Below, piece after piece: positions 1 through 64,000 of a stretch of DNA of 64,000 nt. The notes under the pieces were generated by a model, which worked only from the letters and a program-made list of their open reading frames with translations, had not been told where the DNA came from and did not search any database. Source of the DNA: Paracyclopina nana (lineage: Eukaryota > Arthropoda > Copepoda > Cyclopoida > Cyclopettidae); contig JAGUCH010000002.1 of the NCBI GenBank assembly GCA_019096065.1, forward strand, positions 8,692,501 through 8,756,500, in the 5' to 3' direction. The stretch's first letter is position 1, and each line of letters opens with the position of its first letter. The position numbers were made by a program, and so were the translations under genes.

Positions 1-127
1 ATTTCGCTCAACATTCACAAAAAGCAGCTACTTTGCTTGAAATGTTGAGCGTTTGCTTAGCTATTTTTACCTTAGCTTAGCTATTTTCACCTTAGCTTAG
101 CTTTTTCCGGCAATATGAGAACGGCCT
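1..127. mobile_element. MITE copy, truncated by the window edge
   Basis: The stretch matches most of the element at 24338-24505, including the right end TTCCGGCAATATGAGAACGG and internal CTTAGCTTAGCT steps. The left terminal repeat lies outside the window. It is non-coding and resembles a short MITE with TIRs of about 30 bp. Confidence 0.6.
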
Positions 128-611
128 AGACAGATTTTTATCACAGAGGTTAATGACCTTTCACGGTCACAGAAGAGACTTTTCCTGCAAAGTATTCGAA
201 TATAGGAGGAAGCAAATCAAAAATAAACAGGGTTGATTTCATCATAAACCCCACGATCAATTCGATTTATTGATCAATCTCTGCCAAAATCTGACCGCTG
301 CTGTTAATTCAATAGAAACAATGGAATCGCATAAGCAGCCATAGATGCAAATAAGCATTTCATACGCATATGACAGTGGTCAAATTCTCGGCTCTGCTTG
401 TAAAAGACACTAATTCGAAAAGACATCTAACTACATTGGCACTGCGATGAATGGTTTTGTTACTCATAGGCACTGCATTTTAATTTTTAAAAAGGCACCA
501 TTGTGTAAAGACACAAAAAATGTTTTTACCAAATTCAGATTGGTTAAAAAATATTTTGGATGCATTTATGCACACAAAAAATACACAATTTTTTTGAAAA
601 AAGATTAACGT

Positions 612-1221
612 GTGCACATTGACTTGGCAAAGGACCTAACCCAAACTACTTACAACACCCAAAAATTATATATTTTCTGAAAGCTTATGTCCCAAGGGTT
701 CATTTGGTGATAAAATAAAAATCCTGGCCTATAGCTTCCAATAACATAAAAATTTTAAAAACGTTTTGCGCAAAAACGGCTCAATTTTTGGGGATAGTTA
801 GCTTCAATGACCCCCACTAAAATTCAAAAATAAAACTTAAATTACTTCATAGTAAAATGGCTAGGATGGACAGAAACGGAGATATAGCTATGCTAAAAGT
901 TGATTACTGCCACCTTGATTAATTTTGCTTAATAAGTTTGGCAACAAATATCTCATTTTGGGTGCATTTTACAGACTTGCTTATGAAATAAGAAAAGTTA
1001 GATCTCCTTTTTTAAGAGGGGGTCACTGCTATTAATAATCTCAAAAAATAATAAACTGTAGGTGCTAGACGTTTTTGAAAATTTTATGTTATGGGAAGCC
1101 ATAGGCCAGGATTTTTAAATTGCTACCAAATGAACCCTAAGAACATAAGCTTTCAGAAAATGTATATTTTTTGGGTGTTGTAAAGAGTTTGGGTTAGGAC
1201 CTTCTTCAAGTCAATGTGTGT
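612..1221. mobile_element. Inverted-repeat element (family also at about 55923-56335)
   Basis: Two arms of about 140 bp face each other, at 612-755 and 1085-1221. The left arm begins CACATTGACTTGG and the right arm ends with its complement. Both contain the sequence around CCTAACCCAAACT and AGCTTATGT. The spacer is AT-rich and non-coding. A diverged relative lies near 55923-56335, which supports a dispersed family. No transposase is present, so this would be non-autonomous. The superfamily is not clear. Confidence 0.6.
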
Positions 1222-1575
1222 GGTGTTCATCTATTAAGGAAAGGACAATCCTTATCTTTAACGTCTTTTTCCTTTGGCGAAAAACTTCAGTACAGAGAGC
1301 TTAAGCTAAAAACTAAGAGTTGGTTATGATCCTTAAAAGCTGATTTTTTAGTTCCTACTAGTCTTAATGAGAAATAAAATTCCTAAGTACGAAAATGACG
1401 GAGTCTCGAAATCAAAAGTTTCTTTAAGATAAGGAAAGATGACGCGTAGATGAACACCACATTAAGTTGTGAGGATTGTTTGCTTAATAGAAAAACCGTT
1501 CTGTATAAATAAAGATGCGTTGTATGGTTCAAATGACTGAGATGATCAGCTTTGATGCCAAACTGCAAAAATAAT
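1213..1575. repeat. Imperfect inverted repeat next to the previous element
   Basis: TGTGGTGTTCATCTA near 1215 is mirrored by TAGATGAACACCACA near 1448. Further right, CTGTATAAATAAAGATGCG near 1500 resembles the terminal repeat of the Mutator-like element at 52375-53616. It is probably a degraded relative of that family. Nothing in it looks coding. Confidence 0.35.
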
Positions 1576-1611
1576 TCATACTATTTGGACCAAAAATGGC
1601 CCAAACGGTCT

Positions 1612-2712
1612 CAAGACTTTTGCCCCTAGCCGTTTACCCCTGATATGTTTGCCCCAGGCCGTTTGCCCCTGTAGACGTTTGCCCCTAAGATCTTTGTCCT
1701 TAGAGACAGTCACCCCCAAGACATTTGCCCTTTGGATTTTTGCCCCTATACAAGTTTGCCCCTTGGATTTTGCCCCTGAAGACACTTGCCCCTTAGATGT
1801 TAGCCCCTGGATATATTTGCCCCTTGGATTTTTGCCCCTTGGATTTTTGCCCCTTGGATTTTTGCCCCTTGGATTTTTGCCCCTTGGATTTTTGCCCCTT
1901 GGATTTTTGCCCCTTGGATTTTTGCCCCTTGGATTTTTGCCCCTTGGATTTTTGCCCCTAGGGATGTTGCCTCAGGCACTTTTGCCCCAAGTACCAGTAA
2001 AATTTTGGCCTTAGGAATTTTGCCCTGGGTTATTTTGCTCATGGGTTGCCACTGCACTGTTGACTCGAGTTGACAATATGTCCAATTTGAAATGAACTTT
2101 CAGCACCAATTGGACTATACAAATTCCTAAAATAAGTCATTTTAGGGATAAGATTATACATTGCCTCAATCCAATCAGCTTATTAAAAATTAATAAAACT
2201 ATTATTTGTAAAAGCAGAAAAAAATGATTGTTTTGGATAGGATAAGGTTAGGTTAGTTTAGGATTCCGGTTAAAGAAGGTTTTGTTATGTAAAATTATTA
2301 TAAAATGCAAATTATCATGAAATAATGAAGTGAAAATAATGTGGGCAACCATCTTGGAGGCAAAAGTTCAAGGGGCAAAAGTTCAAGGGGCAAAAGTCCA
2401 AGGGGCAAAAGTCCTAGGGGCAAAAGTCCTAGGGGCAAAAGTCCTAGGGGCAAAAGTCCTAGGGGCAAAAGTCCTAGGGGCAAAAGTCCTAGGGGCAAAA
2501 GTACAAGGGGCAAAAGTACAAGGGGAAAATATATCCAGGGGCAAACATCTAAGGGGCAAGCGTCTTCAGGGGCAAAAATCCCAGGGGCAAACATTTCTAG
2601 GGGCAAATGTGTCTAAGGGAAAATGTCTTGGGGGCAAAAGTCTTTAGGGGCAAAAATCTTAGGGGCAAACATGCTAGGGGTAAATGGCTAGGGGCAAACA
2701 GCTAGGGGCAAA
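1612..2712. repeat. Foldback block A: convergent 15-bp satellite arrays
   Basis: The left arm (about 1612-2056) holds 15-bp units of the type TTGGATTTTTGCCCC, about ten of them nearly identical at 1815-1965. The right arm (about 2338-2712) holds the reverse complement of a sister unit, TAGGACTTTTGCCCC. The outer, degenerate units match between arms in the same order (for example GAAGACRCTTGCCCCTTAGA next to TGGATATATTT). The arms therefore descend from one ancestral inverted repeat, and their inner units were amplified separately. The unit length is a multiple of three, so both strands carry long repetitive open frames that are not genes. Confidence 0.8.
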
Positions 2713-3366
2713 GTGCATAGTCAAGAGACGTAACTTGACTTTTTAGCATAGTCAGGTCACAGCTAGCTCGCGCGCTCAGCTCGACCTGACTTAACTGGTT
2801 TACCGCACTGCACTATGCTGATATCCCGTGTTGGAACCGGGCTTACATGTATATATTGACCCTACAAAAGCAAACTTACATTGATAATATGTGCATTTTT
2901 GAAAACCAAAATAGCATAGCTACACTATTGACTTTGCTTTGGTTTATCAACTTTGATGAATTGAATGCATTGATGGCTAAAGGCCTCTTCCTAAAGTATG
3001 GCATAAAATCAATGTCTGGCCTGGCTGCTTTTCGGGGAGGCATTTCTGCTGAATGCTGAGACACAAGAAGTACTTATGACGCCCCCCACAACGATCAAAT
3101 ACATTCAGAGATGGGTGCCTTTTTAAAAAGAGGAGTGCCCAATATTTATAATGCCTTTTCGGTAATTGTCGAACTACTAATTATTGGTCAATTTCAGATT
3201 CTGATCCGAAACAATGTAGCACCCACTTAAACTTATATTTTGGATTTTTGCATATGCCACTGTAAACTACTTCAGTTGAGGAAAACTTTTATTTCAATTT
3301 TTAGAGTAGCATTTGTGACTGGCATTGTTTTTTCCATATTAATTGACCCATTACGCTACTTTTTAG
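2713..3366. other. Intergenic stretch upstream of the THSD1-like gene
   Basis: I see no convincing exon here. A signal-peptide exon for the THSD1-like gene would be expected here or further upstream, but no ATG-plus-hydrophobic segment with a donor in the right phase stood out. Pyrimidine-rich sequence ending in TTTTTAG at 3361-3366 is the acceptor of the first recognised exon. Confidence 0.4.
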
Positions 3367-6300
3367 TTTACCAATACCTCTTGGAGTGACCAGAGGTAGT
3401 GTCGTATTCCCCTGTGGCACTATCCAGAGAGCAGGCCCTCATCGTGCACTCTTAACAATTGATGGGCAAAACGAGGCCGAGAGTCCAGTTTTACAAGTTG
3501 GATGGCCTTTGGTCAGCATTCAAGTACCTGTGTCCCTTGAGACCTACTCGTCCGACGTGGACATTACAATTGCCCTCACGTCTACAATTTGCACGCCAAT
3601 TATGGGAGAAACTAGCGGCAAGAATAACCAGCAGCAGCAGCAGCAACAACACCCCAAGTATTATCGAATCAATCATTCAGTAATGGCATGCCTTCAACCC
3701 TTGCTTTCACGTGCATTGCAGCAGCGTGACTGCCAAACTGGCCGACAAGCTCTTCAATGCTTCGTTGGTACTTGTGGAGTGCTCCAAATCATTAGATTAC
3801 GAAGGCAGCTGCCAAATGCCTTCAAATGAACATGACCAGAGGATATGGAAGACTGCTGAAGTACAACACTTTTTGTACGAAAAGTGGTCCTTTTCGGTGC
3901 GGTTCAACTGCTCCGTGTGGGGACAGGTAAGCATGCAAAAAAAAGTTTTCTGCTGGCTGTCATTCATGGTTCATAAGCTTGCTTTCCCTATTGCTTTATA
4001 GTGCTAGCAATTAGAAAGTAGGCTTGTTTGGGCCCCCTTGATTATTATCGTGGCTGCTCATTTCAGGAGGGGACTTTCCGCGTGTTCTTCGCAACAGATC
4101 TCACCCATGCAGCCGTCATTGGAGTGAGCAGACCCATCGTTGTGAGGCAGAACAGAGAGTACAAATTGGACAGCTACTTTAGCACCGTCTTTCCCTGCCA
4201 TGAAGATGACGTAAAGCCTCTCACCGTTCGTAGACCCCAGTGTGCAGGGGAAGATGACAAAGTGCGTGTCTTCAGCCAAGGTATCAAAGAGTTGTTTTTT
4301 ATTTGCATTTACCATGATTGGCTTCTGTCATGAAAAGGTCATCGGATTGTCAACGGCAATTTCCTGCCAACGCAGGACCACTACCTCGGCGAGGTGCGAA
4401 TGAATAGAGAAGATGACAACATTGCCATTTTCCCGTGTGAAATGTTCAAGAGAGCCGACGAGGAGACCACCAAGTTTTGCTTCCACTACATATCACACAG
4501 CATAATTGGCACCACCAACATGATGGCCCAATTTTGCGTGGCTGCGCAAGAAAAAGGTATATATAGCACACGAAGGCCTCCAAATGACAGGCTCATAATC
4601 TTTTACTGCAGCAGCCATAATAAACCTTTCTGCAATTTGTTGTAATTTCTACGTAGACCTCGGCCTCACACAGGCATTATGGGCCCAGTGGAGCGAGTGG
4701 AGTGAGTGCAGGCCTGTGTCCAAATGCCAGCCGAATGGAATGAAGTCCCGGCACCGATTTTGTGACAGACTCCTCGGCGGGAGAAGGACCCAATTGCCAT
4801 GTCAGGTAGGCCCAGCAATTTCAAGCTACGTAATAGTTTGGCCAGAAAAATCCTAATCATCATTAGGGAAAGCCGGTGGAGTATCAGGCCTGCCAAGGCC
4901 AATTTCTTTGTACTGATAGCGAGCAGTCAAAGGAGGCTCATAAAGACCTAATGATCACATGGCGACCTTTGTCAACTGTTGAGGCCACCTCACCATGTGC
5001 ATGTGGCTGCATTTATGTTGTGAGCAACAAAAGACCGGTCGAGATTACTTCTGGGGAAAGCTGCCCTTCACTACCGATAACTTGGACCATTCAGGTACCC
5101 TTTTGTTATTTTTGGCATACTGCTTCAGCAACATATAATTATAGGCTAGTGGGAAAAAGTATGTGGAATTGAGGCTGCTAGGAGTGAATTTTAGCTGCGA
5201 CAACTCCATCATGAATGTGCGAAAAAAGCAGGGAAACGAGGTCATCCTCGTGTACCAAACTGAGGAGGACGTGTCAAATAGCAGTCACAGCCTCTTGGAC
5301 GTCAGCTCGACCGAGGCCATCTATTTGCAATTTCACGCTCCTCGTCGATCTTGTCGCATCAATATCCAAACGATGACCTACTCTCGAGGTAATGCTAGCC
5401 CATTTACATGCTCGCTACATACGTGTACATCTCCGTCTTTTTACAGCAGAAGCTTGGAACAAGACAGCAGATACGACAGATGCAGGGACACCATCAAGCA
5501 AAGTGCCTTTTACGGAGCACCTCCCTGCTGTGATAATAGCTTTGGCAGCCTTCCTCATCACCTCACTTGTTTGCGGGGCCTGCGTCATTTGCCAGTTCGA
5601 ATACAGGCGCAAAAAATACGTGGCCTGGAAAAGCCAGCCGAGCTCGCGATGTTCCACGCCTTCGAGAATTGAGTGCAAATATGAGGAGCTTCATACTTCC
5701 ACCGAGGACCTTTATACTCCTGGGCCTCGTGAAAGAAAGCAGAAACTAATCAAGGCAAAACTCAAAGCTGCTTCCACTCTCCTTAGAGGCCACTTTTCAA
5801 AGCACCGAGGCCAAAATTTAAGGCTCCTGCATAAAAGATCCTTTTCGGCCTCGCCCCTTACGATGTGGCCTTCGGATGGCGTGGCCTCGCCTCATTCGGC
5901 GAGCCGAAAAGTTACGGGGAGCCTTGTCAAAACAGCACTCAAGGCCAAGAGTCGAAGGTACAAACAAGGCCGCTTTCGGCCTCTGAACAGGCCTCGAACT
6001 CCAAGGCCAACGCCCTTGACTCATAAACGACATTCGAGGAGCCTGTCCGACATTGTCAGTTTACTATCACTTAACTGCCACATGAAAACTAATAGCTTCT
6101 CGGAAGACCTCAATGGAAGCACCACAACAATTCAGCCAAACATGAACTCGGACCAAACAAGCTGCTCCGAGCTGAGCAGCTACTGCACAAGGAAAAGTCC
6201 CAGCAAAGTCAGACAGTTGAGCGGGTCAACAATAAAGTCGAGAGTTAGGGTGGCAAGAGGAGCTTCCACCATTTCGTTGGCCACCTTGAAAGCAGCCACT

Positions 6301-6741
6301 TCATTGTCAGAGTTCTCTGAGCACTCCTACCAATCTGGAGACCCGGAGTTGGAGTTTGATCTGTACGACTGCGACCTGAACAACGTGTCTGCTCTGCCAG
6401 GATCAATGTTTGCCCACACTGTTTACTATGATGTGACTCCCACAGGTACCGAAGACTTTGAGCTCACTGAACTGTTTCCCATGCTGAGGGCTGATTCGGG
6501 CTCAAACTCACGAAAAATGAGTAGCAACGCAAAGCCAATGATTGACAGCCTCACTAGTGACCTGGCCGCCTCTGTAACAAGTGAGGACTTGACAGAGAGG
6601 AAAGGCTTCAATGATCTAGAAATGAGTGATGACGAATCTGCAGATTTGCACGAGACCGACAACTTAATAGCCAAAAGGAATAGGCCGCAAGCTTTGCACA
6701 CCCTTACGCTCATTGATGACATCTCTTATGCTGACGACTGA
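3367..6741 (+). CDS. THSD1-like single-pass membrane protein with TSP1 repeat (5' end missing)
   Basis: Eight exons join in frame: 3367-3657, 3722-3926, 4067-4280, 4338-4556, 4657-4805, 4867-5094, 5145-5388 and 5447-6741. The ectodomain has repeated modules with a hydrophobic-F-P-C motif (VVFPC, TVFPC, AIFPC). It then has a thrombospondin type-1 repeat in exon 4657-4805 (WSEWSEC followed by CQPNG and RHRFC). A Cys-containing beta-rich segment follows. One transmembrane helix is encoded near 5520-5590 (VIIALAAFLITSLVCGACVI), then a basic, Ser-rich cytoplasmic tail of about 380 residues. This order matches vertebrate THSD1, a cell-surface adhesion protein. A Gln run from CAG/CAA codons lies at the end of the first exon. 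The signal-peptide exon was not found. Orthology is inferred; the domain order is seen. Confidence 0.72.
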
Positions 6742-6742
6742 A

Positions 6743-6748
6743 AATAAA
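6743..6748 (+). terminator. Poly(A) signal AATAAA
   Basis: The hexamer begins one base after the TGA stop of the THSD1-like gene, so the 3' UTR may be extremely short. Confidence 0.5.
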
Positions 6749-7214
6749 TTGTTTCAGCTCTAAGCGCCTACCTCTAGCGATGAATATAGGGCGCAATTGA
6801 TACCTGATCATTATCATGACTGATTGAAAATGGCATACGACACAGCTGCACTCTTTGCTCTGCAACACGGTAAATTGATTAGAAGGTGCAATGGAGGCAT
6901 GATATTAGCTACCAGTGAATCTGATGATAATGGATGCTTGCTCCCCTCTTGCGGTAAAATAAGAAAGGCACTACTTTGTTCTATGAGTGTTTTTCCGTGC
7001 ATTATCAATGTTTTCCTACCCAAGCCTCCCCCGAAAGTTTTGACAAAGCTTGAGGAAAACCATGATAAATATGAAGCAGCAACAAAAATACTCAGATATT
7101 TCACAGGGACCATCCAAATGATTAGCAAATAACCTCTCATAAACTCGATATAAAAGCAATATTCAAGATGTTCTTGTGATACATTATACAATAAATGTAC
7201 CACCTGAATCTTTG
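6749..7214. other. Intergenic, no supported gene
   Basis: An open frame from ATG 6830 to 7132 (100 residues) shows no recognisable domain. It could be chance or 3' flank of the THSD1-like gene. An AATAAA lies near 7190. Confidence 0.3.
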
Positions 7215-8445
7215 TGCTCACCATGACTTATTGTCCCACCATGACTTTTGTCCCACCATTACTTCTGTCCCTCCATGAATTCTGCACTACCATATTATTT
7301 CTCAAAATGACTTATGTCCAACCATGACTTATGGTCCCACCATGGTATTTTGACATGAATTCTCTGCCAACGGTAATTGAATGTATCACGGTGGATTTTT
7401 GTCCCACCATGAATTTTTGGCTCACAGTATGATATCTCATTGACTTTTTGTCCCACCTATACTTGTGTCCCACTCTCAATTTTTGGCCCACCATGATTTC
7501 AACTTGATTTTTCCCCACCTTGCTTTGTGTCCCATCATGATTTTTTTATCTTTCCTTTTTCAATGTCTCACCTGGAATTTTTGTCCCATCATGAATGTTT
7601 GACCAACCATGACTTTTTGTCCCACCTTACTTTGTGTCACACCAATAATTTTTTACCGCCATGAATTCACTTTTGGCCATTATGATTTCTCCTTGGCTTG
7701 TTGTCACACCTAAGTTAGTGTCTCACCAAACATTTTGACCCAACATGAATTTAGCTTACGTTTTTGCCTCACCTACACAAAAATGATAATTTGACAAATA
7801 TTAAAATATGTAAAGTGAGGCTTAGTGAGCATGGTGATGAAGTCATGGTGGGACATCATTTACAGAGAAGAGAAAAGAAATGTTGCAATGAAAAGTCATG
7901 GTGAGATAAAATTGAAGGTGGAACATACAGCAATAGTAAAACACAAAATATGGTGACTCACGTTTTATGGTGGAGCAATTTCACTGAAAAATCATGGTGG
8001 GACCAAATTGATTGTGGGACAAGAAGTATTGATGGGGCCATATTCATGGTGGGACACAAAATAGGGTGAAAGATATAGTTTGGTGGCACAAAGTCACTGA
8101 AAAATCATGGTGGGAGCAAATTGAAGGTGGGACAAATAGTAATGGTTGGGCCCATTGTCATGGAGGGACACAAAACATGGCATGATGACACAATTTGATA
8201 GAACTAAGTCACATAAAAATCATAATGGGACAAAAAGTAAAGGTGAGACGCTAAATGTGGTTGGATGCTAAATATATTGGGAGACAAAATGTGGACCCAG
8301 AATAAGGCGAGACAAAGTAATGGAAAATTGTAGAGGGAGATTTAGCAGTTGCATGAAAAGTGATATGATGGGACAAAAATTCAAAGTGGGAGGAGCATTC
8401 ATGGTGGTACAGTCACTAAAATATATATATTGGTGGGACAGAAAA
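7215..8445. repeat. Foldback block B: convergent TCCCACCATGA repeats
   Basis: From about 7215 to 7770 the motif GTCCCACCATGACTTTT recurs at roughly 15-35 bp spacing with heavy drift. From about 7840 to 8445 the reverse complement, AAAGTCATGGTGGGAC, recurs in the same manner. The two halves could fold into an imperfect hairpin of about 600 bp per arm. No protein is encoded. The architecture matches block A but the unit is unrelated. Confidence 0.7.
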
Positions 8446-8524
8446 AGAGTTGGTGTGCCTTGGGAATGTTCGGACAATAAGTCACAGAAGGACTTGAAGG
8501 CCTTGCTGTTTGAAATATACAAAT

Positions 8525-9980
8525 TTAGGGGCAAGCAGGGGCAAGCAAGAACAAGCAAGGGAAGCAACCTCAATACAATATGGAATTAACATTTTAAGAT
8601 GGTTTCTTTCATCAAAATTCAACCCAAGTGTCTGCTTGCCCAAGTAGATATAATGCAATGCCAAAGCTGACCTTTTCGGCCTTCAGAACCTTCTTTGGCT
8701 CTGTTTCATACCCCTGACAGAGCAGTTTGGGTCAAAAAGCCACCCCAACTGTCTGCTTGCCCCAGGGTCAAGCTATCTGTGTTAGGCGATTGTACTAATA
8801 AAATGCCAATTTGACAATGGCTCTGTCTCAGACCCTTGACAGAGCCGCTTCTGTCAAAAGTCACCCCAAATGTCTGCTTGCCCCAGGGTCAAGTTATCTG
8901 TGTTATGCGATAGTACTAAAAAAGGCTAATTTGACAAGCATCCCCCAAGGCCACTTTGTTGGCCTTGGTGGCTTTCTATGTATATGCCCAAGGTGGGGCA
9001 AGCAGGGGGGGTATGACCACTAATGCACCTGAATTTATCAAATATCAAGTCAGTGATGGCTTTGAAGTCAACAAAGGCCAACAAAGTGGCCTTGGAGGGA
9101 TGCTTGTCAAATTAGCCTTTTACTAGTACTATTGCGTAACACAGATAACATGACCCTGGGGCAAGCACACACTTGGGGTGGCTTTTTGACCCAAACAGCT
9201 CTGTCAGGGGTCTGAGACAGAGCCAAAGAAGGTTCTGAAGGCCGAAAAGGCCAGCTTTGGCATTGCAATACATCTGCTTGCCCCAACATGGCCAAAAACT
9301 GACATGGTGGGGCAAGCAGCCAAAAGGGGGGAGGTATGACCCCAAATGCACCTGAATTTATTAAATGTCAAGTCAGTGATGGCTTTGCAGTCCATAAAGG
9401 CCAACAAAGTGGCCTTGGAGGGATGCTTGTCAAATTAGCCTTTTATTAGTACTATTGCGTAACGCAGATAACTTAACCCTGGAGCAAGCAGACAGTTGGG
9501 GTGGCTTTTTGACCCAAACTGCTCTGTCAGGGGTCTGAGACAGAGCCAAAGAAGGTTCTGAAGGCCGAAAAGGTCAGTTTTGGCATTGCATTATATCTAC
9601 TTGGGCAAGCAGACACTTGGGTTGAATTTTGATGAAAGAAACCATCTTAAAATGTTAATTCCATATTGCATTGAGGTTGCTTCCCTTGCTTGTTCTTGCT
9701 TGCCCCTGCTTGCCCTTGCTTGCCCTTGCTTGCCCTAGCTTGTCCTTGCTAAAGACTGAAAAGGCCAGCTTTGGCATTGCTTTTTAACAGCATGGTCTGT
9801 ATTTCACCATGGGATAAGCACAACAGTGAGTGGTTGCACTTTTGATCAAAAACTACCATTAAATGCTTTATTTGTGCTCTTTTATGGCTGCTTGCCCTTG
9901 CTTGCTCTTGCTTGCCTTTGTTTGCCCTTGCTTGCCCCTGCTTGCCTCCGCTTGCCCCTGCTTTCCCAATTTAGACACAC
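8525..9980. repeat. Foldback block C: long inverted repeat with GCTTGCCCCT termini
   Basis: The left arm starts with GGGGCAAGCA repeats (8528-8560) and runs through unique sequence to about 8965. The same sequence returns in reverse complement at 9390-9720, ending in CTTGCTTGCCCCTGCTTGCC units. A further CTTGCCC array lies at 9885-9965. Within it, about 325 bp are tandemly duplicated (about 8985-9310 and 9310-9640). The left arm also carries an internal partial duplication (8670-8815 and 8816-8960). Arm identity looks high, so this is younger than block B. No gene is seen. Confidence 0.75.
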
Positions 9981-10299
9981 CGCAGAATAGTGACTATGCC
10001 ATAAAAGATTTAGCAAAGTTATAAAAGCAAAAGTTTAACTATCCGAATCAGCTCTTTTATGTTTTTGGGGATATTATAATACTTTATGGCCCAGGAAACA
10101 AGAGGGATTCTTAAAAAGTAACTTTATGTTGTGGATACTTCATGTAGTTTTGGGATTCGAAAATGCTTACCTTAACCCTACTGTACGTAATGGCATTTTT
10201 GGAGTGTCCAGAAAAAAAGGCAACTTCATGACACGAAGAATAATGTCTACGAGAGACCACTCAGACCAGCAAATCACCATGTCACCAAAGTCAAGATGA

Positions 10300-10690
10300 T
10301 CTATAATATAAGGTGACATACTAGCTGAGCTTCACTTCTATGAGCTGTCGGACTATACTGTGGTACCCCATCTGACGAAAAAAAAATTGAACACTGTGAA
10401 TTTTATCAATATTAACAATTTCATTTTTTGCCAGAGTTTCACAGAAAACGCCAAAATAGAGAGCTTTTGAGAAGTAAAAAAAAACTAGCAACACTAACTT
10501 CAAAACAAAACAGTTTCAGCAAAAATTAGCCACATTGGATTTAAAGGAGTAGATGAGAAAAGTAGCAAAGATGCTGATAGTAGCCCTTCCTGTTTTTAAA
10601 GCCTGGGCTGGAAAATTCAATGTTATTGAAGTTAAAGTTGATTATATTATAAATTGATAATCATATCCAAGCTAAAAATGCATTTTAAAA
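10300..10690. repeat. Dispersed repeat, copy 1 (copy 2 at 55418-55705)
   Basis: About 350 bp, starting near GATGATCTATAAT and including AAAGGAGTAGATGAGAAAAG and GTAGCCCTTCCTGTTTTTAA, recur in the same orientation at 55418-55705. Identity is roughly 85 percent by eye. It is AT-rich, non-coding and without obvious terminal repeats. Confidence 0.6.
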
Positions 10691-11253
10691 TGAAAAATTC
10701 TTAGGGAATAATATTAGAAATCATTAGCTCCAGCATCTGCATTACTTTCTACTTTTGTTCCCTCATTTAGTGATAGCAGCGCCGCCGCAGTTATGACGAA
10801 CAGATTTCGTGATTTTATGTCTTTTTGTTCCGTCAAGAATAGCCTTGCGAGATGGGGCTGACCAAAGTAACATTTTTTTGTGCACAACTAACTCTGTAAC
10901 TCACGAAGCGAAACAGACTCGTTTGGATGTGTCCTTTTGAGTTGTTCTGTGTTACGATGTGACAAATTTTGGTCACAACATAGCCGTATTCGTCGATTTT
11001 TTGGTCACTTTGTGACAAAAGACCCTAGAGGATCAAACCCCAAATCATCTTTCGCCGGTCAAGCAACCCAAGCTGGGCCGTTCGCAATTTTGGTAAGTGC
11101 GCGTGACTCGTAAATAAGTAAGCCGTGAAGTCAGCTGATTCATAATTTAAATTTCCCGCTAAGCTGCACGTCGCAAGTCGCAACTTGCTTCAAAGTCAAC
11201 ACAAAAGCTCAGAAAGTTGGTCTCACTTCGATTGAGCTAATTGCAACTGCAAA
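10691..11253 (+). promoter_or_regulatory. Upstream region and possible 5' leader of the NSMCE2 cluster
   Basis: A strong splice-donor-like sequence, TTTTGGTAAGTGCG, has its GT at 11093-11094, about 160 nt before the NSMCE2 ATG. It could be a 5' UTR exon. Part of 10830-11030 (GTGACAAATTTTGGTCAC) resembles inverted sequence near 24720-24790, so the proximal promoter is partly repeat-derived. Confidence 0.35.
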
Positions 11254-11823
11254 ATGGAAGAAAGTCAGAAGAAACATCTACAAGCAGCCATGGCAGCTGT
11301 CATGAATAGCATTAATACGACCGTTCAGTTCATGAGCGAAGAAGCGCCCGAATTTCATGCAACCGTGACTTCATTGCGCAAAACTCTCGCAGATTTGATT
11401 ATTCAAGAAAACGAGGCTGAAAAATCGATTCAAGTCATGTTGCGGCTGAAAAGTCAGGTTAGAGATGGATACTTGGAGGGGAACGCATCATTCAACATGG
11501 AAGACATGTTTGCTCAAGCTATGAAGCGAGAAATGGGACCCAAATTGAACATTGACAAGCACCCCATGATGCAAAAGTTTGAGTCTGCCATTTCTCGATC
11601 GTCGATTGCCGAGGCTCCAACCCAGAAGCTCCATTCGTCTGCTGAGAGCGATGAAGAGGAATTAGGTGATGACAATGTCAAGAATACTCGATGCGGCCAT
11701 GTCTACAGTAAAGGATGGGCACGTCAAGCTATCAAGACTGGGGAGCTCGAGTGCCCAGAAGAGGACTGCGATGAAGAAATTGCTGTCAATGATTTACTAA
11801 ATTACTCATCAGATTCGGATTAA
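11254..11823 (+). CDS. NSMCE2: NSMCE2/MMS21-like SUMO E3 ligase with shortened SP-RING
   Basis: Single exon, 189 residues. The N-terminal two thirds are helical, as in NSE2 proteins, which bind the SMC5 arm through a coiled coil. The C-terminus carries a zinc-binding half of an SP-RING: Cys147-Gly-His149, then Cys167 and Cys172 (CPEEDC). These match the four zinc ligands of NSMCE2, preceded by VKN as in the family. The segment that normally comes first (the CPIT-type loop contacting the E2 enzyme) is absent and replaced by acidic residues (ESDEEELGDD). The family is usually 200-270 residues long. NSE2 sumoylates SMC5/6 complex targets in DNA repair. It is the first gene of a four-gene same-strand cluster. 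Activity as an E3 is uncertain. Confidence 0.72.
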   Translation: MEESQKKHLQAAMAAVMNSINTTVQFMSEEAPEFHATVTSLRKTLADLIIQENEAEKSIQVMLRLKSQVRDGYLEGNASFNMEDMFAQAMKREMGPKLNIDKHPMMQKFESAISRSSIAEAPTQKLHSSAESDEEELGDDNVKNTRCGHVYSKGWARQAIKTGELECPEEDCDEEIAVNDLLNYSSDSD

Positions 11824-11859
11824 ACATTCGTTGAATTCCGAAATTCACAAATTGTAAAG

Positions 11860-11880
11860 TTTTACTTTCTATTTTTCAGG
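11860..11880 (+). promoter_or_regulatory. Acceptor-like site just upstream of BABAM2 ATG
   Basis: The tract TTTTACTTTCTATTTTTCAG ends at 11879, 7 nt before the BABAM2 ATG and 56 nt after the NSMCE2 stop. It reads as a strong 3' splice site, yet no donor lies in the short gap. A trans-spliced leader, or cis-splicing from a distant leader exon, would use it. Confidence 0.6.
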
Positions 11881-11886
11881 TTGAGT

Positions 11887-13008
11887 ATGGCGAACATTTT
11901 GGAGTTTGAGTTGCATCCAAAAGTTAGGCCTTTTGTTGAACAATTGCTGGAGTGTGGACAAGTCAACTTCTTCCAGAATGTCTCCGTGAGCCATTTGCAA
12001 TGCGGGTCTAAGTCTCATACATTTAACGACAGATTTCTGGTCACTCTTCCGTATGGATATGGTGATGCCATCAAGATTTACATCTTTTTCAATGCAACCG
12101 ATCTGCAAAACTACGACATGGTCATCCAGGACAACGTCAAGTTCCAAAAATACCTCACTGATATGGCATACGGATCTTGCCCTGTGGAGCAATTTGATCC
12201 ACGAAATCATCGTTCGCTGTTCCATGTGATCAATGGACTGAAGGAGTGCTTTCATGACATGAATCAAGAATTTTACAGCCAGATCTCGCCGGTCTATCGC
12301 AAAACGATTGAAAGCCTCAACAATTCCGGATGCATCAGTTGCTTTGAATCATCCATCGAAAATGGGACGATGAAGTTCCTAGTGAAACTTAATGTCACTG
12401 ATGAAATGGAGAATTTTCATTTTGCTTTTCCGAATTGTGATGACACTCTGATTGAGATGTATTGCACATTCAAAACGGGGCTCTTTGATGGAAGCAGTCC
12501 TGCAGACGAAGCAGTCACATTGTGGCCATCCCAAGCATTGGGAGCCTTGTTGGGGAAAAGCCCCATTGCGTTTCAGCCCAGCTATGACAAAACTCTTTGC
12601 CCCATTGAAGAGTTTCTGCCCAAAATTGCTCGTGACATTTCACTAGCTTGCAAATCCTGGCAAGAGTTGATGGAGGCTCGACGAGATTTTATGGTCTGGA
12701 TGGCGTTCTATTTACAAAATCGATTAATTTTCTGCGATTTTGAAACCTACCTTGAGGCTCAAATTGGGATTGCCATCCCAACCTCCAATGTCAATATTAT
12801 TGTGGAAGTCAAGCTGCATCCCAACTCTTTGGCTGCGTTCCCCGACATTTTCGTTCAGGCTGTGGACTTGACCAAAAATGTAATTTCCTACAGCAAGCTT
12901 GTTCCGCCTGAAAATCAGCGTTTTGTCACACTTGATGAGTCTATGGCCAAGTTTATCTGCTCTGACCACCTCGAATACATTCAGGCGCTAGTTCTCTCTG
13001 AAATGTAG
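11887..13008 (+). CDS. BABAM2: BRISC/BRCA1-A complex subunit BABAM2 (BRE, BRCC45)
   Basis: Single exon, 373 residues from this ATG (human is 383). The N-terminal UEV-like fold aligns with BRE. It begins with a helix (LHPKVRPFVEQLL), followed by the NDRFLVTLPYGYGDAIKIYIFFNA strand pair (positions 49-72), where the human protein has the equivalent DRF and IPYAGE motifs. A second UEV-like half follows. BABAM2 is the scaffold of the BRCC36 K63-deubiquitinase complexes acting in DNA repair and signalling. Its neighbour NSMCE2 is also a genome-maintenance protein. The start was chosen at 11887 because it directly follows the acceptor-like site. No introns are visible, as for the other members of this cluster. 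Confidence 0.85.
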   Translation: MANILEFELHPKVRPFVEQLLECGQVNFFQNVSVSHLQCGSKSHTFNDRFLVTLPYGYGDAIKIYIFFNATDLQNYDMVIQDNVKFQKYLTDMAYGSCPVEQFDPRNHRSLFHVINGLKECFHDMNQEFYSQISPVYRKTIESLNNSGCISCFESSIENGTMKFLVKLNVTDEMENFHFAFPNCDDTLIEMYCTFKTGLFDGSSPADEAVTLWPSQALGALLGKSPIAFQPSYDKTLCPIEEFLPKIARDISLACKSWQELMEARRDFMVWMAFYLQNRLIFCDFETYLEAQIGIAIPTSNVNIIVEVKLHPNSLAAFPDIFVQAVDLTKNVISYSKLVPPENQRFVTLDESMAKFICSDHLEYIQALVLSEM

Positions 13009-13077
13009 AGCCTATTCAATATGTTCCCGCCTAAGTTTGAATATATGTTTACGTTTTGCTGAAGTTTTGCCTTTTCT

Positions 13078-13102
13078 AATAAGATTGCGTCTATTCTCTA
13101 GA
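13078..13102 (+). promoter_or_regulatory. Acceptor-like site just upstream of SMG9 ATG
   Basis: Pyrimidine-rich sequence ending TCTATTCTCTAG has its AG at 13100-13101. One base separates it from the ATG at 13103. The gap from the BABAM2 stop is 94 nt. Confidence 0.55.
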
Positions 13103-14437
13103 ATGTCAGGCCGCCGAGGTAGTTCCAGAGGAGGTGGCTCCCGAGGTGGGGGTTATGGTGACAAGAGACGAGACCAAGTCAGAGTCAAGTCAAGGCCTCA
13201 AGAAGATGCTAAGCCTCCGATCATATTGGCCAAGCCAGATAGACCTGTCACCAAGGAGCCATCTCAGCCTCGAGACCAGGAATACGAGCTTCGAAATCCT
13301 AAGCCATCCGAGGTGAGGCAACTATTGGCAAGGAGAGACTCGCTACATAGAGAAGACACAGAATCGCCAAAGCCTGAGCAGCCGACCAAGGCGGTGGTGG
13401 CTCCTGTCAAAATCAGCTCAGGCTCTAATATTCCGAGCAGGAACGTAAAGCTCGTTGATGATCAGCAATTCTGTGAGCCATTGGCTGACTTCATGACTGA
13501 CAACCAAGATTTCCTAACGATTGGAGCCTTGGGAACCCAGAGCGCGGGTAAATCATTTCTTTTGAACGCCATCGTTAAAATCTGGAGTGGAGTACCTGCC
13601 AAAGAAGAGGAAAATAAAAGTGACGTCAATGGCTATGGCAGCCAAAGGACATTCAGAGTTCAGACGTTCGAGAAGCAAATGTTGTCAGAGCATTGCACGA
13701 ATGGCATCAATGCTTGGGTTAACGCAGACGGAGTCATCTTTTTGGACGCTCAGCCCATTTTCTCCAACTCGGTGCTAGACCGCACTGTTCACTTGGAGAA
13801 GAAGTTCTCCTTCGAATTCAACGGAGCTGAAAACACAGTGGATGTGCACTCGATGCAAGAAATTGGTTACCTCATGAGCATTTGCAATGTGGTTCTCATT
13901 GTTCAAGAGGGCTCCAATTGTGACGTTGACCTTATTGAAAAGCTCAAAACTTCGGACTTGCTCAAACCCTCCTTCCCAGCGCCAGCTTCATTTGAGGAGC
14001 CCAATGCGCTGATTGAGTATTCACCAGAGGTCATATTCGTGCATAATAAAGTGCAAACAACTGAGATGAACTCCCAGACACTTACAAATCTGAGGCAAAT
14101 CTATGCAGACAACCTTGATGGCAGCCCGTTGAATTTCCGCTACAGAAGTGGCCTTTCGGCCGACACAAGGGACAAGAAGCAAATCAACCTATTTCTGATA
14201 CCTGATGTGGAATCAAGTTTGGACTTGGACTATGAGGGCAACTTTGATCCCACCGTGACGTTTAACAGCTCTATTCTATTGCTTCGTCAAGCGTTGTCTA
14301 GAGTTCAGCCAAGACCATTTTCCAGCAACCTCAAGCAGACTGAAAAGATCTGGTTTAGTCATGCCCAAAAAGCATGGGAGCAAATCAAATCCTCTAGCTT
14401 TTATCTAGAGTATAGTCGCCTAATGCGTCTGCACTGA
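13103..14437 (+). CDS. SMG9: Nonsense-mediated decay factor SMG9
   Basis: Single exon, 444 residues (human 520). The N-terminus is a disordered Arg/Gly-rich and then Pro/Lys-rich tail. From about residue 113 comes the conserved VKLVDDQ motif, then a G-domain with P-loop GTQSAGKS near residue 154 and a downstream FLDAQPI segment matching SMG9 FLDTQPI. The C-terminus, KIWFSHAQKAWEQIKSSS then LEYSRLM, closely parallels SMG9. SMG9 forms a heterodimer with SMG8 that restrains SMG1 kinase during phosphorylation of UPF1 in mRNA surveillance. The ATG lies one base after an acceptor-like AG. An upstream in-frame reading to 13037 has no ATG and is rejected. It is the third member of the cluster. Confidence 0.9.
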   Translation: MSGRRGSSRGGGSRGGGYGDKRRDQVRVKSRPQEDAKPPIILAKPDRPVTKEPSQPRDQEYELRNPKPSEVRQLLARRDSLHREDTESPKPEQPTKAVVAPVKISSGSNIPSRNVKLVDDQQFCEPLADFMTDNQDFLTIGALGTQSAGKSFLLNAIVKIWSGVPAKEEENKSDVNGYGSQRTFRVQTFEKQMLSEHCTNGINAWVNADGVIFLDAQPIFSNSVLDRTVHLEKKFSFEFNGAENTVDVHSMQEIGYLMSICNVVLIVQEGSNCDVDLIEKLKTSDLLKPSFPAPASFEEPNALIEYSPEVIFVHNKVQTTEMNSQTLTNLRQIYADNLDGSPLNFRYRSGLSADTRDKKQINLFLIPDVESSLDLDYEGNFDPTVTFNSSILLLRQALSRVQPRPFSSNLKQTEKIWFSHAQKAWEQIKSSSFYLEYSRLMRLH

Positions 14438-14505
14438 CACTTTTTGGCGCTTTTCACAAGTACAAGTGTGGTGGCTTTTCCTCTCCACAGATGTCTAATT
14501 TTGTA

Positions 14506-14511
14506 AATAAA
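14506..14511 (+). terminator. Poly(A) signal AATAAA of SMG9
   Basis: It lies 69 nt after the SMG9 stop and 44 nt before the next ATG. That gives the order stop, AATAAA, acceptor, ATG, which is typical of operons resolved by trans-splicing. Confidence 0.55.
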
Positions 14512-14524
14512 CAGTTTCATAAAA

Positions 14525-14549
14525 GTCTCTGCTTGTGTAAATTGCAGCG
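14525..14549 (+). promoter_or_regulatory. Acceptor-like site just upstream of UQCC3-like ATG
   Basis: TCTCTGCTTG then AAATTGCAG places an AG at 14546-14547, two bases before the ATG at 14550. A second acceptor-like tract, CTTTTCCTCTCCACAG, ends at 14490. Confidence 0.55.
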
Positions 14550-14834
14550 ATGTCAGGGAAGAAACCCTGGGCCTTTTTGATTGTCCGAGGACTCACACCT
14601 CTAATTGCTGGCTTCGGCCTTTGGTTTGTGCTTCAAGATAGGGGAAATCAGAAAGCCAAAGAAATCATGGCAAGCATGGAGCTTGACCAACGAGCAGTGA
14701 AGATGAATGAAAAAGAACTCATGGTTGCCACCTTGAAAGCTGGAGGGCCAGCAAGCCTAAAAGAATTGAGAGAAGAAACTGCGCAAAGGCGACGGGCAAT
14801 TGCAGAAAATTACAAACCTCAAGAATCAAAGTAG
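14550..14834 (+). CDS. UQCC3: UQCC3-like complex III assembly factor
   Basis: Single exon, 94 residues, the usual size for UQCC3 (93 in human). One N-terminal transmembrane helix (AFLIVRGLTPLIAGFGLWFVL) is followed by a charged helix. GNQKAKEIMASMELDQ and ELMVATLKAG parallel the human GERRKQEMLKEMPLQD and QLLLATLQEA segments. UQCC3 sits in the inner mitochondrial membrane and stabilises cytochrome b during complex III assembly. It is the last gene of the four-gene cluster. The assignment rests on a short, weakly conserved protein. Another small mitochondrial assembly factor is possible. Confidence 0.6.
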   Translation: MSGKKPWAFLIVRGLTPLIAGFGLWFVLQDRGNQKAKEIMASMELDQRAVKMNEKELMVATLKAGGPASLKELREETAQRRRAIAENYKPQESK

Positions 14835-14882
14835 CCATATGCTGTAAATTTAGTTTTCACAAAGGCATTCAGATGTAAAGTA

Positions 14883-15335
14883 TCAAAATAAATCATCGTC
14901 ATTATCGCTGAACTCCTCGTCTGATGATTCATCGGGAATTTTGGAAAAGTAAGCAGACACAACACAAATCTGGTTACCCACAATTTTGTTCACGGAGACC
15001 ACTCTGTCGCACTTAGAGTTCCACAAACATCTACCAAATACCTTGACTCCTTGGCCCCAATTTTCTGTCATGACAACATTCACAACAATCTTATGGTCTT
15101 TTGCAGATGAGCAATCTCTAATCAAAATCTTATTAGCATGCGACGCTAATCGATGAGGCACCGTTTCGAGGTCAGGGGTTGAAGCCTCTGCATTGCTGTC
15201 AAAGAACTCTTGAGCGCACTTTTCAAGCACTTCTTTCACATTTTCTTCATCCAGACAACTTGGCTCATCTGGAACTTGTATGGTTGACTGTGTTTTCTTC
15301 TCTTTAAAAACTTTTCTGACAAACGCCTGAGCCAT
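14883..15335 (-). CDS. Tctex1-type dynein light chain family protein
   Basis: Single exon, 150 residues. The Tctex1 fold is seen from about residue 35. It has an N-terminal helix, the strand HKIVVNVVMTENWGQGVKVF, then GRCLWNSKCDRVVS and a final strand ICVVSAYFSKI. These correspond to the family pattern of a Tyr/His-K-hydrophobic strand, GxGV, CxW and CVVxA. Members bind dynein intermediate chains or act in ciliary and cytoplasmic dynein-2. An acidic tail (DESSDEEFSDNDDD) extends beyond the usual end, which is atypical. Its stop lies 48 nt from that of the UQCC3-like gene, tail to tail. The UQCC3 AATAAA (14887-14892) lies inside this coding sequence on the other strand. Confidence 0.75.
   Translation of the reverse strand: MAQAFVRKVFKEKKTQSTIQVPDEPSCLDEENVKEVLEKCAQEFFDSNAEASTPDLETVPHRLASHANKILIRDCSSAKDHKIVVNVVMTENWGQGVKVFGRCLWNSKCDRVVSVNKIVGNQICVVSAYFSKIPDESSDEEFSDNDDDLF
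14887..14892 (+). terminator. Poly(A) signal AATAAA for the UQCC3-like gene
   Basis: It lies 53 nt after the UQCC3 stop and antisense to the last codons of the Tctex1 gene, so the two mRNAs should overlap at their 3' ends. Confidence 0.5.
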
Positions 15336-15569
15336 GGCAATCTAAAAAAATGCTAACTCCACTTTTGGAATTTCATTTGGCGGACTTATCAAAAACTTTG
15401 TTTGCCTCTTACTTACATGAGTATTTCATATCTGTGGATTTTTGAAACAGCTGCCAGATGGTTTTAGAGCCGAAATATCACGATTATCAAGCTAAATGGA
15501 TTTCTTTGCTTCGAAAAAATCTGGTAGCCTCAAAATGTTTGTTTACAAAACGCTCCCTTGCCTTGGCAC

Positions 15570-16062
15570 TAGAGGTGTATCGGGCCTAGAAAAGTCGGGC
15601 TCGGGTCGGGCTCGGGCTTTCAAAAAATGACTCGGGTCGGGTCGGGCCGGGCCTGAACTTTTTTTTCAGGCTTCGGGCTTTTTCGGGCCAGTCAAAAAAT
15701 GTTACGGGCTTTTCGGGCCGAGACAAAATCTACAATTTTTCAGGAAAAATCTGAATAAAAATCACTTTTTTGTTAAGAAAATCACCTCAATTACTGAAGG
15801 TTATGCAAATGAAGGGATACTTAACAATCAAACTCAACATTAAAGCTCATTATCTGGAGCAATTGTTTTTCTGATTTTGAACAAGTTTTTGAATTTAAAA
15901 AAATGTCATTCGGGCCACTTTGGGCTTTTTGAAAATGACTTCGGGCTTTTTCGGGCTTTCTGAAAATCGGCCCGAGTCGGGCTCGGGCTGGGGTCTTATT
16001 TAGCTCGGGCCAGAAATTGGTATCGGGCTTTCGGGCTCGGGCCTGAGCCCGATACACCTCTA
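15570..16062. mobile_element. hAT-type MITE, TCGGGC family, copy 1
   Basis: The ends are TAGAGGTGTATCGGGCC and its complement, and internal CGGGCTCGGGC repeats dominate. A perfect 8-bp target-site duplication CTTGGCAC flanks it (15562-15569 and 16063-16070), as expected for hAT. It is about 493 bp and non-coding. It lies in the divergent interval between the dynein light chain and IMP3, ending 55 nt before the IMP3 ATG. Confidence 0.88.
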
Positions 16063-16117
16063 CTTGGCACATGGGCGATAATAATTCTGCCAAATTTAAA
16101 GAAGCCGTATAGTTAAA

Positions 16118-16669
16118 ATGGTGCGAAAACTGAAGTATCATGAGCAAAAGCTCCTTCGCAAAGTTGACTTCATCAATTGGGAAGCTGACAACAACTTGCA
16201 CGAGGTCAAAGTTATGAAGCGTTTTCACATCCAAAAGCGCGAAGATTACACTTTGTACAACAAAATGTCGAGGGAAATCCGAGAAATCGTCCGCATGATC
16301 AAAGATTTGGACCCCAAGAGTCAGCACAGAACGGACATGAGTGCCAAGTTCTTGGAAAAAATGTATGCCATTGGATTGATACCGACAAAGTGGAATCTTG
16401 AACTGTGCGACAAAATCAATGCGTCCAGCTTTTGCCGGCGAAGGCTGCCCATCATCTTGGTGAGGAGCAAAATGTGCGAGAACCTTAAGTCGGCCACTCA
16501 ATTAATAGAACAGGGACACGTGCGAGTTGGAACGGACATTGTGAAAGATCCAGCTTTTCTGGTCACGAGAAACCTCGAGGACTTCGTCACGTGGGTCGAC
16601 ACTTCTGCCATTAAGAAACATGTGATGAACTACAAGGATATGCGGGACGATTTTGACATGAATTGCTGA
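16118..16669 (+). CDS. IMP3: U3 snoRNP protein IMP3
   Basis: Single exon, 183 residues (human 184). It begins MVRKLKYHEQKLLRKVDF, the conserved IMP3 start. The region RRLPIILVRSKMCENLKSA and the following VRVGTDIVKDPAFLVTR form the S4-like RNA-binding domain (about residues 108-150). IMP3 belongs to the U3 snoRNP in the small-subunit processome and helps U3 pair with pre-rRNA. The next gene, on the opposite strand, is HEATR1/UTP10, another component of the same processome. The genes converge with 72 nt between stops. Confidence 0.95.
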   Translation: MVRKLKYHEQKLLRKVDFINWEADNNLHEVKVMKRFHIQKREDYTLYNKMSREIREIVRMIKDLDPKSQHRTDMSAKFLEKMYAIGLIPTKWNLELCDKINASSFCRRRLPIILVRSKMCENLKSATQLIEQGHVRVGTDIVKDPAFLVTRNLEDFVTWVDTSAIKKHVMNYKDMRDDFDMNC

Positions 16670-16741
16670 AAGTACCATAAATACAATACGCTCATTTAGA
16701 AAGCTTGAAAATACTATGAACACATTACACTCATTAGAAGT

Positions 16742-19700
16742 TTATTCAAAATAGCTCTCGATGGACTGTCCAAAAACTTCTTCCATTTTCTTGATGAGTG
16801 CCCTGCACCTATTTTCCACTTGCTGCTCGTCATCTTCCAAAGCCTCAACTAAAAAGTGCACCGAGTCGGGCAGAACAGCAAGGTAGTTTTCACCCCTCTT
16901 TTCCACGAAAGTCTCAACAATATCCAGAATTGTCAATCGTATCTAGAAAAATTTCTGTTAACGCCAAGTTATCGTGAAACCTAAGAAACTAGTTACCTTT
17001 GGAGACCTATTGCGAATCAGCATCAGGACTTGATAGTTGAGGTATTTCCATTGAGTTTCGTCCTCTGTAGTCAGAGCCAATTGGCCGAGACAATTTTTCA
17101 TCTGAAAGTAAACGAGTATTTTAGAATGCGTGAAGCAGACGAATTTAAATTCAAATTACCTTTTCTAGGAATTCGTCATCCACATGCCTGCCATCCATGT
17201 GTTCAAGGATGGCGTTAACATGATCCTCGTAGCTTTTCATGAGGAGTGAGTCCACTCGGTTGAACATGAAAATTGATGCCAATGCATCCAATACGTAACC
17301 GAGCATATTGCACTGTCTGGCCTCATCCTCTCCTTGAGCCTTGGCTGATTCTTGCAGAACAGTTGTTGCCTTTTGAACAATCATTTCGTAGACAAAGCTA
17401 AAAAGAGATCGAAGCTTGCCAGCAACAAGCGTAGTGATGTGGAAAACTGTTGTGACGCCTTCCAAGTTTTTAGCATCCAGAGCCAAGTTGAAAAGCCTGT
17501 AATACAGAGGCTTGAAATCGTCCAGTGACAGCTTCAAGGCAAATCCCAAGAAAGCCTCGCCCAAAGCCTCTTCAACCTCATGCGCAATTTGCATGTCCTC
17601 CTCTGTTTGCCGATGCTTGAAACTGTGCATGAAAAAGTCCAAGAAGGCCGATGAACTCGTGAGCACTTCAGATCGTTCCAGGCCAGAGACGTTCTCCTTG
17701 ATAATATTGGCCAGGGCAATAACAGACATTGCGTCACTTCTTACTTCGTCATAGCAGGGCCTTATTATGCTTAAAAGAGCATGGGTTGGGATGCCCTTAG
17801 ACATGGCTAGCTGAAGTTGCTTGATTCGGTGCGCTCCATGCCTGAACTCGATGGCTTCAGAATTTTTTTCTTGATTGCTATGCCAAGCAGAGAGTTTACA
17901 GGCAGCTACCACCAACTTCTTGTAATGGGGGTTGAGGAAGCCTCCAAAGTTGTCAATCGCTTTCTGAACAGAGACAACCAAGCTATTCAAGACGACAGAG
18001 CTCAAAACTCTGGCGTCGTTGCTATTCATGAGTTCGAGGACCCACACAATGAAAGGCTTCACATAGACCACAGCGTGGGCGCCGAGACAAGTGAACAGCT
18101 CAGTGATGCACAGCAGAGCGGCAGCTATCAAAGGACCATGGGAAAGAGAATTGAGGAAGTGCTTGCCGACTAATTTGCCGCAAAGCTCTTTCAAAGGCGC
18201 AACCAAATTTTTCGGATGGCATTGAATGGCCTTAGCCAGCGATCGGATGCACATGAAAGCCAACTGACGATTCTGCTCATGTGGAGAGCTGAGTGCCATG
18301 CTTGACAGGGCAGTTACAAATGCGTCGAGACCAGGATCATCAATGAGATCCGAGCCTCCGGTCTCCTGCAGCATTAAGCGAGCGTTGAGCACCTCCAAAG
18401 CTTTTCTTTGCATGCTCACATGCTGTTTGAGGTCGAGCAATCTAGCTAACAGCTTCACAAAAACGGGCGTAGGAATGATGGCCAGGGTTGCCTCAAAAAC
18501 CTTTTCGCAGCACAATGACAAGTGCCTGCGAATCTTGGAGCTAGCATCATTATGGTCGTCCACGACCATTTCGTTTTCCTCATCTACTTCATGTTGCTTG
18601 TGGAACTCTTCAATCGTTAGAATAATGCCTTCCAATAAATTTTGCAACTTCTCCTCCACTGCATGATCTTCTTGCAAGTCACGGATGATTTGATGCATAA
18701 ATGGTCGACTACTCAGAAGGCTGTGTGCAAACGAAAGCATTTTCACCCGGATGAGGTCAAACTGATCTGAGACAGACAGCTTGGCACCTGGAGCAGCAAC
18801 AATCCCCAACATATTCCTGATTTCTTTGGTGTTTTTGCTCGTCTTCTCAATCATCATGACCAAGCTGTGCACTTGCACGGGGGTGTCATTATCAAACATG
18901 GCATACAAATCTCTCAACTGCTGCTGCTTTTCCTCCATAGTTAGCTTGGAACTTTTATGAGCTCCAAAGCTATCGTAATGCTTCTTCCTTGGATCAGCCT
19001 TAATGAGCAACAACGTAAGCAACCATAGGTAGTCGCGGGCCCCCAATTTGACAGCAAGCTGATGCATAAATAGGCAAAACCTGTGCCTTGGGATGTCACT
19101 GGACGCATCAACAAAAGTATTCAATATATTGATGGTCATCTCAGCCACTTTCCGAGGACCTCCTTTGGCTTTGCAAGCATCCAGAATATGAGGAACAAGG
19201 ATATCAATGGCAGTGCATGCAATATCAAAGCTAGATTTGGATTCAACTTGAAGGAAATGGGTGCCCACGAAGGTGAACAGCTGGATGCTATTGTGTAAAA
19301 TGTACTCTGCATTGTTGGAAGCTGTGCTCTTGGCTAAGAGCATCAGGGCTGCTGCCTTGGTATCAGCATTAGTGCAGTTACGAATACACTGAACCACGAG
19401 CTCCGGATCAAGGGTGTTGGTCTCTTTTTCCTCTTGGGTGAAGTTGCTCACAGTGGCAAGCAGCGTTGAAATGAGCAAATCAAGTATGTAAATGTGATCA
19501 TGTTGGTCTTGCTCATGTAGGGCTCTCTTGAGCAGCATTGCCAGTGGATGAATGCTATCGGGGGAGCTCGCAATTTTGTCACGACACACTTCCAAGAAAA
19601 AGGTGGTCTTTTGCCATTTCTCGACTTCATTCGCAGTACTTGATACTGGCCTCTTCTTGGTTCCCTTTGTCGAGAAAAAGTCTTCGCCCCATATTTCTCT

Positions 19701-22700
19701 GAGAGCCTTAATTACCATTGCTGATTCCAAGCCTGGCAGAAGAACAAGAAGAAGGCCTCGTGCTGATGTCAAACATTCAGGGGTCACCAATTCATCTTTG
19801 CTGAGGTCGATCAGAATCCTAAACAAATCTCCTTTTTTCTCTACATCATTGTGAGCAGCATACTCACAAATGGAATCAATTATGGCACATGCAGGAGTTT
19901 TGGGTAATCCGTTATGAACAAGGATTGTGTTTGAGCTTGACTTGATGCCATGTTGGAAAAACTCATAGACAGGTGTTTCAGCCAGGTGAATCAGCAATGC
20001 TGGTCCAACATGGTTCACCAAAGCCTCTAAAGCTGTAAGCTTACTCTTGACCTCATGCAATGAAGCCAGCAGCGCAGTGGAGTGCAAGGCCAGTTGTACA
20101 ATGCCCTTGCTATCCAAAAACGTAAGCATGGGTGCCAGTTTGCCCAATAGATCATCCGAGTCCAAGCAAGCGTTAAGAATAGCTTCCAATGAATTTTGAC
20201 CTGATCTGGTTTCCTCCATAAAAACCTTGATTACTTCCGAGACGTTTTCAGATGTAGCGATTAAGGCCACCTTATTGGCAACAAAGGCCTTCACAAGGGC
20301 AGCGTAGTTGGCTCTCGCAACTGGTTTTTGAAGGGCGACCTCAAAGCAAGCAATCACCTTTTTCCGAACTTTTTTGCTGTCACTATAAAGCCCGCCCAAT
20401 AGGTTGGGAATAATGGGCGAACCAAATGACATGGCATTCTTGACAACATCAGCTTTTTGCTCAAACGTCTTTCGCAGGCCACAAGCTGCTTGTAGGTGAA
20501 CATGCTTGAGTAGGGATCCTTCATCAGATTTTTGGCCGAACGTGTTGAGAGCGTTTTCTATGGGCCGCGAGAGCAAAGCAGAGGCGTACTCTGAATACCC
20601 ATCCAATTTTTCTAAGCCTTCATTCAAGCTATCAACTACTGAGGGATCGATGCTCCTCGTTTGCCAAATGGCAGAAAGCACACACAACATCATTTTCTGA
20701 TCTTCAGAAACAGCTCCAAGGAGGACCTTCACGGATTCAATAAGATCAAGAGACGATATGAATCCTGTTTGTCGAGCCATCAATACATGCTTGTAGAGGT
20801 CAGCAGCATCTTCTGATTTTTTGGTATCTTTAGGGCTGCGAATATTGAAGTGCGTGGACACAGCGAATAGCAACTTAACCAAGCTGCAGCATAAGACCTC
20901 TTTAGATTTAGCACCTTTCAAGGCTTGAGCAAGAGCCAGAATAAAGAGTGTGCATAAATCAGCAGTATTATGCACTTCACTAGCAAGGATGCAATCGGTC
21001 AATCGACAGAGCTTTTCGGCAGTGATTGCAGACATGAATTTTTCAAAAATTCTCTTCGCAACTTTGCTCGAGTCGTCGGATTGAGCTATTTCAAGCGTAG
21101 GTTTCAGAAGAGCAATCAAGCCGCTCACTTCTAAGGCAGAACACTTTTCAACAATGCTCTTAAGACTGTCAGTACTCTTCTCACTATTGTTGAAGAAAAG
21201 TGGCAAAATCAGCAAATCTAACTTGATAGCGTGTTTGCTGAAAACATCTTCTCTTGAGGTCAGCTCGGGGGCCATAAGTAACTGAATTGCCATGTGCACA
21301 ACTTTTGGCTTGAATGCATACGCTCTTGCAACGTTAATGCAAAAGACCACGACATCTTTGTTTGATTGTTGACTTATTAAAAAGTCGATTGGAGTAGCTA
21401 ACATGGTCTTCACTGATTGATAGCTCGACTTGAGAACTTCAGGTGAAAAATCGCTCTTGACAATCTGGCCACCCATCAGCTCTCTGACAATCTCGTTGTC
21501 GAGCATTATTCTTTTTGCAGCTATGAGCTCTGCAGAGGGATCCTCGATTCCTTCAATAAAGAGGATGTCACTGTCGTGGCGAATCACACTTTTGGCAGAG
21601 TACTCTTCAATGAACGACTTCTTGAGCGTTTCCAGAATTCTTTTGCACGCAGAAATGGACCTCTTTCTGCACAAAGCATCAGCCTCATTTTCCTCCGTTC
21701 CTTTCTTTTGGCCTTTGTACAAAAGCAAGCTCTTGCTAATGCAGGAAATCAAAATTTCGGCCGTTTCATTTGTTGGCAACCATTCGGAGACACACTTTTG
21801 CACCATGATTAACAAATGAGTTGTGGCTGGTGTTGGCATTATGTCAAGTACCTTGCTACACAACAAGGCCAAAGCCTTGAGAATACGACGAGCAAACTCT
21901 TGATCTTCATCAACTTGCTTGGCCACATTTGAAAATACTACATTAAAGATAACCTCTTCATGGCTTATAAATTCGGACAAAATCATCTCCGTGTCCACTT
22001 CGCTGATTTGGCAGCGAAACAAAAGGGCAGTCAGCGAAAGGCTTTCGACGTCCTTCACAGCTACCTTACCGATGGTTTTGACCAGCTTGTTAGCTACCTT
22101 TTTCTTGAGACTTACTCTTGGAACCAAGGCGGCAAAGAGGATGATGGCCGCTGATTTAAACTCTTTGTGGCCCCCATTTTTGAGCCCAGCAAGGATGACT
22201 TGCATGAGGTTGTACGTTTGGTGTTCCCCAATGTTCCCACACAAATTCAACGCTTTGATCATAGTCGCGATGAAAAAGTGAACAGCTTTGTCATAAGAAA
22301 CACCATCCTCAAATTGAAATCTGGGAAGAGAAAATTAAAATTGTAGCGTTTAGAATTAACTCCATTAGCTCATACCTTTCAACGTGGCCTCTGAGAAGCT
22401 TGTGCACAAAAATGTGACACATCATCTTGAAAAATCCTTGATCCGAGGCCAGATGGCGAGCTAGACCAATCGATGTAGCTGGGTGGCACGCATGCTTGAA
22501 GTTCTCCACCCATCGAGGATAGTCCTCTTCAGCATGAGCTTTTCCAAACCTGAGTGGAAGCGACTCGACAATTCGGTTGAAGATGGCATAATCATAGTAA
22601 GGAAGAGTGGCAAAAAATAAGGCTTCAGCATTTTTCAGGTGCACTTTGTGCTTAGACACGAGATACTGCAGCACATACTGAGCAGGCCTCTTCAGCACAA

Positions 22701-23016
22701 AAGGAGTCAACAAGTGCAACAAATCTTCCACATTGTACTTGTCAGCAGACATGTCTTCGTCAGCGTCGTCGGGCATAACATCATCAGGATCATCCCTAAA
22801 AAGGCATTTAGCAAAGGATCCAATGATGGGGCATGTCAGTGAAAGCTCTTGAATCGCTTCCTTAGCAAGCAATGTGAGCTGCTCGCCACCAAGCTGAACA
22901 TCAAGTAGGCATGGTCCCAAGGAGGCTACTGAGGCTCCCCCATCTTTAGATAGCTGTGATGCGCCTTGTGATGATGTCCTCAGCTGCTCAAGCTGTCTTG
23001 ACAATGATGTAGACAT
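16742..23016 (-). CDS. HEATR1: HEATR1/UTP10, small-subunit processome scaffold
   Basis: Four exons on the minus strand: 23016-22376, 22320-17160, 17101-16997 and 16942-16742. They give 2035 residues in frame (human 2144). The N-terminus MSTSLSRQLEQL matches the HEATR1 start. The protein is helical HEAT-type repeats throughout. The C-terminus, LPDSVHFLVEALEDDEQQVE through SIESYFE, aligns closely with human HEATR1. A BP28CT-type domain lies at about residues 1600-1760. UTP10 belongs to the t-UTP subcomplex, needed for rDNA transcription and early 18S rRNA processing. The AATAAA on this strand overlaps the stop codon (16746-16741). The very large second exon is unusual for a gene with three short introns. 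The ATG at 23016 was chosen because no upstream Met is in frame. Confidence 0.95.
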
Positions 23017-23147
23017 TTTAAACGAAAAATGCAAGGAAGCTCAACACGCGCCAACAAAGTAACAGTTCGTTGAGCTGCACGCCGCAATGTTTTGATTTTT
23101 CTAAGTGTTCTCTAAATCAGCTGAGTATTTGTACTGTCCTACTAATT

Positions 23148-23235
23148 ATGGGGCAATTCGATAATCCTAAAACTGATCCGTATGCTAAAAATAGGCCTTT
23201 GTACAAGAGTGCCGAAGTTTATGAACTAGTCATGA
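23148..23235 (+). other. Possible first exon of the 23298-27477 gene
   Basis: An ATG at 23148 opens a frame rich in charged and polar residues (MGQFDNPKTDPYAKNRP). GT dinucleotides at 23201 and 23236 could be donors. Only the donor at 23201 has a phase that fits the next exon with the acceptor at 23313-23314. This is tentative. Confidence 0.3.
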
Positions 23236-23297
23236 GTACATATTTCACGTATCCAAGAACTTGAGTCATTAAGGACATTTGTGGTGAAAAAACATGA

Positions 23298-26200
23298 ACT
23301 TGTGGTGAATTGAGCAAATTCGAACTGCCATTCCCCAGACTCATCAATATCCATCAGCAGTTTGCGATTCATAATTTCTCAGTTGAGTCAGTTCTGGTTT
23401 CTAGGATTGAATTTTTTCAATTGCCGCATATGTCTTCCAAGCAGTTTTTTGTGGATAGCCCGAAAATTATTGAATTGCGATGGCTGAACGCCGAGTCTCA
23501 TCCACGCACAGACTTATTTCACCTTCAAGTTAAGGGAATCGACAAAGATTTGGATCTTCAACTCCTCAGAGGAAATTGCGTTCTTTTGTGCCTAGCCTGT
23601 GAATGTCACTTGCGATCACTGTCCGAACTTCGAAGTCATTGTCAGGTAAATTTTTCTACATTCGCTTGTCCCAACATTATTTAGGCCCTTCTAGCATATA
23701 CTTTTTAAATTAAAACGTCAAGACTAATTGACTTAGATACCCCCAGCTCTTCAAGACTATGCATTAGCTAAGACGCCTTTTCTCATTTAAGTTTAGATTA
23801 CAATTTTACGATGTTTCTCAACTTAGGCAATTTTTCGCTTAGATAACAGTTTTAGGTTTAACGCCATTTTAATGCTTCCGGTTTGATACCTTTCGCCAGA
23901 TTTATTATAGCTTAGACATAATTTTAATGACAGGAACGTTTTAGGTTGACACCCTTAGGACGTAGTATTTTTGCTTACGAATGAAGCAACTATGCTTTTA
24001 AGGTGTCTAAGGGGCTTTCCGGTATATTAGCCAAACTGAGAATCCACTTTTTCGCGATCAACTTTTCAGCGGTCCGATTTTCCGCGATCAACTTTTCAGC
24101 GGTCCGATTTACAGCGATCAACTTTACCGCGATGTTATTGTAGCTCTTTTCATTTTGTACATCCTGCGTTTTATCATTGTAAAATAACTTTTAGGCAACT
24201 TTATCACTTGAAACCTTGAAACCTCTACTTTTTTAAGCCAATCTTTCTTAAAATGAATGCGAATCACTAGCTGACCTTACTTGGCATTCTTTGCTTATAA
24301 ATGTCTTTGGTTTCATGTATATCGCATTGATCTAAAAGGCCGTTCTCATATTGCCGGAAAAAGCTAAGGTAAGGTAAAAATTATGCACGAAAACCGGTTA
24401 TTTCGCTCAACATTCACAAAAAGCAGGTACTTTGCTTGAAATATTGAGCGTTTGCTTAGCTATTTTTACCTTAGCTTAGCTTTTCCCGGCAATATGAGAA
24501 CGGCCCAAAGTCATTTGACTGGATCGCGGAAAAGTGGATCGTGGAAAAGTAGATCACAGAAAAGTAGATTCTCGGTTTGGCAGTACATTCGGCTTTCCAT
24601 GTGGTGCTTTTCTGACACTAAGTTACCAAAACTCGACACAACAATCAGTGCAGCGCTATTTTCCAAGTTACCGAAATTTGTCACATCACAGCGCAGCACA
24701 ACACAGGGCCTGGTCATCTGAGGCTTTTTGTCACATAGTGACCAAAACTTGACACATTGTGCAGTGAAGTTACCAAAATTTGTCACATTGCAACACAGCG
24801 CAACTCAGACGGACACAAAGGAAAAAGTTTATTTTGCTTCATGAGTTACCAGTGCAGTGTAAACAGAAAGTTATACAAGGCAAAGTTGGGCTCTTTTTGG
24901 TAAAAAATGTGGAAAAATTAATCAAGTCATCTGGTTAAGTTTGTTTTGGTTGCTAGTTACATGGTCATCTGTTTGTCACTCCTTGACACAATTAGTGTCA
25001 CGAAGTTACCTTTTTCATGACACTCCAAAAACATCAATATAAAAAAAATTTGAACACACTAAATGACCAGGCTCACAATTGACCAGGGCCGGTAATTAAT
25101 AGAGGGTTTCGTGAACAGCTTACTCATCTTTTGCTGAATATAAGCTAGGTTTTGTCGAAATATCAGTGCATTGTTACCATTAGGTGTTTGGCCGGCCTAT
25201 GCTTGCAGGGAAGCTGCAAAGTAAGCTAGAAATTGCCAAAAACAAGCCCTTTAACTGAAACTATGTTGCTTTTTGTGACTGGGGATTGCATTTTGTCACT
25301 ATTATCTTCCTACAACTACCTTCCAAAAAGTGGAAAAGTCTAGAAATTATAAATGAAATCATTGCTGGTTTTCATCCCACCCTCCCCAATTCCTCACTCC
25401 CCTCTCAATTGATTCAGTGTGACATGAGTCTCAAAAAAGTTTCAAAATGTGCCAGTTCCAAGGCTTGATTTTTTACAGAAATTGAGCTTCCCTACATTAC
25501 TTTAAGAAGTATTTTATTATCTTTGTAATGACACACTTTAAAGACATTTCAAACCTGTGATTTATCTGTTTCAATCCAATTTTGCAAGAACTATTTTCAG
25601 AAAACCAAGACAGCTAGCCTGCATTCCATGCCAGCACAAAAACTGTAGCATGAGCAACAGCATTTCTTGAAAGCAATGTTTCAGGGGAATATTTAAATAT
25701 ATGGCTTTTTTATCAAAAAAGTGGTAATTTTTTATATGATTTGATCAGTTAAAAAGCTAGTTGCTGGTCAGAAAAATGGTAGTTTTTGAAAATGACAAAA
25801 ACTAACAAAAAGTATACTTCCTCAACCTTTACGACTTATGGAAATCGTTTGATGAGAAAAGAGAGATGAACTCCATCTTAAACAAAATGCCTAGACCCAA
25901 GCAGCAGCCTCCTCATCCACAAATGCTACAGAATAACTAATTACTTATGATGGCAATCAACCTAAGTAAGCTTATTACATATTAAGCAATCTACAACATT
26001 TCATTTGAAGTTTTGATCTTATCTGAAGTTAAAGAATTTTTATATGCAAAAGTTTTTTTCTTCAAATATAGGAGTAAGCTGAAATAAGATAACGGAAGTG
26101 CTATTTATCTCTATAAATTATTACTAGAAGTTACAGAATTAAAGTTTCAGTCATGATTCTTTATAGTTGTATAGGATAGCCACCGCAATAAGTTAGTATC

Positions 26201-27477
26201 CTTAGCAATCACCTTGCTAAGCTTTTCAAGAAGATAGAATTCCTACATACAGCTTGCGGCACACTACTTCCCACGCTCCATGCTCAAAGCCATGTATTTT
26301 GGTTTTTAAAAATTAAATTGTAGAAGCTCCTTTCCCAGTTGTTATAATTATTTCTCTTAGTCCTTGAGTCAGTTGATGAAATGCATTTTTAAGGAGTGTG
26401 CAACCCTAAAAGACTTAACTTATTGATGATTGTAATTATGTTTTTAGGCTGATCAGCACAAGTCAAAAGAGGCTGATTTAATGCAGTCTCTCTTAAGTCT
26501 TGATGGCACAGCGATGGATGAAAAAGCTCATGCCTCAGTTGCATCCAGGATGAAATCTGTTGGAGATGTTGTAAAAAGACGGCCAGAATTTGCCTATTGT
26601 GGGATACAATTTATCCTCGAGTTTACCGACGATGATTATGAAGGAGCTTCAGTCCTTATTTGCACTCTGCCTACTTGTGATGTAAGATTATGATTACCGC
26701 TGTTCCACGCTTAACCCTAATTTTTGGTCTGTTTAGTTTATCGGGTTTCCTAACGAGCTTGACGATCACATTGTCTGCGAAAGCCATGTAAGTGGTTATT
26801 TAGAAATCAATGGTTTTAGCGAAAGATTCGACCCCGTTTCTAATGATGACTATGCTCTCCTGTCTTATGAATATGATTTGGAAATATTGGCCACTGATGG
26901 AGATCCGGTGTCTCTGGTTACGAGAATAACAAATACGTTTGAATACACTAGAGCCAGGAAAGGAATTCATCCCATGTCGTACTACGAATTCATTGAAAAT
27001 TTTGTGCACAAAGAAAAGGGGAAAATGTCCCAAGATGCTACTAAGTCCAAGATCGATGAAATTACGGCATCATCGTTAGAATCCAATAGCCCCTTCATGT
27101 ACTATTCGACCCCCAGACGACAATCATCAATTCCTCAGGTGGATAGTCCAAAATTGTCTGAAATTGGAAGGGCTCTGTCTTCTCATTCCGTGAACTCTTC
27201 CATTCCGAAAAGTTCGGAGTCCTCAAGAGGCCCATTGTCATTTTTCAAAGAAGAAATCAAAGAAATGGTTGCTCGCCTGGTCAGGGAATGGCAAATGGAC
27301 TCAAACTGGAGTGGCAAACCGGATAGCCTAATAGCCCAGCTGACCGACCAGTATTTTGAAGATGAGAAGATTTTTCATTTGGCCCATTCACCCGAATTGG
27401 CCTATATAACCATGACCGATGTGATTTCAAAAAGAATCGATTACAGGCTCCGTTGCTATTTGGGCAACTTGGTTTAA
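23298..27477 (+). CDS. Unrecognised protein, at least three exons
   Basis: Exons about 23298-23645, 26448-26681 and 26737-27477 join in frame and give at least 430 residues. The first has no in-frame ATG before MSSKQ near 23430, so translation probably begins in an upstream exon. The parts look like real protein: an alternating hydrophobic region with Cys-Cys spacing near the first junction (VLLCLACECHL), an acidic middle (EFTDDDYEGA), FPNELDDHIVCESH, a Ser-rich linker (about 27030-27230) and a helical C-terminus. I do not recognise the family. The 2.8-kb second intron is unusually long and holds MITEs and a cyclin C fragment. The gene ends 113 nt from the cyclin C stop, tail to tail. Its AATAAA is at 27528-27533. 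Confidence 0.65.
24029..24587. repeat. Foldback block D with nested MITE
   Basis: The left end GCCAAACTGAGAATCCACTTTT (start about 24031) is mirrored at the right by AGTAGATTCTCGGTTTGGC (about 24568-24587). Inside the left arm, GCGATCAACTTTTCAGCGGTCCGATTT-type units of about 30 bp repeat from 24050 to 24130. Inside the right arm, GATCGCGGAAAAGTG-type units repeat from 24521 to 24565. A separate MITE sits inside the spacer. Confidence 0.6.
24338..24505. mobile_element. Short MITE, same family as 1-127
   Basis: About 168 bp with terminal repeats GGCCGTTCTCATATTGCCGG and its complement, followed internally by AAGCTAAGGTAAGG steps. It is inserted inside foldback block D. The target duplication is unclear. 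Confidence 0.7.
24600..24830. repeat. GTGAC-rich dispersed repeat
   Basis: Repeated short motifs of the type GTTACCAAAATTTGTCACAT occur in alternating orientation. Similar sequence in inverse orientation lies at 10900-11010. Its nature is uncertain. Confidence 0.35.
25809..25962 (+). pseudogene. Inverted partial copy of the cyclin C terminal exon
   Basis: About 150 bp match the 3' end of cyclin C (minus strand, 27570-27720) at roughly 93 percent by eye. They would encode the last 40 or so residues, through MNSILNKMPRPKQQP, the stop codon and the first bases after it. No upstream cyclin box is present, so this is not a gene. It lies within the long intron of the unrecognised gene, about 1.7 kb from its source and in the opposite orientation. 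The match extends past the stop into 3' flank without a poly(A) tract, so DNA-level duplication is more likely than retrocopying. Confidence 0.85.
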
Positions 27478-27527
27478 ATTCAGTTGATGGTATTGAAAAT
27501 ATCCATGCCCTTGCTTTATGGGAAAAG

Positions 27528-27561
27528 AATAAAAGCTTGGTGCTGTTATTGTGGTTTTATT
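27528..27561. terminator. Two opposed poly(A) signals
   Basis: AATAAA on the plus strand (27528-27533) serves the unrecognised gene. AATAAA on the minus strand (27561-27556) serves cyclin C. The convergent 3' ends must overlap or abut. Confidence 0.5.
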
Positions 27562-27590
27562 CAAAGCAGGTTGGTTGCCGTCATAAGTAG

Positions 27591-28479
27591 TTAGTTATTC
27601 TGTTGCATTTGTGGATGAGGAGGCTGCTGCTTGGGTCTGGGCATTTTGTTTAAGATGGAGTTCATCTCTTTTTTCTCATCAAACGATTTCCATAAGTCGT
27701 AAAGGTTAAGGATGTACTTTGAAATCTCTTGTACCTTGTCCATGTCCACGTGCAGCTCTGCAAACCAAGACCGGCAATCCTTATTGAGGATGACGCAAGC
27801 CATGTGGAGGCATGACAATGCTATTAAATATGGAGGATAAAGGAGGGAGACATCGGTTCTTAGGCTGTCATTAATGATACGCCAGGCTACGGGCAAGACT
27901 GAGTGTTCAACCCCAAGGTCTTGGCAATATTGTACCAAAGGCCTATAAGGTTGAAACACGATAAGGCAGCAATCCATATTTTCCAAAAGGTAGAATTCGC
28001 ACTCCAAGATGTTATTTGGGCGATATGGGAAGTCCTGAAAGGAAGAACCAAAAGTCAATCACTCGGCTAACAGTTGTTTGAGATAGCATTACATATACCT
28101 GGTTGGGGTATGCGTAGGAGAACTTATTCTTGATGACAGTCGTGCACGTGTTGATTAGCCTAGTGTTGGAGATAACCCCGAATTCCTCCACTTTTGAAGC
28201 CAGAAAAATGGAAGTAGGCGCTAGGAGCAAGGGGTCCACGCATTTCAGCGAATTTTGAGAGTAGAAGCGCTTGAAGTAAACGGTTGCAGTGGCAATGACT
28301 TGTTGGCGCAATTTTAAATGCTCTCCCAAAGTCTGAATGAAGCTGGCAAAAAAGATAATGAGCTTTTGGTATTCTTCGTCCGACAATACATTGAGGTCCG
28401 CCTGGCGCTCTCTTTGCAGGTCCGATTTGTCCAAAATCCACTGAGAGCAGTGAGAGCTCTGCCAAAAATTACCAGCCAT
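27591..28479 (-). CDS. CycC: Cyclin C, Mediator kinase module
   Basis: Two exons, 28479-28099 and 28034-27591, give 274 residues (human 283). The start MAGNFWQSSHCSQWILDK and the cyclin box (KVEEFG, then LECEFYLLENMDCCLIVFQPY) are characteristic of cyclin C. The second cyclin fold and a Pro/Gln tail follow. Cyclin C activates CDK8 in the Mediator kinase module. Its ATG is 13 nt downstream of the MED20 stop on the same strand. No separate promoter fits between them, and the MED20 stop overlaps an AATAAA. Co-transcription with MED20, another Mediator subunit, is likely. The 64-nt intron has a GTATATG donor. Confidence 0.95.
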
Positions 28480-28492
28480 GCTTGGTATTATT

Positions 28493-29131
28493 TTATTGCT
28501 GCTGGCTTACGGGATTGCCACTCGATCCTCCTTTGCGTATGACGTTAAATTGCTCTAGGTATTGATGGATGGTGTCAACTGGCGAATAGTTTTCAGCGAA
28601 CCTACTCTTCAAGTAAAGTGGCACTTGATTTGTGACAATGCTTCCAAGGAATCCTTGCATGAACTCGATCATAAGCCCCCAGCAGCTTTGTACCACTTGA
28701 CAGGGCAGGTATTCCACTTCGACGAGAACACCCTTGCTAGAGCCGGCAACTGACACAATTCCTATCTTCACCACAAAATCGCCTATCTCAAAGCGCGGCC
28801 CCTTCGACTCGATCTTCAGCTTTTTCGAGTAGACGTTGGATAGCTTCAGCAGTAACAGATCGAAAAGGGTGTCGCTGGTAAACGTGACTCTCTTCTCGGA
28901 GTGCTCCAATACAGAAAAAACAGTGGCAGGTTGTTCACTGTTGTGGAGGACGTGAAGTGTTCTTGGGGGCCCTCCCAAACTCGGAGATGACAAATAGGTT
29001 TCGCAGTCGACCAAAAACTGGCCTGTATGGTTGGCACCAAGATTGACAATGCGCTTGTGGATAAGTTCGACGACTTGAGCGGCGGTTTTATCGTGAGGAA
29101 TGGGATATGCCTGTAGAATGGCGACTCCCAT
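28493..29131 (-). CDS. MED20: Mediator subunit MED20
   Basis: Single exon, 212 residues from the ATG at 29131, the same length as the human protein. It begins MGVAILQAYPIP. The family signatures LVDCETY and VLHNSE are present, then the strands FEIGDFVVKIGIVSV, VEVEYLPCQVV and a helical LMIEFMQGFLGS. MED20 pairs with MED18 in the Mediator head module, contacting TBP and Pol II. Its ATG follows the MZT1 stop after only 5 nt (TTGTC). No acceptor-like AG is seen in that gap. The stop codon overlaps AATAAA. A start three codons further up would not be an ATG. Confidence 0.95.
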   Translation of the reverse strand: MGVAILQAYPIPHDKTAAQVVELIHKRIVNLGANHTGQFLVDCETYLSSPSLGGPPRTLHVLHNSEQPATVFSVLEHSEKRVTFTSDTLFDLLLLKLSNVYSKKLKIESKGPRFEIGDFVVKIGIVSVAGSSKGVLVEVEYLPCQVVQSCWGLMIEFMQGFLGSIVTNQVPLYLKSRFAENYSPVDTIHQYLEQFNVIRKGGSSGNPVSQQQ

Positions 29132-29136
29132 GACAA

Positions 29137-29412
29137 TCAAAATTGGTTGTTCATTTGACGGACCGCTTGACTTTCTCGGCGGAGTTCACGGACGACGGCA
29201 GCCAAAGCCTCGGGGTGAGCACCTCGTTCACACAATCGTACACAGAGGGCAAGAGAATCGGCGTCCAGCCCAGTGTTTAAGAGTTTCGATAGCTCAAGGA
29301 GAGTGGCAAATGTCTCTTTGGCTTCTAAAATTTGCGATCCAGATGACTGGTTGTTCTGCTGTTCACCTCCTCTGCTGCTTCCTTCTTTCTTGTTGCTATT
29401 GCTTGCAGCCAT
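29137..29412 (-). CDS. MZT1: Mitotic-spindle organizing protein 1 (MOZART1)
   Basis: Single exon, 91 residues (human 82). A polar N-terminal tail of about 30 residues precedes the conserved MOZART1 helices: LLELSKLLNTGLDADSL, then LCERGAHPEALAAVVRELR. MZT1 is a small gamma-tubulin complex subunit required to recruit and activate microtubule nucleation. It is the first gene of the tight trio with MED20 and cyclin C. A hAT MITE ends 68 nt upstream of its ATG, so the basal promoter is either within those bases or inside the MITE. Confidence 0.93.
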   Translation of the reverse strand: MAASNSNKKEGSSRGGEQQNNQSSGSQILEAKETFATLLELSKLLNTGLDADSLALCVRLCERGAHPEALAAVVRELRRESQAVRQMNNQF

Positions 29413-29480
29413 CACGGGGCCATATTTCCAGCATTCGTCTCACAGATTTGCCGCAAAGAAAACAAAGCTAACTTTTCTAG

Positions 29481-29962
29481 TAGTGATGGAACGAGTTTCA
29501 GCTTGGCTTGAAAGCTTGAAGCTGAAACCCAGCTTGAGCTACATAAGCAAAAAGCTTGGGATCGCTCGAACCAAATTTTGAAAAGCTTGAAAAAGCTTGA
29601 AACCCAAAAACGCAAAGCTTGAAAAAGCTTGACACCCAAAAAAAACCTTAATCCATTTTTAATCTAAACAAAAAGGGCTGATTTTAAAATTAACTAATAC
29701 TTGAGGGACAACTTAAATCTAAGTTAAAGCTATATCTGTCATTATTTGCGCTTTTTGGGTAATTTTGTCAAATCTGGTGACTAATCGCCATTTTTTATGC
29801 TAAAATTCTAAAAAAGTGAAAAGCTTGAAAAAAGCTTGAAATGTGAAATTTTGAGCTTGAAAAAGCTTGATAATAATTTTCAAAAGCTTGGGATCGCTCG
29901 AACACTTTTCAAAAAGCTTGAAGCTTGATCAAGCTGAAAATTTCCGGCTCGTTCCATCACTA
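29481..29962. mobile_element. hAT-type MITE, GATGGAACGAG family, copy 1
   Basis: 482 bp, with ends TAGTGATGGAACGAG and its complement. It is flanked by a perfect 8-bp duplication TTTTCTAG (29473-29480 and 29963-29970). The interior is built of AAAGCTTGAA-type steps in both orientations. An inverted sister copy of 481 bp lies at 46458-46938. It sits between the divergent MZT1 and CCT7 genes. Confidence 0.9.
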
Positions 29963-29970
29963 TTTTCTAG

Positions 29971-30397
29971 TGTCGGCAACGATAACAGTTCGAATCTAAA
30001 CAAAAAGCATTTTTACGATGTCCCAGGAGATGTATTTTTTTCTCTTTCAGCGCCAAGAACAAAGATCATTCACGTAAACATGAATTTGTTTGACCGAAGA
30101 TTCTCACTAGCAATTGTTTTTCCTGTCATCAATTTGGCAGGATTAGCACTATTTGATTTTGCGTACGCCTGAGAATTTTTGTCAAAGTTTCGTATAGTCG
30201 ATCCAAAAAAGCGGTACTGTGTTGATAAATACTTGAGCTAGCCGAGAACTATGCGCCTCACAGTACCGAGTTATTTACCAGTGTTCTAGACTATTCCGCC
30301 GCTTTTCAGCAGCTGAGTTTTCGTTCGTAAATAACACGTGAAAACTGCCGGCCAGGTGTGAAATTCGCATTCAAGTTTTGTTCTGAAAATCGTCAAA
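29971..30397 (+). promoter_or_regulatory. CCT7 upstream region
   Basis: Non-coding. A short inverted repeat, CGGTACTGTG near 30211 and CACAGTACCG near 30257, could form a stem or a bidirectional factor site. No TATA box is obvious. Confidence 0.3.
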
Positions 30398-32146
30398 ATG
30401 CAGCCAACCATTCTTGTACTCAAAGAGGGCACGGAGAGCGCCCAAGGGACGCAGCAAGTTGTCTCTAACATCAATGCCTGCTCCGCGATCGTGGACGCCA
30501 TCAGGACCACATTGGGCCCACGAGGCATGGACAAGCTCATGGTAGATAACAAGGGCAAAGCCACCATCTCCAATGACGGAGCTACCATCATGAAGTTGCT
30601 CGATGTTGTCCACCCAGCAGCCAAAACCTTGGTCGATATTGCTAAGTCTCAAGATGCCGAGGTCGGTGATGGCACCACCTCCGTGGTCATTCTCGCGGGA
30701 GAGTTCCTCAAGCAATGCAAGCCGTTCATTGAGGAGGGCGTCCATCCCAGAGTTGTCGTGAAGGGCTTTCGGAAGGCCGCTCAAATGGCCGTCGCTCACA
30801 TCAAAGAGCTGGCCGTGAGCATTCCCGAGAACGAGCGTAGGTCTCAGCTGGTCAAATGCGCCGCTACCGCAATGGCCTCCAAGTTGATCCATCAGCAAAA
30901 GGAGTTCTTCTCCAACATGGTCGTCGATGCTGTCTGCCTTTTGGACGAACTTATGCCGCTTAACATGATCGGCTTCAAGAAGGTCCAGGGCGGCAGTTTA
31001 GAGGAAACTCAACTGATTTCTGGTGTCGCCTTTAAGAAGACCTTCTCCTATGCGGGCTTTGAGATGCAGCAGAAGAAGTATTCTAGCCCAAAGATTGCCC
31101 TTCTTAATGTTGAGCTCGAGCTCAAGGCAGAGAAAGACAATGCCGAGGTCAGGGTTGATAATGTAGAGGAGTACCAGAAGATTGTCGACGCTGAGTGGAA
31201 CATTCTCTACGACAAGTTGGACAGGATCCACAAGTCCGGGGCCCAAGTGGTGCTTTCAAAGTTACCCATTGGCGATGTTGCCACCCAATATTTCGCTGAT
31301 CGCGACATGTTCTGCGCTGGCCGCGTCCTTGAGGAAGATCTGCACCGCACAATGAAAGCTTGTGGAGGATCCATCCAGACCACTGTTAATGATCTCTGCG
31401 ATGACAACCTTGGGCAGTGCGAGTTGTTCGAGGAGATTCAGGTAGACCTAAATCATCACCCATGATAGCTTAATTAGCATTACATGACATTTATTTATTT
31501 TATTCTTTAGATTGGTGGCGAAAGGTACAACATCTTTTCTGGCGTGCCAAAGACCAAGACTTGCACAATTATTCTGCGAGGCGGAGCCGAGCAATTTTTG
31601 GACGAGACTGAACGATCATTGCATGACGCCATCATGATTGTTCGTCGTGCCATCAAGAACGATGCGGTCGTTGCTGGAGGTGGCGCTATCGAGATGGAAT
31701 TGTCCAAGTACTTGCGCGATTATTCTCGCTCGATTGCCGGCAAGGAGCAGCTCATTTTTGCGGCCATGGCTAAGGCCTTTGAGGTCATTCCTCGCCAGCT
31801 CTGCGACAATGCTGGCTTTGATGCTACCAACATCCTTAACAAACTTCGTCAAAAACATGCCCAGGTATGGCAAAAGCTTTCCTTAATTTGGGTGCAGTTA
31901 TCTCATCGATTTTGTTCATAGGGCAACGTATGGTACGGAGTGGACATTATGACGGAAGATGTTGCGGATAACTACGCTGCATGCGTTTGGGAACCTTCTA
32001 TTGTGAAAATCAATGCCATCACGGCTGCTGCCGAGGCTGCTTGTCTAATCTTGTCGGTTGACGAAACAGTCAAAAACCCTCGATCTGGTCAAGGCGAAGG
32101 GAAGATGCCTCCCATGGGTAGAGGACGTGGCAGGCCAATGATGTAA
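30398..32146 (+). CDS. CCT7: Chaperonin TRiC/CCT subunit eta
   Basis: Three exons, 30398-31441, 31511-31864 and 31922-32146, give 540 residues (human 543). It carries the chaperonin signatures [11 protein letters not shown] and the ATP-site [13 protein letters not shown], the apical domain, and a C-terminal equatorial segment [22 protein letters not shown]. The N-terminus [17 protein letters not shown] is typical of the eta subunit. The Gly/Arg/Met tail ([10 protein letters not shown]) is also typical. CCT folds actin, tubulin and WD-repeat proteins in the cytosol. Introns are 69 and 57 nt. Confidence 0.97.
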
Positions 32147-32335
32147 CCCTACCTTGCACCTTACATACTCACCTCTCTTTTTTTTAATGAATATTGGTTC
32201 TGGTGCACTTTTCTAACAATGAGTCTATAAACGATTCGTTGACGCAACTGATTTAACTATAATGTATTCATTTGCAATCATATTGTGTCGTCAATTTTTA
32301 AATACACACGTACACATTACAGACTTGGAACAGTT

Positions 32336-33735
32336 TTAGATAAATCGCTGGTATTGCGCAAAACGATAAATGACTATGCCCAGAAAAACGGGCGCTACGA
32401 CAAAAACAATTTGCCTAACAGCTTGATAAGCCCTATTAGAGGACGTTGGCAGCGTCGACTTTGCAATCATCACAGACTTGCCTTTTAATGGCTTTAGTAG
32501 GGCCTCTTTGATTCGCAACATCCTTGCTCTCACGTCTTTTTCAATCGTATCAGGCGGATATTCTGCATACAAAGAAGCGGCTTTTTGCAACAGCAATTCA
32601 AAAGGGGGCGAATCTAATGGAATACGAGCCAGAAGGCCGTGTACGGATGCAAGGTCGCACTCGACTTGTAGCACGTCTTCACTTCGATGCAGGACTATGG
32701 CTGCAGCCAAATACACCGGCATCATTGGTGGTTGAGCCAAGAAATAGTCGTAAAGACGAACTACATCGGAGTAGTCAGGAAGAACGTGGCCAAACCAAGT
32801 AATCAGCCACGGAAGAGCAAATATAGTTCCGACCTCGCTAAACTCAAGGAACTCGCAGAGTTCAACATCCTCCGCCTCGATCTAGAGGAAACAAAGGGCA
32901 ATTGTAGTTGTGTTTGTCATTAACTAGAAAAATGAATTACCAGTGGGTACATGAAATTGAGGAGGTAGGTAGTCTGCTCCATTGTAGGCTCCATAAAATC
33001 TCTCAGCCAGGGCCCAGTGGAGAGTTTCTCAAGAATGTTGAAAGCCATCTCCTCACCGACGACGAGCAAAAACGTTATGGCAACGTCGTGATAACCTTGA
33101 TAATAATAAAGATGGGGATGCTTGTGAAGCACTCGTATTATCAAGCGCGTTAGCTGGTCTTGCAATTCCGGCCTATCTTCATCGGATATCCCAGGGGGAA
33201 ATCTCTTTAACGACCGATTGACATCCATCAGCACTTGATTGTAGTTTTTGTTACCTTTCACCTCCTCGTCGTCAAGTGGAACAGAAGTCATCACGTAATC
33301 AATATTCAAGAGACGGGGCCAGACCTTTTTGCGCAATTCGTCGTTCAACAAACCTCCGTCACTTATGGCAAACTCTTTCAATTGAAGACGGCCTTCGAAC
33401 TTTGAAGGGTCACTCCCATCATTCTTTTCACAAGGAGTGTCGTCACTAAGGTCATCCTTCAGATTCAAGAGAGCTTTTTCGATGCTAAGAGCTTTGCTTT
33501 TTATGTAGCTAGCTCTGGGGTTAGACCTTGAGGACTTTCTTTTCCTTTTTCTTCGACGAGGAACGGTGTCAGTTGAGTGAGCTGAAGAAGCGGAAATGCT
33601 TCGGGGTCTCTGCTCCTCATCAGCCAATGAAGAGCTTGAACTGGCATCTCGGACCTTGTCAAGTCTTTGTCGAGGATAGTTCACCCTTCTTCTATTAGTA
33701 CCCGAGGAAAGTCGAGGGGATTCTCTGCTTGCCAT
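32336..33735 (-). CDS. TBC1D20: RabGAP TBC1D20
   Basis: Two exons, 33735-32941 and 32881-32336, give 446 residues (human 403). A basic, Ser-rich N-terminal extension of about 110 residues precedes the TBC domain. That domain contains LRKKVWPRLLN and the diagnostic glutamine-finger motif YYQGYHDVAITFLLV. The end has a hydrophobic tail anchor (IVFVVAPVFLGIVIY), as in TBC1D20. TBC1D20 is an ER-anchored GAP for Rab1 and Rab18. The arginine finger lies upstream of YYQG in a divergent segment and is not certain by eye. GFM1 starts 524 nt away, head to head. Confidence 0.92.
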
Positions 33736-34259
33736 TTTGACACTAGCGAGAGGGGTGTTCACGTGACTAATCGTTTCCGATAGTTGTCAAAGTGGAAGAT
33801 GCCCGACTAACAGCAAGATAGAAAAGGTTGGCGGAAAAGGAGAAAAGAGTTAATGGGAAATGCTCAGGAGCTTAGTTAAAAGGACCTATCATACGCCATA
33901 TTTCAAGTTTCACGCTCTAATCTTTCACTGACAAATGTTTTTGTTTACGATTTCAGAACTTGCGAAAGCTGGTGCACTGAGCTACAAGATTTTGACCTCA
34001 TATAGGACATAATTTAACGACAATGTTCCAGTATTCCATTTTCTTGTTGAATAAATACAACCCTTCATCATGATAGAAATTTTAATTTACATAAATGAGC
34101 CATTTTTTATATTAAAAAAGGAAGTAGGAGGTGCCACACTACACTTTATTTACAATTTTGGTATAGTGTTTCGATCGATTTTTCGCATCCTGAACATGGC
34201 CCAGCATGTTTTATAACTCTGGTAGGTTTCATTTCGCTGCAATTTAAGCAAGCCGAAAT
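33736..34259. promoter_or_regulatory. Divergent promoter region of TBC1D20 and GFM1
   Basis: 524 nt, AT-rich, non-coding, free of recognisable MITEs. Both start codons face outward. Confidence 0.45.
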
Positions 34260-36690
34260 ATGTTGGCTGTCAGAAGGTTACCTTGGGGTTTGAGGCCCCA
34301 ACAGTTCCCCCTTATATCGCGGACTTATGCAGCTAGCTTTAAAGACAATGACGTTCCCGTGGAGCGCATGAGGAACATAGGAATCTCCGCACACATTGAT
34401 TCTGGCAAGACAACATTGACAGAAAGAATTCTGTTCTACACTGGCCGAATTGAGGCCATCCACGAGGTCAAGGGTAAGGATGGAGTTGGCGCTACAATGG
34501 ACTCCATGGAGCTAGAGCGACAAAGAGGGATCACCATTCAGTCGGCTGCCACCTATACAATGTGGAAAGAGAACAACATCAATATCATCGATACACCGGG
34601 TCACGTTGACTTTACCATTGAGGTCGAGCGCTCCCTGAGAGTGCTTGACGGTGCAGTTTTAGTTCTTTGTGGAGTTGGTGGCGTACAGAGTCAATCTTTG
34701 ACTGTCAATAGGCAAATGAAGCGTTATGGAGTTCCCTGTTTAGCATTCATCAACAAGCTAGACAGAATGGGAGCTGACGCTTTCAAAGTTCTCAATCAGC
34801 TCAGGTCAAAACTTGGACACCACGCGGCCTTCCTTCAGTTTCCAATTGGAAGGGAGTCGAATTTCTCAGGTATTGTGGATATCTGCAATGACCGAGCAAT
34901 ATACTTCGACGGTGCGTTTGGTGAAAATGTGCGCTATGAAGAAGTACCTGTGGAGCATCGGTCCCAACGCGGGGATTTGCATGCAGAGCTTGTCGAACAC
35001 TTGGTCAACGCCGATGAGACTATTGGTGAGCTATTTCTAGAAGAAAAGACTCCCACCTATGAGGATATTCAAGCGGCAATCCGAAGAGCCACTCTGGCTC
35101 AAAAGTTCACCCCAGTGTATGTGGGCTCTGCTTTGAAAAATAAAGGTGTTCAGCCCCTACTCGATGGAGTTATCAACTATCTACCCAATCCGTCAGAAGT
35201 GACCAACTATGCTCTGGACTCAAATAAACTGGTGAAGAACGAAGAGGGTGAAGACGTCCCAACCAAAGTTGCCATGGATCCTGCTAGGTCTAATAAGCAA
35301 CCCTTTGTCGGTCTTGCCTTCAAGTTGGAGCAAGGTTCGTAATCAGTTTCCGTACCCTTCTTATTGGAGAAGTTTCGTTGTTAGTGCAGATTGGTCATTA
35401 GACTCACAATTACATCTGATACATTTGTAACATAGGAAAGTTTGGACAGCTCACTTACATAAGGGTATACCAAGGCTTAATCAAGCGAGGAGATACGGTC
35501 TACAACGTGAGAACTGGGAAGAAAACAAAGGTATCTCGTCTAGTTCAAATGCACTCCAACAAAATGGAAGACATCAGCGAGGTAAATTGCCACTTCAGTA
35601 TATCACTTCATGGCTACAGCAATTTTCTCCATATCCATGCATGTTGTAGGCAAAAGCTGGAGACATTTGCGCCGTTTTCGGCATCGATTGCGCTTCGGGA
35701 GACACATTTGTCGTGGATAAAAATCAAATGCTAAGCATGGAGTCAATCTTTGTACCCGACCCCGTAATCTCTCTTTCCATCAAACCTGCCAACAAAAAGG
35801 ATGCGGAAAATTTCTCAAAGGCCATTCAAAGATTTACGAAGGAAGACCCAACTTTCCGTGTTAAGTGGGACGATGACATCAAAGAAACCATTGCATCGGG
35901 AATGGGCGAGCTTCATCTTGAAATCTATGCGCAGAGAACGGAAAGAGAGTACGACTGCCCTGTCATTATGGGAAAACCCAAGGTTGCCTTCAGAGAAACG
36001 TTGCTGACGCCCCGAGTAAATTATGACCATTGGCACAGAAAGCAGACTGGAGGAAGGGGTGAATATGCTCGGATAAGCGGTTACATGGAGCCTTTACCGT
36101 CCTCAAGTAACACCCAAGTTGAATTTGTTGACAAGGCTGTGGGCACAAATGTGCCCAAAAACTTCATTCCTGGCATAAAGAAGACCTTCCTGCAGTGCTG
36201 TGATAAAGGATTTCTGTCAGGTCACAAAGTTGTAGGTGTCAAAATGGTCCTCGTGGACGGCGCTCACCATGAAGTAGACTCCAGTGATTGGGCTTTTCAC
36301 CAAGCCACGTGCGCAGCGTTTGAAGAGTGCTATGAAGACGGCACCTGGATAATCCTGGAGCCAATCATGCTGGTAGAGGTTATCGCTCCTGAGGAATTCC
36401 AAGGCGCTTGTGTCTCAATGCTGACGAAGAGGAATGCGATTATCAAGGCAGTCGAAGCAAGTGGAGATCAATGGTGTGCAGTCACGGTTGAGGCACCCTT
36501 GAACGACATGTTTGGCTTCGCTTCAGAACTACGATCTCTGACTCAGGGAAAAGGCGAGTACACAATGGAGTATGTCCGATATGCCCCCGCATCTCCCGAG
36601 GTTCAGCAAAAGGTCATCAGTGACTATGAGGCTCAACAGAAAGCAGATGCTGGTGGCTCAAGTGGTGGCAAAAAGTCAAAGAAAAACTAA
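34260..36690 (+). CDS. GFM1: Mitochondrial elongation factor G1
   Basis: Three exons, 34260-35334, 35436-35581 and 35650-36690, give 753 residues (human 751). A basic N-terminal presequence ([15 protein letters not shown]) suits mitochondrial import. GTPase motifs are seen: AHIDSGKTT (G1), RGITI (G2 region), DTPGH (G3) and NKLDRMGA (G4). Domains II-V follow, with [13 protein letters not shown] as in EF-G domain III. EF-G1 catalyses translocation on the mitoribosome. The C-terminal Lys-rich tail (GGKKSKKN) is short. Introns are 101 and 68 nt. Confidence 0.97.
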
Positions 36691-38074
36691 TTTGTGCAGC
36701 GTATGTGTATTTCAATGAAGACTCATTGTTTATCGTGTTATATGGGTATTCTTCAACGTAATGGATTGTATTTTGCGCTGAAGTTTCTTGATTGATCCAA
36801 GTATGTCAGACAGACAGTAATGCAACAAAAGCAATCAAACTGCCTCGATCAAAAGAAAGTAGTCTAATTTGAGAGGTCTTCTTATTTGAACGCGATATTG
36901 TTTTCCATGCAACTTTTCGCTTCAGTAGCGTCAAGAATCTCGGTCACCTTCTTCAGGAATTGTCAAAAAGCTAAAATGTTCTGTCTGTACAGACTTTTCT
37001 TGCTACAGTACGAGGCTACCAATTCCTCCTTTTCCACTTACTTTTAAAAATACAAAGTCACGTTTTTCACCTTTACTGCATGAGCACTTCTGCACTTGCT
37101 TGACCTTGCGAGACTGTGAAACGGCAACGGAAAAGCGCGTTTTGTTGAAGACTCTGCTCAAAAATGAAGTGTTTCAACCTTTGAATTTTTTATTTCGTTC
37201 CATATCCAGTCTTCATGAGAATTCCCGAAAAGCTGTGCTAGACAGAAAGATTCCATCTGAAGCACTGGAGTGCTCGCTGTAGCTAGAGAGCTCTCAACAG
37301 TTTTTTCACTGAAAAAGTTACGTTCCCCTCCAGATTCTTCACAAACTTTGGACAGCAAAAGTCTGTACAAACGGTCCAAAATTGTCAACAGCAATCAAGG
37401 ATAACTTTTTTTAAAAGCACTCAAGGAAACAAGACTGAATACTTTCAGTCTATAACCGCTCGCAATAATTCTATTAATTAAACAACTTGATTGTGAAATT
37501 TTATCATTTGAAAATGGCAAATTTTTTGCTGTCAGAGCCTCCAACCGTGAGCTTTCAAACGGAGTAATTATTTTTTATCTAGCCCTAATAGTTTTAAAGA
37601 TTGGGGAGAACCAAAAAAAATCCTAGAACTGCGAGCGGATAAAAAACGTCATGTCTTTTCAATACATTCATTCCGTCATTTATCTATTTGATGCGGTGAA
37701 GCCAAAATATATCAGTGGCTTTGCCCAAATTACGAATTATGATACGGGATCTTGGCGTCAGAAAGCCTGCATAATTACAAGAAAGATAATCGAAATTATG
37801 CTAATGCCAATTACGATCATGTGTCTTCTGCTTCGATTAGTTGGATAACTATTGCACTTTAACTTGCTCCTGACTTCGTAGAGCCCAATTCGACTTTTAT
37901 TGCAGAAAATGAAACAAAAACTACACAGCCTCACCCATACAACTAGGCAAAGCACGCGAGAAGAGTCCTTCTCCATCCATCGAAATGGTTTTAGGGAGAG
38001 AAGAGCACGTTTCCATTATATTAGAGTAAAGACTTTCATTCGAGAGGAGCTAGTTGCTTGGAGAGGCTGAAGCC
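36691..38074. other. Intergenic between GFM1 and opsin
   Basis: About 1.4 kb without a supported gene. GTACAGACTTTT near 36986 and its complement near 37353 could be remains of a small inverted repeat. Short open frames show no domain. Confidence 0.35.
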
Positions 38075-41000
38075 ATGAACAACTCACAGGATATTTTCCA
38101 GACTTTCTTCACCTTGCAAAAGCCACGGGTGAAGACTGACAGCGACGAGGATGATGCCAGTGGGAACGGGAATGCCTATGAGGCTCGCACTGTTGCTCGG
38201 GACGAGGCGACAACGACAGAAATCGAAATTACCACCACTGAGAGTAGCTACACAATCTATGCACCTTCGGGCAACTACTTTGTTGGATGGTACATCATGT
38301 TCATAGGTATTTCCTGCATCTTTTTAAATCATTGTTTCCGCAAAATCAATTAGAGGCAGAAAACTCGCAAAAAGAATCTCGCATGGATGTGAACTGGCAT
38401 TGTAAAAATGGAATAACACGGGATTTTAAAAAATAGGATCTTTTGAACCTTTGTTGCTTTTTCTGTGATGTTCGATGTCTATCTCGTTTTCCGGGAAGCG
38501 TATAGATACAATGAAATTCCTTCTGAACGAATTTTCACGACTGCCTGGAAAAAAGGAGCAATTTTATCATTTGAATGATCGAAGAAACAAAGACCAGGAC
38601 GAGTGAGGCGAATGCCATGCTTCCTTTGCTTTTGTGAGCTGCAGACGCAATAATTTATTTAAGGTTCTTGAAAACACAAAATTCATCGTTGTAGGCTTCT
38701 CGCTTAGATGAAAACTTTGTGTAAATATTAAACAACTTTTTCCCTTTTATCACGAATACTTTTTTTGCCTGAATTTTGTTGATATACGTATGTAGCTATG
38801 GGCTTATTTGTCGCAAATTCAAAGATACACCATTTTCGAAATCTATAAGCATACCATATCTTAATTAAGCGTTTGAACTTCAAGTGTATGTAGCATGCAG
38901 TAATAATTTTGTACTTTTTAATTGATGTAGCAGAAGTTAGCGCTAACTCGCGTTGGAACATTTTAATCTGAGCTGAAAAATTGTAGCATGGGATGCGTAA
39001 CGAAAATCTGCTGCAACATAATTGGTCTAATAAATGAGGATAAATCTGCTGAAAGTGTATATTAAAGAAGTGCTCTCCGGTTGATAGATAACAGCCCTGA
39101 GCCAATTATGGCATATAGGATAAAAAATGACCTGAGCTATTAAGAGCGCTTTCATGATCAGCAGCTCCAGTATATGTGGATAGAAAATGCTAGATTAACC
39201 AAAATTCGATACATTTTCAGTGGTCGCCTCCATCGTTGCAAATTTGTGGGTTATCACGGTGATGTGTTTGCGCAAAAGGAAATTCAAATCCACTCACGTT
39301 TTCATCGTGGCTCTGGCGGTCTCCGACATCTTGTTCTCACTCTCAATTCATCCTATGCTAATCGCAACTTCGTTCGGTGTTGATCCTCATCGCTTATTCG
39401 GGAAAACAGGTGTGTGTAAATCTTCCTTTTCATTTATGCCTAAGCGAGTATCCTTGCAACCTTTTAATCTAGGCTGCGATTGGTACGGCTTTGGTGCGGT
39501 ATTTTTCGGCAGCTTGAGTATGTGCATCCACGGCACGGTGGGCTTCACCCGCTACAAAATCATCGTTTGCTCCAACGATCGTGAGTATCATTGCGCAGAC
39601 TATCTCCTTAACATATAAATTGACTCGTAATGCGTTAGATGTTTGGCACAAGATGTCCCACAATTTGGCGTTTCTCGTATTCAACATCGCCATCTCCTTC
39701 TTCGTCGCCATAGGTAACAGTAAATTGTAGTACATGATTGAATAAGGGAGCCGAATGTCATACTGTGTCATTGCTAGCTCCCGTTCTTGGTTGGGGAAGA
39801 TATGAAACTTTTGAGTTCGGGTGCACGGTGGCATTTCATGACCCCAGCTTCAACGTTCGATCCTACGTGGCGTTTACCATGACCACGGTTATGCTAATTC
39901 CTCTCGGTATGTTTCCAACTGCATCCAATATTAATCTTGAGCCCGAGTGTTACATGGAATATTTAGGCTCTTGCATTTGGTACTATGGGAAAATCATCTG
40001 GTTCTCGTACTACGTCAAGCTGGAACTGTTCACCATGAACGAGTCGTCTGAGAATGACCTGACGGAAATGCAAATCGACCCACTGAACCCGACCGGAGGT
40101 GCGGAAAATTCCGAGAGCAAATGCGATGTGGTCATCAGGAATGTGGACCCGTCTTTGCTGAAGGCAATTTCACTTGCGGACAAAAAGCTAACCAGGCTCA
40201 CTTTGGTGGCGGCCATGGGCTTCATGGTGGCTTGGATGCCCTTTTGCATTCTCTGCTTTTGGGAGGCAGCCACGCCCCCTACAGACATTCCCACAAGTAA
40301 GCTTTCAGAGCAAATGTCAACATTTGTTGGAAATGGCAGCAAAGTCAATTTTCTCCTCCGTTTTATCATAGCCTTTCGGGTGATTGCGTGCTTGTTCTGC
40401 AAGTCGGCAACAGCCTACAATCCCTTCATCTACTTCTTTATGGGCAAAGAGTTTCGCGAGGATTGCTGCTTTCTCTTCGCTCAAGTCGTTGACAAATTGA
40501 CGTGTTGCAAGCGAAGCGGTGATATGAGGCTCGGCTTCTACAGCGAGCCTTCCTCGGTTGCTCCTGTTCAAGCTAACAACAGGCGAAACTTGAACCGACA
40601 AGGTGCGTCCATTTTTTATGTGATCTTTAATATATGCTGCAGCATCTTGGGATAAACTCCCGCAGTATAGCTAAGGCGATCCCCACCTTTTTTATTTAGT
40701 ACTGCATGAACATGGCATTGAGATCGTAGCTCGCAACTTATCCAGCTTATCTTATTACCGCTGGAGGTCACATTACTACTTAGCCGTAATTGATTATTCC
40801 CCTTGAAAAGTTGATGGCAGGATTTGTTGGAAAAGGCAAGCTTTCAGTGCAGTAATTCTCCTTCATTGCCTAGATCGCAGTCCATCCTCCTCCAACGGTG
40901 GCATTTTCCCCACCAAGAAGCCCTCGCACCACCGACGAGTGGCAGCCAAGGTAATTAGCAACGGGCGAAATGGACGCACGGACATCAAAGTGAACCCTAT

Positions 41001-41190
41001 GGAAGGCGTCCACGGTATGGTTGGACAGAAAGCACGCGTGAAATCAATGTCATCCGAAGAAGTGGCTGAATCCAGACTGTGCGCAGTGGAAACTTTTGAG
41101 CTGACGCCAAGAAAGTTTCCAAGCTCCCCAATTGTCAAAAGTACACCTTCCCCTAGCACTTCTTGCAACAACCTGTCAAAGGCATGTTAA
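38075..41190 (+). CDS. Opsin-family GPCR with TRY in place of DRY
   Basis: Seven exons: 38075-38306, 39221-39409, 39473-39580, 39639-39713, 39778-39906, 39967-40602 and 40874-41190 (561 residues). All seven helices are present. Opsin landmarks are TM2 LAVSD, the Cys before TM3 (GCDWYGF), ECL2 GWGRY with Glu six residues before the second disulfide Cys (rhodopsin Glu181 position), TM6 AWMPF, and TM7 CKSATAYNPFIYFF. In TM7, Lys390 is five residues before Tyr, exactly where retinal attaches. The site aligned to Glu113 is Tyr, common in invertebrate opsins. At the end of TM3 the usual (D/E)RY reads TRY (Thr166). The third loop is long and acidic and the tail is about 160 residues. It is probably a non-visual opsin; the subfamily is uncertain. 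Confidence 0.85.
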
Positions 41191-42038
41191 TATATGCGAA
41201 GAATGATTGTACCGATGTACCTGTGCAGAAGAGCACACACTACAAGAAGCATGTACTACATGCGCACAATAATAGTATTTACTACGAGAATCTTATAACA
41301 ATGAGAACATGGATGTTAGTGATTGCTATATTTTACATGACCAAGGTAACAATAACACACTAGAGTAGAATTGCGACACATTCTAAACATATTACTTGCG
41401 CCAGGCCCGTCCACCAAGGCATGCCTTGACGCAACTTTTTTAAGCCTCACGCAACCAAGATTCTGTCATTACTTCGAGGGCGCCACAGTCGTCCAAGTAC
41501 ATAAAAAAAGGCGCTAAATTCAAAATCAGATTCTGCTCCCCCTTTGCTCGCGTGAAGTTGAGCGCACGCTAAAGAATGATGCGAGTGACGTATTAATTTG
41601 AGCGACCAGATTTGGCTTTTTTCCCAACAAATTTGCCCTCATTTGACTCTTTCTATAAGTGACAGATTTTTTTCTAATCAAAAAGAGTAGCTCTGCCCGG
41701 TTATTTCAACAGAATTCTATTTATTCTGTCAGAAGCCCTTCCATAGCATAGTTAGACTCCGTGTTTAGATAATTTCAGCTGGTAGTTCACCTTACATTCT
41801 AGATCATCTTGACTTGCGCGAGAACGATAACAAAATAAACTATCTATATGTACTTGCAGCATAAAAGTGCGAAGAAAATAAATACTATAGTATCCCTATA
41901 CATATATACATTCTCTGCGCTTGCACATAAAGCCGATTTTCTTATCTTTTAATTGGAGAGAGATAGGTTCCAATATGCGCTTTTGTGGCAGGTGCTTTCT
42001 TTTCAGCCCACTCAGTTGTTGACGAATAATGCATCAAA
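41191..42038. other. Intergenic between opsin and TRPN
   Basis: About 850 nt, with no exon or repeat recognised. It presumably contains the opsin 3' UTR and TRPN 5' sequence. Confidence 0.35.
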
Positions 42039-45000
42039 ATGTCAGGCTACTCAAGAAGAAGTAGATGGGCCAAAAAAGGCCCCATGGGGCAGAAAAGCAG
42101 TGAGAACACAGAGAGTCACCAGCACCTAGACAACGAAAAGCCAGATAAGATTCAGGGTTCGTTTCTTTCACTAAAAGAGGATTTTGTGGAATTAGTAGAG
42201 CCCTCTTCATCTTCTGTTGCGAGGAAGAAAGCTCGACTTAGGCGACGCAACAGTCAAGCAATTATAAAAAAGCGCACTAGCCAATCGCAAGATTCCAGCC
42301 CTATACGAAGCGTACGAGATAAATTAGATCGTGTGTCGCCAGTCTCTTCACCACGGAGACCCAAAAGAAGCAAATCAGAAGAGAAAATCACCCCTAGTGC
42401 CGAGTTGGGCAAAGATGTCCCATTTGAGGTTGTTCTTAAGCGAGTATTAGTGCTTTCCCAAAGAGGCGATTGGAATGGTTGCGAGCAGGCTCTTAGGTGA
42501 CTTTTTTTACATGTACTGCCATGCCTTAAATTTTTCAAAAGATCGCTGATAGGGCTGTTGAGAAGCACGGCAAAGTGGCTCCTTTGCTGGATTTGCGAGA
42601 TCCTGCCACCGGAAATACACCCTTGATGTATGCTACTATCGAGAACAAGATTTCCCTGATGGAAAAGATGATTTCGTTAGGATCCCAATCCAGCGCTCGA
42701 AACAAGGTTTGTCAGCTAGCATTAAACCACGTTACCTGATAGCACGTGGCATATCCAAGCATATTTAAGCTATGGCATTCTACTATGACAGCGTAGCATA
42801 TATTATTGGGTAACCCTGAATTGTGCTCCAATTCTATCGCAGGAAAACTATACCGCCCTCCACTTGGCATGCATGTACTCAAAAAACGATACGGTCATCT
42901 TTCTAATTTCCCAGCCTGGAGCAAAAATGATCATTGCCACAACTGGAGGACCCAAAGAGCAAACCTGCCTTCATTTGACGGCTGCGAGACAAGCCTCACA
43001 AGAGGTATTACCTAATTGACTTTGAAGCTATGGTTGCCATCATAGCTTCAAAGCTAATTAATTGGGCTTTGCTCACGGTGTAGTTACATTTTTCCGAATA
43101 ATGTAAAAAAGATGGCATTAGAAGTAACCTCCGATTCTTTTTCAGTGTCGTTTCAACTAGTTCGTCGCATAATCGTTATCATTTGGCTTTTTGACTTAAA
43201 AAAACGAAATATTTGGCATTTTTGTCAAGAAAGGAGAGATTTTCGGACTTGTGCAGAAAGCTCCACAGTGGTTCAAGCGTGATGTTCTTGGTCAAATTGT
43301 CCTACAAAGCATGCAGTTAGTACTGAATTTGCAATTAAAATAGCTACAAAACAAGATAAAAACTTGCTTTTCAAAAAATTAGAAGACTGAAATATTAGTG
43401 AAGTAGTTGAAATATATCAAATCTGGATGCTTTTTAAATTGATCGGAGGTTCAATATTTTTAGATCGGGGCTAGTAGCGGGGCGGGTGCAAACAGAAAAA
43501 GATCGAAATTCAATTTTCAGCCTGCTTAGCTTACAATGCTATTAGCTGGGGTATCATTAGCTCCTCCTAGCGGCAAAAATCATTACTACCAGAGCCTCCG
43601 TGAGCAAAGCCCAATTGACAACTGTACAACAACACAACTTGAGCAACTTGCAATCACGCGCACTAAGCTATAAAATATGTACTCACCCATGCACATGCCA
43701 ATCGTCGCTGCAGAGACTGCAGATCCCAGTATCTGGCTCTATCTTCAGTCGTCAAGAAAATCTAGCTTTTAGTGGCCATAATTGACGATGAGATCTTCTT
43801 CAGTTATTCACGCACGTACTCCAAAATAATCCTCTAAAAATACTTGGTTGAGGGTTATATGGCTCGAAATATTTCAACTCATTGATTCTTCATTTTACTG
43901 AACCGTTGAAAAAGAAGTTTAGAAATTCGGTTTTAATTGATTTACGACTCGTTTGAATAGCCTTGGAAATTAAATGGCTACATGACAAACTCCTCGAGTT
44001 TCAACTTGAAAGCTTGCTTGATTTGATGAAGACAAATAAAAAAATAAGCTGAAAAAAGGTTAATGGCTTTTGTACACAGATTATTTATTTGACATTATTA
44101 TTTATTAATAGGCTGAGACTGAGTTGCTTTTCAAAAGCAGTCATAAGCAGTCAAAAACCGCCAAAAATGAGCATTATTTAACTAAAAGAATATAACCAGG
44201 CCCAATCTACCGAATTAGTGAATACATTTTAGAGATGTATCGGGCCATCATAAGTCTGGCTCGGGCTTTCCAACAATGACTTTTTTCAAGCTTCGGGATT
44301 TTTTTTTCCGGGCCCACCAAAAAATGTTTCAGGCTTATTCAGGCCTAGATGAAATCAGAGGCTTAGATAACAAGATAAGTGCTACTGGGCGAGGCTTAAG
44401 GGGTGCACGCCCCAAAAGAGACTACCATGTAATTTCGGTCGCGGCTGCCTGAATTCGGGCTGGGGCAGACTTTTGGTTGCTAATAGTTCCTTAATGAGTC
44501 AACTTTACCAAAATAGTCCTATTTTACGAGCTGCGCAATTTTGCTAGGGCTATCTTTTGTCTTTCATAAATATTTTCCCAACTATTATGAATTAAAAGTT
44601 GTAAAACAGAGGTGCCAGTTGGCGTTTTCCTCCTGTCTCAGCATTTTGTTTGAAAATGTTTTCGATCACGCCCACAATCCAGAGCATTTTTTTCTGATTT
44701 TGAGCAAGTTTTCAAACTTTAAAATTGTCATTCGGGCACTTCGGGCTCGTTTTTTTTTGCCTTTATGCCTTTAAGGGCTTTCTGAAAATTGGCTCGGATT
44801 GGGCTCGGGCTGAGGTATTATTTAGCTCAGGCCAGAAATTGGTACCGGGCTTTCGGGCTCGGGCATGAGCCCGATACAGCTTTTATCCGTTCAAATTTCA
44901 ATGTTTTCAATCCGACTATCCAAGCAACTCACAAGGTGACCAGATGTGGCTATTTATAGCCAAAGTGGCTATTTTTGACCCATGTGTGGCTATAGAAAGG

Positions 45001-48000
45001 CAAATCATAACAATACAACGCCTACTTGCGATCAAATGCGGGAAACAATTATTGGTAAACGGAAGGCGTCGGAAGCTGACCACCAATTTGTTTTAAAATC
45101 GTTTTACTTAATTTGAGGCAAACAAAACTTTTGAGCATCCTGTATGAGCTTACCGAGTAAAAGAATGCCAAAGTTTCTTGAATTCTCATCTTAAAAATAA
45201 TTTAATAATCATTATTGCTTCAATACAAGAATTGTCATCATATAAAAACCAATACACTTTGCTAAAAAGTGCTAGGCAGGGTTGTTTCGTTCTATGCCTT
45301 ATAGGAACCCGAAGTCAAGCTGACTGCACTAGATGGCACTGAGTTCAGACGGCTTGACGTCATCAGCGCGCGAGCGTAGTTGACACGTTCATCAAATGAG
45401 CTACTAGATGTGAACTGTACAAAATAGTCAAAAAGAGCCAGCTTCCAATAACAAAAAAGCCACTTTAATTTAGTGTGTCAATCTGGGAACACTTTTAATT
45501 AGTGCTCTAGCTTGCCCGTAAGCCAGCCCAAAGGCCAGCCTGGAATTTTAGGAAAAGATGGAATTTCAGGAAATATAACACCCTTAATATAGTGAGATGT
45601 AAATATAATTGGTCTATTTGAAACTTAGGCTCTACTTAAGCTAATGAAAATTACGCCTTGCAAAAAATAATTAAGAAAATGAGGCATTTTGCTAATTCAG
45701 ACGGCGCAGCGTAAGCAGTGATCAGCCGTCTGAAATCTTATGAGCTCGCCTGTAGGATAAATATGGTACCGTTTTACGGTTCCCTATAGGCTGACGTAAA
45801 CACAAACAAAAAAAAAACAGCAAGCGCCAAACCAATGTGCTCTGTGCAACGTAACTTGCAATTCGCCAGAAATTAGTAAAAGCAGCCTTTTTCTAGATAT
45901 ACTATTAAGAAACTATTGCCAATGCATCTTTATCTGGTAGCTATGTCTCAATGTCCGTTTCATTGTAAGTTTTGCCCGTGACGGCCGAAAGGAAGCTGCA
46001 TAGCAAATGTTATTGTTATGATTTGCATTTCTATGGAAATTCAGGCCGAATAGCCATAGCCATTCGTGGCTATTTTTGAAAAGTCCGAAAATTTGATATT
46101 TTTACTTAATGAACGCTTGAAAATCATCAAAAAAGCAAGGAAAAAATTAAATTTGCAAAAATGGCTGACTTTTTAAAAATCTTTGGCCACCAATATAAGA
46201 AGACAATCATTATTAAATCCATGATTTCATCCATTGCAATCCGAAAAATTGGAAAAAAAATTCATAATAACTAATATTATCTTGAAAATTCCAAACAAAT
46301 GTGGCTATTTTTCACCAATATATGTGCAATTTGTCTGAGATAGCCAAACTGGCTATTTTAGGGGAAAATCTGGCTACAACCCACTTAAATTTTCCGGTCA
46401 CCCTGGCTACTCAGCTGTCTATCTGGTCGTCAGGACTCGGCTCTCAGGCGAGCAAAATAGTGATGGAACGAGCCGGAAATTTTCAGCTTGATCAAGCTTC
46501 AAGCTTTTTGAAAAGTGTTCGAGCGATCCCAAGCTTTTGAAAATTAGTATCAAGCTTTTTCAAGCTCAAAATTTCACATTTCAAGCTTTTTTCAAGCTTT
46601 TCACTTTTTTAGTATTTTGACATAAAAAATGGCAATTAGCCACCAGATTAGACAAAATTACCAAAAAACATTGAAAAATAGCTTTAACTTAGATTTAAGT
46701 ACTTCACTCCCTCAAGTATTTGTTAATTTTAAAATCAGCCCTTTTTGTTTTGATTTAAAATGGATAAAGTTTTGAAATTTTTTGGGGTCAAGCTTTTTCA
46801 AGCTTTGCATTTTTGGGTTCAAGCTTTTTCAAGCTTTTCAAAATTTGGTTCGAGCGATCCCAAGCTTTTTGCTTATGTAGCTCAAGCTGGGTTTCAGCTT
46901 CAAGCTTTCAAGCCAAGCTGAAACTCGTTCCATCACTAGAGCAAATTAATTCCTGTGACCCCTGAAGTTGCATGAACGCGAATGGTGAGATATCGTTCTT
47001 TTGATGAGTCAAAACCAAAGAGAAGTAAGCACGTTCCATGCGCAAAGTGAAGCATGTTTTGCGTCAGCAATCCTCAAATCATGGCCTTGATATCTCCTTT
47101 TTAGCCAGTCCACGTGGCTCGAGAGCTCTTGCGCCATGGCCCCAAAGGCCTTCGCTGTCAGGAAGATGCAGATGGCAACATCCCCATCATGGCTGCCATT
47201 GATGCTGGTGGCTTCCTGCTTTGCCACGAGCTTCTTTCAGAAGACGCTGAAAATCAAATCACCTTTTCAAAGGTTGGCGACAAAACTCTCGCATTTCAAG
47301 AGGCTTTGCTACACGCCTTTTCTTGCAGCGCCCCATGAAGGACACTTTATTGCATTTGGCTACGAGGAGGCAGGACAGCGAATTGATCAAGTTATTGGTT
47401 GAAGCTGGATGTCCAGTCGACAAAACAAACGCAGAAGGACAGACCTGCTTGCACATTGCAGCTCTCAACGGAGATGATGCAGCCTTGAGGTGCGAAAATG
47501 AGCGTCACATTTCAATAGTCATATGCCTCGAAGTTCCCTTGCAATTTGTTCTTTTCATTAAACTTGCATGATGTTGCCATGCTGGTCTTTAATTGATGCA
47601 CTCAAGTGCTTTTGACCATATTTATTGGCTTATTAACGAAATGACTCTGGGTGTTTGTAGAAATGTTATGTAACTCGGATGTGAGTTTCCGACAGCACAA
47701 AGTTAATTGGCCTCTTTTTCAGGCTTTTTTACCTTGCGAAAGCAGATGCCTCTATCGCTGATGTTCTAGATCGAACCCCTATTTACCTTGCTGCTGAGCG
47801 AGGCCATACTACTGTGGTTGATTTTCTGGCTGATAAGTTTAAGGTAACGGTTTTTTATAATATCATCCCTAACTGTTCCGATAAATTCTAGAGTAAAGTC
47901 TTTGCTTGTATCATATTGTGAATCATGCTCCTCCTACGATTAAGTTTCCATTTTCGATGTTTGTTACAGTCCTCAATTTTTTCCCGAGCAAAAGATGGAA

Positions 48001-51000
48001 GCACTTTACTTCACGTGGCTTCATTACATGGGCACTCTGAGACAGCCATGATCCTTCATAAAAGAGGGGTCCCCCTCCTAATGCCCAACAGGTAAGTCGT
48101 TATTCTTGTATCAAGATTGTTCATTCAACGCATTCATATTTTACAGCAAAGGTGCTCGAGGGCTGCACGTAGCAGCAAAAAACGGCCACATAGGAGTGAT
48201 TAAAGCTATTCTTACCAAGGGGGAAAACGTGAACATCTTGACCAATGACAATTACTCTGCGCTCCACTTGGCCATCGAAGCTGGTCAACCTGCTGTTGTC
48301 GAATCCCTCCTCGGCCACGGAGCCGATGTGCATATTCGAGGGGGGCCAGATAACGCCACTCCTCTTCATATGTCATGTCAGATAGGAGAGGCTCGCGGTG
48401 AAAGATGCACGAAAATGCTGCTGAAATCTGGCGCTAACCCCAACCTACCCATGTCCAATGGCTGCACACCGTTGCACATTTCAGCTCAAGCCGGAGGTGT
48501 GCGAAACATCCGACTTCTGCTCGAGAATGGTGCTGACATTAACAAAGTAGATGACGCCGGAGAAACTGCGGTTCATGCGGCCGTGCGACATTCCAACTTT
48601 AAGGCTCTTAAGGTAATCAGCAAGCAGCATCAACACACTTTTTGAATGGCATATCAACCTTCTAGAGCATGTTGGGTTTTTTGGCTCGGTATTTGGGAGA
48701 CAGCGTTTCAGACTACGTGACGCAAGAAAACAAAATTGTAAGCACTCATGCTAATGAGCTTTATTTTGAAAAAGGCGACTAGAATTTGAATTTTAATTAG
48801 GGTGAAACTCCACTTCATGCAGCTTGCAGCATTGGCAAAGGGCAACTGCATTATCCTGGCGAAGATCTGCACATTATTGACCTGCTCATGTCTCTTGGAG
48901 GTGACTCGTGTTTTATGAAAATGACCAATACAACCAGAGAATCTCCGCTGCACTATGCGGCCTCTTGTGGCAACGTCGAGACCTTAGAGGCCGTTTTTAA
49001 GCGCCTGGATGCAAGCCAAATACAATTAGGCGTCAACACGCAATCTGCAATTGGATGGTCGCCATTGTGTACTGCCTCGGCTCGAGGCCACTTGAAATGT
49101 GTTGAGCTGATGCTGCAGGTAACGAATAAAAGCAAGCTTTTCGCTTTTGTGAGTAAATTGGCTGCTATCAAGACGGCCCCTTTTTGCCATCGCGTCAAGG
49201 CCACGTAATAATTGGCTCCAAACAAAGCAACGAGAGGCTGGATGCAGCCAGAAGTTTGTCTTGTGGTTTTTTCAGAATCATGGCCGGGTCGATGTGTTCG
49301 ACCACGAGGGCAAATCCTCTTTGCATCTGGCCGCAGAGAACGGGAGTGAAGATGTTTGCCGGGCCTTGATTGATGCCAACGCGTTCGTCAATAGCAAAAC
49401 TAAGGCTGGATGGACGGCGTTGCATTTTGCAGCTCAAAAAGGCCACTCTGGCCTCGTTAGCTACCTCGTGAAGAAAAAAGGAGCCACCATTGACTCGCTC
49501 ACGATGAAAAAGCAGACGCCACTGCAATTAGCTGCCACCTCAGGGAAAATTGAGGCAAGTCATTGCACATTCGTTGTTTTGAAGACTAGCTGCTTTTATT
49601 AGGGTGCCTCAGATGAAAGTTTACCTCATCATTTGAATCGAGACTTTTCATTCTTTGAATTCAAAATACGTATGTTTGTAGTTAGACAAATACAAAGCAA
49701 TTTTGAGTATAATGTATTCTAAGGCAAAGCAAAAATGATAAGAGTTGAGTAAGCGTTCACGAAAAGCATGAAAAAGTACTTTAGAAGAGTAGATAAGATG
49801 ATTTACACCTTTAACGTTTTATTGTAACAGCAAACAAAGCAAAGGTTATATCCAGATATAGCAGGTAAAACAAGGTGTGAGGAAAAAAGGTGATTAATGC
49901 TTTAGGTAAGTATGAGGAAAACATTGACTTGCACTTTCGTTGAAGTATGAGGCACTGAAGTGCAAATGAATCAGATAATGAAGCTTCATTAGACTTAATT
50001 GGGGTCAGTGTTTTGCCTCTATTAGATTTGAAGCTTTTCATTGAAGGTTTGTCGAATACTCATCGAATTAGGTGCCTCTTTGGACGCGAGCGATGTCTCT
50101 GGACAAAAAGCTATTCATTTGGCGGCACAAGCGGATCAAGTGAGCAGACCCTAATGTGCTAGAATAAATACGTACTAGCGTATTTTCTCTCATCTTTTGT
50201 AGGCCGAAGTCATACTGATGCTCTTGGAAGCAAGGCCTTCTCTTGCTTCTGCCACTACCAAGGATGGGAACACGTGCGCCCACATTGCGGCAAAAAAGGG
50301 ATCTTCCATGGTCGTCGGTGAGCTGATGAAATTCGACAAATCCGCCGTGATCGCATCTCGCAACAAAATCACGGAATCCACGACTCTCCATATTGCCACG
50401 GAAGGAGGCCACAAGTAACTATAATCCTATTCATTCTTCAAAGCACATGTTTTGTCGAGTCGGAAAAGCTTGATCCCTTGCCTTAGCGAGTCAGCCAATT
50501 ATTGTTCCGCTTTTCCTCCTGCGGCCTCGTTTTCTGTGAAGATAATTGATATTTTCTAGAGAACTGGTTCAACTCCTCATTAGTGAAGGAGCCTCTGCTG
50601 TTGATGAGACGAAAGGGGGTCTCACTGCCGTGCAGATTGCTGCACAGTACGGCCATTGTGAAATACTTGCGTTGTTTGCCAAACTGGGAGCAAACATGAG
50701 ATTGGTATGCAGTGCCTTCTGATTGCCTTTTCATTTTTAAGTTTCAATTACTTTTTCTATAGACTCAGCCTACTCTTCCCAGAATGAAAAGTTGTTTAAC
50801 AATTAGCCTTCTTTTACTCTGAGCAAAATATAACATCTGCCTCTAAAACAGGGTAACCTACAAAAAGCGGAGTAATTAAGTAGCGCTTGGATAAGTCAGA
50901 TCTTATTGGTTTTTTTAGATCGAGCTCCAAGTCAAGCAGAGTCTGAATGGGTACATCTGTGTACATGATAGCTAAATGCTCTGCCTGATTTTTTTCCCTT

Positions 51001-54000
51001 AAAATCAGATCTCTTTTTTTATCCGCTTTTCGTGGGGCACCTTGATTATAAGCATTACGTTGGGCTATTTCTTAAGCCTTGAAGTAGAGTTCAGTTATTG
51101 TCGGTGTAAAAGCTAATCTATTTTAAGTAGCCTTGCTTCACATAATAATAGGTCTCCAATTGGAGGCAATCGCAGCCAAATTAGCCATAAGTAGTCCATT
51201 TAGCTACTGAGTTTGGTTCGAATCGCTTAAGTTGTTGCTGAGCTATCAGCTTTCTAGGACCGTTGCTTAATTTCAGGAGCTTTCCTTAATAAGTAAAAGA
51301 ACGAGCTTTTGATTAGCTGTTTCCTCATCATAAGGATAATCTGAATATTCGGTTGGGAATGTTAAACAATATAGGCCTTCTACACAGCAAAAATCCACTC
51401 TTATCATGATAGGATGTTATACATTTTGTTGTTCACTTCCGGTTTGGCTGGTCACCTCGTCAGTCAGTCTACTTGCCCACATTCAAGCTCTCTATTTTTG
51501 TCCTAGCTGAGTCGCAGGAATGGGATGAGTGCTTTGCACATGGCTGCACTCTACGGGGAGGCTGATGCAGTTCGTGAGTTGCTGTCCTATGTACCAAGCC
51601 AAGTGAGATCTGGGTTCCCGGCCTCGGCCAACGCAGCCGTGGCCAAAGAGCTTGCCTCCGAGTCCGACCTCACTCCCCTGCACATGGCCAGCTTCTCAGG
51701 TAGCGACGATGCAGTGAGAGCCCTTTTGAATTCTCCTGCGACAACAGTGGAGCCAGCCACAACACCTAGTGGATACACTGCCCTTCATCTTGCATGTCTA
51801 GGGGGACATGTCGGCGTGGTTGGACTTTTAATTAGCAGATCAACTGCTTTACTCTTGGTAAGCTCGGATGCATGCTAAGTTCATAAGCCTTGGCTATTTA
51901 CCATTCATTTTCTAACTAGCCAACTGATGTCTTCCCACGCGCCTTATTAGCTGCTACTTACTTATATTTTAGTTAGTAGATTTCCTGCTACTCACTTTAT
52001 TAGCAGAAGATTTGATGGCCTGTTTTAGTACTTACTGCTTGAGTTGCTTTTGACTTTACCTAATCCTTTTTAATCTCATGATAGTGGGATTTGCATTTTG
52101 CAACTGTCCCTTGATGTGGTGACCTCTCCAATTTTAAGCACTACATATTTTAAAAGGGCACTTTATTAGCATGCTCGCAAATATTGTTTTCTCAAATTTT
52201 TGGTAGAATATTTGCTTATTGCGGATGAATTCAAAAGAAAACCCTACCACATCTTCACATACGGTGCTCAAAGTGATTTTCATAGCGTACATAGTAAGTA
52301 CTCGGTCTTTTAGCACCAATATGTATAAGAACATGACTGAAAAGTTTCAGCCCACAAATGCTCGCAATAACTTACGCTCTGTATAAATATAGATACGTTA
52401 GATGATTTAGATTGCTTAGATGATCATCTTTGTCATCTATATTTGGACTGTTACTTGCCTGTGCTCAAGTGCGGTATATATACAGTCTGACCGTTCAAAA
52501 TTGGACGGTACGGGAATCTAAACTTTTTGTCACATATTCAATAAATACAGGACTTTTAAATGATAGCGTTGGAAAGATTGAGCCTTTTCCCATCTTTTTT
52601 GTAAAAGTAGAAAAAATCAATTAAAAGAGTAAAAACCGGGAAAATTCAATTTTCCCAATGCAACCCAGAAAATTGTCATGAAAAAACTGATGCATCATTA
52701 ATTTTTGCTGACACGCGGAATTCACAATAATATTTTTCATTTTGTCAGAAAACAAAAAAGATGTCCAAAGGTACAAGCTTTCCAACGATACCAATTAAGT
52801 CTCAAAATTCATGAATTCATAACACAAACTTTTGATTCCTGCACCGTCCAATTTTGAACGGTCAGACGGTATATACTAGATGATTCTTGGATAAGCCATC
52901 TATAATTGGACCAAATATAGATTATTTTACTCTTCAACAATGCTCAAGCAAATTAATGGTTTTTGAAATATTGCTCCTTATAATACAAGGCTCTTTTAAA
53001 ATATTTATTTAGGGAAAATAATCAAAACAATTATAATAACTTTTCATTTTATTGTGAGGAATTACTTATTAAAGAACTTAAATAATAGCTCTAATTTAAT
53101 AAGGCCAAAAAGCTTGAAAATGTTCGAGCCAGAAGATCAATATTTCACTTGATTTTTATTCCAAAAAAGCATTTTAAAAATTGGGGTTTCTTTGGCTCTT
53201 TTTCCATGCTTCATTTATCAAGCTCAGTAATAATTGGGAAAAGTACAATTTATTTTGGATATTATTATGAAACACTTAACATTGATTTCTTTTATTTAGG
53301 GTTTTACGTAGTTTGGCCAATTGGTAGGTGGAATATATTTAAAGATATTTTGGGTCTAGCTCAACATTACCTGTGACTGAGTGACTGAGATGTGACTCAG
53401 CATAGCTGATTGCAATCATCTAAATTAGTCCAAATATAGATGACAGCAAAAAATCATCTATTTTTATACATCTTGTAAGAGATTTGTGGTACAAATATAG
53501 ATGACGATCGGCAAAAATCATCCATATTTGGACCAAAAACGGTGCAAATATAGATGACAAAGATGATCATCTAAGTTATCTAAATCATCTTACGCACCTA
53601 TATTTATACAGACCCCAATAACTTATGTACAATAAGATTGAAAATTGTCACTCTTTCACTGTATTTTGTCGCAATTTAAAATTAAATAAGTATCTGACTT
53701 GAGATTAGCATATCTAACTATGGCTCATTATCTTCCGCGTCTTTGATCGTGACTTGGTTGCGGTTGTTATCGGTTCTTATTTACTGACGAGGTTGCGATG
53801 TCAGTACATAAGAAGCGATAACAACCGTAACCAAGTCACGATCAAAGACGCGGAAGATAATAAGCCAATTTCTTCATTATCTTATTTATCGTAAGTTGAA
53901 ATAATTTAATTTTCAATAATATAATTTTCAATAATATCATACGCATACGATTTTTGATAAAGTGATTGGATTTTCAATAAGCTTATTTAATTTTCAGTTG

Positions 54001-57000
54001 TATTATTACATTTTGCATGGGGAACATAAGACAAGCAAAATGCGATATAGATTGTGCTGATTTTTTGGTTCCTTGGCATGCGTGGCAATTGTGAAAAAAT
54101 AGCACTTTTGCCTAAACGCAAAAAAGTTGTTTTTGTAATTTTAGGGAGCAAAATGGCAAAAGAAAGTGCTCCTAATGAAAGTCATTGAATTTTGGATCAT
54201 GAGTCGCATCACATCCAGACCTAGACATGATGGATCAAATTAGCTCAACATTCCATGAGTTCAGAGCAACTAAGATGAGCTTGAGTAGATTTGAAAAAAA
54301 TTGTCAATTTTTTTTTCAAATTAGCCCTCAGTCTCAATAAGTTGAGGAAAAGGTATTTATCTGGCAGTCATGATAGATATGCTACATATGTCGTACTGGC
54401 CATCTTGATATAGATCATCTTGGTTCTGGCATGGGAAAAAGCTAGGGATTTGGCATCACTAGTAGCGGACGTTCGATTTTGTGGGTCGAAAAAAGGGGAA
54501 TACCGTGAAAAGTCCGCTATGTCAAAAGTCCCAATTTATTAAGTCCTCAACTCAAAAGTCCTGATCTAAAAAGTAGACTCTATAAAGACCTGGTAATGCA
54601 AGTATAATTCAGTAAATGTAATGGCTCTAATCTACCAGAAATTGATTTAGCAGAGGGGATGAAATTGATAGCTCGGGTTCCATGATCCTGAATCACTATT
54701 CCTTAGAGCAGAGCACAATCCAAAAGTTCACATTAGAACCCCAAGAAGATAATTACACTTCAATCCACATTTTTAATTTGGTCAAGCCTCTGTAGGTGAG
54801 CGCCAAAATGCAGAAAAAAGTATGAACTGAGAAATCATGTTAAATAATACCCTGTTCATCTATTCTACTTTTTCTCAACTTTCCAAGCTCAAGAAAAAAG
54901 TTGTTGTAACGCTACAAATTTCCATGCGTGTTTAAAGCTGTTCTCACTCATACCTTAGCAATAATTGCTTTTAGGGTTGACTTGAAGACCATTTATGTTG
55001 TCATAGAACAAAAAAATTCTTATGACTGATGAAGTTATATATGATTTTGTCGTGGTAGATGAACAGGTCATAAGAGTTGATCTTGGAAGCTTCTTCATGG
55101 AGTTGCAATAAGGATTGTAAAATTGAATGTGTGGTCTTTTATATACAATGGGACTTTTCACATCCAGTCTTTACACAAAAGGACTTTTGGTATCTGTTCT
55201 TTTTATAAGTGGACTTTTGGTGTCTATTATTTTTGCAACCGGACTTTTTTATCTGGACTTTTCGCACTCCGGACTTTTTACAGTACTTCAGAAAAAAGCC
55301 AGCCAGTGCTCAGCAATTGTTGGCTGTGTAAAGTGTAGTTGCGTGACATTACCGTATTTGTTACGCAGAGATGTTGCTGCTTCAGGAAAGGTTTGACTAG
55401 AAGAGCCAAGCCAAGATAAGATGATCTATAATTAACAATTTCATTTTTTGTCAGTTTCTCTCAAAGAATGCCTAAATTGAGAGCTTTACAGAAGTAAAAA
55501 AAAAAAATCTGACATCACTCACTTCAAAAACAGAACAGTTTCAGCAAAAATTACCCATATTGGAAATAAAGGAGTAGATGAGAAAAGCAGCAAAGATATA
55601 CTGATACTAGCCCTTCCTGTTTTTAAGACCTGGCCAAGAAAATTCAAAATCATTGAAGTTAAAGTTAATTATATTATAAATTGATAATCAAATCCAAGCT
55701 AAAATTGAAATTTTCTTTTGCAGAACCTTAAAAAACAAAAACAAAAAATGCGACTAAAATGATGACTATGAAAGCTTTTGTGTGCCCAAAGATGATGATT
55801 TTTAATCATATGCTACTATTTCAATAGAAAATCGAACCCTCAAATTCATCGAAAACAAGCACAATTTTTTGCCCAAATAGGTTGGCTCGTTACATCAAAA
55901 TAACGATTCCGACCCACCACATTGACCTGGTAAAGTTCTTTACCCAAACTCTCTCAACCACCCAAAAGTGCTAGGATGCTAGGATGACCAGGAAAAGAGA
56001 TACACAGAAACAATTGTAGCAAAACATTTGCAACAATTTAATATAACGTTTGGCACTCCTCTCTCCTCTCATGACCAATCTAGCGATTTGCTTATGAAAT
56101 AAAAAGGTTAGCCCTTTTGATGAGGGGTGTTTGAAGCTCTAGCTATTTAGCAAAAAAAGCACGCCGAAGAGAGCTAGAGGTTTTTTAAAAATTTTTGTTA
56201 TGGGAAGCGCCAGGCTAGGATTTTATAACTACCCTCAAACAAACCCTTGGGACATAAGCTTTCGGAAAATATATAGGTTTAGGGGTGGTTGACGAAGTGT
56301 AGGTTAGGTTTTCTCTCAAGTCAATTTGCCACGCTATCACAGTCTCCGCGCTGTGATTGCAAAATAGCCTGTCCGCTCTCAAGGTGATGCAAAATCTTTT
56401 GAAAAAGCTGAGAAAATTGGAAAAAGTTAGCCCTAACGTAGTGGAATGGCCCTGACTTTTCTAAATACTCAAAAAATAGGAAATATCTTCAAAATAATCG
56501 AAAAAAACCTCTGAAACGCTCGCAGCCCAGTAAGCGGTTAAAGAAATGTACTCACATGTTTTTGGTTTTTAACGAGGATTTTTGGGGAATTATGAGTTCA
56601 TACAAACTATTTGGTAATTTTGGTTCACGTCGCCTCATCTAAGTACCGTCACAGTAGTTTGACTAGTTTCTGACACAACATGTCCTGGTAGACCATATTC
56701 CGGGTTCCCGTTTGAAACTCAATGGTCACTTTTTGCGGCAAGAGAAACTGCTTACGTTTATCTTCCTTTTTTTAGTGCCAGCTGCACTCAAAGGATAAAA
56801 GTCTCTAGAATTTTGTAGCAAGCATTCTTTCATTCAGTGACAGCAGTAACTTTTTCAGACACGTTATAGCACTGTTTTGCTACGTAAAGTAGAAGATTCC
56901 CCTTATTCCTTGACAGTGTTTAATGTGATTAAAACTGCTGATTAAATGTATTGGACATTTCAGATTTTTGGGAAAAGGCTAAAAAATGCGCGAAACTCAA

Positions 57001-60000
57001 AGAAATTTTGTGCACTTTTTTCTTTCACAACTTCGATTCGAGCCTCCACTGAGTTAATTTAAGAAAAAACTTGAGGAAAATGCATTGAATCTTCAATTTT
57101 TTTTTTAAATTAGGCACTAGTAGTTAATATTAGGGTTCTAGAAATTCCACCGCGACTTCGTTACGCTGCTCAGCCTTTGCTGCATGCAAATACAGCCAAT
57201 TTTATTCACTCTCTTTTTAAAAAAGGGTACGAAAAGGGGAAAACGACAATATTTGACCAAGCTTATATTGTAAGATGGCTACGAAACTGTTAGATGTTGT
57301 ATTTTCACATAAGCAAGTTCAAATATTTTTGTCTTGCGTGATTTTTGGATACCTAGAGGTTCGTTCTGTTCGTTTTTGTAACTTATTTGTGCCCAACTTT
57401 CGGGCTGCCTCCAAAGGAGTGTGAATAGTGTAATTTCTTTATTTTTGTCATCCAAAAAAAATCTTAGCATATTCATATTTTTGCAACAAAAAGAATGTGC
57501 AAATTCACTATTGTAAGCTAGCCTTCGAGTCAGCCAGAAAGTTAATTCTTGAAAGCTTTTCTGCGTCCTACATCAAGTTCAGCTCAACGATTATTTTGCA
57601 TCAATTAATTTGGTGTGCACGTGTGCAATCGATGGAATTTTCTTGAGCTAGAGAATTCTCAGCATAGCTCATAACGTAGCCAGAGCAACTGTTTAGGTTG
57701 AATACGCAACCACATGCTTGGTAATCAACGATCTTGGTACGAAGTAGCATATCACGTGTACGCCCTGTCAAGTGTCAATTTTCGGTCTTTCAGGTTGAGG
57801 ATATGAAAGGAAGAACTTGTCTCCACGTTTCTGCCAGCAACGGTCACCATGACATGGTTCAAGTTCTGCTTGGTCAGGGAGCTGAGCTGAACGCGCAAGA
57901 CAAAAACGGCTGGTTGGCCCTACACTACGCTGCAAATGCGGGATATTTGGCAACCGTTAAACTTTTGGTGGACAGTGGCTCTCCAACGACAGCAGAGACT
58001 AAAGACGGTCATATGCCATTGTGGTATTCTTTTACTAACTTTCCACATATTTCTTTGTCTCTTTTAAAACTTGAGCTACCTTCATTATCCACTATTAGCA
58101 GCATCCTAACAATTTTACAACAGTAATTTTATTCCTAAATATAGCTTCTGTTGCATGGAATTTCCATTTTTTAGGTATGCAGTAAAGTCTGGTCACTTGA
58201 ATGTCACCACGTATTTGCTCAGAAGGGAGCATGATAGCGACCGATTGATGCGCGATTCTCTATTCTGCTTCAACTTGATGATAATGGGTAAAAGCCACCA
58301 GAACAGATGTCTCGAGGATTTTGTCTTTTTCTCTCCTGCTCCTTGCTACACTGCTGCCAACCTGTCAGCCCTTTATCGGGCCTCTGCTCTCAAGGAAAAG
58401 GATCGCGCCTCAGACTTGATCCAAATTGGAGATGTATGCGAGGAACTTAACAAGGACCTCGTAGCTATCGGTAATTCGAGCAAGAATTCTCCTCTCTAGT
58501 GCTTCATTGCATTCTACATTTTTATTAGCCGCAAACTTGGAGTCACCAGGGGCTGTCCTCAACTCTTTGAATGACGAGGGCACTAGCTTTATAGATACCT
58601 TGATAGCTAACGAGCAAAGAATTGCCATTTCTCAATATGTTGTACAACAATATTTGCAAGAGATTTGGCAGGGACATCTGCAGCTGAAGGGTTGGCAATT
58701 TTTGATGTTTTTCGCTACTTTTGTTCTCCTGCCGCCTGTCTGGTTTGTTCTTTCCATTCCCGTTGAAAAAGGCCTCAATAGAGTTCCGGTGGTGAAGGTG
58801 AGCAAAAAATTAATTAATGGCTTTGTTGAATAGGCCTCACTCGCAGAATGGATTCTTTTGCCAATTTCTCATTGCAGTTTATGTCGTATTTGACTTCACA
58901 CATTTACTTCATGGCTTTCTTGACCTTGATTAGCGTCGTTCCACCAGACCCGACGAGTAATTATGCTCCATAACAATCAAAGTTTCGAATTCCCTCACGA
59001 ACGTACTTTTCAGCTAGAGACTCGATGGTGCCGTTTTGGTATGAAATAGTGGTTTGGGTGTGGTACCTCGGCCTGCTTCTCTCGCAAATCACCAACCCTG
59101 GAGCCAAAGGAGGCCTCTCGTGGATCAAGTATCTATTGGTTTTCTTGGGTCTGCTGAGCTATGTCGCTCATGGAGTTGGTGCCTTCGTGGACCCCTCTTG
59201 GTGGTCCTTTATCATCTACGTTCGAAACCTCTTCTATGGGTTCTCTCTCCTGTTTGCAACCATTCTAATATTGGACTTTCTCTCCTTTCACCACTTGTTC
59301 GGTCCATGGGCTATCATCATCGGGGAGCTGTTGCTCGATGTCGGCAAGTTTGTGGTAGTTCTGTCTCTATTTATAGCTGGATACTCGATGTTGTGTACAA
59401 CAATGAATTTACCCTTCGGCTTTGAGACGGATTACGAAGATGGCTCAAATAGAACTCTGGCAGAAAAAATAGCAGGGTCGACGGAAAATGCGCAGCCCTT
59501 CCACATGTTTGAGTTGCTCTTTTTCGCCCTCTTTGGCTTTACAGGAGCAGCCGATCTCATGGTATCAACGCTCATCCAAGATTGGACGATCTACGCCTTC
59601 AAGATCATTTTTGCTTCTTATCTCCTATTGACCGTCGTCGTCTTGGTCAATCTTCTTATAGCAATGATGAGTGATACGTATCAAAGGATTCAGCAGGAGT
59701 CAGATGTGGAATGGAAATATGGTCTGGCTAAGCTGATTCGGAACATGCAAAGGACTCAAGTAAATGATGAAACGAGTAATCTCACCAGATTTTAGGGAAG
59801 AAAATCCTTTTTTTTTGTCTAGGTTGCGCCTTCGCCCCTGAACCTTCTCACAACATGGATCGTGCTTATTCATTCATGGTTGATTTTTTACTTAGACTGC
59901 GCTTTCCATATCTGAAATTCTTGCTCTTTCAGGTGTGCCCGAGGGAGGCTGGAAAGGGACTTGGCGAGGAAAAAGTTTCGCGCAGCCATGCAAGATGATA

Positions 60001-60589
60001 TCATTAAAAAAGCCCCAGGGATGAAGTTTGCAATTGACCTAAAGGACAAACCAAGGCCAACTCCACGTGTCATCCAAGCTCTAGGTAACGAGGCGGCACG
60101 TGTTCCGGATTTAAAATAACGCGCTTCCACTTTGGTTTTTTTTTTTTTTGAAAAGGCAACATCAAATGGGGATTTTCAGATGGACTCAGACCATTGCCTG
60201 TGGAAAAGGTTCAATCCAAATGGGATTTCGAACACGAGCTCAATGCGAGAAATGTTGGCTCCACGGTTAAATTGGAAGAATTTGAGCCAACTAGCAAAGT
60301 GGTTTCGTGGCCCAAGGTGGTTAAAGATAGTAAACCTATGCTCATTTTCACATACAAACCCTTATGCTAGGTGATCCGCAAGTATCTTGCTTTGAACGAA
60401 AGGGAGGGTGAGGTAAAGGAAGAAGAAGAGCACGAGTCCTCAGTTGTAGGCATCATGAGAAGTCTTATCAATTTGAGGGACGACAATGAGATAGCCGGCG
60501 GTCAAGCTGCCAAGTGGAGCAAATTTCCATCGGAGACCAAGACGAAAGTGATTCAAAAGTGGGAGGAAAAGGCCAACAGCGAAAAATAA
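42039..60589 (+). CDS. nompC: TRPN/NompC mechanotransduction channel
   Basis: Twenty-four exons join in frame to 1829 residues: 42039-42496, 42553-42706, 42843-43004, 47105-47272, 47329-47489, 47723-47843, 47970-48091, 48147-48612, 48666-48737, 48801-49118, 49276-49554, 50047-50139, 50203-50414, 50560-50704, 51507-51857, 57794-58023, 58175-58470, 58529-58797, 58878-58956, 59014-59759, 59823-59878, 59933-60084, 60156-60316, 60371-60589. A disordered basic N-terminus is followed by a very long ankyrin array (about 29 repeats expected), the linker, and six TM helices. The signatures LDFLSFHHLFGPWAIIIG, the pore helix FELLFFALFG and the TRP-domain LLIAMMSDTYQRIQ all match NompC. TRPN is the tethered mechano-gated cation channel of touch and hearing neurons. 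The intron after 49554 uses a GC donor. Introns 3 (4.1 kb) and 15 (5.9 kb) are filled with transposons; the rest are short. Confidence 0.95.
43010..43617. mobile_element. MITE-like element in TRPN intron 3
   Basis: ATTGGGCTTTGCTCACGG near 43063 is mirrored by CCGTGAGCAAAGCCCAAT near 43598-43615. Just outside the left end a small hairpin (TTTGAAGCTATG and its complement, 43019-43053) is seen. It is about 555 bp and non-coding. No clear target duplication was found. Confidence 0.55.
44230..44885. mobile_element. hAT-type MITE, TCGGGC family, copy 2
   Basis: The left end TAGAGATGTATCGGGCC and right end GAGCCCGATACAGC match the copy at 15570-16062, with more divergence and extra interior sequence. 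No target duplication is recognisable. It is older than copy 1. Confidence 0.75.
44932..46405. mobile_element. hAT-type element, AGGGTGACC family
   Basis: The ends CAAGGTGACCAGATG and CCGGTCACCCTG are imperfect inverted repeats. Flanks GCAACTCA (44924-44931) and GCTACTCA (46406-46413) match at seven of eight bases. TGGCTATTT motifs cluster near both ends, resembling subterminal transposase sites. It is about 1474 bp with no transposase frame. Confidence 0.75.
46458..46938. mobile_element. hAT-type MITE, GATGGAACGAG family, copy 2
   Basis: 481 bp, in reverse orientation relative to 29481-29962 and nearly the same length and sequence. The flanks GAGCAAAA and GAGCAAAT match at seven of eight bases. 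It lies about 170 bp before the fourth TRPN exon. Confidence 0.88.
49555..49556 (+). other. nompC: GC splice donor in TRPN
   Basis: The exon ends ATTGAG and the intron begins GCAAGT. The next exon starts at 50047 with GTTTGTCGAATACTC. The join restores a complete ankyrin repeat (GKIE-VCRILIELGA), confirming a GC-AG intron. Confidence 0.75.
52375..53616. mobile_element. Mutator-like MITE in TRPN intron 15
   Basis: Terminal repeats contain TCTGTATAAATATAG and extend about 100 bp through GATGATTTAGAT and GATGATCATCTTTGTCATC. They are flanked by a perfect 9-bp duplication AATAACTTA (52366-52374 and 53617-53625), as typical of Mutator elements. It is 1242 bp with another MITE nested inside. No transposase is seen. 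Remnants of a related end occur near 1500. Confidence 0.8.
52483..52869. mobile_element. Tc1/mariner-like MITE nested in the Mutator-like element
   Basis: Terminal repeats of about 27 bp start CAGTCTGACCGTTCAAAA on the left and CCGTCTGACCGTTCAAAA on the right. TA steps occur at both junctions. It is about 387 bp and non-coding. The CAGT-type end and TA target suit Tc1/mariner. Confidence 0.75.
53722..53867. repeat. Near-perfect 62-bp hairpin
   Basis: The left arm 53727-53788 and right arm 53800-53861 are reverse complements with three mismatches in 62, around an 11-nt loop. Pairing extends a few bases further with one more mismatch. It could be a minimal MITE or a transcribed hairpin within the TRPN intron. 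Confidence 0.85.
54490..55290. repeat. Foldback block E: convergent AAAAGTCC repeats
   Basis: On the left (54507-54590) AAAAGTCC-type units recur. On the right (55130-55285) the reverse, GGACTTTT, recurs about seven times at 15-35 bp spacing (GGACTTTTGGTGTCTATT and similar). The arms are less matched than in block A, but the arrangement is the same. It is inside TRPN intron 15. Confidence 0.55.
55418..55705. repeat. Dispersed repeat, copy 2
   Basis: Same family and orientation as 10300-10690, sharing AAAGGAGTAGATGAGAAAAG and the conserved end ATTATATTATAAATTGATAA. Confidence 0.6.
55923..56335. mobile_element. Inverted-repeat element, relative of 612-1221
   Basis: CACATTGACCTGG near the left and CTCAAGTCAATTTG near the right form its ends. 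The right arm shares AGCTTTCGGAAAATATATAG with the first copy. It is diverged and non-coding. Confidence 0.5.
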
Positions 60590-60627
60590 GAGCATATATA
60601 ATTATTAGCATTCAATAATTGGAGGGA

Positions 60628-61671
60628 TCATTTTTGCTGCTGACTTTTCTGTCGCAGTCGTCTAAGTGCCTCTTGTTTCTTCTTCTCAATTTCCTCTCGG
60701 GAACATTTGGTATTTGTGGAGGCTTTACTCGATTCTGGAGAGCTATGGCACCGTCTCCACGACTTCATGATGTTGCCTGACGTTGAGTTGCGCAGATTAA
60801 CCTGGTTAGTCACAGAGTCAGCACTTTTGAAGCGCTTGAAAGACGAGGAAGCAGCTTGCCCTGCTTGCACTTTCTTTTCTGAAGGATCTTTGACTACTGG
60901 CTTAGGACCTGATGATGATGGCACTGATACAGCTGATGACTTGACAACAGTAGCATTCTCAAGGGCTTCTGTATCGATTTGACAAATGAGAGAATCGAAG
61001 CCATCGTCATCACCAAATGGATCTTCTTTCTCTTCAACATTTGGTCGAGGTACGACAACTGCGGGAGGTTTTGCGACTTCAGCTTCTTCCTCAGCCGCTT
61101 GAGTAGCGCGAAATAGAAAGGAGTCATCGTCCGAGCAAAACACGTCGGACTTATCTTTGATGCTGGGACTTTTAAGCGTTGTGTCAGATTTGTCATTCTC
61201 GACAAGTGTTTGCTCATGCTTTGCTGACAACTCTTTGAGGTAGCTCAGGAGCTCAAGCTGCCCCTCAACGTCACTTTCTTGCGCTTTTGAAGTTGGCTCT
61301 TTGATTATGAAGTTCAAACTAGAGGTCACTGGAGGTGGTTTGGTGGGCGGCAGTGGGCTGTCGGAGGCTGCCAACTTTTTACGCAGAGCTTCTGTAGTAC
61401 CAGGAGATTCATCAAAATTCCAATAGACCTCGCCGCTAGATTTCAGCCGCCCTTGTTGCGTGGAAGGGAAACAGTCTTCCTCTTCGTCCCCCTCTTGTTG
61501 TCGAGACGACGACTTTCGATCACATTCCTCGACGTATGACAAAATGCTCACATTTCGTGACGAACTGTAAGCAGTTGGCGTGCTTGTCACGATATTTTCC
61601 TTGTGTTGAGATTTTCGCCGTTCGGGACAACGAGCCCTTCGCCGGCCACCAGTTGTCACAGGGGTCTCCAT
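60628..61671 (-). CDS. ETAA1-like ATR activator (putative)
   Basis: Single exon, 347 residues, largely disordered. A conserved-looking box YWNFDESPGT (about residues 82-91) resembles the IFWDPxSP motif in ETAA1. Two acidic patches with aromatic residues (CSDDDSFLF and GDDDGFDSLICQID) resemble RPA-contact regions. The C-terminus, CSREEIEKKKQEALRRLRQK, fits the RPA32-binding helix found in ETAA1, TIPIN, UNG2 and SMARCAL1. ETAA1 is recruited by RPA to stalled forks and activates ATR-ATRIP. Human ETAA1 is much longer (926 residues). The call therefore rests on motifs only and another RPA-binding protein is possible. The gene converges with TRPN; the stops are 38 nt apart. Confidence 0.5.
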   Translation of the reverse strand: METPVTTGGRRRARCPERRKSQHKENIVTSTPTAYSSSRNVSILSYVEECDRKSSSRQQEGDEEEDCFPSTQQGRLKSSGEVYWNFDESPGTTEALRKKLAASDSPLPPTKPPPVTSSLNFIIKEPTSKAQESDVEGQLELLSYLKELSAKHEQTLVENDKSDTTLKSPSIKDKSDVFCSDDDSFLFRATQAAEEEAEVAKPPAVVVPRPNVEEKEDPFGDDDGFDSLICQIDTEALENATVVKSSAVSVPSSSGPKPVVKDPSEKKVQAGQAASSSFKRFKSADSVTNQVNLRNSTSGNIMKSWRRCHSSPESSKASTNTKCSREEIEKKKQEALRRLRQKSQQQK

Positions 61672-62322
61672 GGCAAGCCTTCGGTCAAAGGACAGGTCTT
61701 TTAGGATTTAAGGAAGACTTTCATTGGTGAAGGCGAATTTTAAACCATTCAAAAAACTGCCAATAACATAAAAAATTGGCCGTAGCTTAGCTTTTCTCAA
61801 GAAAAATTTAGAACTGTTTGCCCGCTGTTCCTTGTTTAGTCACAGTGTTTACTTGGATTAGGAGGTGGATCGAAAAGCCTGCCGATCTGGAAAATCTGGG
61901 ATAATTAATAAGCATAGTATGCGTAAAAATCCTTTTGTCGTCATTAAATATCTGCGAACAGCAGCACAATGCATATATTAATAGTGACACATATTTGTTA
62001 CCTTTTACGAATAAATCAAATACATTCGAAACTAAATCAATTTTTTTCGCCTAAAAATATATGCTCGCTTTACTTTTCCTTAAGCGATTTTTGAATTCAC
62101 TATTCAGTCACAACTCAAACTCACCAGAGCGCCAACTCAAAAATATCAAGGGCTATGATTTGAAGCCGGATGATATCGAGATGAAAAAGTTTTGAAAACT
62201 CTTTTGCTCTAAAATCATGTCGAATCTTTGGTAGATATTTATTTTTGTTGCAAAATGGCAAGTGTTGGAATTGTAGAAATAGTCTTTTTACACAGTTGGA
62301 AAGATTGGTTAAGATTGGTCAA
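61672..62322. other. Intergenic, no gene seen
   Basis: About 650 nt of AT-rich sequence between ETAA1-like and ARL6IP1. No repeat family recognised elsewhere in the window occurs here. Confidence 0.4.
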
Positions 62323-62985
62323 TCATTCTACTTTCTTGTAGTGGTCCTTTCCCTTTACAGCATCAGCAATTTTCAGCGTCAGTTGGGCTCCATACTGTTG
62401 TAGAATTCCTTTCTTGTGAAGACCAGGTAGCATCAGGAGAGAATTAGTAAGAGCGTAAGCCAAGAAGAAGTTGTTCACTCGATTGCCTAGCCAAGCAACT
62501 GTAAACAAAGCCACAATTGTAGCCACAAAGTGGAATACAGGCTTTTGAGATCGGGCCTCGCGGTACAAAAACCAAACGGCCTCAATTTTGTCGCAACCAG
62601 CCACAATATTTTCACAAACCATATCAAATTCTTTCTCCTTATAAGCGTTCCAACTGTTTTGTCCACATACCTGTATAAATATGTTTGAGAAAAAGGTCCC
62701 GTACAAAATACTAATCAACACTTAAACCTGGCCAATAACTTTAGGTCCAAGGTAATCTGCCATGGTTAGAAAGAGGCCAATGAAGGCGAGAAAAGTGATG
62801 AGCGTGGGATCCCAATACCACACAAAAAGGTAAAAAGTCGAAACGACCGCAGCAATAACACCAGGGTACCAATCTTGCTGCCAATTCATAACAGCATTTA
62901 ATTGAAGCACAACTTCACGCCAGTCTGAGAGGGCATGCTTCACCTTCGACACTCTTGTCTCCGTAAGTTCAGTCAAAGTAGACAT
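62323..62985 (-). CDS. ARL6IP1: ARL6IP1, ER-shaping reticulon-like protein
   Basis: Two exons, 62985-62728 and 62670-62323, give 201 residues (human 203). The start MSTLTELTETRVSKVKHAL was preferred because the longer upstream frame is interrupted by likely 5' UTR. Hydrophobic hairpins (VIAAVVSTFYLFVWYW with LITFLAFIGLFLTMADYLGP, then FHFVATIVALFTVAWLGNRV with FFLAYALTNSLLMLPG) match ARL6IP1. It bends ER tubules and interacts with ARL6 and atlastin. The 57-nt intron has a GTTTAAG donor. Confidence 0.93.
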
Positions 62986-63666
62986 TTCTAGGGAGGAAGC
63001 ACTTAGGAGCAAATATAAGCAAGGATTTAAAGAAAACTTACTGGTCCTTCTAAAATAAGCTGCCTTTTCTGAACTGTCAATATCAGACAGATTCGTTAAC
63101 AATGAATTTTTGAAAATAGACCAGAGTTACCAGATGAGAGTACAATTATTTTATCTTTCAAAATTACCTTGACACCATATCTGTTTGTTTTGTGTCTCGA
63201 AATTTTTCAAGTAGTGCCTTCAAGTAATTTTTCACGGGTATCATTCAAAATTCAAGTAATTGACGAAGTTTCAAGCCAACTTTAAGTTGTTGCGTTTTGA
63301 CGACATTTTTTATTTATCTGAAACCTCTGCGCAGTTGCGTAGTAAATGAAGATCGTTACCCTAACAAAGAAGCCATCCACAGATACCTACTTTTATGGAA
63401 CATTGAGTGCTATGGAATCATTGGAAGCAAGGAAAAAATAACATGTTCAGATTTTGCCCAAAACAATCTGTAATGCTTGTCAGATAAACTCGATGAGAGT
63501 TAAGTCTGACCGCATCAATTCTCGATAAATCAGGCTGTGTGTCCGTTTTTTTCCAATGTTTTCAGCAAGCTTGGCAAGGCAAGGTGCAAAATTGATTATC
63601 TTCACCACTTATCGTTAATTTATTATTACTATTAACAGAAGTAGAGCATTGATTCGTTATAACGCC
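62986..63666. promoter_or_regulatory. Divergent promoter region of ARL6IP1 and NIT1
   Basis: About 680 nt between two outward-facing start codons, mostly AT-rich. No repeat or core promoter motif was recognised. Confidence 0.4.
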
Positions 63667-64000
63667 ATGATGAGTTCCACTTGCACCATAGCTGTGCTTC
63701 AAATCACGTCAACCTCGGATAAGCTTCGGAATAGAGATAAGTGCCTAGAGCTTTTGACAAAGGCCAAGAAATTCGGAGCTGAAGCAGCCTTTCTGCCCGA
63801 AGCATTTGACTATGTTGGAGAGTCGAGTCAGCAAACCCATGAGCTTGCTGAATATTTAGATGAAAAGAACGGAACAATTTCATTTTACCAAGGAATTGCC
63901 TCTCAGTTGAAAATGGCTTTGTCCCTAGGAGGCTTTCATGAACGGATGCCACATGAGGAAAGGAAGCTATCCAACTCGCATGTTTTCATTGGATCTGATG
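63667..64000 (+). CDS. NIT1: NIT1-like deaminated glutathione amidase, 5' part
   Basis: The frame runs from ATG 63667 (or 63670) to the window edge, 111 residues. IAVLQITSTSDK matches the nitrilase-superfamily start, and FLPEAFDYV contains the catalytic Glu of the Glu-Lys-Cys triad. SLGGFHER aligns with the NIT1 pattern (LGGFHE). NIT1 hydrolyses deaminated glutathione in metabolite repair. In some invertebrates it is fused to FHIT, which cannot be judged here because the rest is outside the window. Confidence 0.88.
   Translation, partial: MMSSTCTIAVLQITSTSDKLRNRDKCLELLTKAKKFGAEAAFLPEAFDYVGESSQQTHELAEYLDEKNGTISFYQGIASQLKMALSLGGFHERMPHEERKLSNSHVFIGSD

Follow-up and report, generated by a model that had tools for sequence, protein, structure and literature searches.

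A 64,000-nt window of the Paracyclopina nana genome (contig JAGUCH010000002.1) contains four frames that run head to tail on the forward strand, each as a single exon, with gaps of 63, 94 and 112 nt between them (Table 1). This arrangement had been put forward in the original prediction, and its coordinates are borne out, as are the positions of the AG dinucleotides that end 7, 1 and 2 nt upstream of the second, third and fourth start codons. Single-exon models are not unusual in the region, making up 26 of its 69 raw gene models. The genome's 80 cuticle-domain hits mark it as that of an arthropod; the OS-D chemosensory domain gave no hit in a search whose controls were silent as well, and COX1 gave no match.

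Table 1. Coordinates of the four-gene cluster, its candidate processing signals and a neighbouring three-cistron cluster in the window.
Feature	Position	Strand	Details
NSMCE2-like frame, single exon	11254..11823	+	189 aa; 20 ATG triplets (11.3 expected)
BABAM2/BRE frame, single exon	11887..13008	+	373 aa
SMG9 frame, single exon	13103..14437	+	444 aa
Last frame in cluster, single exon	14550..14834	+	94 aa; earlier name UQCC3-like
Donor-like site upstream of NSMCE2, non-coding	11090..11098	+	TTG/GTAAGT, donor 11093; score 7.2
ATTAAA overlapping NSMCE2 stop	11819..11824	+	
3' splice site before BABAM2, strong	11860..11879	+	AG 7 nt before ATG; score 10.3
Possible intron over BABAM2 stop	13005..13101	+	97 nt; in-frame BABAM2-SMG9 fusion; gene finder's choice
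Acceptor-like site before SMG9, weak	13082..13101	+	score 4.4; p 0.19
Second acceptor-like site before last frame	14471..14490	+	score 6.9; upstream of AATAAA
AATAAA between SMG9 and last frame	14506..14511	+	
Acceptor-like site before last frame, ordinary	14528..14547	+	score 5.9; p 0.12
MZT1 (MOZART1), cistron 1	29137..29412	-	Pfam E 9.8e-22; 1 internal ATG (5.5 expected)
MED20, cistron 2	28493..29131	-	5 nt after MZT1; Pfam E 4.9e-44; 2 internal ATGs (12.7 expected)
Cyclin C, cistron 3	27591..28479	-	13 nt after MED20; single intron 28035-28098; exon ends from gene finder

The names proposed for the four proteins fared unequally. The third frame matched solved SMG9 in the PDB at E 1e-35 and 3.4e-35, accompanied by a weak, below-cut-off match to Smg8_Smg9 in Pfam, and on this homology its identity as SMG9 is taken as certain. 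Assignment of the second frame to BABAM2 is supported by a Pfam BRE match of 27.7 bits (cut-off 25.8), while no PDB entry matched at E 0.01. For the first frame the name NSMCE2 is a weak assignment: the zf-Nse family of Pfam was matched below threshold (E 0.0058) and the sole PDB match was an unrelated protein at E 0.74. The name UQCC3 was not upheld for the last frame, which had no match in Pfam or the PDB, both searched up to E 1.

Acceptor sites were scored with a matrix trained on 109 introns predicted in 264 kb of sequence from this genome. An acceptor had been predicted before each downstream ATG, and at BABAM2 this holds: the site scores above 97 of the 109 training acceptors (p 0.007 in 5000 shuffles of its own gap), it is the top-scoring acceptor within positions 10700-14900 (4.2 kb), and sites as strong occur at 0.15 per kb. 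The sites before SMG9 and the last frame exceed 21 and 32 of the training acceptors, respectively, and stand at chance level. The three flush sites combined give p 0.008; with an acceptor allowed anywhere in the gap, the values are 0.03 for BABAM2, 0.86 for SMG9 and 0.40 for the last gene. Of 9811 regional ATGs, 675 (6.9%) have an acceptor scoring at least 5 within 10 nt, and other gene starts show 5 of 66 such sites against this background of about 6.9%. Acceptors scoring at least 7 lie within 60 nt of 8 of 52 other starts compared with 3.8 (sd 1.8) in shuffles, and those of at least 9 occur in three of eight tandem gaps of 38-200 nt but in none of 20 convergent strand-gaps. Both of these latter patterns count against the compact-array reading preferred below and would be explained by leader splicing, whether cis or trans. 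The acceptors in the eight tandem gaps have a combined p of 0.088.

It had also been stated that no coding donor exists to match these acceptors, which is wrong. Coding donors lie upstream of the cluster acceptors at 11458 (7.1), 11666 (5.5) and 12880 (7.4), the training median being 7.1, and a non-coding donor-like site at 11093 precedes NSMCE2. Joined to the acceptor ending at 11879, donor 11093 would define a single 787-nt intron enclosing the whole NSMCE2 ORF. Such donors occur at 0.97 per kb and this one may be a chance occurrence, a point that counts against the compact-array reading preferred below. A further donor at 13005 would allow BABAM2 and SMG9 to be one gene, with the intron excising the BABAM2 stop and fusing the two frames. 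The frames agree and the gene finder prefers this model, but donor (3.6) and acceptor (4.4) are both weak and the two parts match unrelated families, and such a fusion is considered highly improbable.

Gene spacing was counted after 18 of the 69 models had been omitted as repeat-like, tiny or doubtful (models 0-3, 9, 17-20, 23, 33, 40-42, 44, 46, 52 and 68). The merged or mis-started models 4, 30, 55 and 60 were replaced by hand-read frames and a hand-read gene at 14883-15335 was added; the pair g11-g10 in these data is doubtful. A plain open-frame scan for tight pairs was dropped, as it picked up intron-containing single genes and repeats. Tandem neighbours lie no more than 120 nt apart in 11 of 28 pairs, whereas the smallest distance among 13 divergent pairs is 460 nt. 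The gaps therefore offer little room for separate promoters, and the spacing suggests shared transcription of tight tandem genes. In 10 of 13 convergent pairs the separation is just 38-189 nt; close packing with short 3' ends is thus usual in this region.

These distances bear on another account of the cluster, in which four independent monocistronic genes have promoters inside the preceding coding sequence and the acceptors are coincidental or unused. Tight convergent ends, and the frequency with which acceptors fall close to any ATG, are consistent with it. The rarity of sites as strong as the BABAM2 acceptor speaks against it, as does the divergent spacing: where divergent starts keep at least 460 nt apart, separate promoters for the downstream genes could only lie within coding sequence. 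Full independence of the four genes is viewed as rather unlikely, and the same spacing argument counts against internal starts in the compact-array reading.

Is the cluster a spliced-leader operon, as originally proposed? Polyadenylation, together with the trans-splicing of a short leader at 11880, 13102 and 14548, would then divide a single polycistronic pre-mRNA. The tight tandem spacing, the BABAM2 acceptor and the combined value of the three sites favor this, together with the concentration of strong acceptors in tandem rather than convergent gaps. Poly(A)-like signals are present at two of the three junctions. From SMG9 to the last gene the predicted order of stop, AATAAA, AG and ATG is found, and ATTAAA overlaps the NSMCE2 stop, but neither hexamer was found in the BABAM2-SMG9 gap. 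Crustaceans with a spliced leader are known, and in the available sections of one paper copepods are described as adding a common leader to their mRNAs by trans-splicing (PMC4664967). Against the proposal stand the two acceptors at chance level, the combined value for the eight tandem gaps, the availability of cis donors and the tightest clusters of the region, which have no acceptor-like site in the 3-13 nt between their genes.

Searches for the leader itself add to these objections. Among the matches listed, the calanoid copepod leader core has none in the genome with fewer than two mismatches, and a 26-nt part of the siphonostomatoid leader gave no match with up to three. At up to three mismatches the calanoid core pattern occurs at 107 places (54 + 53), compared with 19 for the reversed pattern. 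At least 12 of these places are copies of one repeat that resembles a mobile element, with some copies forming inverted pairs spaced by about 778 nt. This repeat accounts for part of the excess and, the repeat excepted, no tandem array was seen among the matches listed. No spliced-leader gene was found by eye in the 5S arrays of five of 30 fetched loci, nor any leader-like gene by a scan for donor, Sm site and hairpins in three of the 30 (L002, L003 and L006). These three loci gave 18 5S matches in Rfam at E up to 1, plus one miRNA-family match far below gathering score. Applied to 264 kb, the donor, Sm and hairpin scan returned two leader-like places against three in one shuffled copy. Since leaders are lineage-specific and the genome was searchable by pattern only, these negatives are not decisive. 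The operon-like packing of the original prediction is supported, but its trans-splicing is left unsupported, given the chance-level acceptors and the cis donors, and a spliced-leader operon is judged unlikely.

Near-gapless clusters, whose genes are separated by -1 to 13 nt, occur in the same region. They include the three-cistron MZT1-MED20-CycC, which lies inside the window on the reverse strand, and a four-cistron neighbour, AROS-DPM2-NMRK-TRIT1. MED20 and cyclin C each align with their solved counterparts starting at residue 1 (E 6.5e-128 for cyclin C). The six upstream frames of these clusters carry 13 ATG triplets where 56.6 are expected. No control window out of 1525 has a count as low as MED20 and 64 of 1987 are as low as MZT1, while the whole-CDS ATG density of both genes is below that of every one of 41 control CDS, drawn from the 69 gene models. 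When the protein is held fixed, out-of-frame ATGs are little depleted (MED20 p 0.044, MZT1 p 0.38), and the MZT1 start context, read by eye, has G at -3 and +4 and is not weak. At the 12 junctions scored out of 28 tandem pairs, the ATG-free stretch before the start has a median length of 90 nt, compared with 36 nt at internal Met codons (p 0.0014). Judged from these sequence features, MZT1-MED20-CycC looks less ordinary than the four-gene cluster, and its proteins might be translated from a single mRNA by leaky scanning.

The presence of such candidates nearby invites the same explanation for the four-gene cluster, as one mature polycistronic mRNA. Its gaps are 63-112 nt, not 13 nt or less, and ATG triplets, counted in all frames, number 72 in NSMCE2, BABAM2 and SMG9 together against 60.8 expected, which is no depletion; the ATG density of NSMCE2 is at least that of each of the 41 control CDS. 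Scanning is therefore unlikely to deliver the downstream proteins, and for this cluster the explanation seems extremely improbable. A broader scheme would place two kinds of cluster in one arthropod, ATG-poor near-gapless tri- and tetracistrons read by leaky scanning and ATG-rich ones such as NSMCE2-BABAM2-SMG9 trans-spliced at flush acceptors, which would amount to a spliced-leader operon system in an arthropod; we find it distinctly doubtful.

The reading we prefer, to which about an even chance is given, is that four ordinary nuclear genes form a compact tandem array, with downstream 5' ends that arise by cis-splicing or internal starts. The genes would lie in a common transcription neighbourhood, and ordinary mechanisms would supply a separate 5' end to every downstream message, with no need for a spliced-leader RNA. 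For BABAM2, the acceptor at 11879 could be joined in cis to donor 11093 of a leader exon lying before NSMCE2, or to a donor inside NSMCE2, while SMG9 and the last gene may use internal start sites in the preceding gene or weaker leader splices. The compact array is argued for by the BABAM2 acceptor, the best of its region, for which a donor of median strength can be paired over 787 nt. It is also argued for by donor 12880, which precedes the SMG9 site, by the two other flush acceptors being within chance, by upstream frames too rich in ATG for scanning to be likely, by the close spacing of convergent neighbours, and by the lack of flush acceptors beyond background at other gene starts.

Spliced-leader operons are found in nematodes, tunicates and flatworms. 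The cluster resembles them in its unrelated head-to-tail genes, short gaps, acceptor before the downstream ATG and, at one junction, AATAAA, but differs in that two of its three acceptors are weak, cis donors are available and no leader RNA was found in the searches above. Relative to copepod spliced-leader systems, the difference is that neither the calanoid core (among the matches listed) nor the siphonostomatoid stretch has a close match in this genome. Were trans-splicing true, spliced-leader operons would be placed in an arthropod. No arthropod spliced-leader operon was among the matches listed in a search of the arthropod, mite and copepod operon and polycistron literature, in which subscription journals are thinly covered. 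The available background of a methods paper names copepods and amphipods as its spliced-leader crustaceans, with operons not reported in them (PMC7986045), and the word "operon" is absent from the copepod spliced-leader paper (PMC4664967). Even without trans-splicing, the region suggests a compact arthropod genome that packs unrelated genes in polycistron-like clusters.

For the near-gapless clusters the closest parallels are dicistronic mRNAs read by leaky scanning. In the parts of the sources available, these comprise Drosophila sloth1/sloth2, with a gap of about 5 nt (PMC9681215), stoned and Snapin, with an AUG-poor upstream frame (Wall 2005, via PMC11892635), and green algal mRNAs that likewise have an AUG-poor upstream frame (PMC11291117, PMC11892635). 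Set beside these accounts, the four-gene cluster is unlike them in that its upstream frames are not ATG-poor, and the upstream-frame ATG count suggests a separation between clusters that could be scanned from one mRNA and those that hardly could. MZT1-MED20-CycC and AROS-DPM2-NMRK-TRIT1 resemble sloth in their gaps and stoned, Snapin and the algal mRNAs in their AUG shortage, but would comprise three and four cistrons, respectively, where the leaky-scanning mRNAs described in these sources have two.

The layout of the cluster headed by NSMCE2 is real and operon-like; when positions were rechecked, the four frames, the gaps of 63, 94 and 112 nt and the AGs 7, 1 and 2 nt ahead of the downstream ATGs were all as originally predicted. 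SMG9 is securely identified (E 1e-35 against a solved SMG9) and BABAM2 lies above the Pfam BRE cut-off. The name NSMCE2 is based on a zinc-finger match under threshold, and the name UQCC3, first given to the last frame, finds no support from Pfam or PDB. TTTSSCGC, which we take to be an E2F-type motif, occurs before NSMCE2 and directly past the SMG9 stop.

A genome of 91.95 Mb in 10 contigs carries the window on contig 2; 80 matches to the cuticle domain Chitin_bind_4, spread over 9 of the contigs, identify it as that of an arthropod. The 200 kb that precede the window served as comparison sequence. A small gene finder, written for the purpose and retrained on its own output, gave 69 gene models with 142 introns; 72 of the introns, about half, measure 49-75 nt. 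After 18 models were dropped and merged models split, neighbors lay within 120 nt of each other in 11 of 28 tandem and 6 of 13 convergent pairs; the smallest distance among 13 divergent pairs was 460 nt (tandem versus divergent, Fisher p 0.008). Very close gene ends thus occur in the region, but no two divergent starts do in this sample of 13. Because ends pack closely and divergent starts do not, a gene placed downstream in a tight tandem cluster probably relies on its neighbor for transcription, and this difference in spacing is the strongest support for the operon idea.

Coordinates of the features discussed
Feature	Location	Strand	Remarks
NSMCE2	window 11254-11823	plus	
BABAM2	window 11887-13008	plus	acceptor 11879
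SMG9	window 13103-14437	plus	acceptor 13101
Last frame (94 aa)	window 14550-14834	plus	acceptor 14547
E2F-like motifs	window 11152-11159; 14443-14450		
MZT1-MED20-CycC	window 29412-27591	minus	gaps 5 and 13 nt
AROS-DPM2-NMRK-TRIT1	contig 2, ~93.9-97.2 kb before window start		gaps 3, 6 and 5 nt
RPB7-CDPF1-PIGA	contig 2, ~171.0-173.4 kb before window start		RPB7 named by eye; stop of CDPF1 overlaps start of PIGA (TAATG)
POLK-like/SLC25A22-like pair	contig 2, ~12.5-15.7 kb before window start		named by eye; gap 164 nt
Degenerate short repeats	window 15577-16060; 29480-29960		CGGGCTCGGG-type and CAAGCTTTT-type
Inverted-pair repeat, examples	contig 1, 261036-261836; contig 4, 8453532-8454333; contig 7, 5248412-5249212		

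Splice sites were scored with matrices from 109 of 112 introns below 400 nt, introns within two tested clusters being excluded; as the matrices are self-trained, scores are approximate. Flush acceptors had been predicted at all three junctions. That of BABAM2 scores 10.3, above 97 of 109 training acceptors (p 0.007 in dinucleotide shuffles of the gap, site within 10 nt of its end), whereas SMG9 (4.4, p 0.19) and the last frame (5.9, p 0.12) do not stand out from shuffles of their gaps; the three combined give p 0.008. With the site allowed anywhere in the gap, p is 0.03, 0.86 and 0.40, respectively, and eight tandem gaps of 38-200 nt together give 0.088. Acceptors of at least 9 occur in 3 of these eight (before BABAM2, the SLC25A22-like carrier and gene-finder model g37) versus 0 of 20 convergent strand-gaps. 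The carrier's acceptor (10.1) lies 29 nt past the upstream stop, with no ATG from there to the downstream start. Flush acceptors are no general trait of gene starts in the region, since one of at least 5 lies within 10 nt of 5 of 66 other starts versus 675 of 9811 of all ATGs. Within 60 nt, acceptors of at least 7 precede 8 of 52 starts versus 3.8 (sd 1.8) in shuffles, an excess that either 5'UTR introns or leader splicing could explain. Splicing is favored at the BABAM2 junction by its acceptor; the other two do not discriminate.

Contrary to the claim that no donor matches, sites scoring 7.2 (11093), 7.1 (11458), 5.5 (11666) and 7.4 (12880) reach or come close to the median training score of 7.1. 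The first, non-coding and upstream of NSMCE2, could pair with the BABAM2 acceptor in a 787-nt intron enclosing the entire NSMCE2 frame, in which case BABAM2 would be joined in cis to a shared leader exon; this intron is a candidate, because donors as good come about once per kb. The last gap does contain the predicted AATAAA, and at the NSMCE2 stop there is an overlapping ATTAAA; neither signal is present between BABAM2 and SMG9.

The searches for a leader RNA found none. Among the genomic matches listed, none to a calanoid leader core had fewer than two mismatches. Looser matches number 107, versus 19 with the pattern reversed, and a single repeat accounts for part of them. The repeat forms inverted pairs ~778 nt apart and is probably a mobile element. 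A siphonostomatoid leader, searched over a 26-nt stretch, had no genomic match at up to three mismatches, and three 5S loci scanned held no leader-like gene. Since leaders are lineage-specific, these negatives are weak. Two 5S rRNA arrays on contig 1 differ in organization; in one of them, each ~470-nt unit includes a second, diverged 5S copy.

NSMCE2, BABAM2 and SMG9 contain 72 ATG triplets versus 60.8 expected, so the genes after them would hardly be reachable by scanning. For each of the downstream genes a separate 5' end is probably required, which splicing to a leader, in cis or trans, or internal starts might supply. Trans-splicing is possible but not needed, as two points adduced for it, three good acceptors and no donor, fail; the likeliest reading, with about an even chance, is a compact tandem array whose genes undergo ordinary cis-processing.

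More unusual than this cluster are the near-gapless, ATG-poor clusters that neighbor it. Pfam matches confirm MOZART1, Med20, cyclin, AROS, DPM2, IPP transferase, CDPF1 and PIGA, and NMRK matches solved NMRK1 (E 5.7e-20). MED20 and cyclin C align to solved homologs from residue 1, so the gap between them is real. ATGs in all frames of upstream genes were counted against control windows of equal length: MED20 has 2 versus 12.7 expected (0 of 1525 windows as low), AROS 1 versus 10.0 (0 of 1693), NMRK 1 versus 14.2 (0 of 1438), MZT1 1 versus 5.5 (64 of 1987) and DPM2 2 versus 5.3 (224 of 1997). CDPF1, with 6 versus 8.6 (444 of 1778), is not depleted, and termination-reinitiation would therefore be the candidate model for CDPF1-PIGA. 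Pooled, the six frames hold 13 versus 56.6 (Poisson p 3e-12), and each of the first five is poorer in ATG than all 41 control coding sequences. NMRK lacks internal methionines and has a single out-of-frame ATG in 714 nt. Degenerate short repeats, seen by eye, adjoin gene starts at two places in the window.

In synonymous resampling, which keeps the proteins fixed, the out-of-frame depletion by itself stands out less (p 0.044 for MED20, 0.045 NMRK, 0.095 AROS, 0.38 MZT1, 0.59 CDPF1, 0.93 DPM2), so much of the scarcity sits in the amino-acid sequences. Counted on alignments, 8 of 8 internal methionines of solved MED20 are replaced here, and cyclin C, the last cistron, retains 4 of 9. To judge from sequence, leaky scanning may operate in this genome, with MZT1-MED20-CycC a candidate tricistronic mRNA read in this way; by eye, the MZT1 start context is not weak. 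For Drosophila sloth1/sloth2, a 5-nt gap and evidence of leaky scanning are reported (PMC9681215). The ATG scarcity of the neighboring clusters resembles that reported for leaky scanning in green algae (PMC11291117, PMC11892635) and that of Drosophila stoned and Snapin, as related in the second of these papers (PMC11892635).
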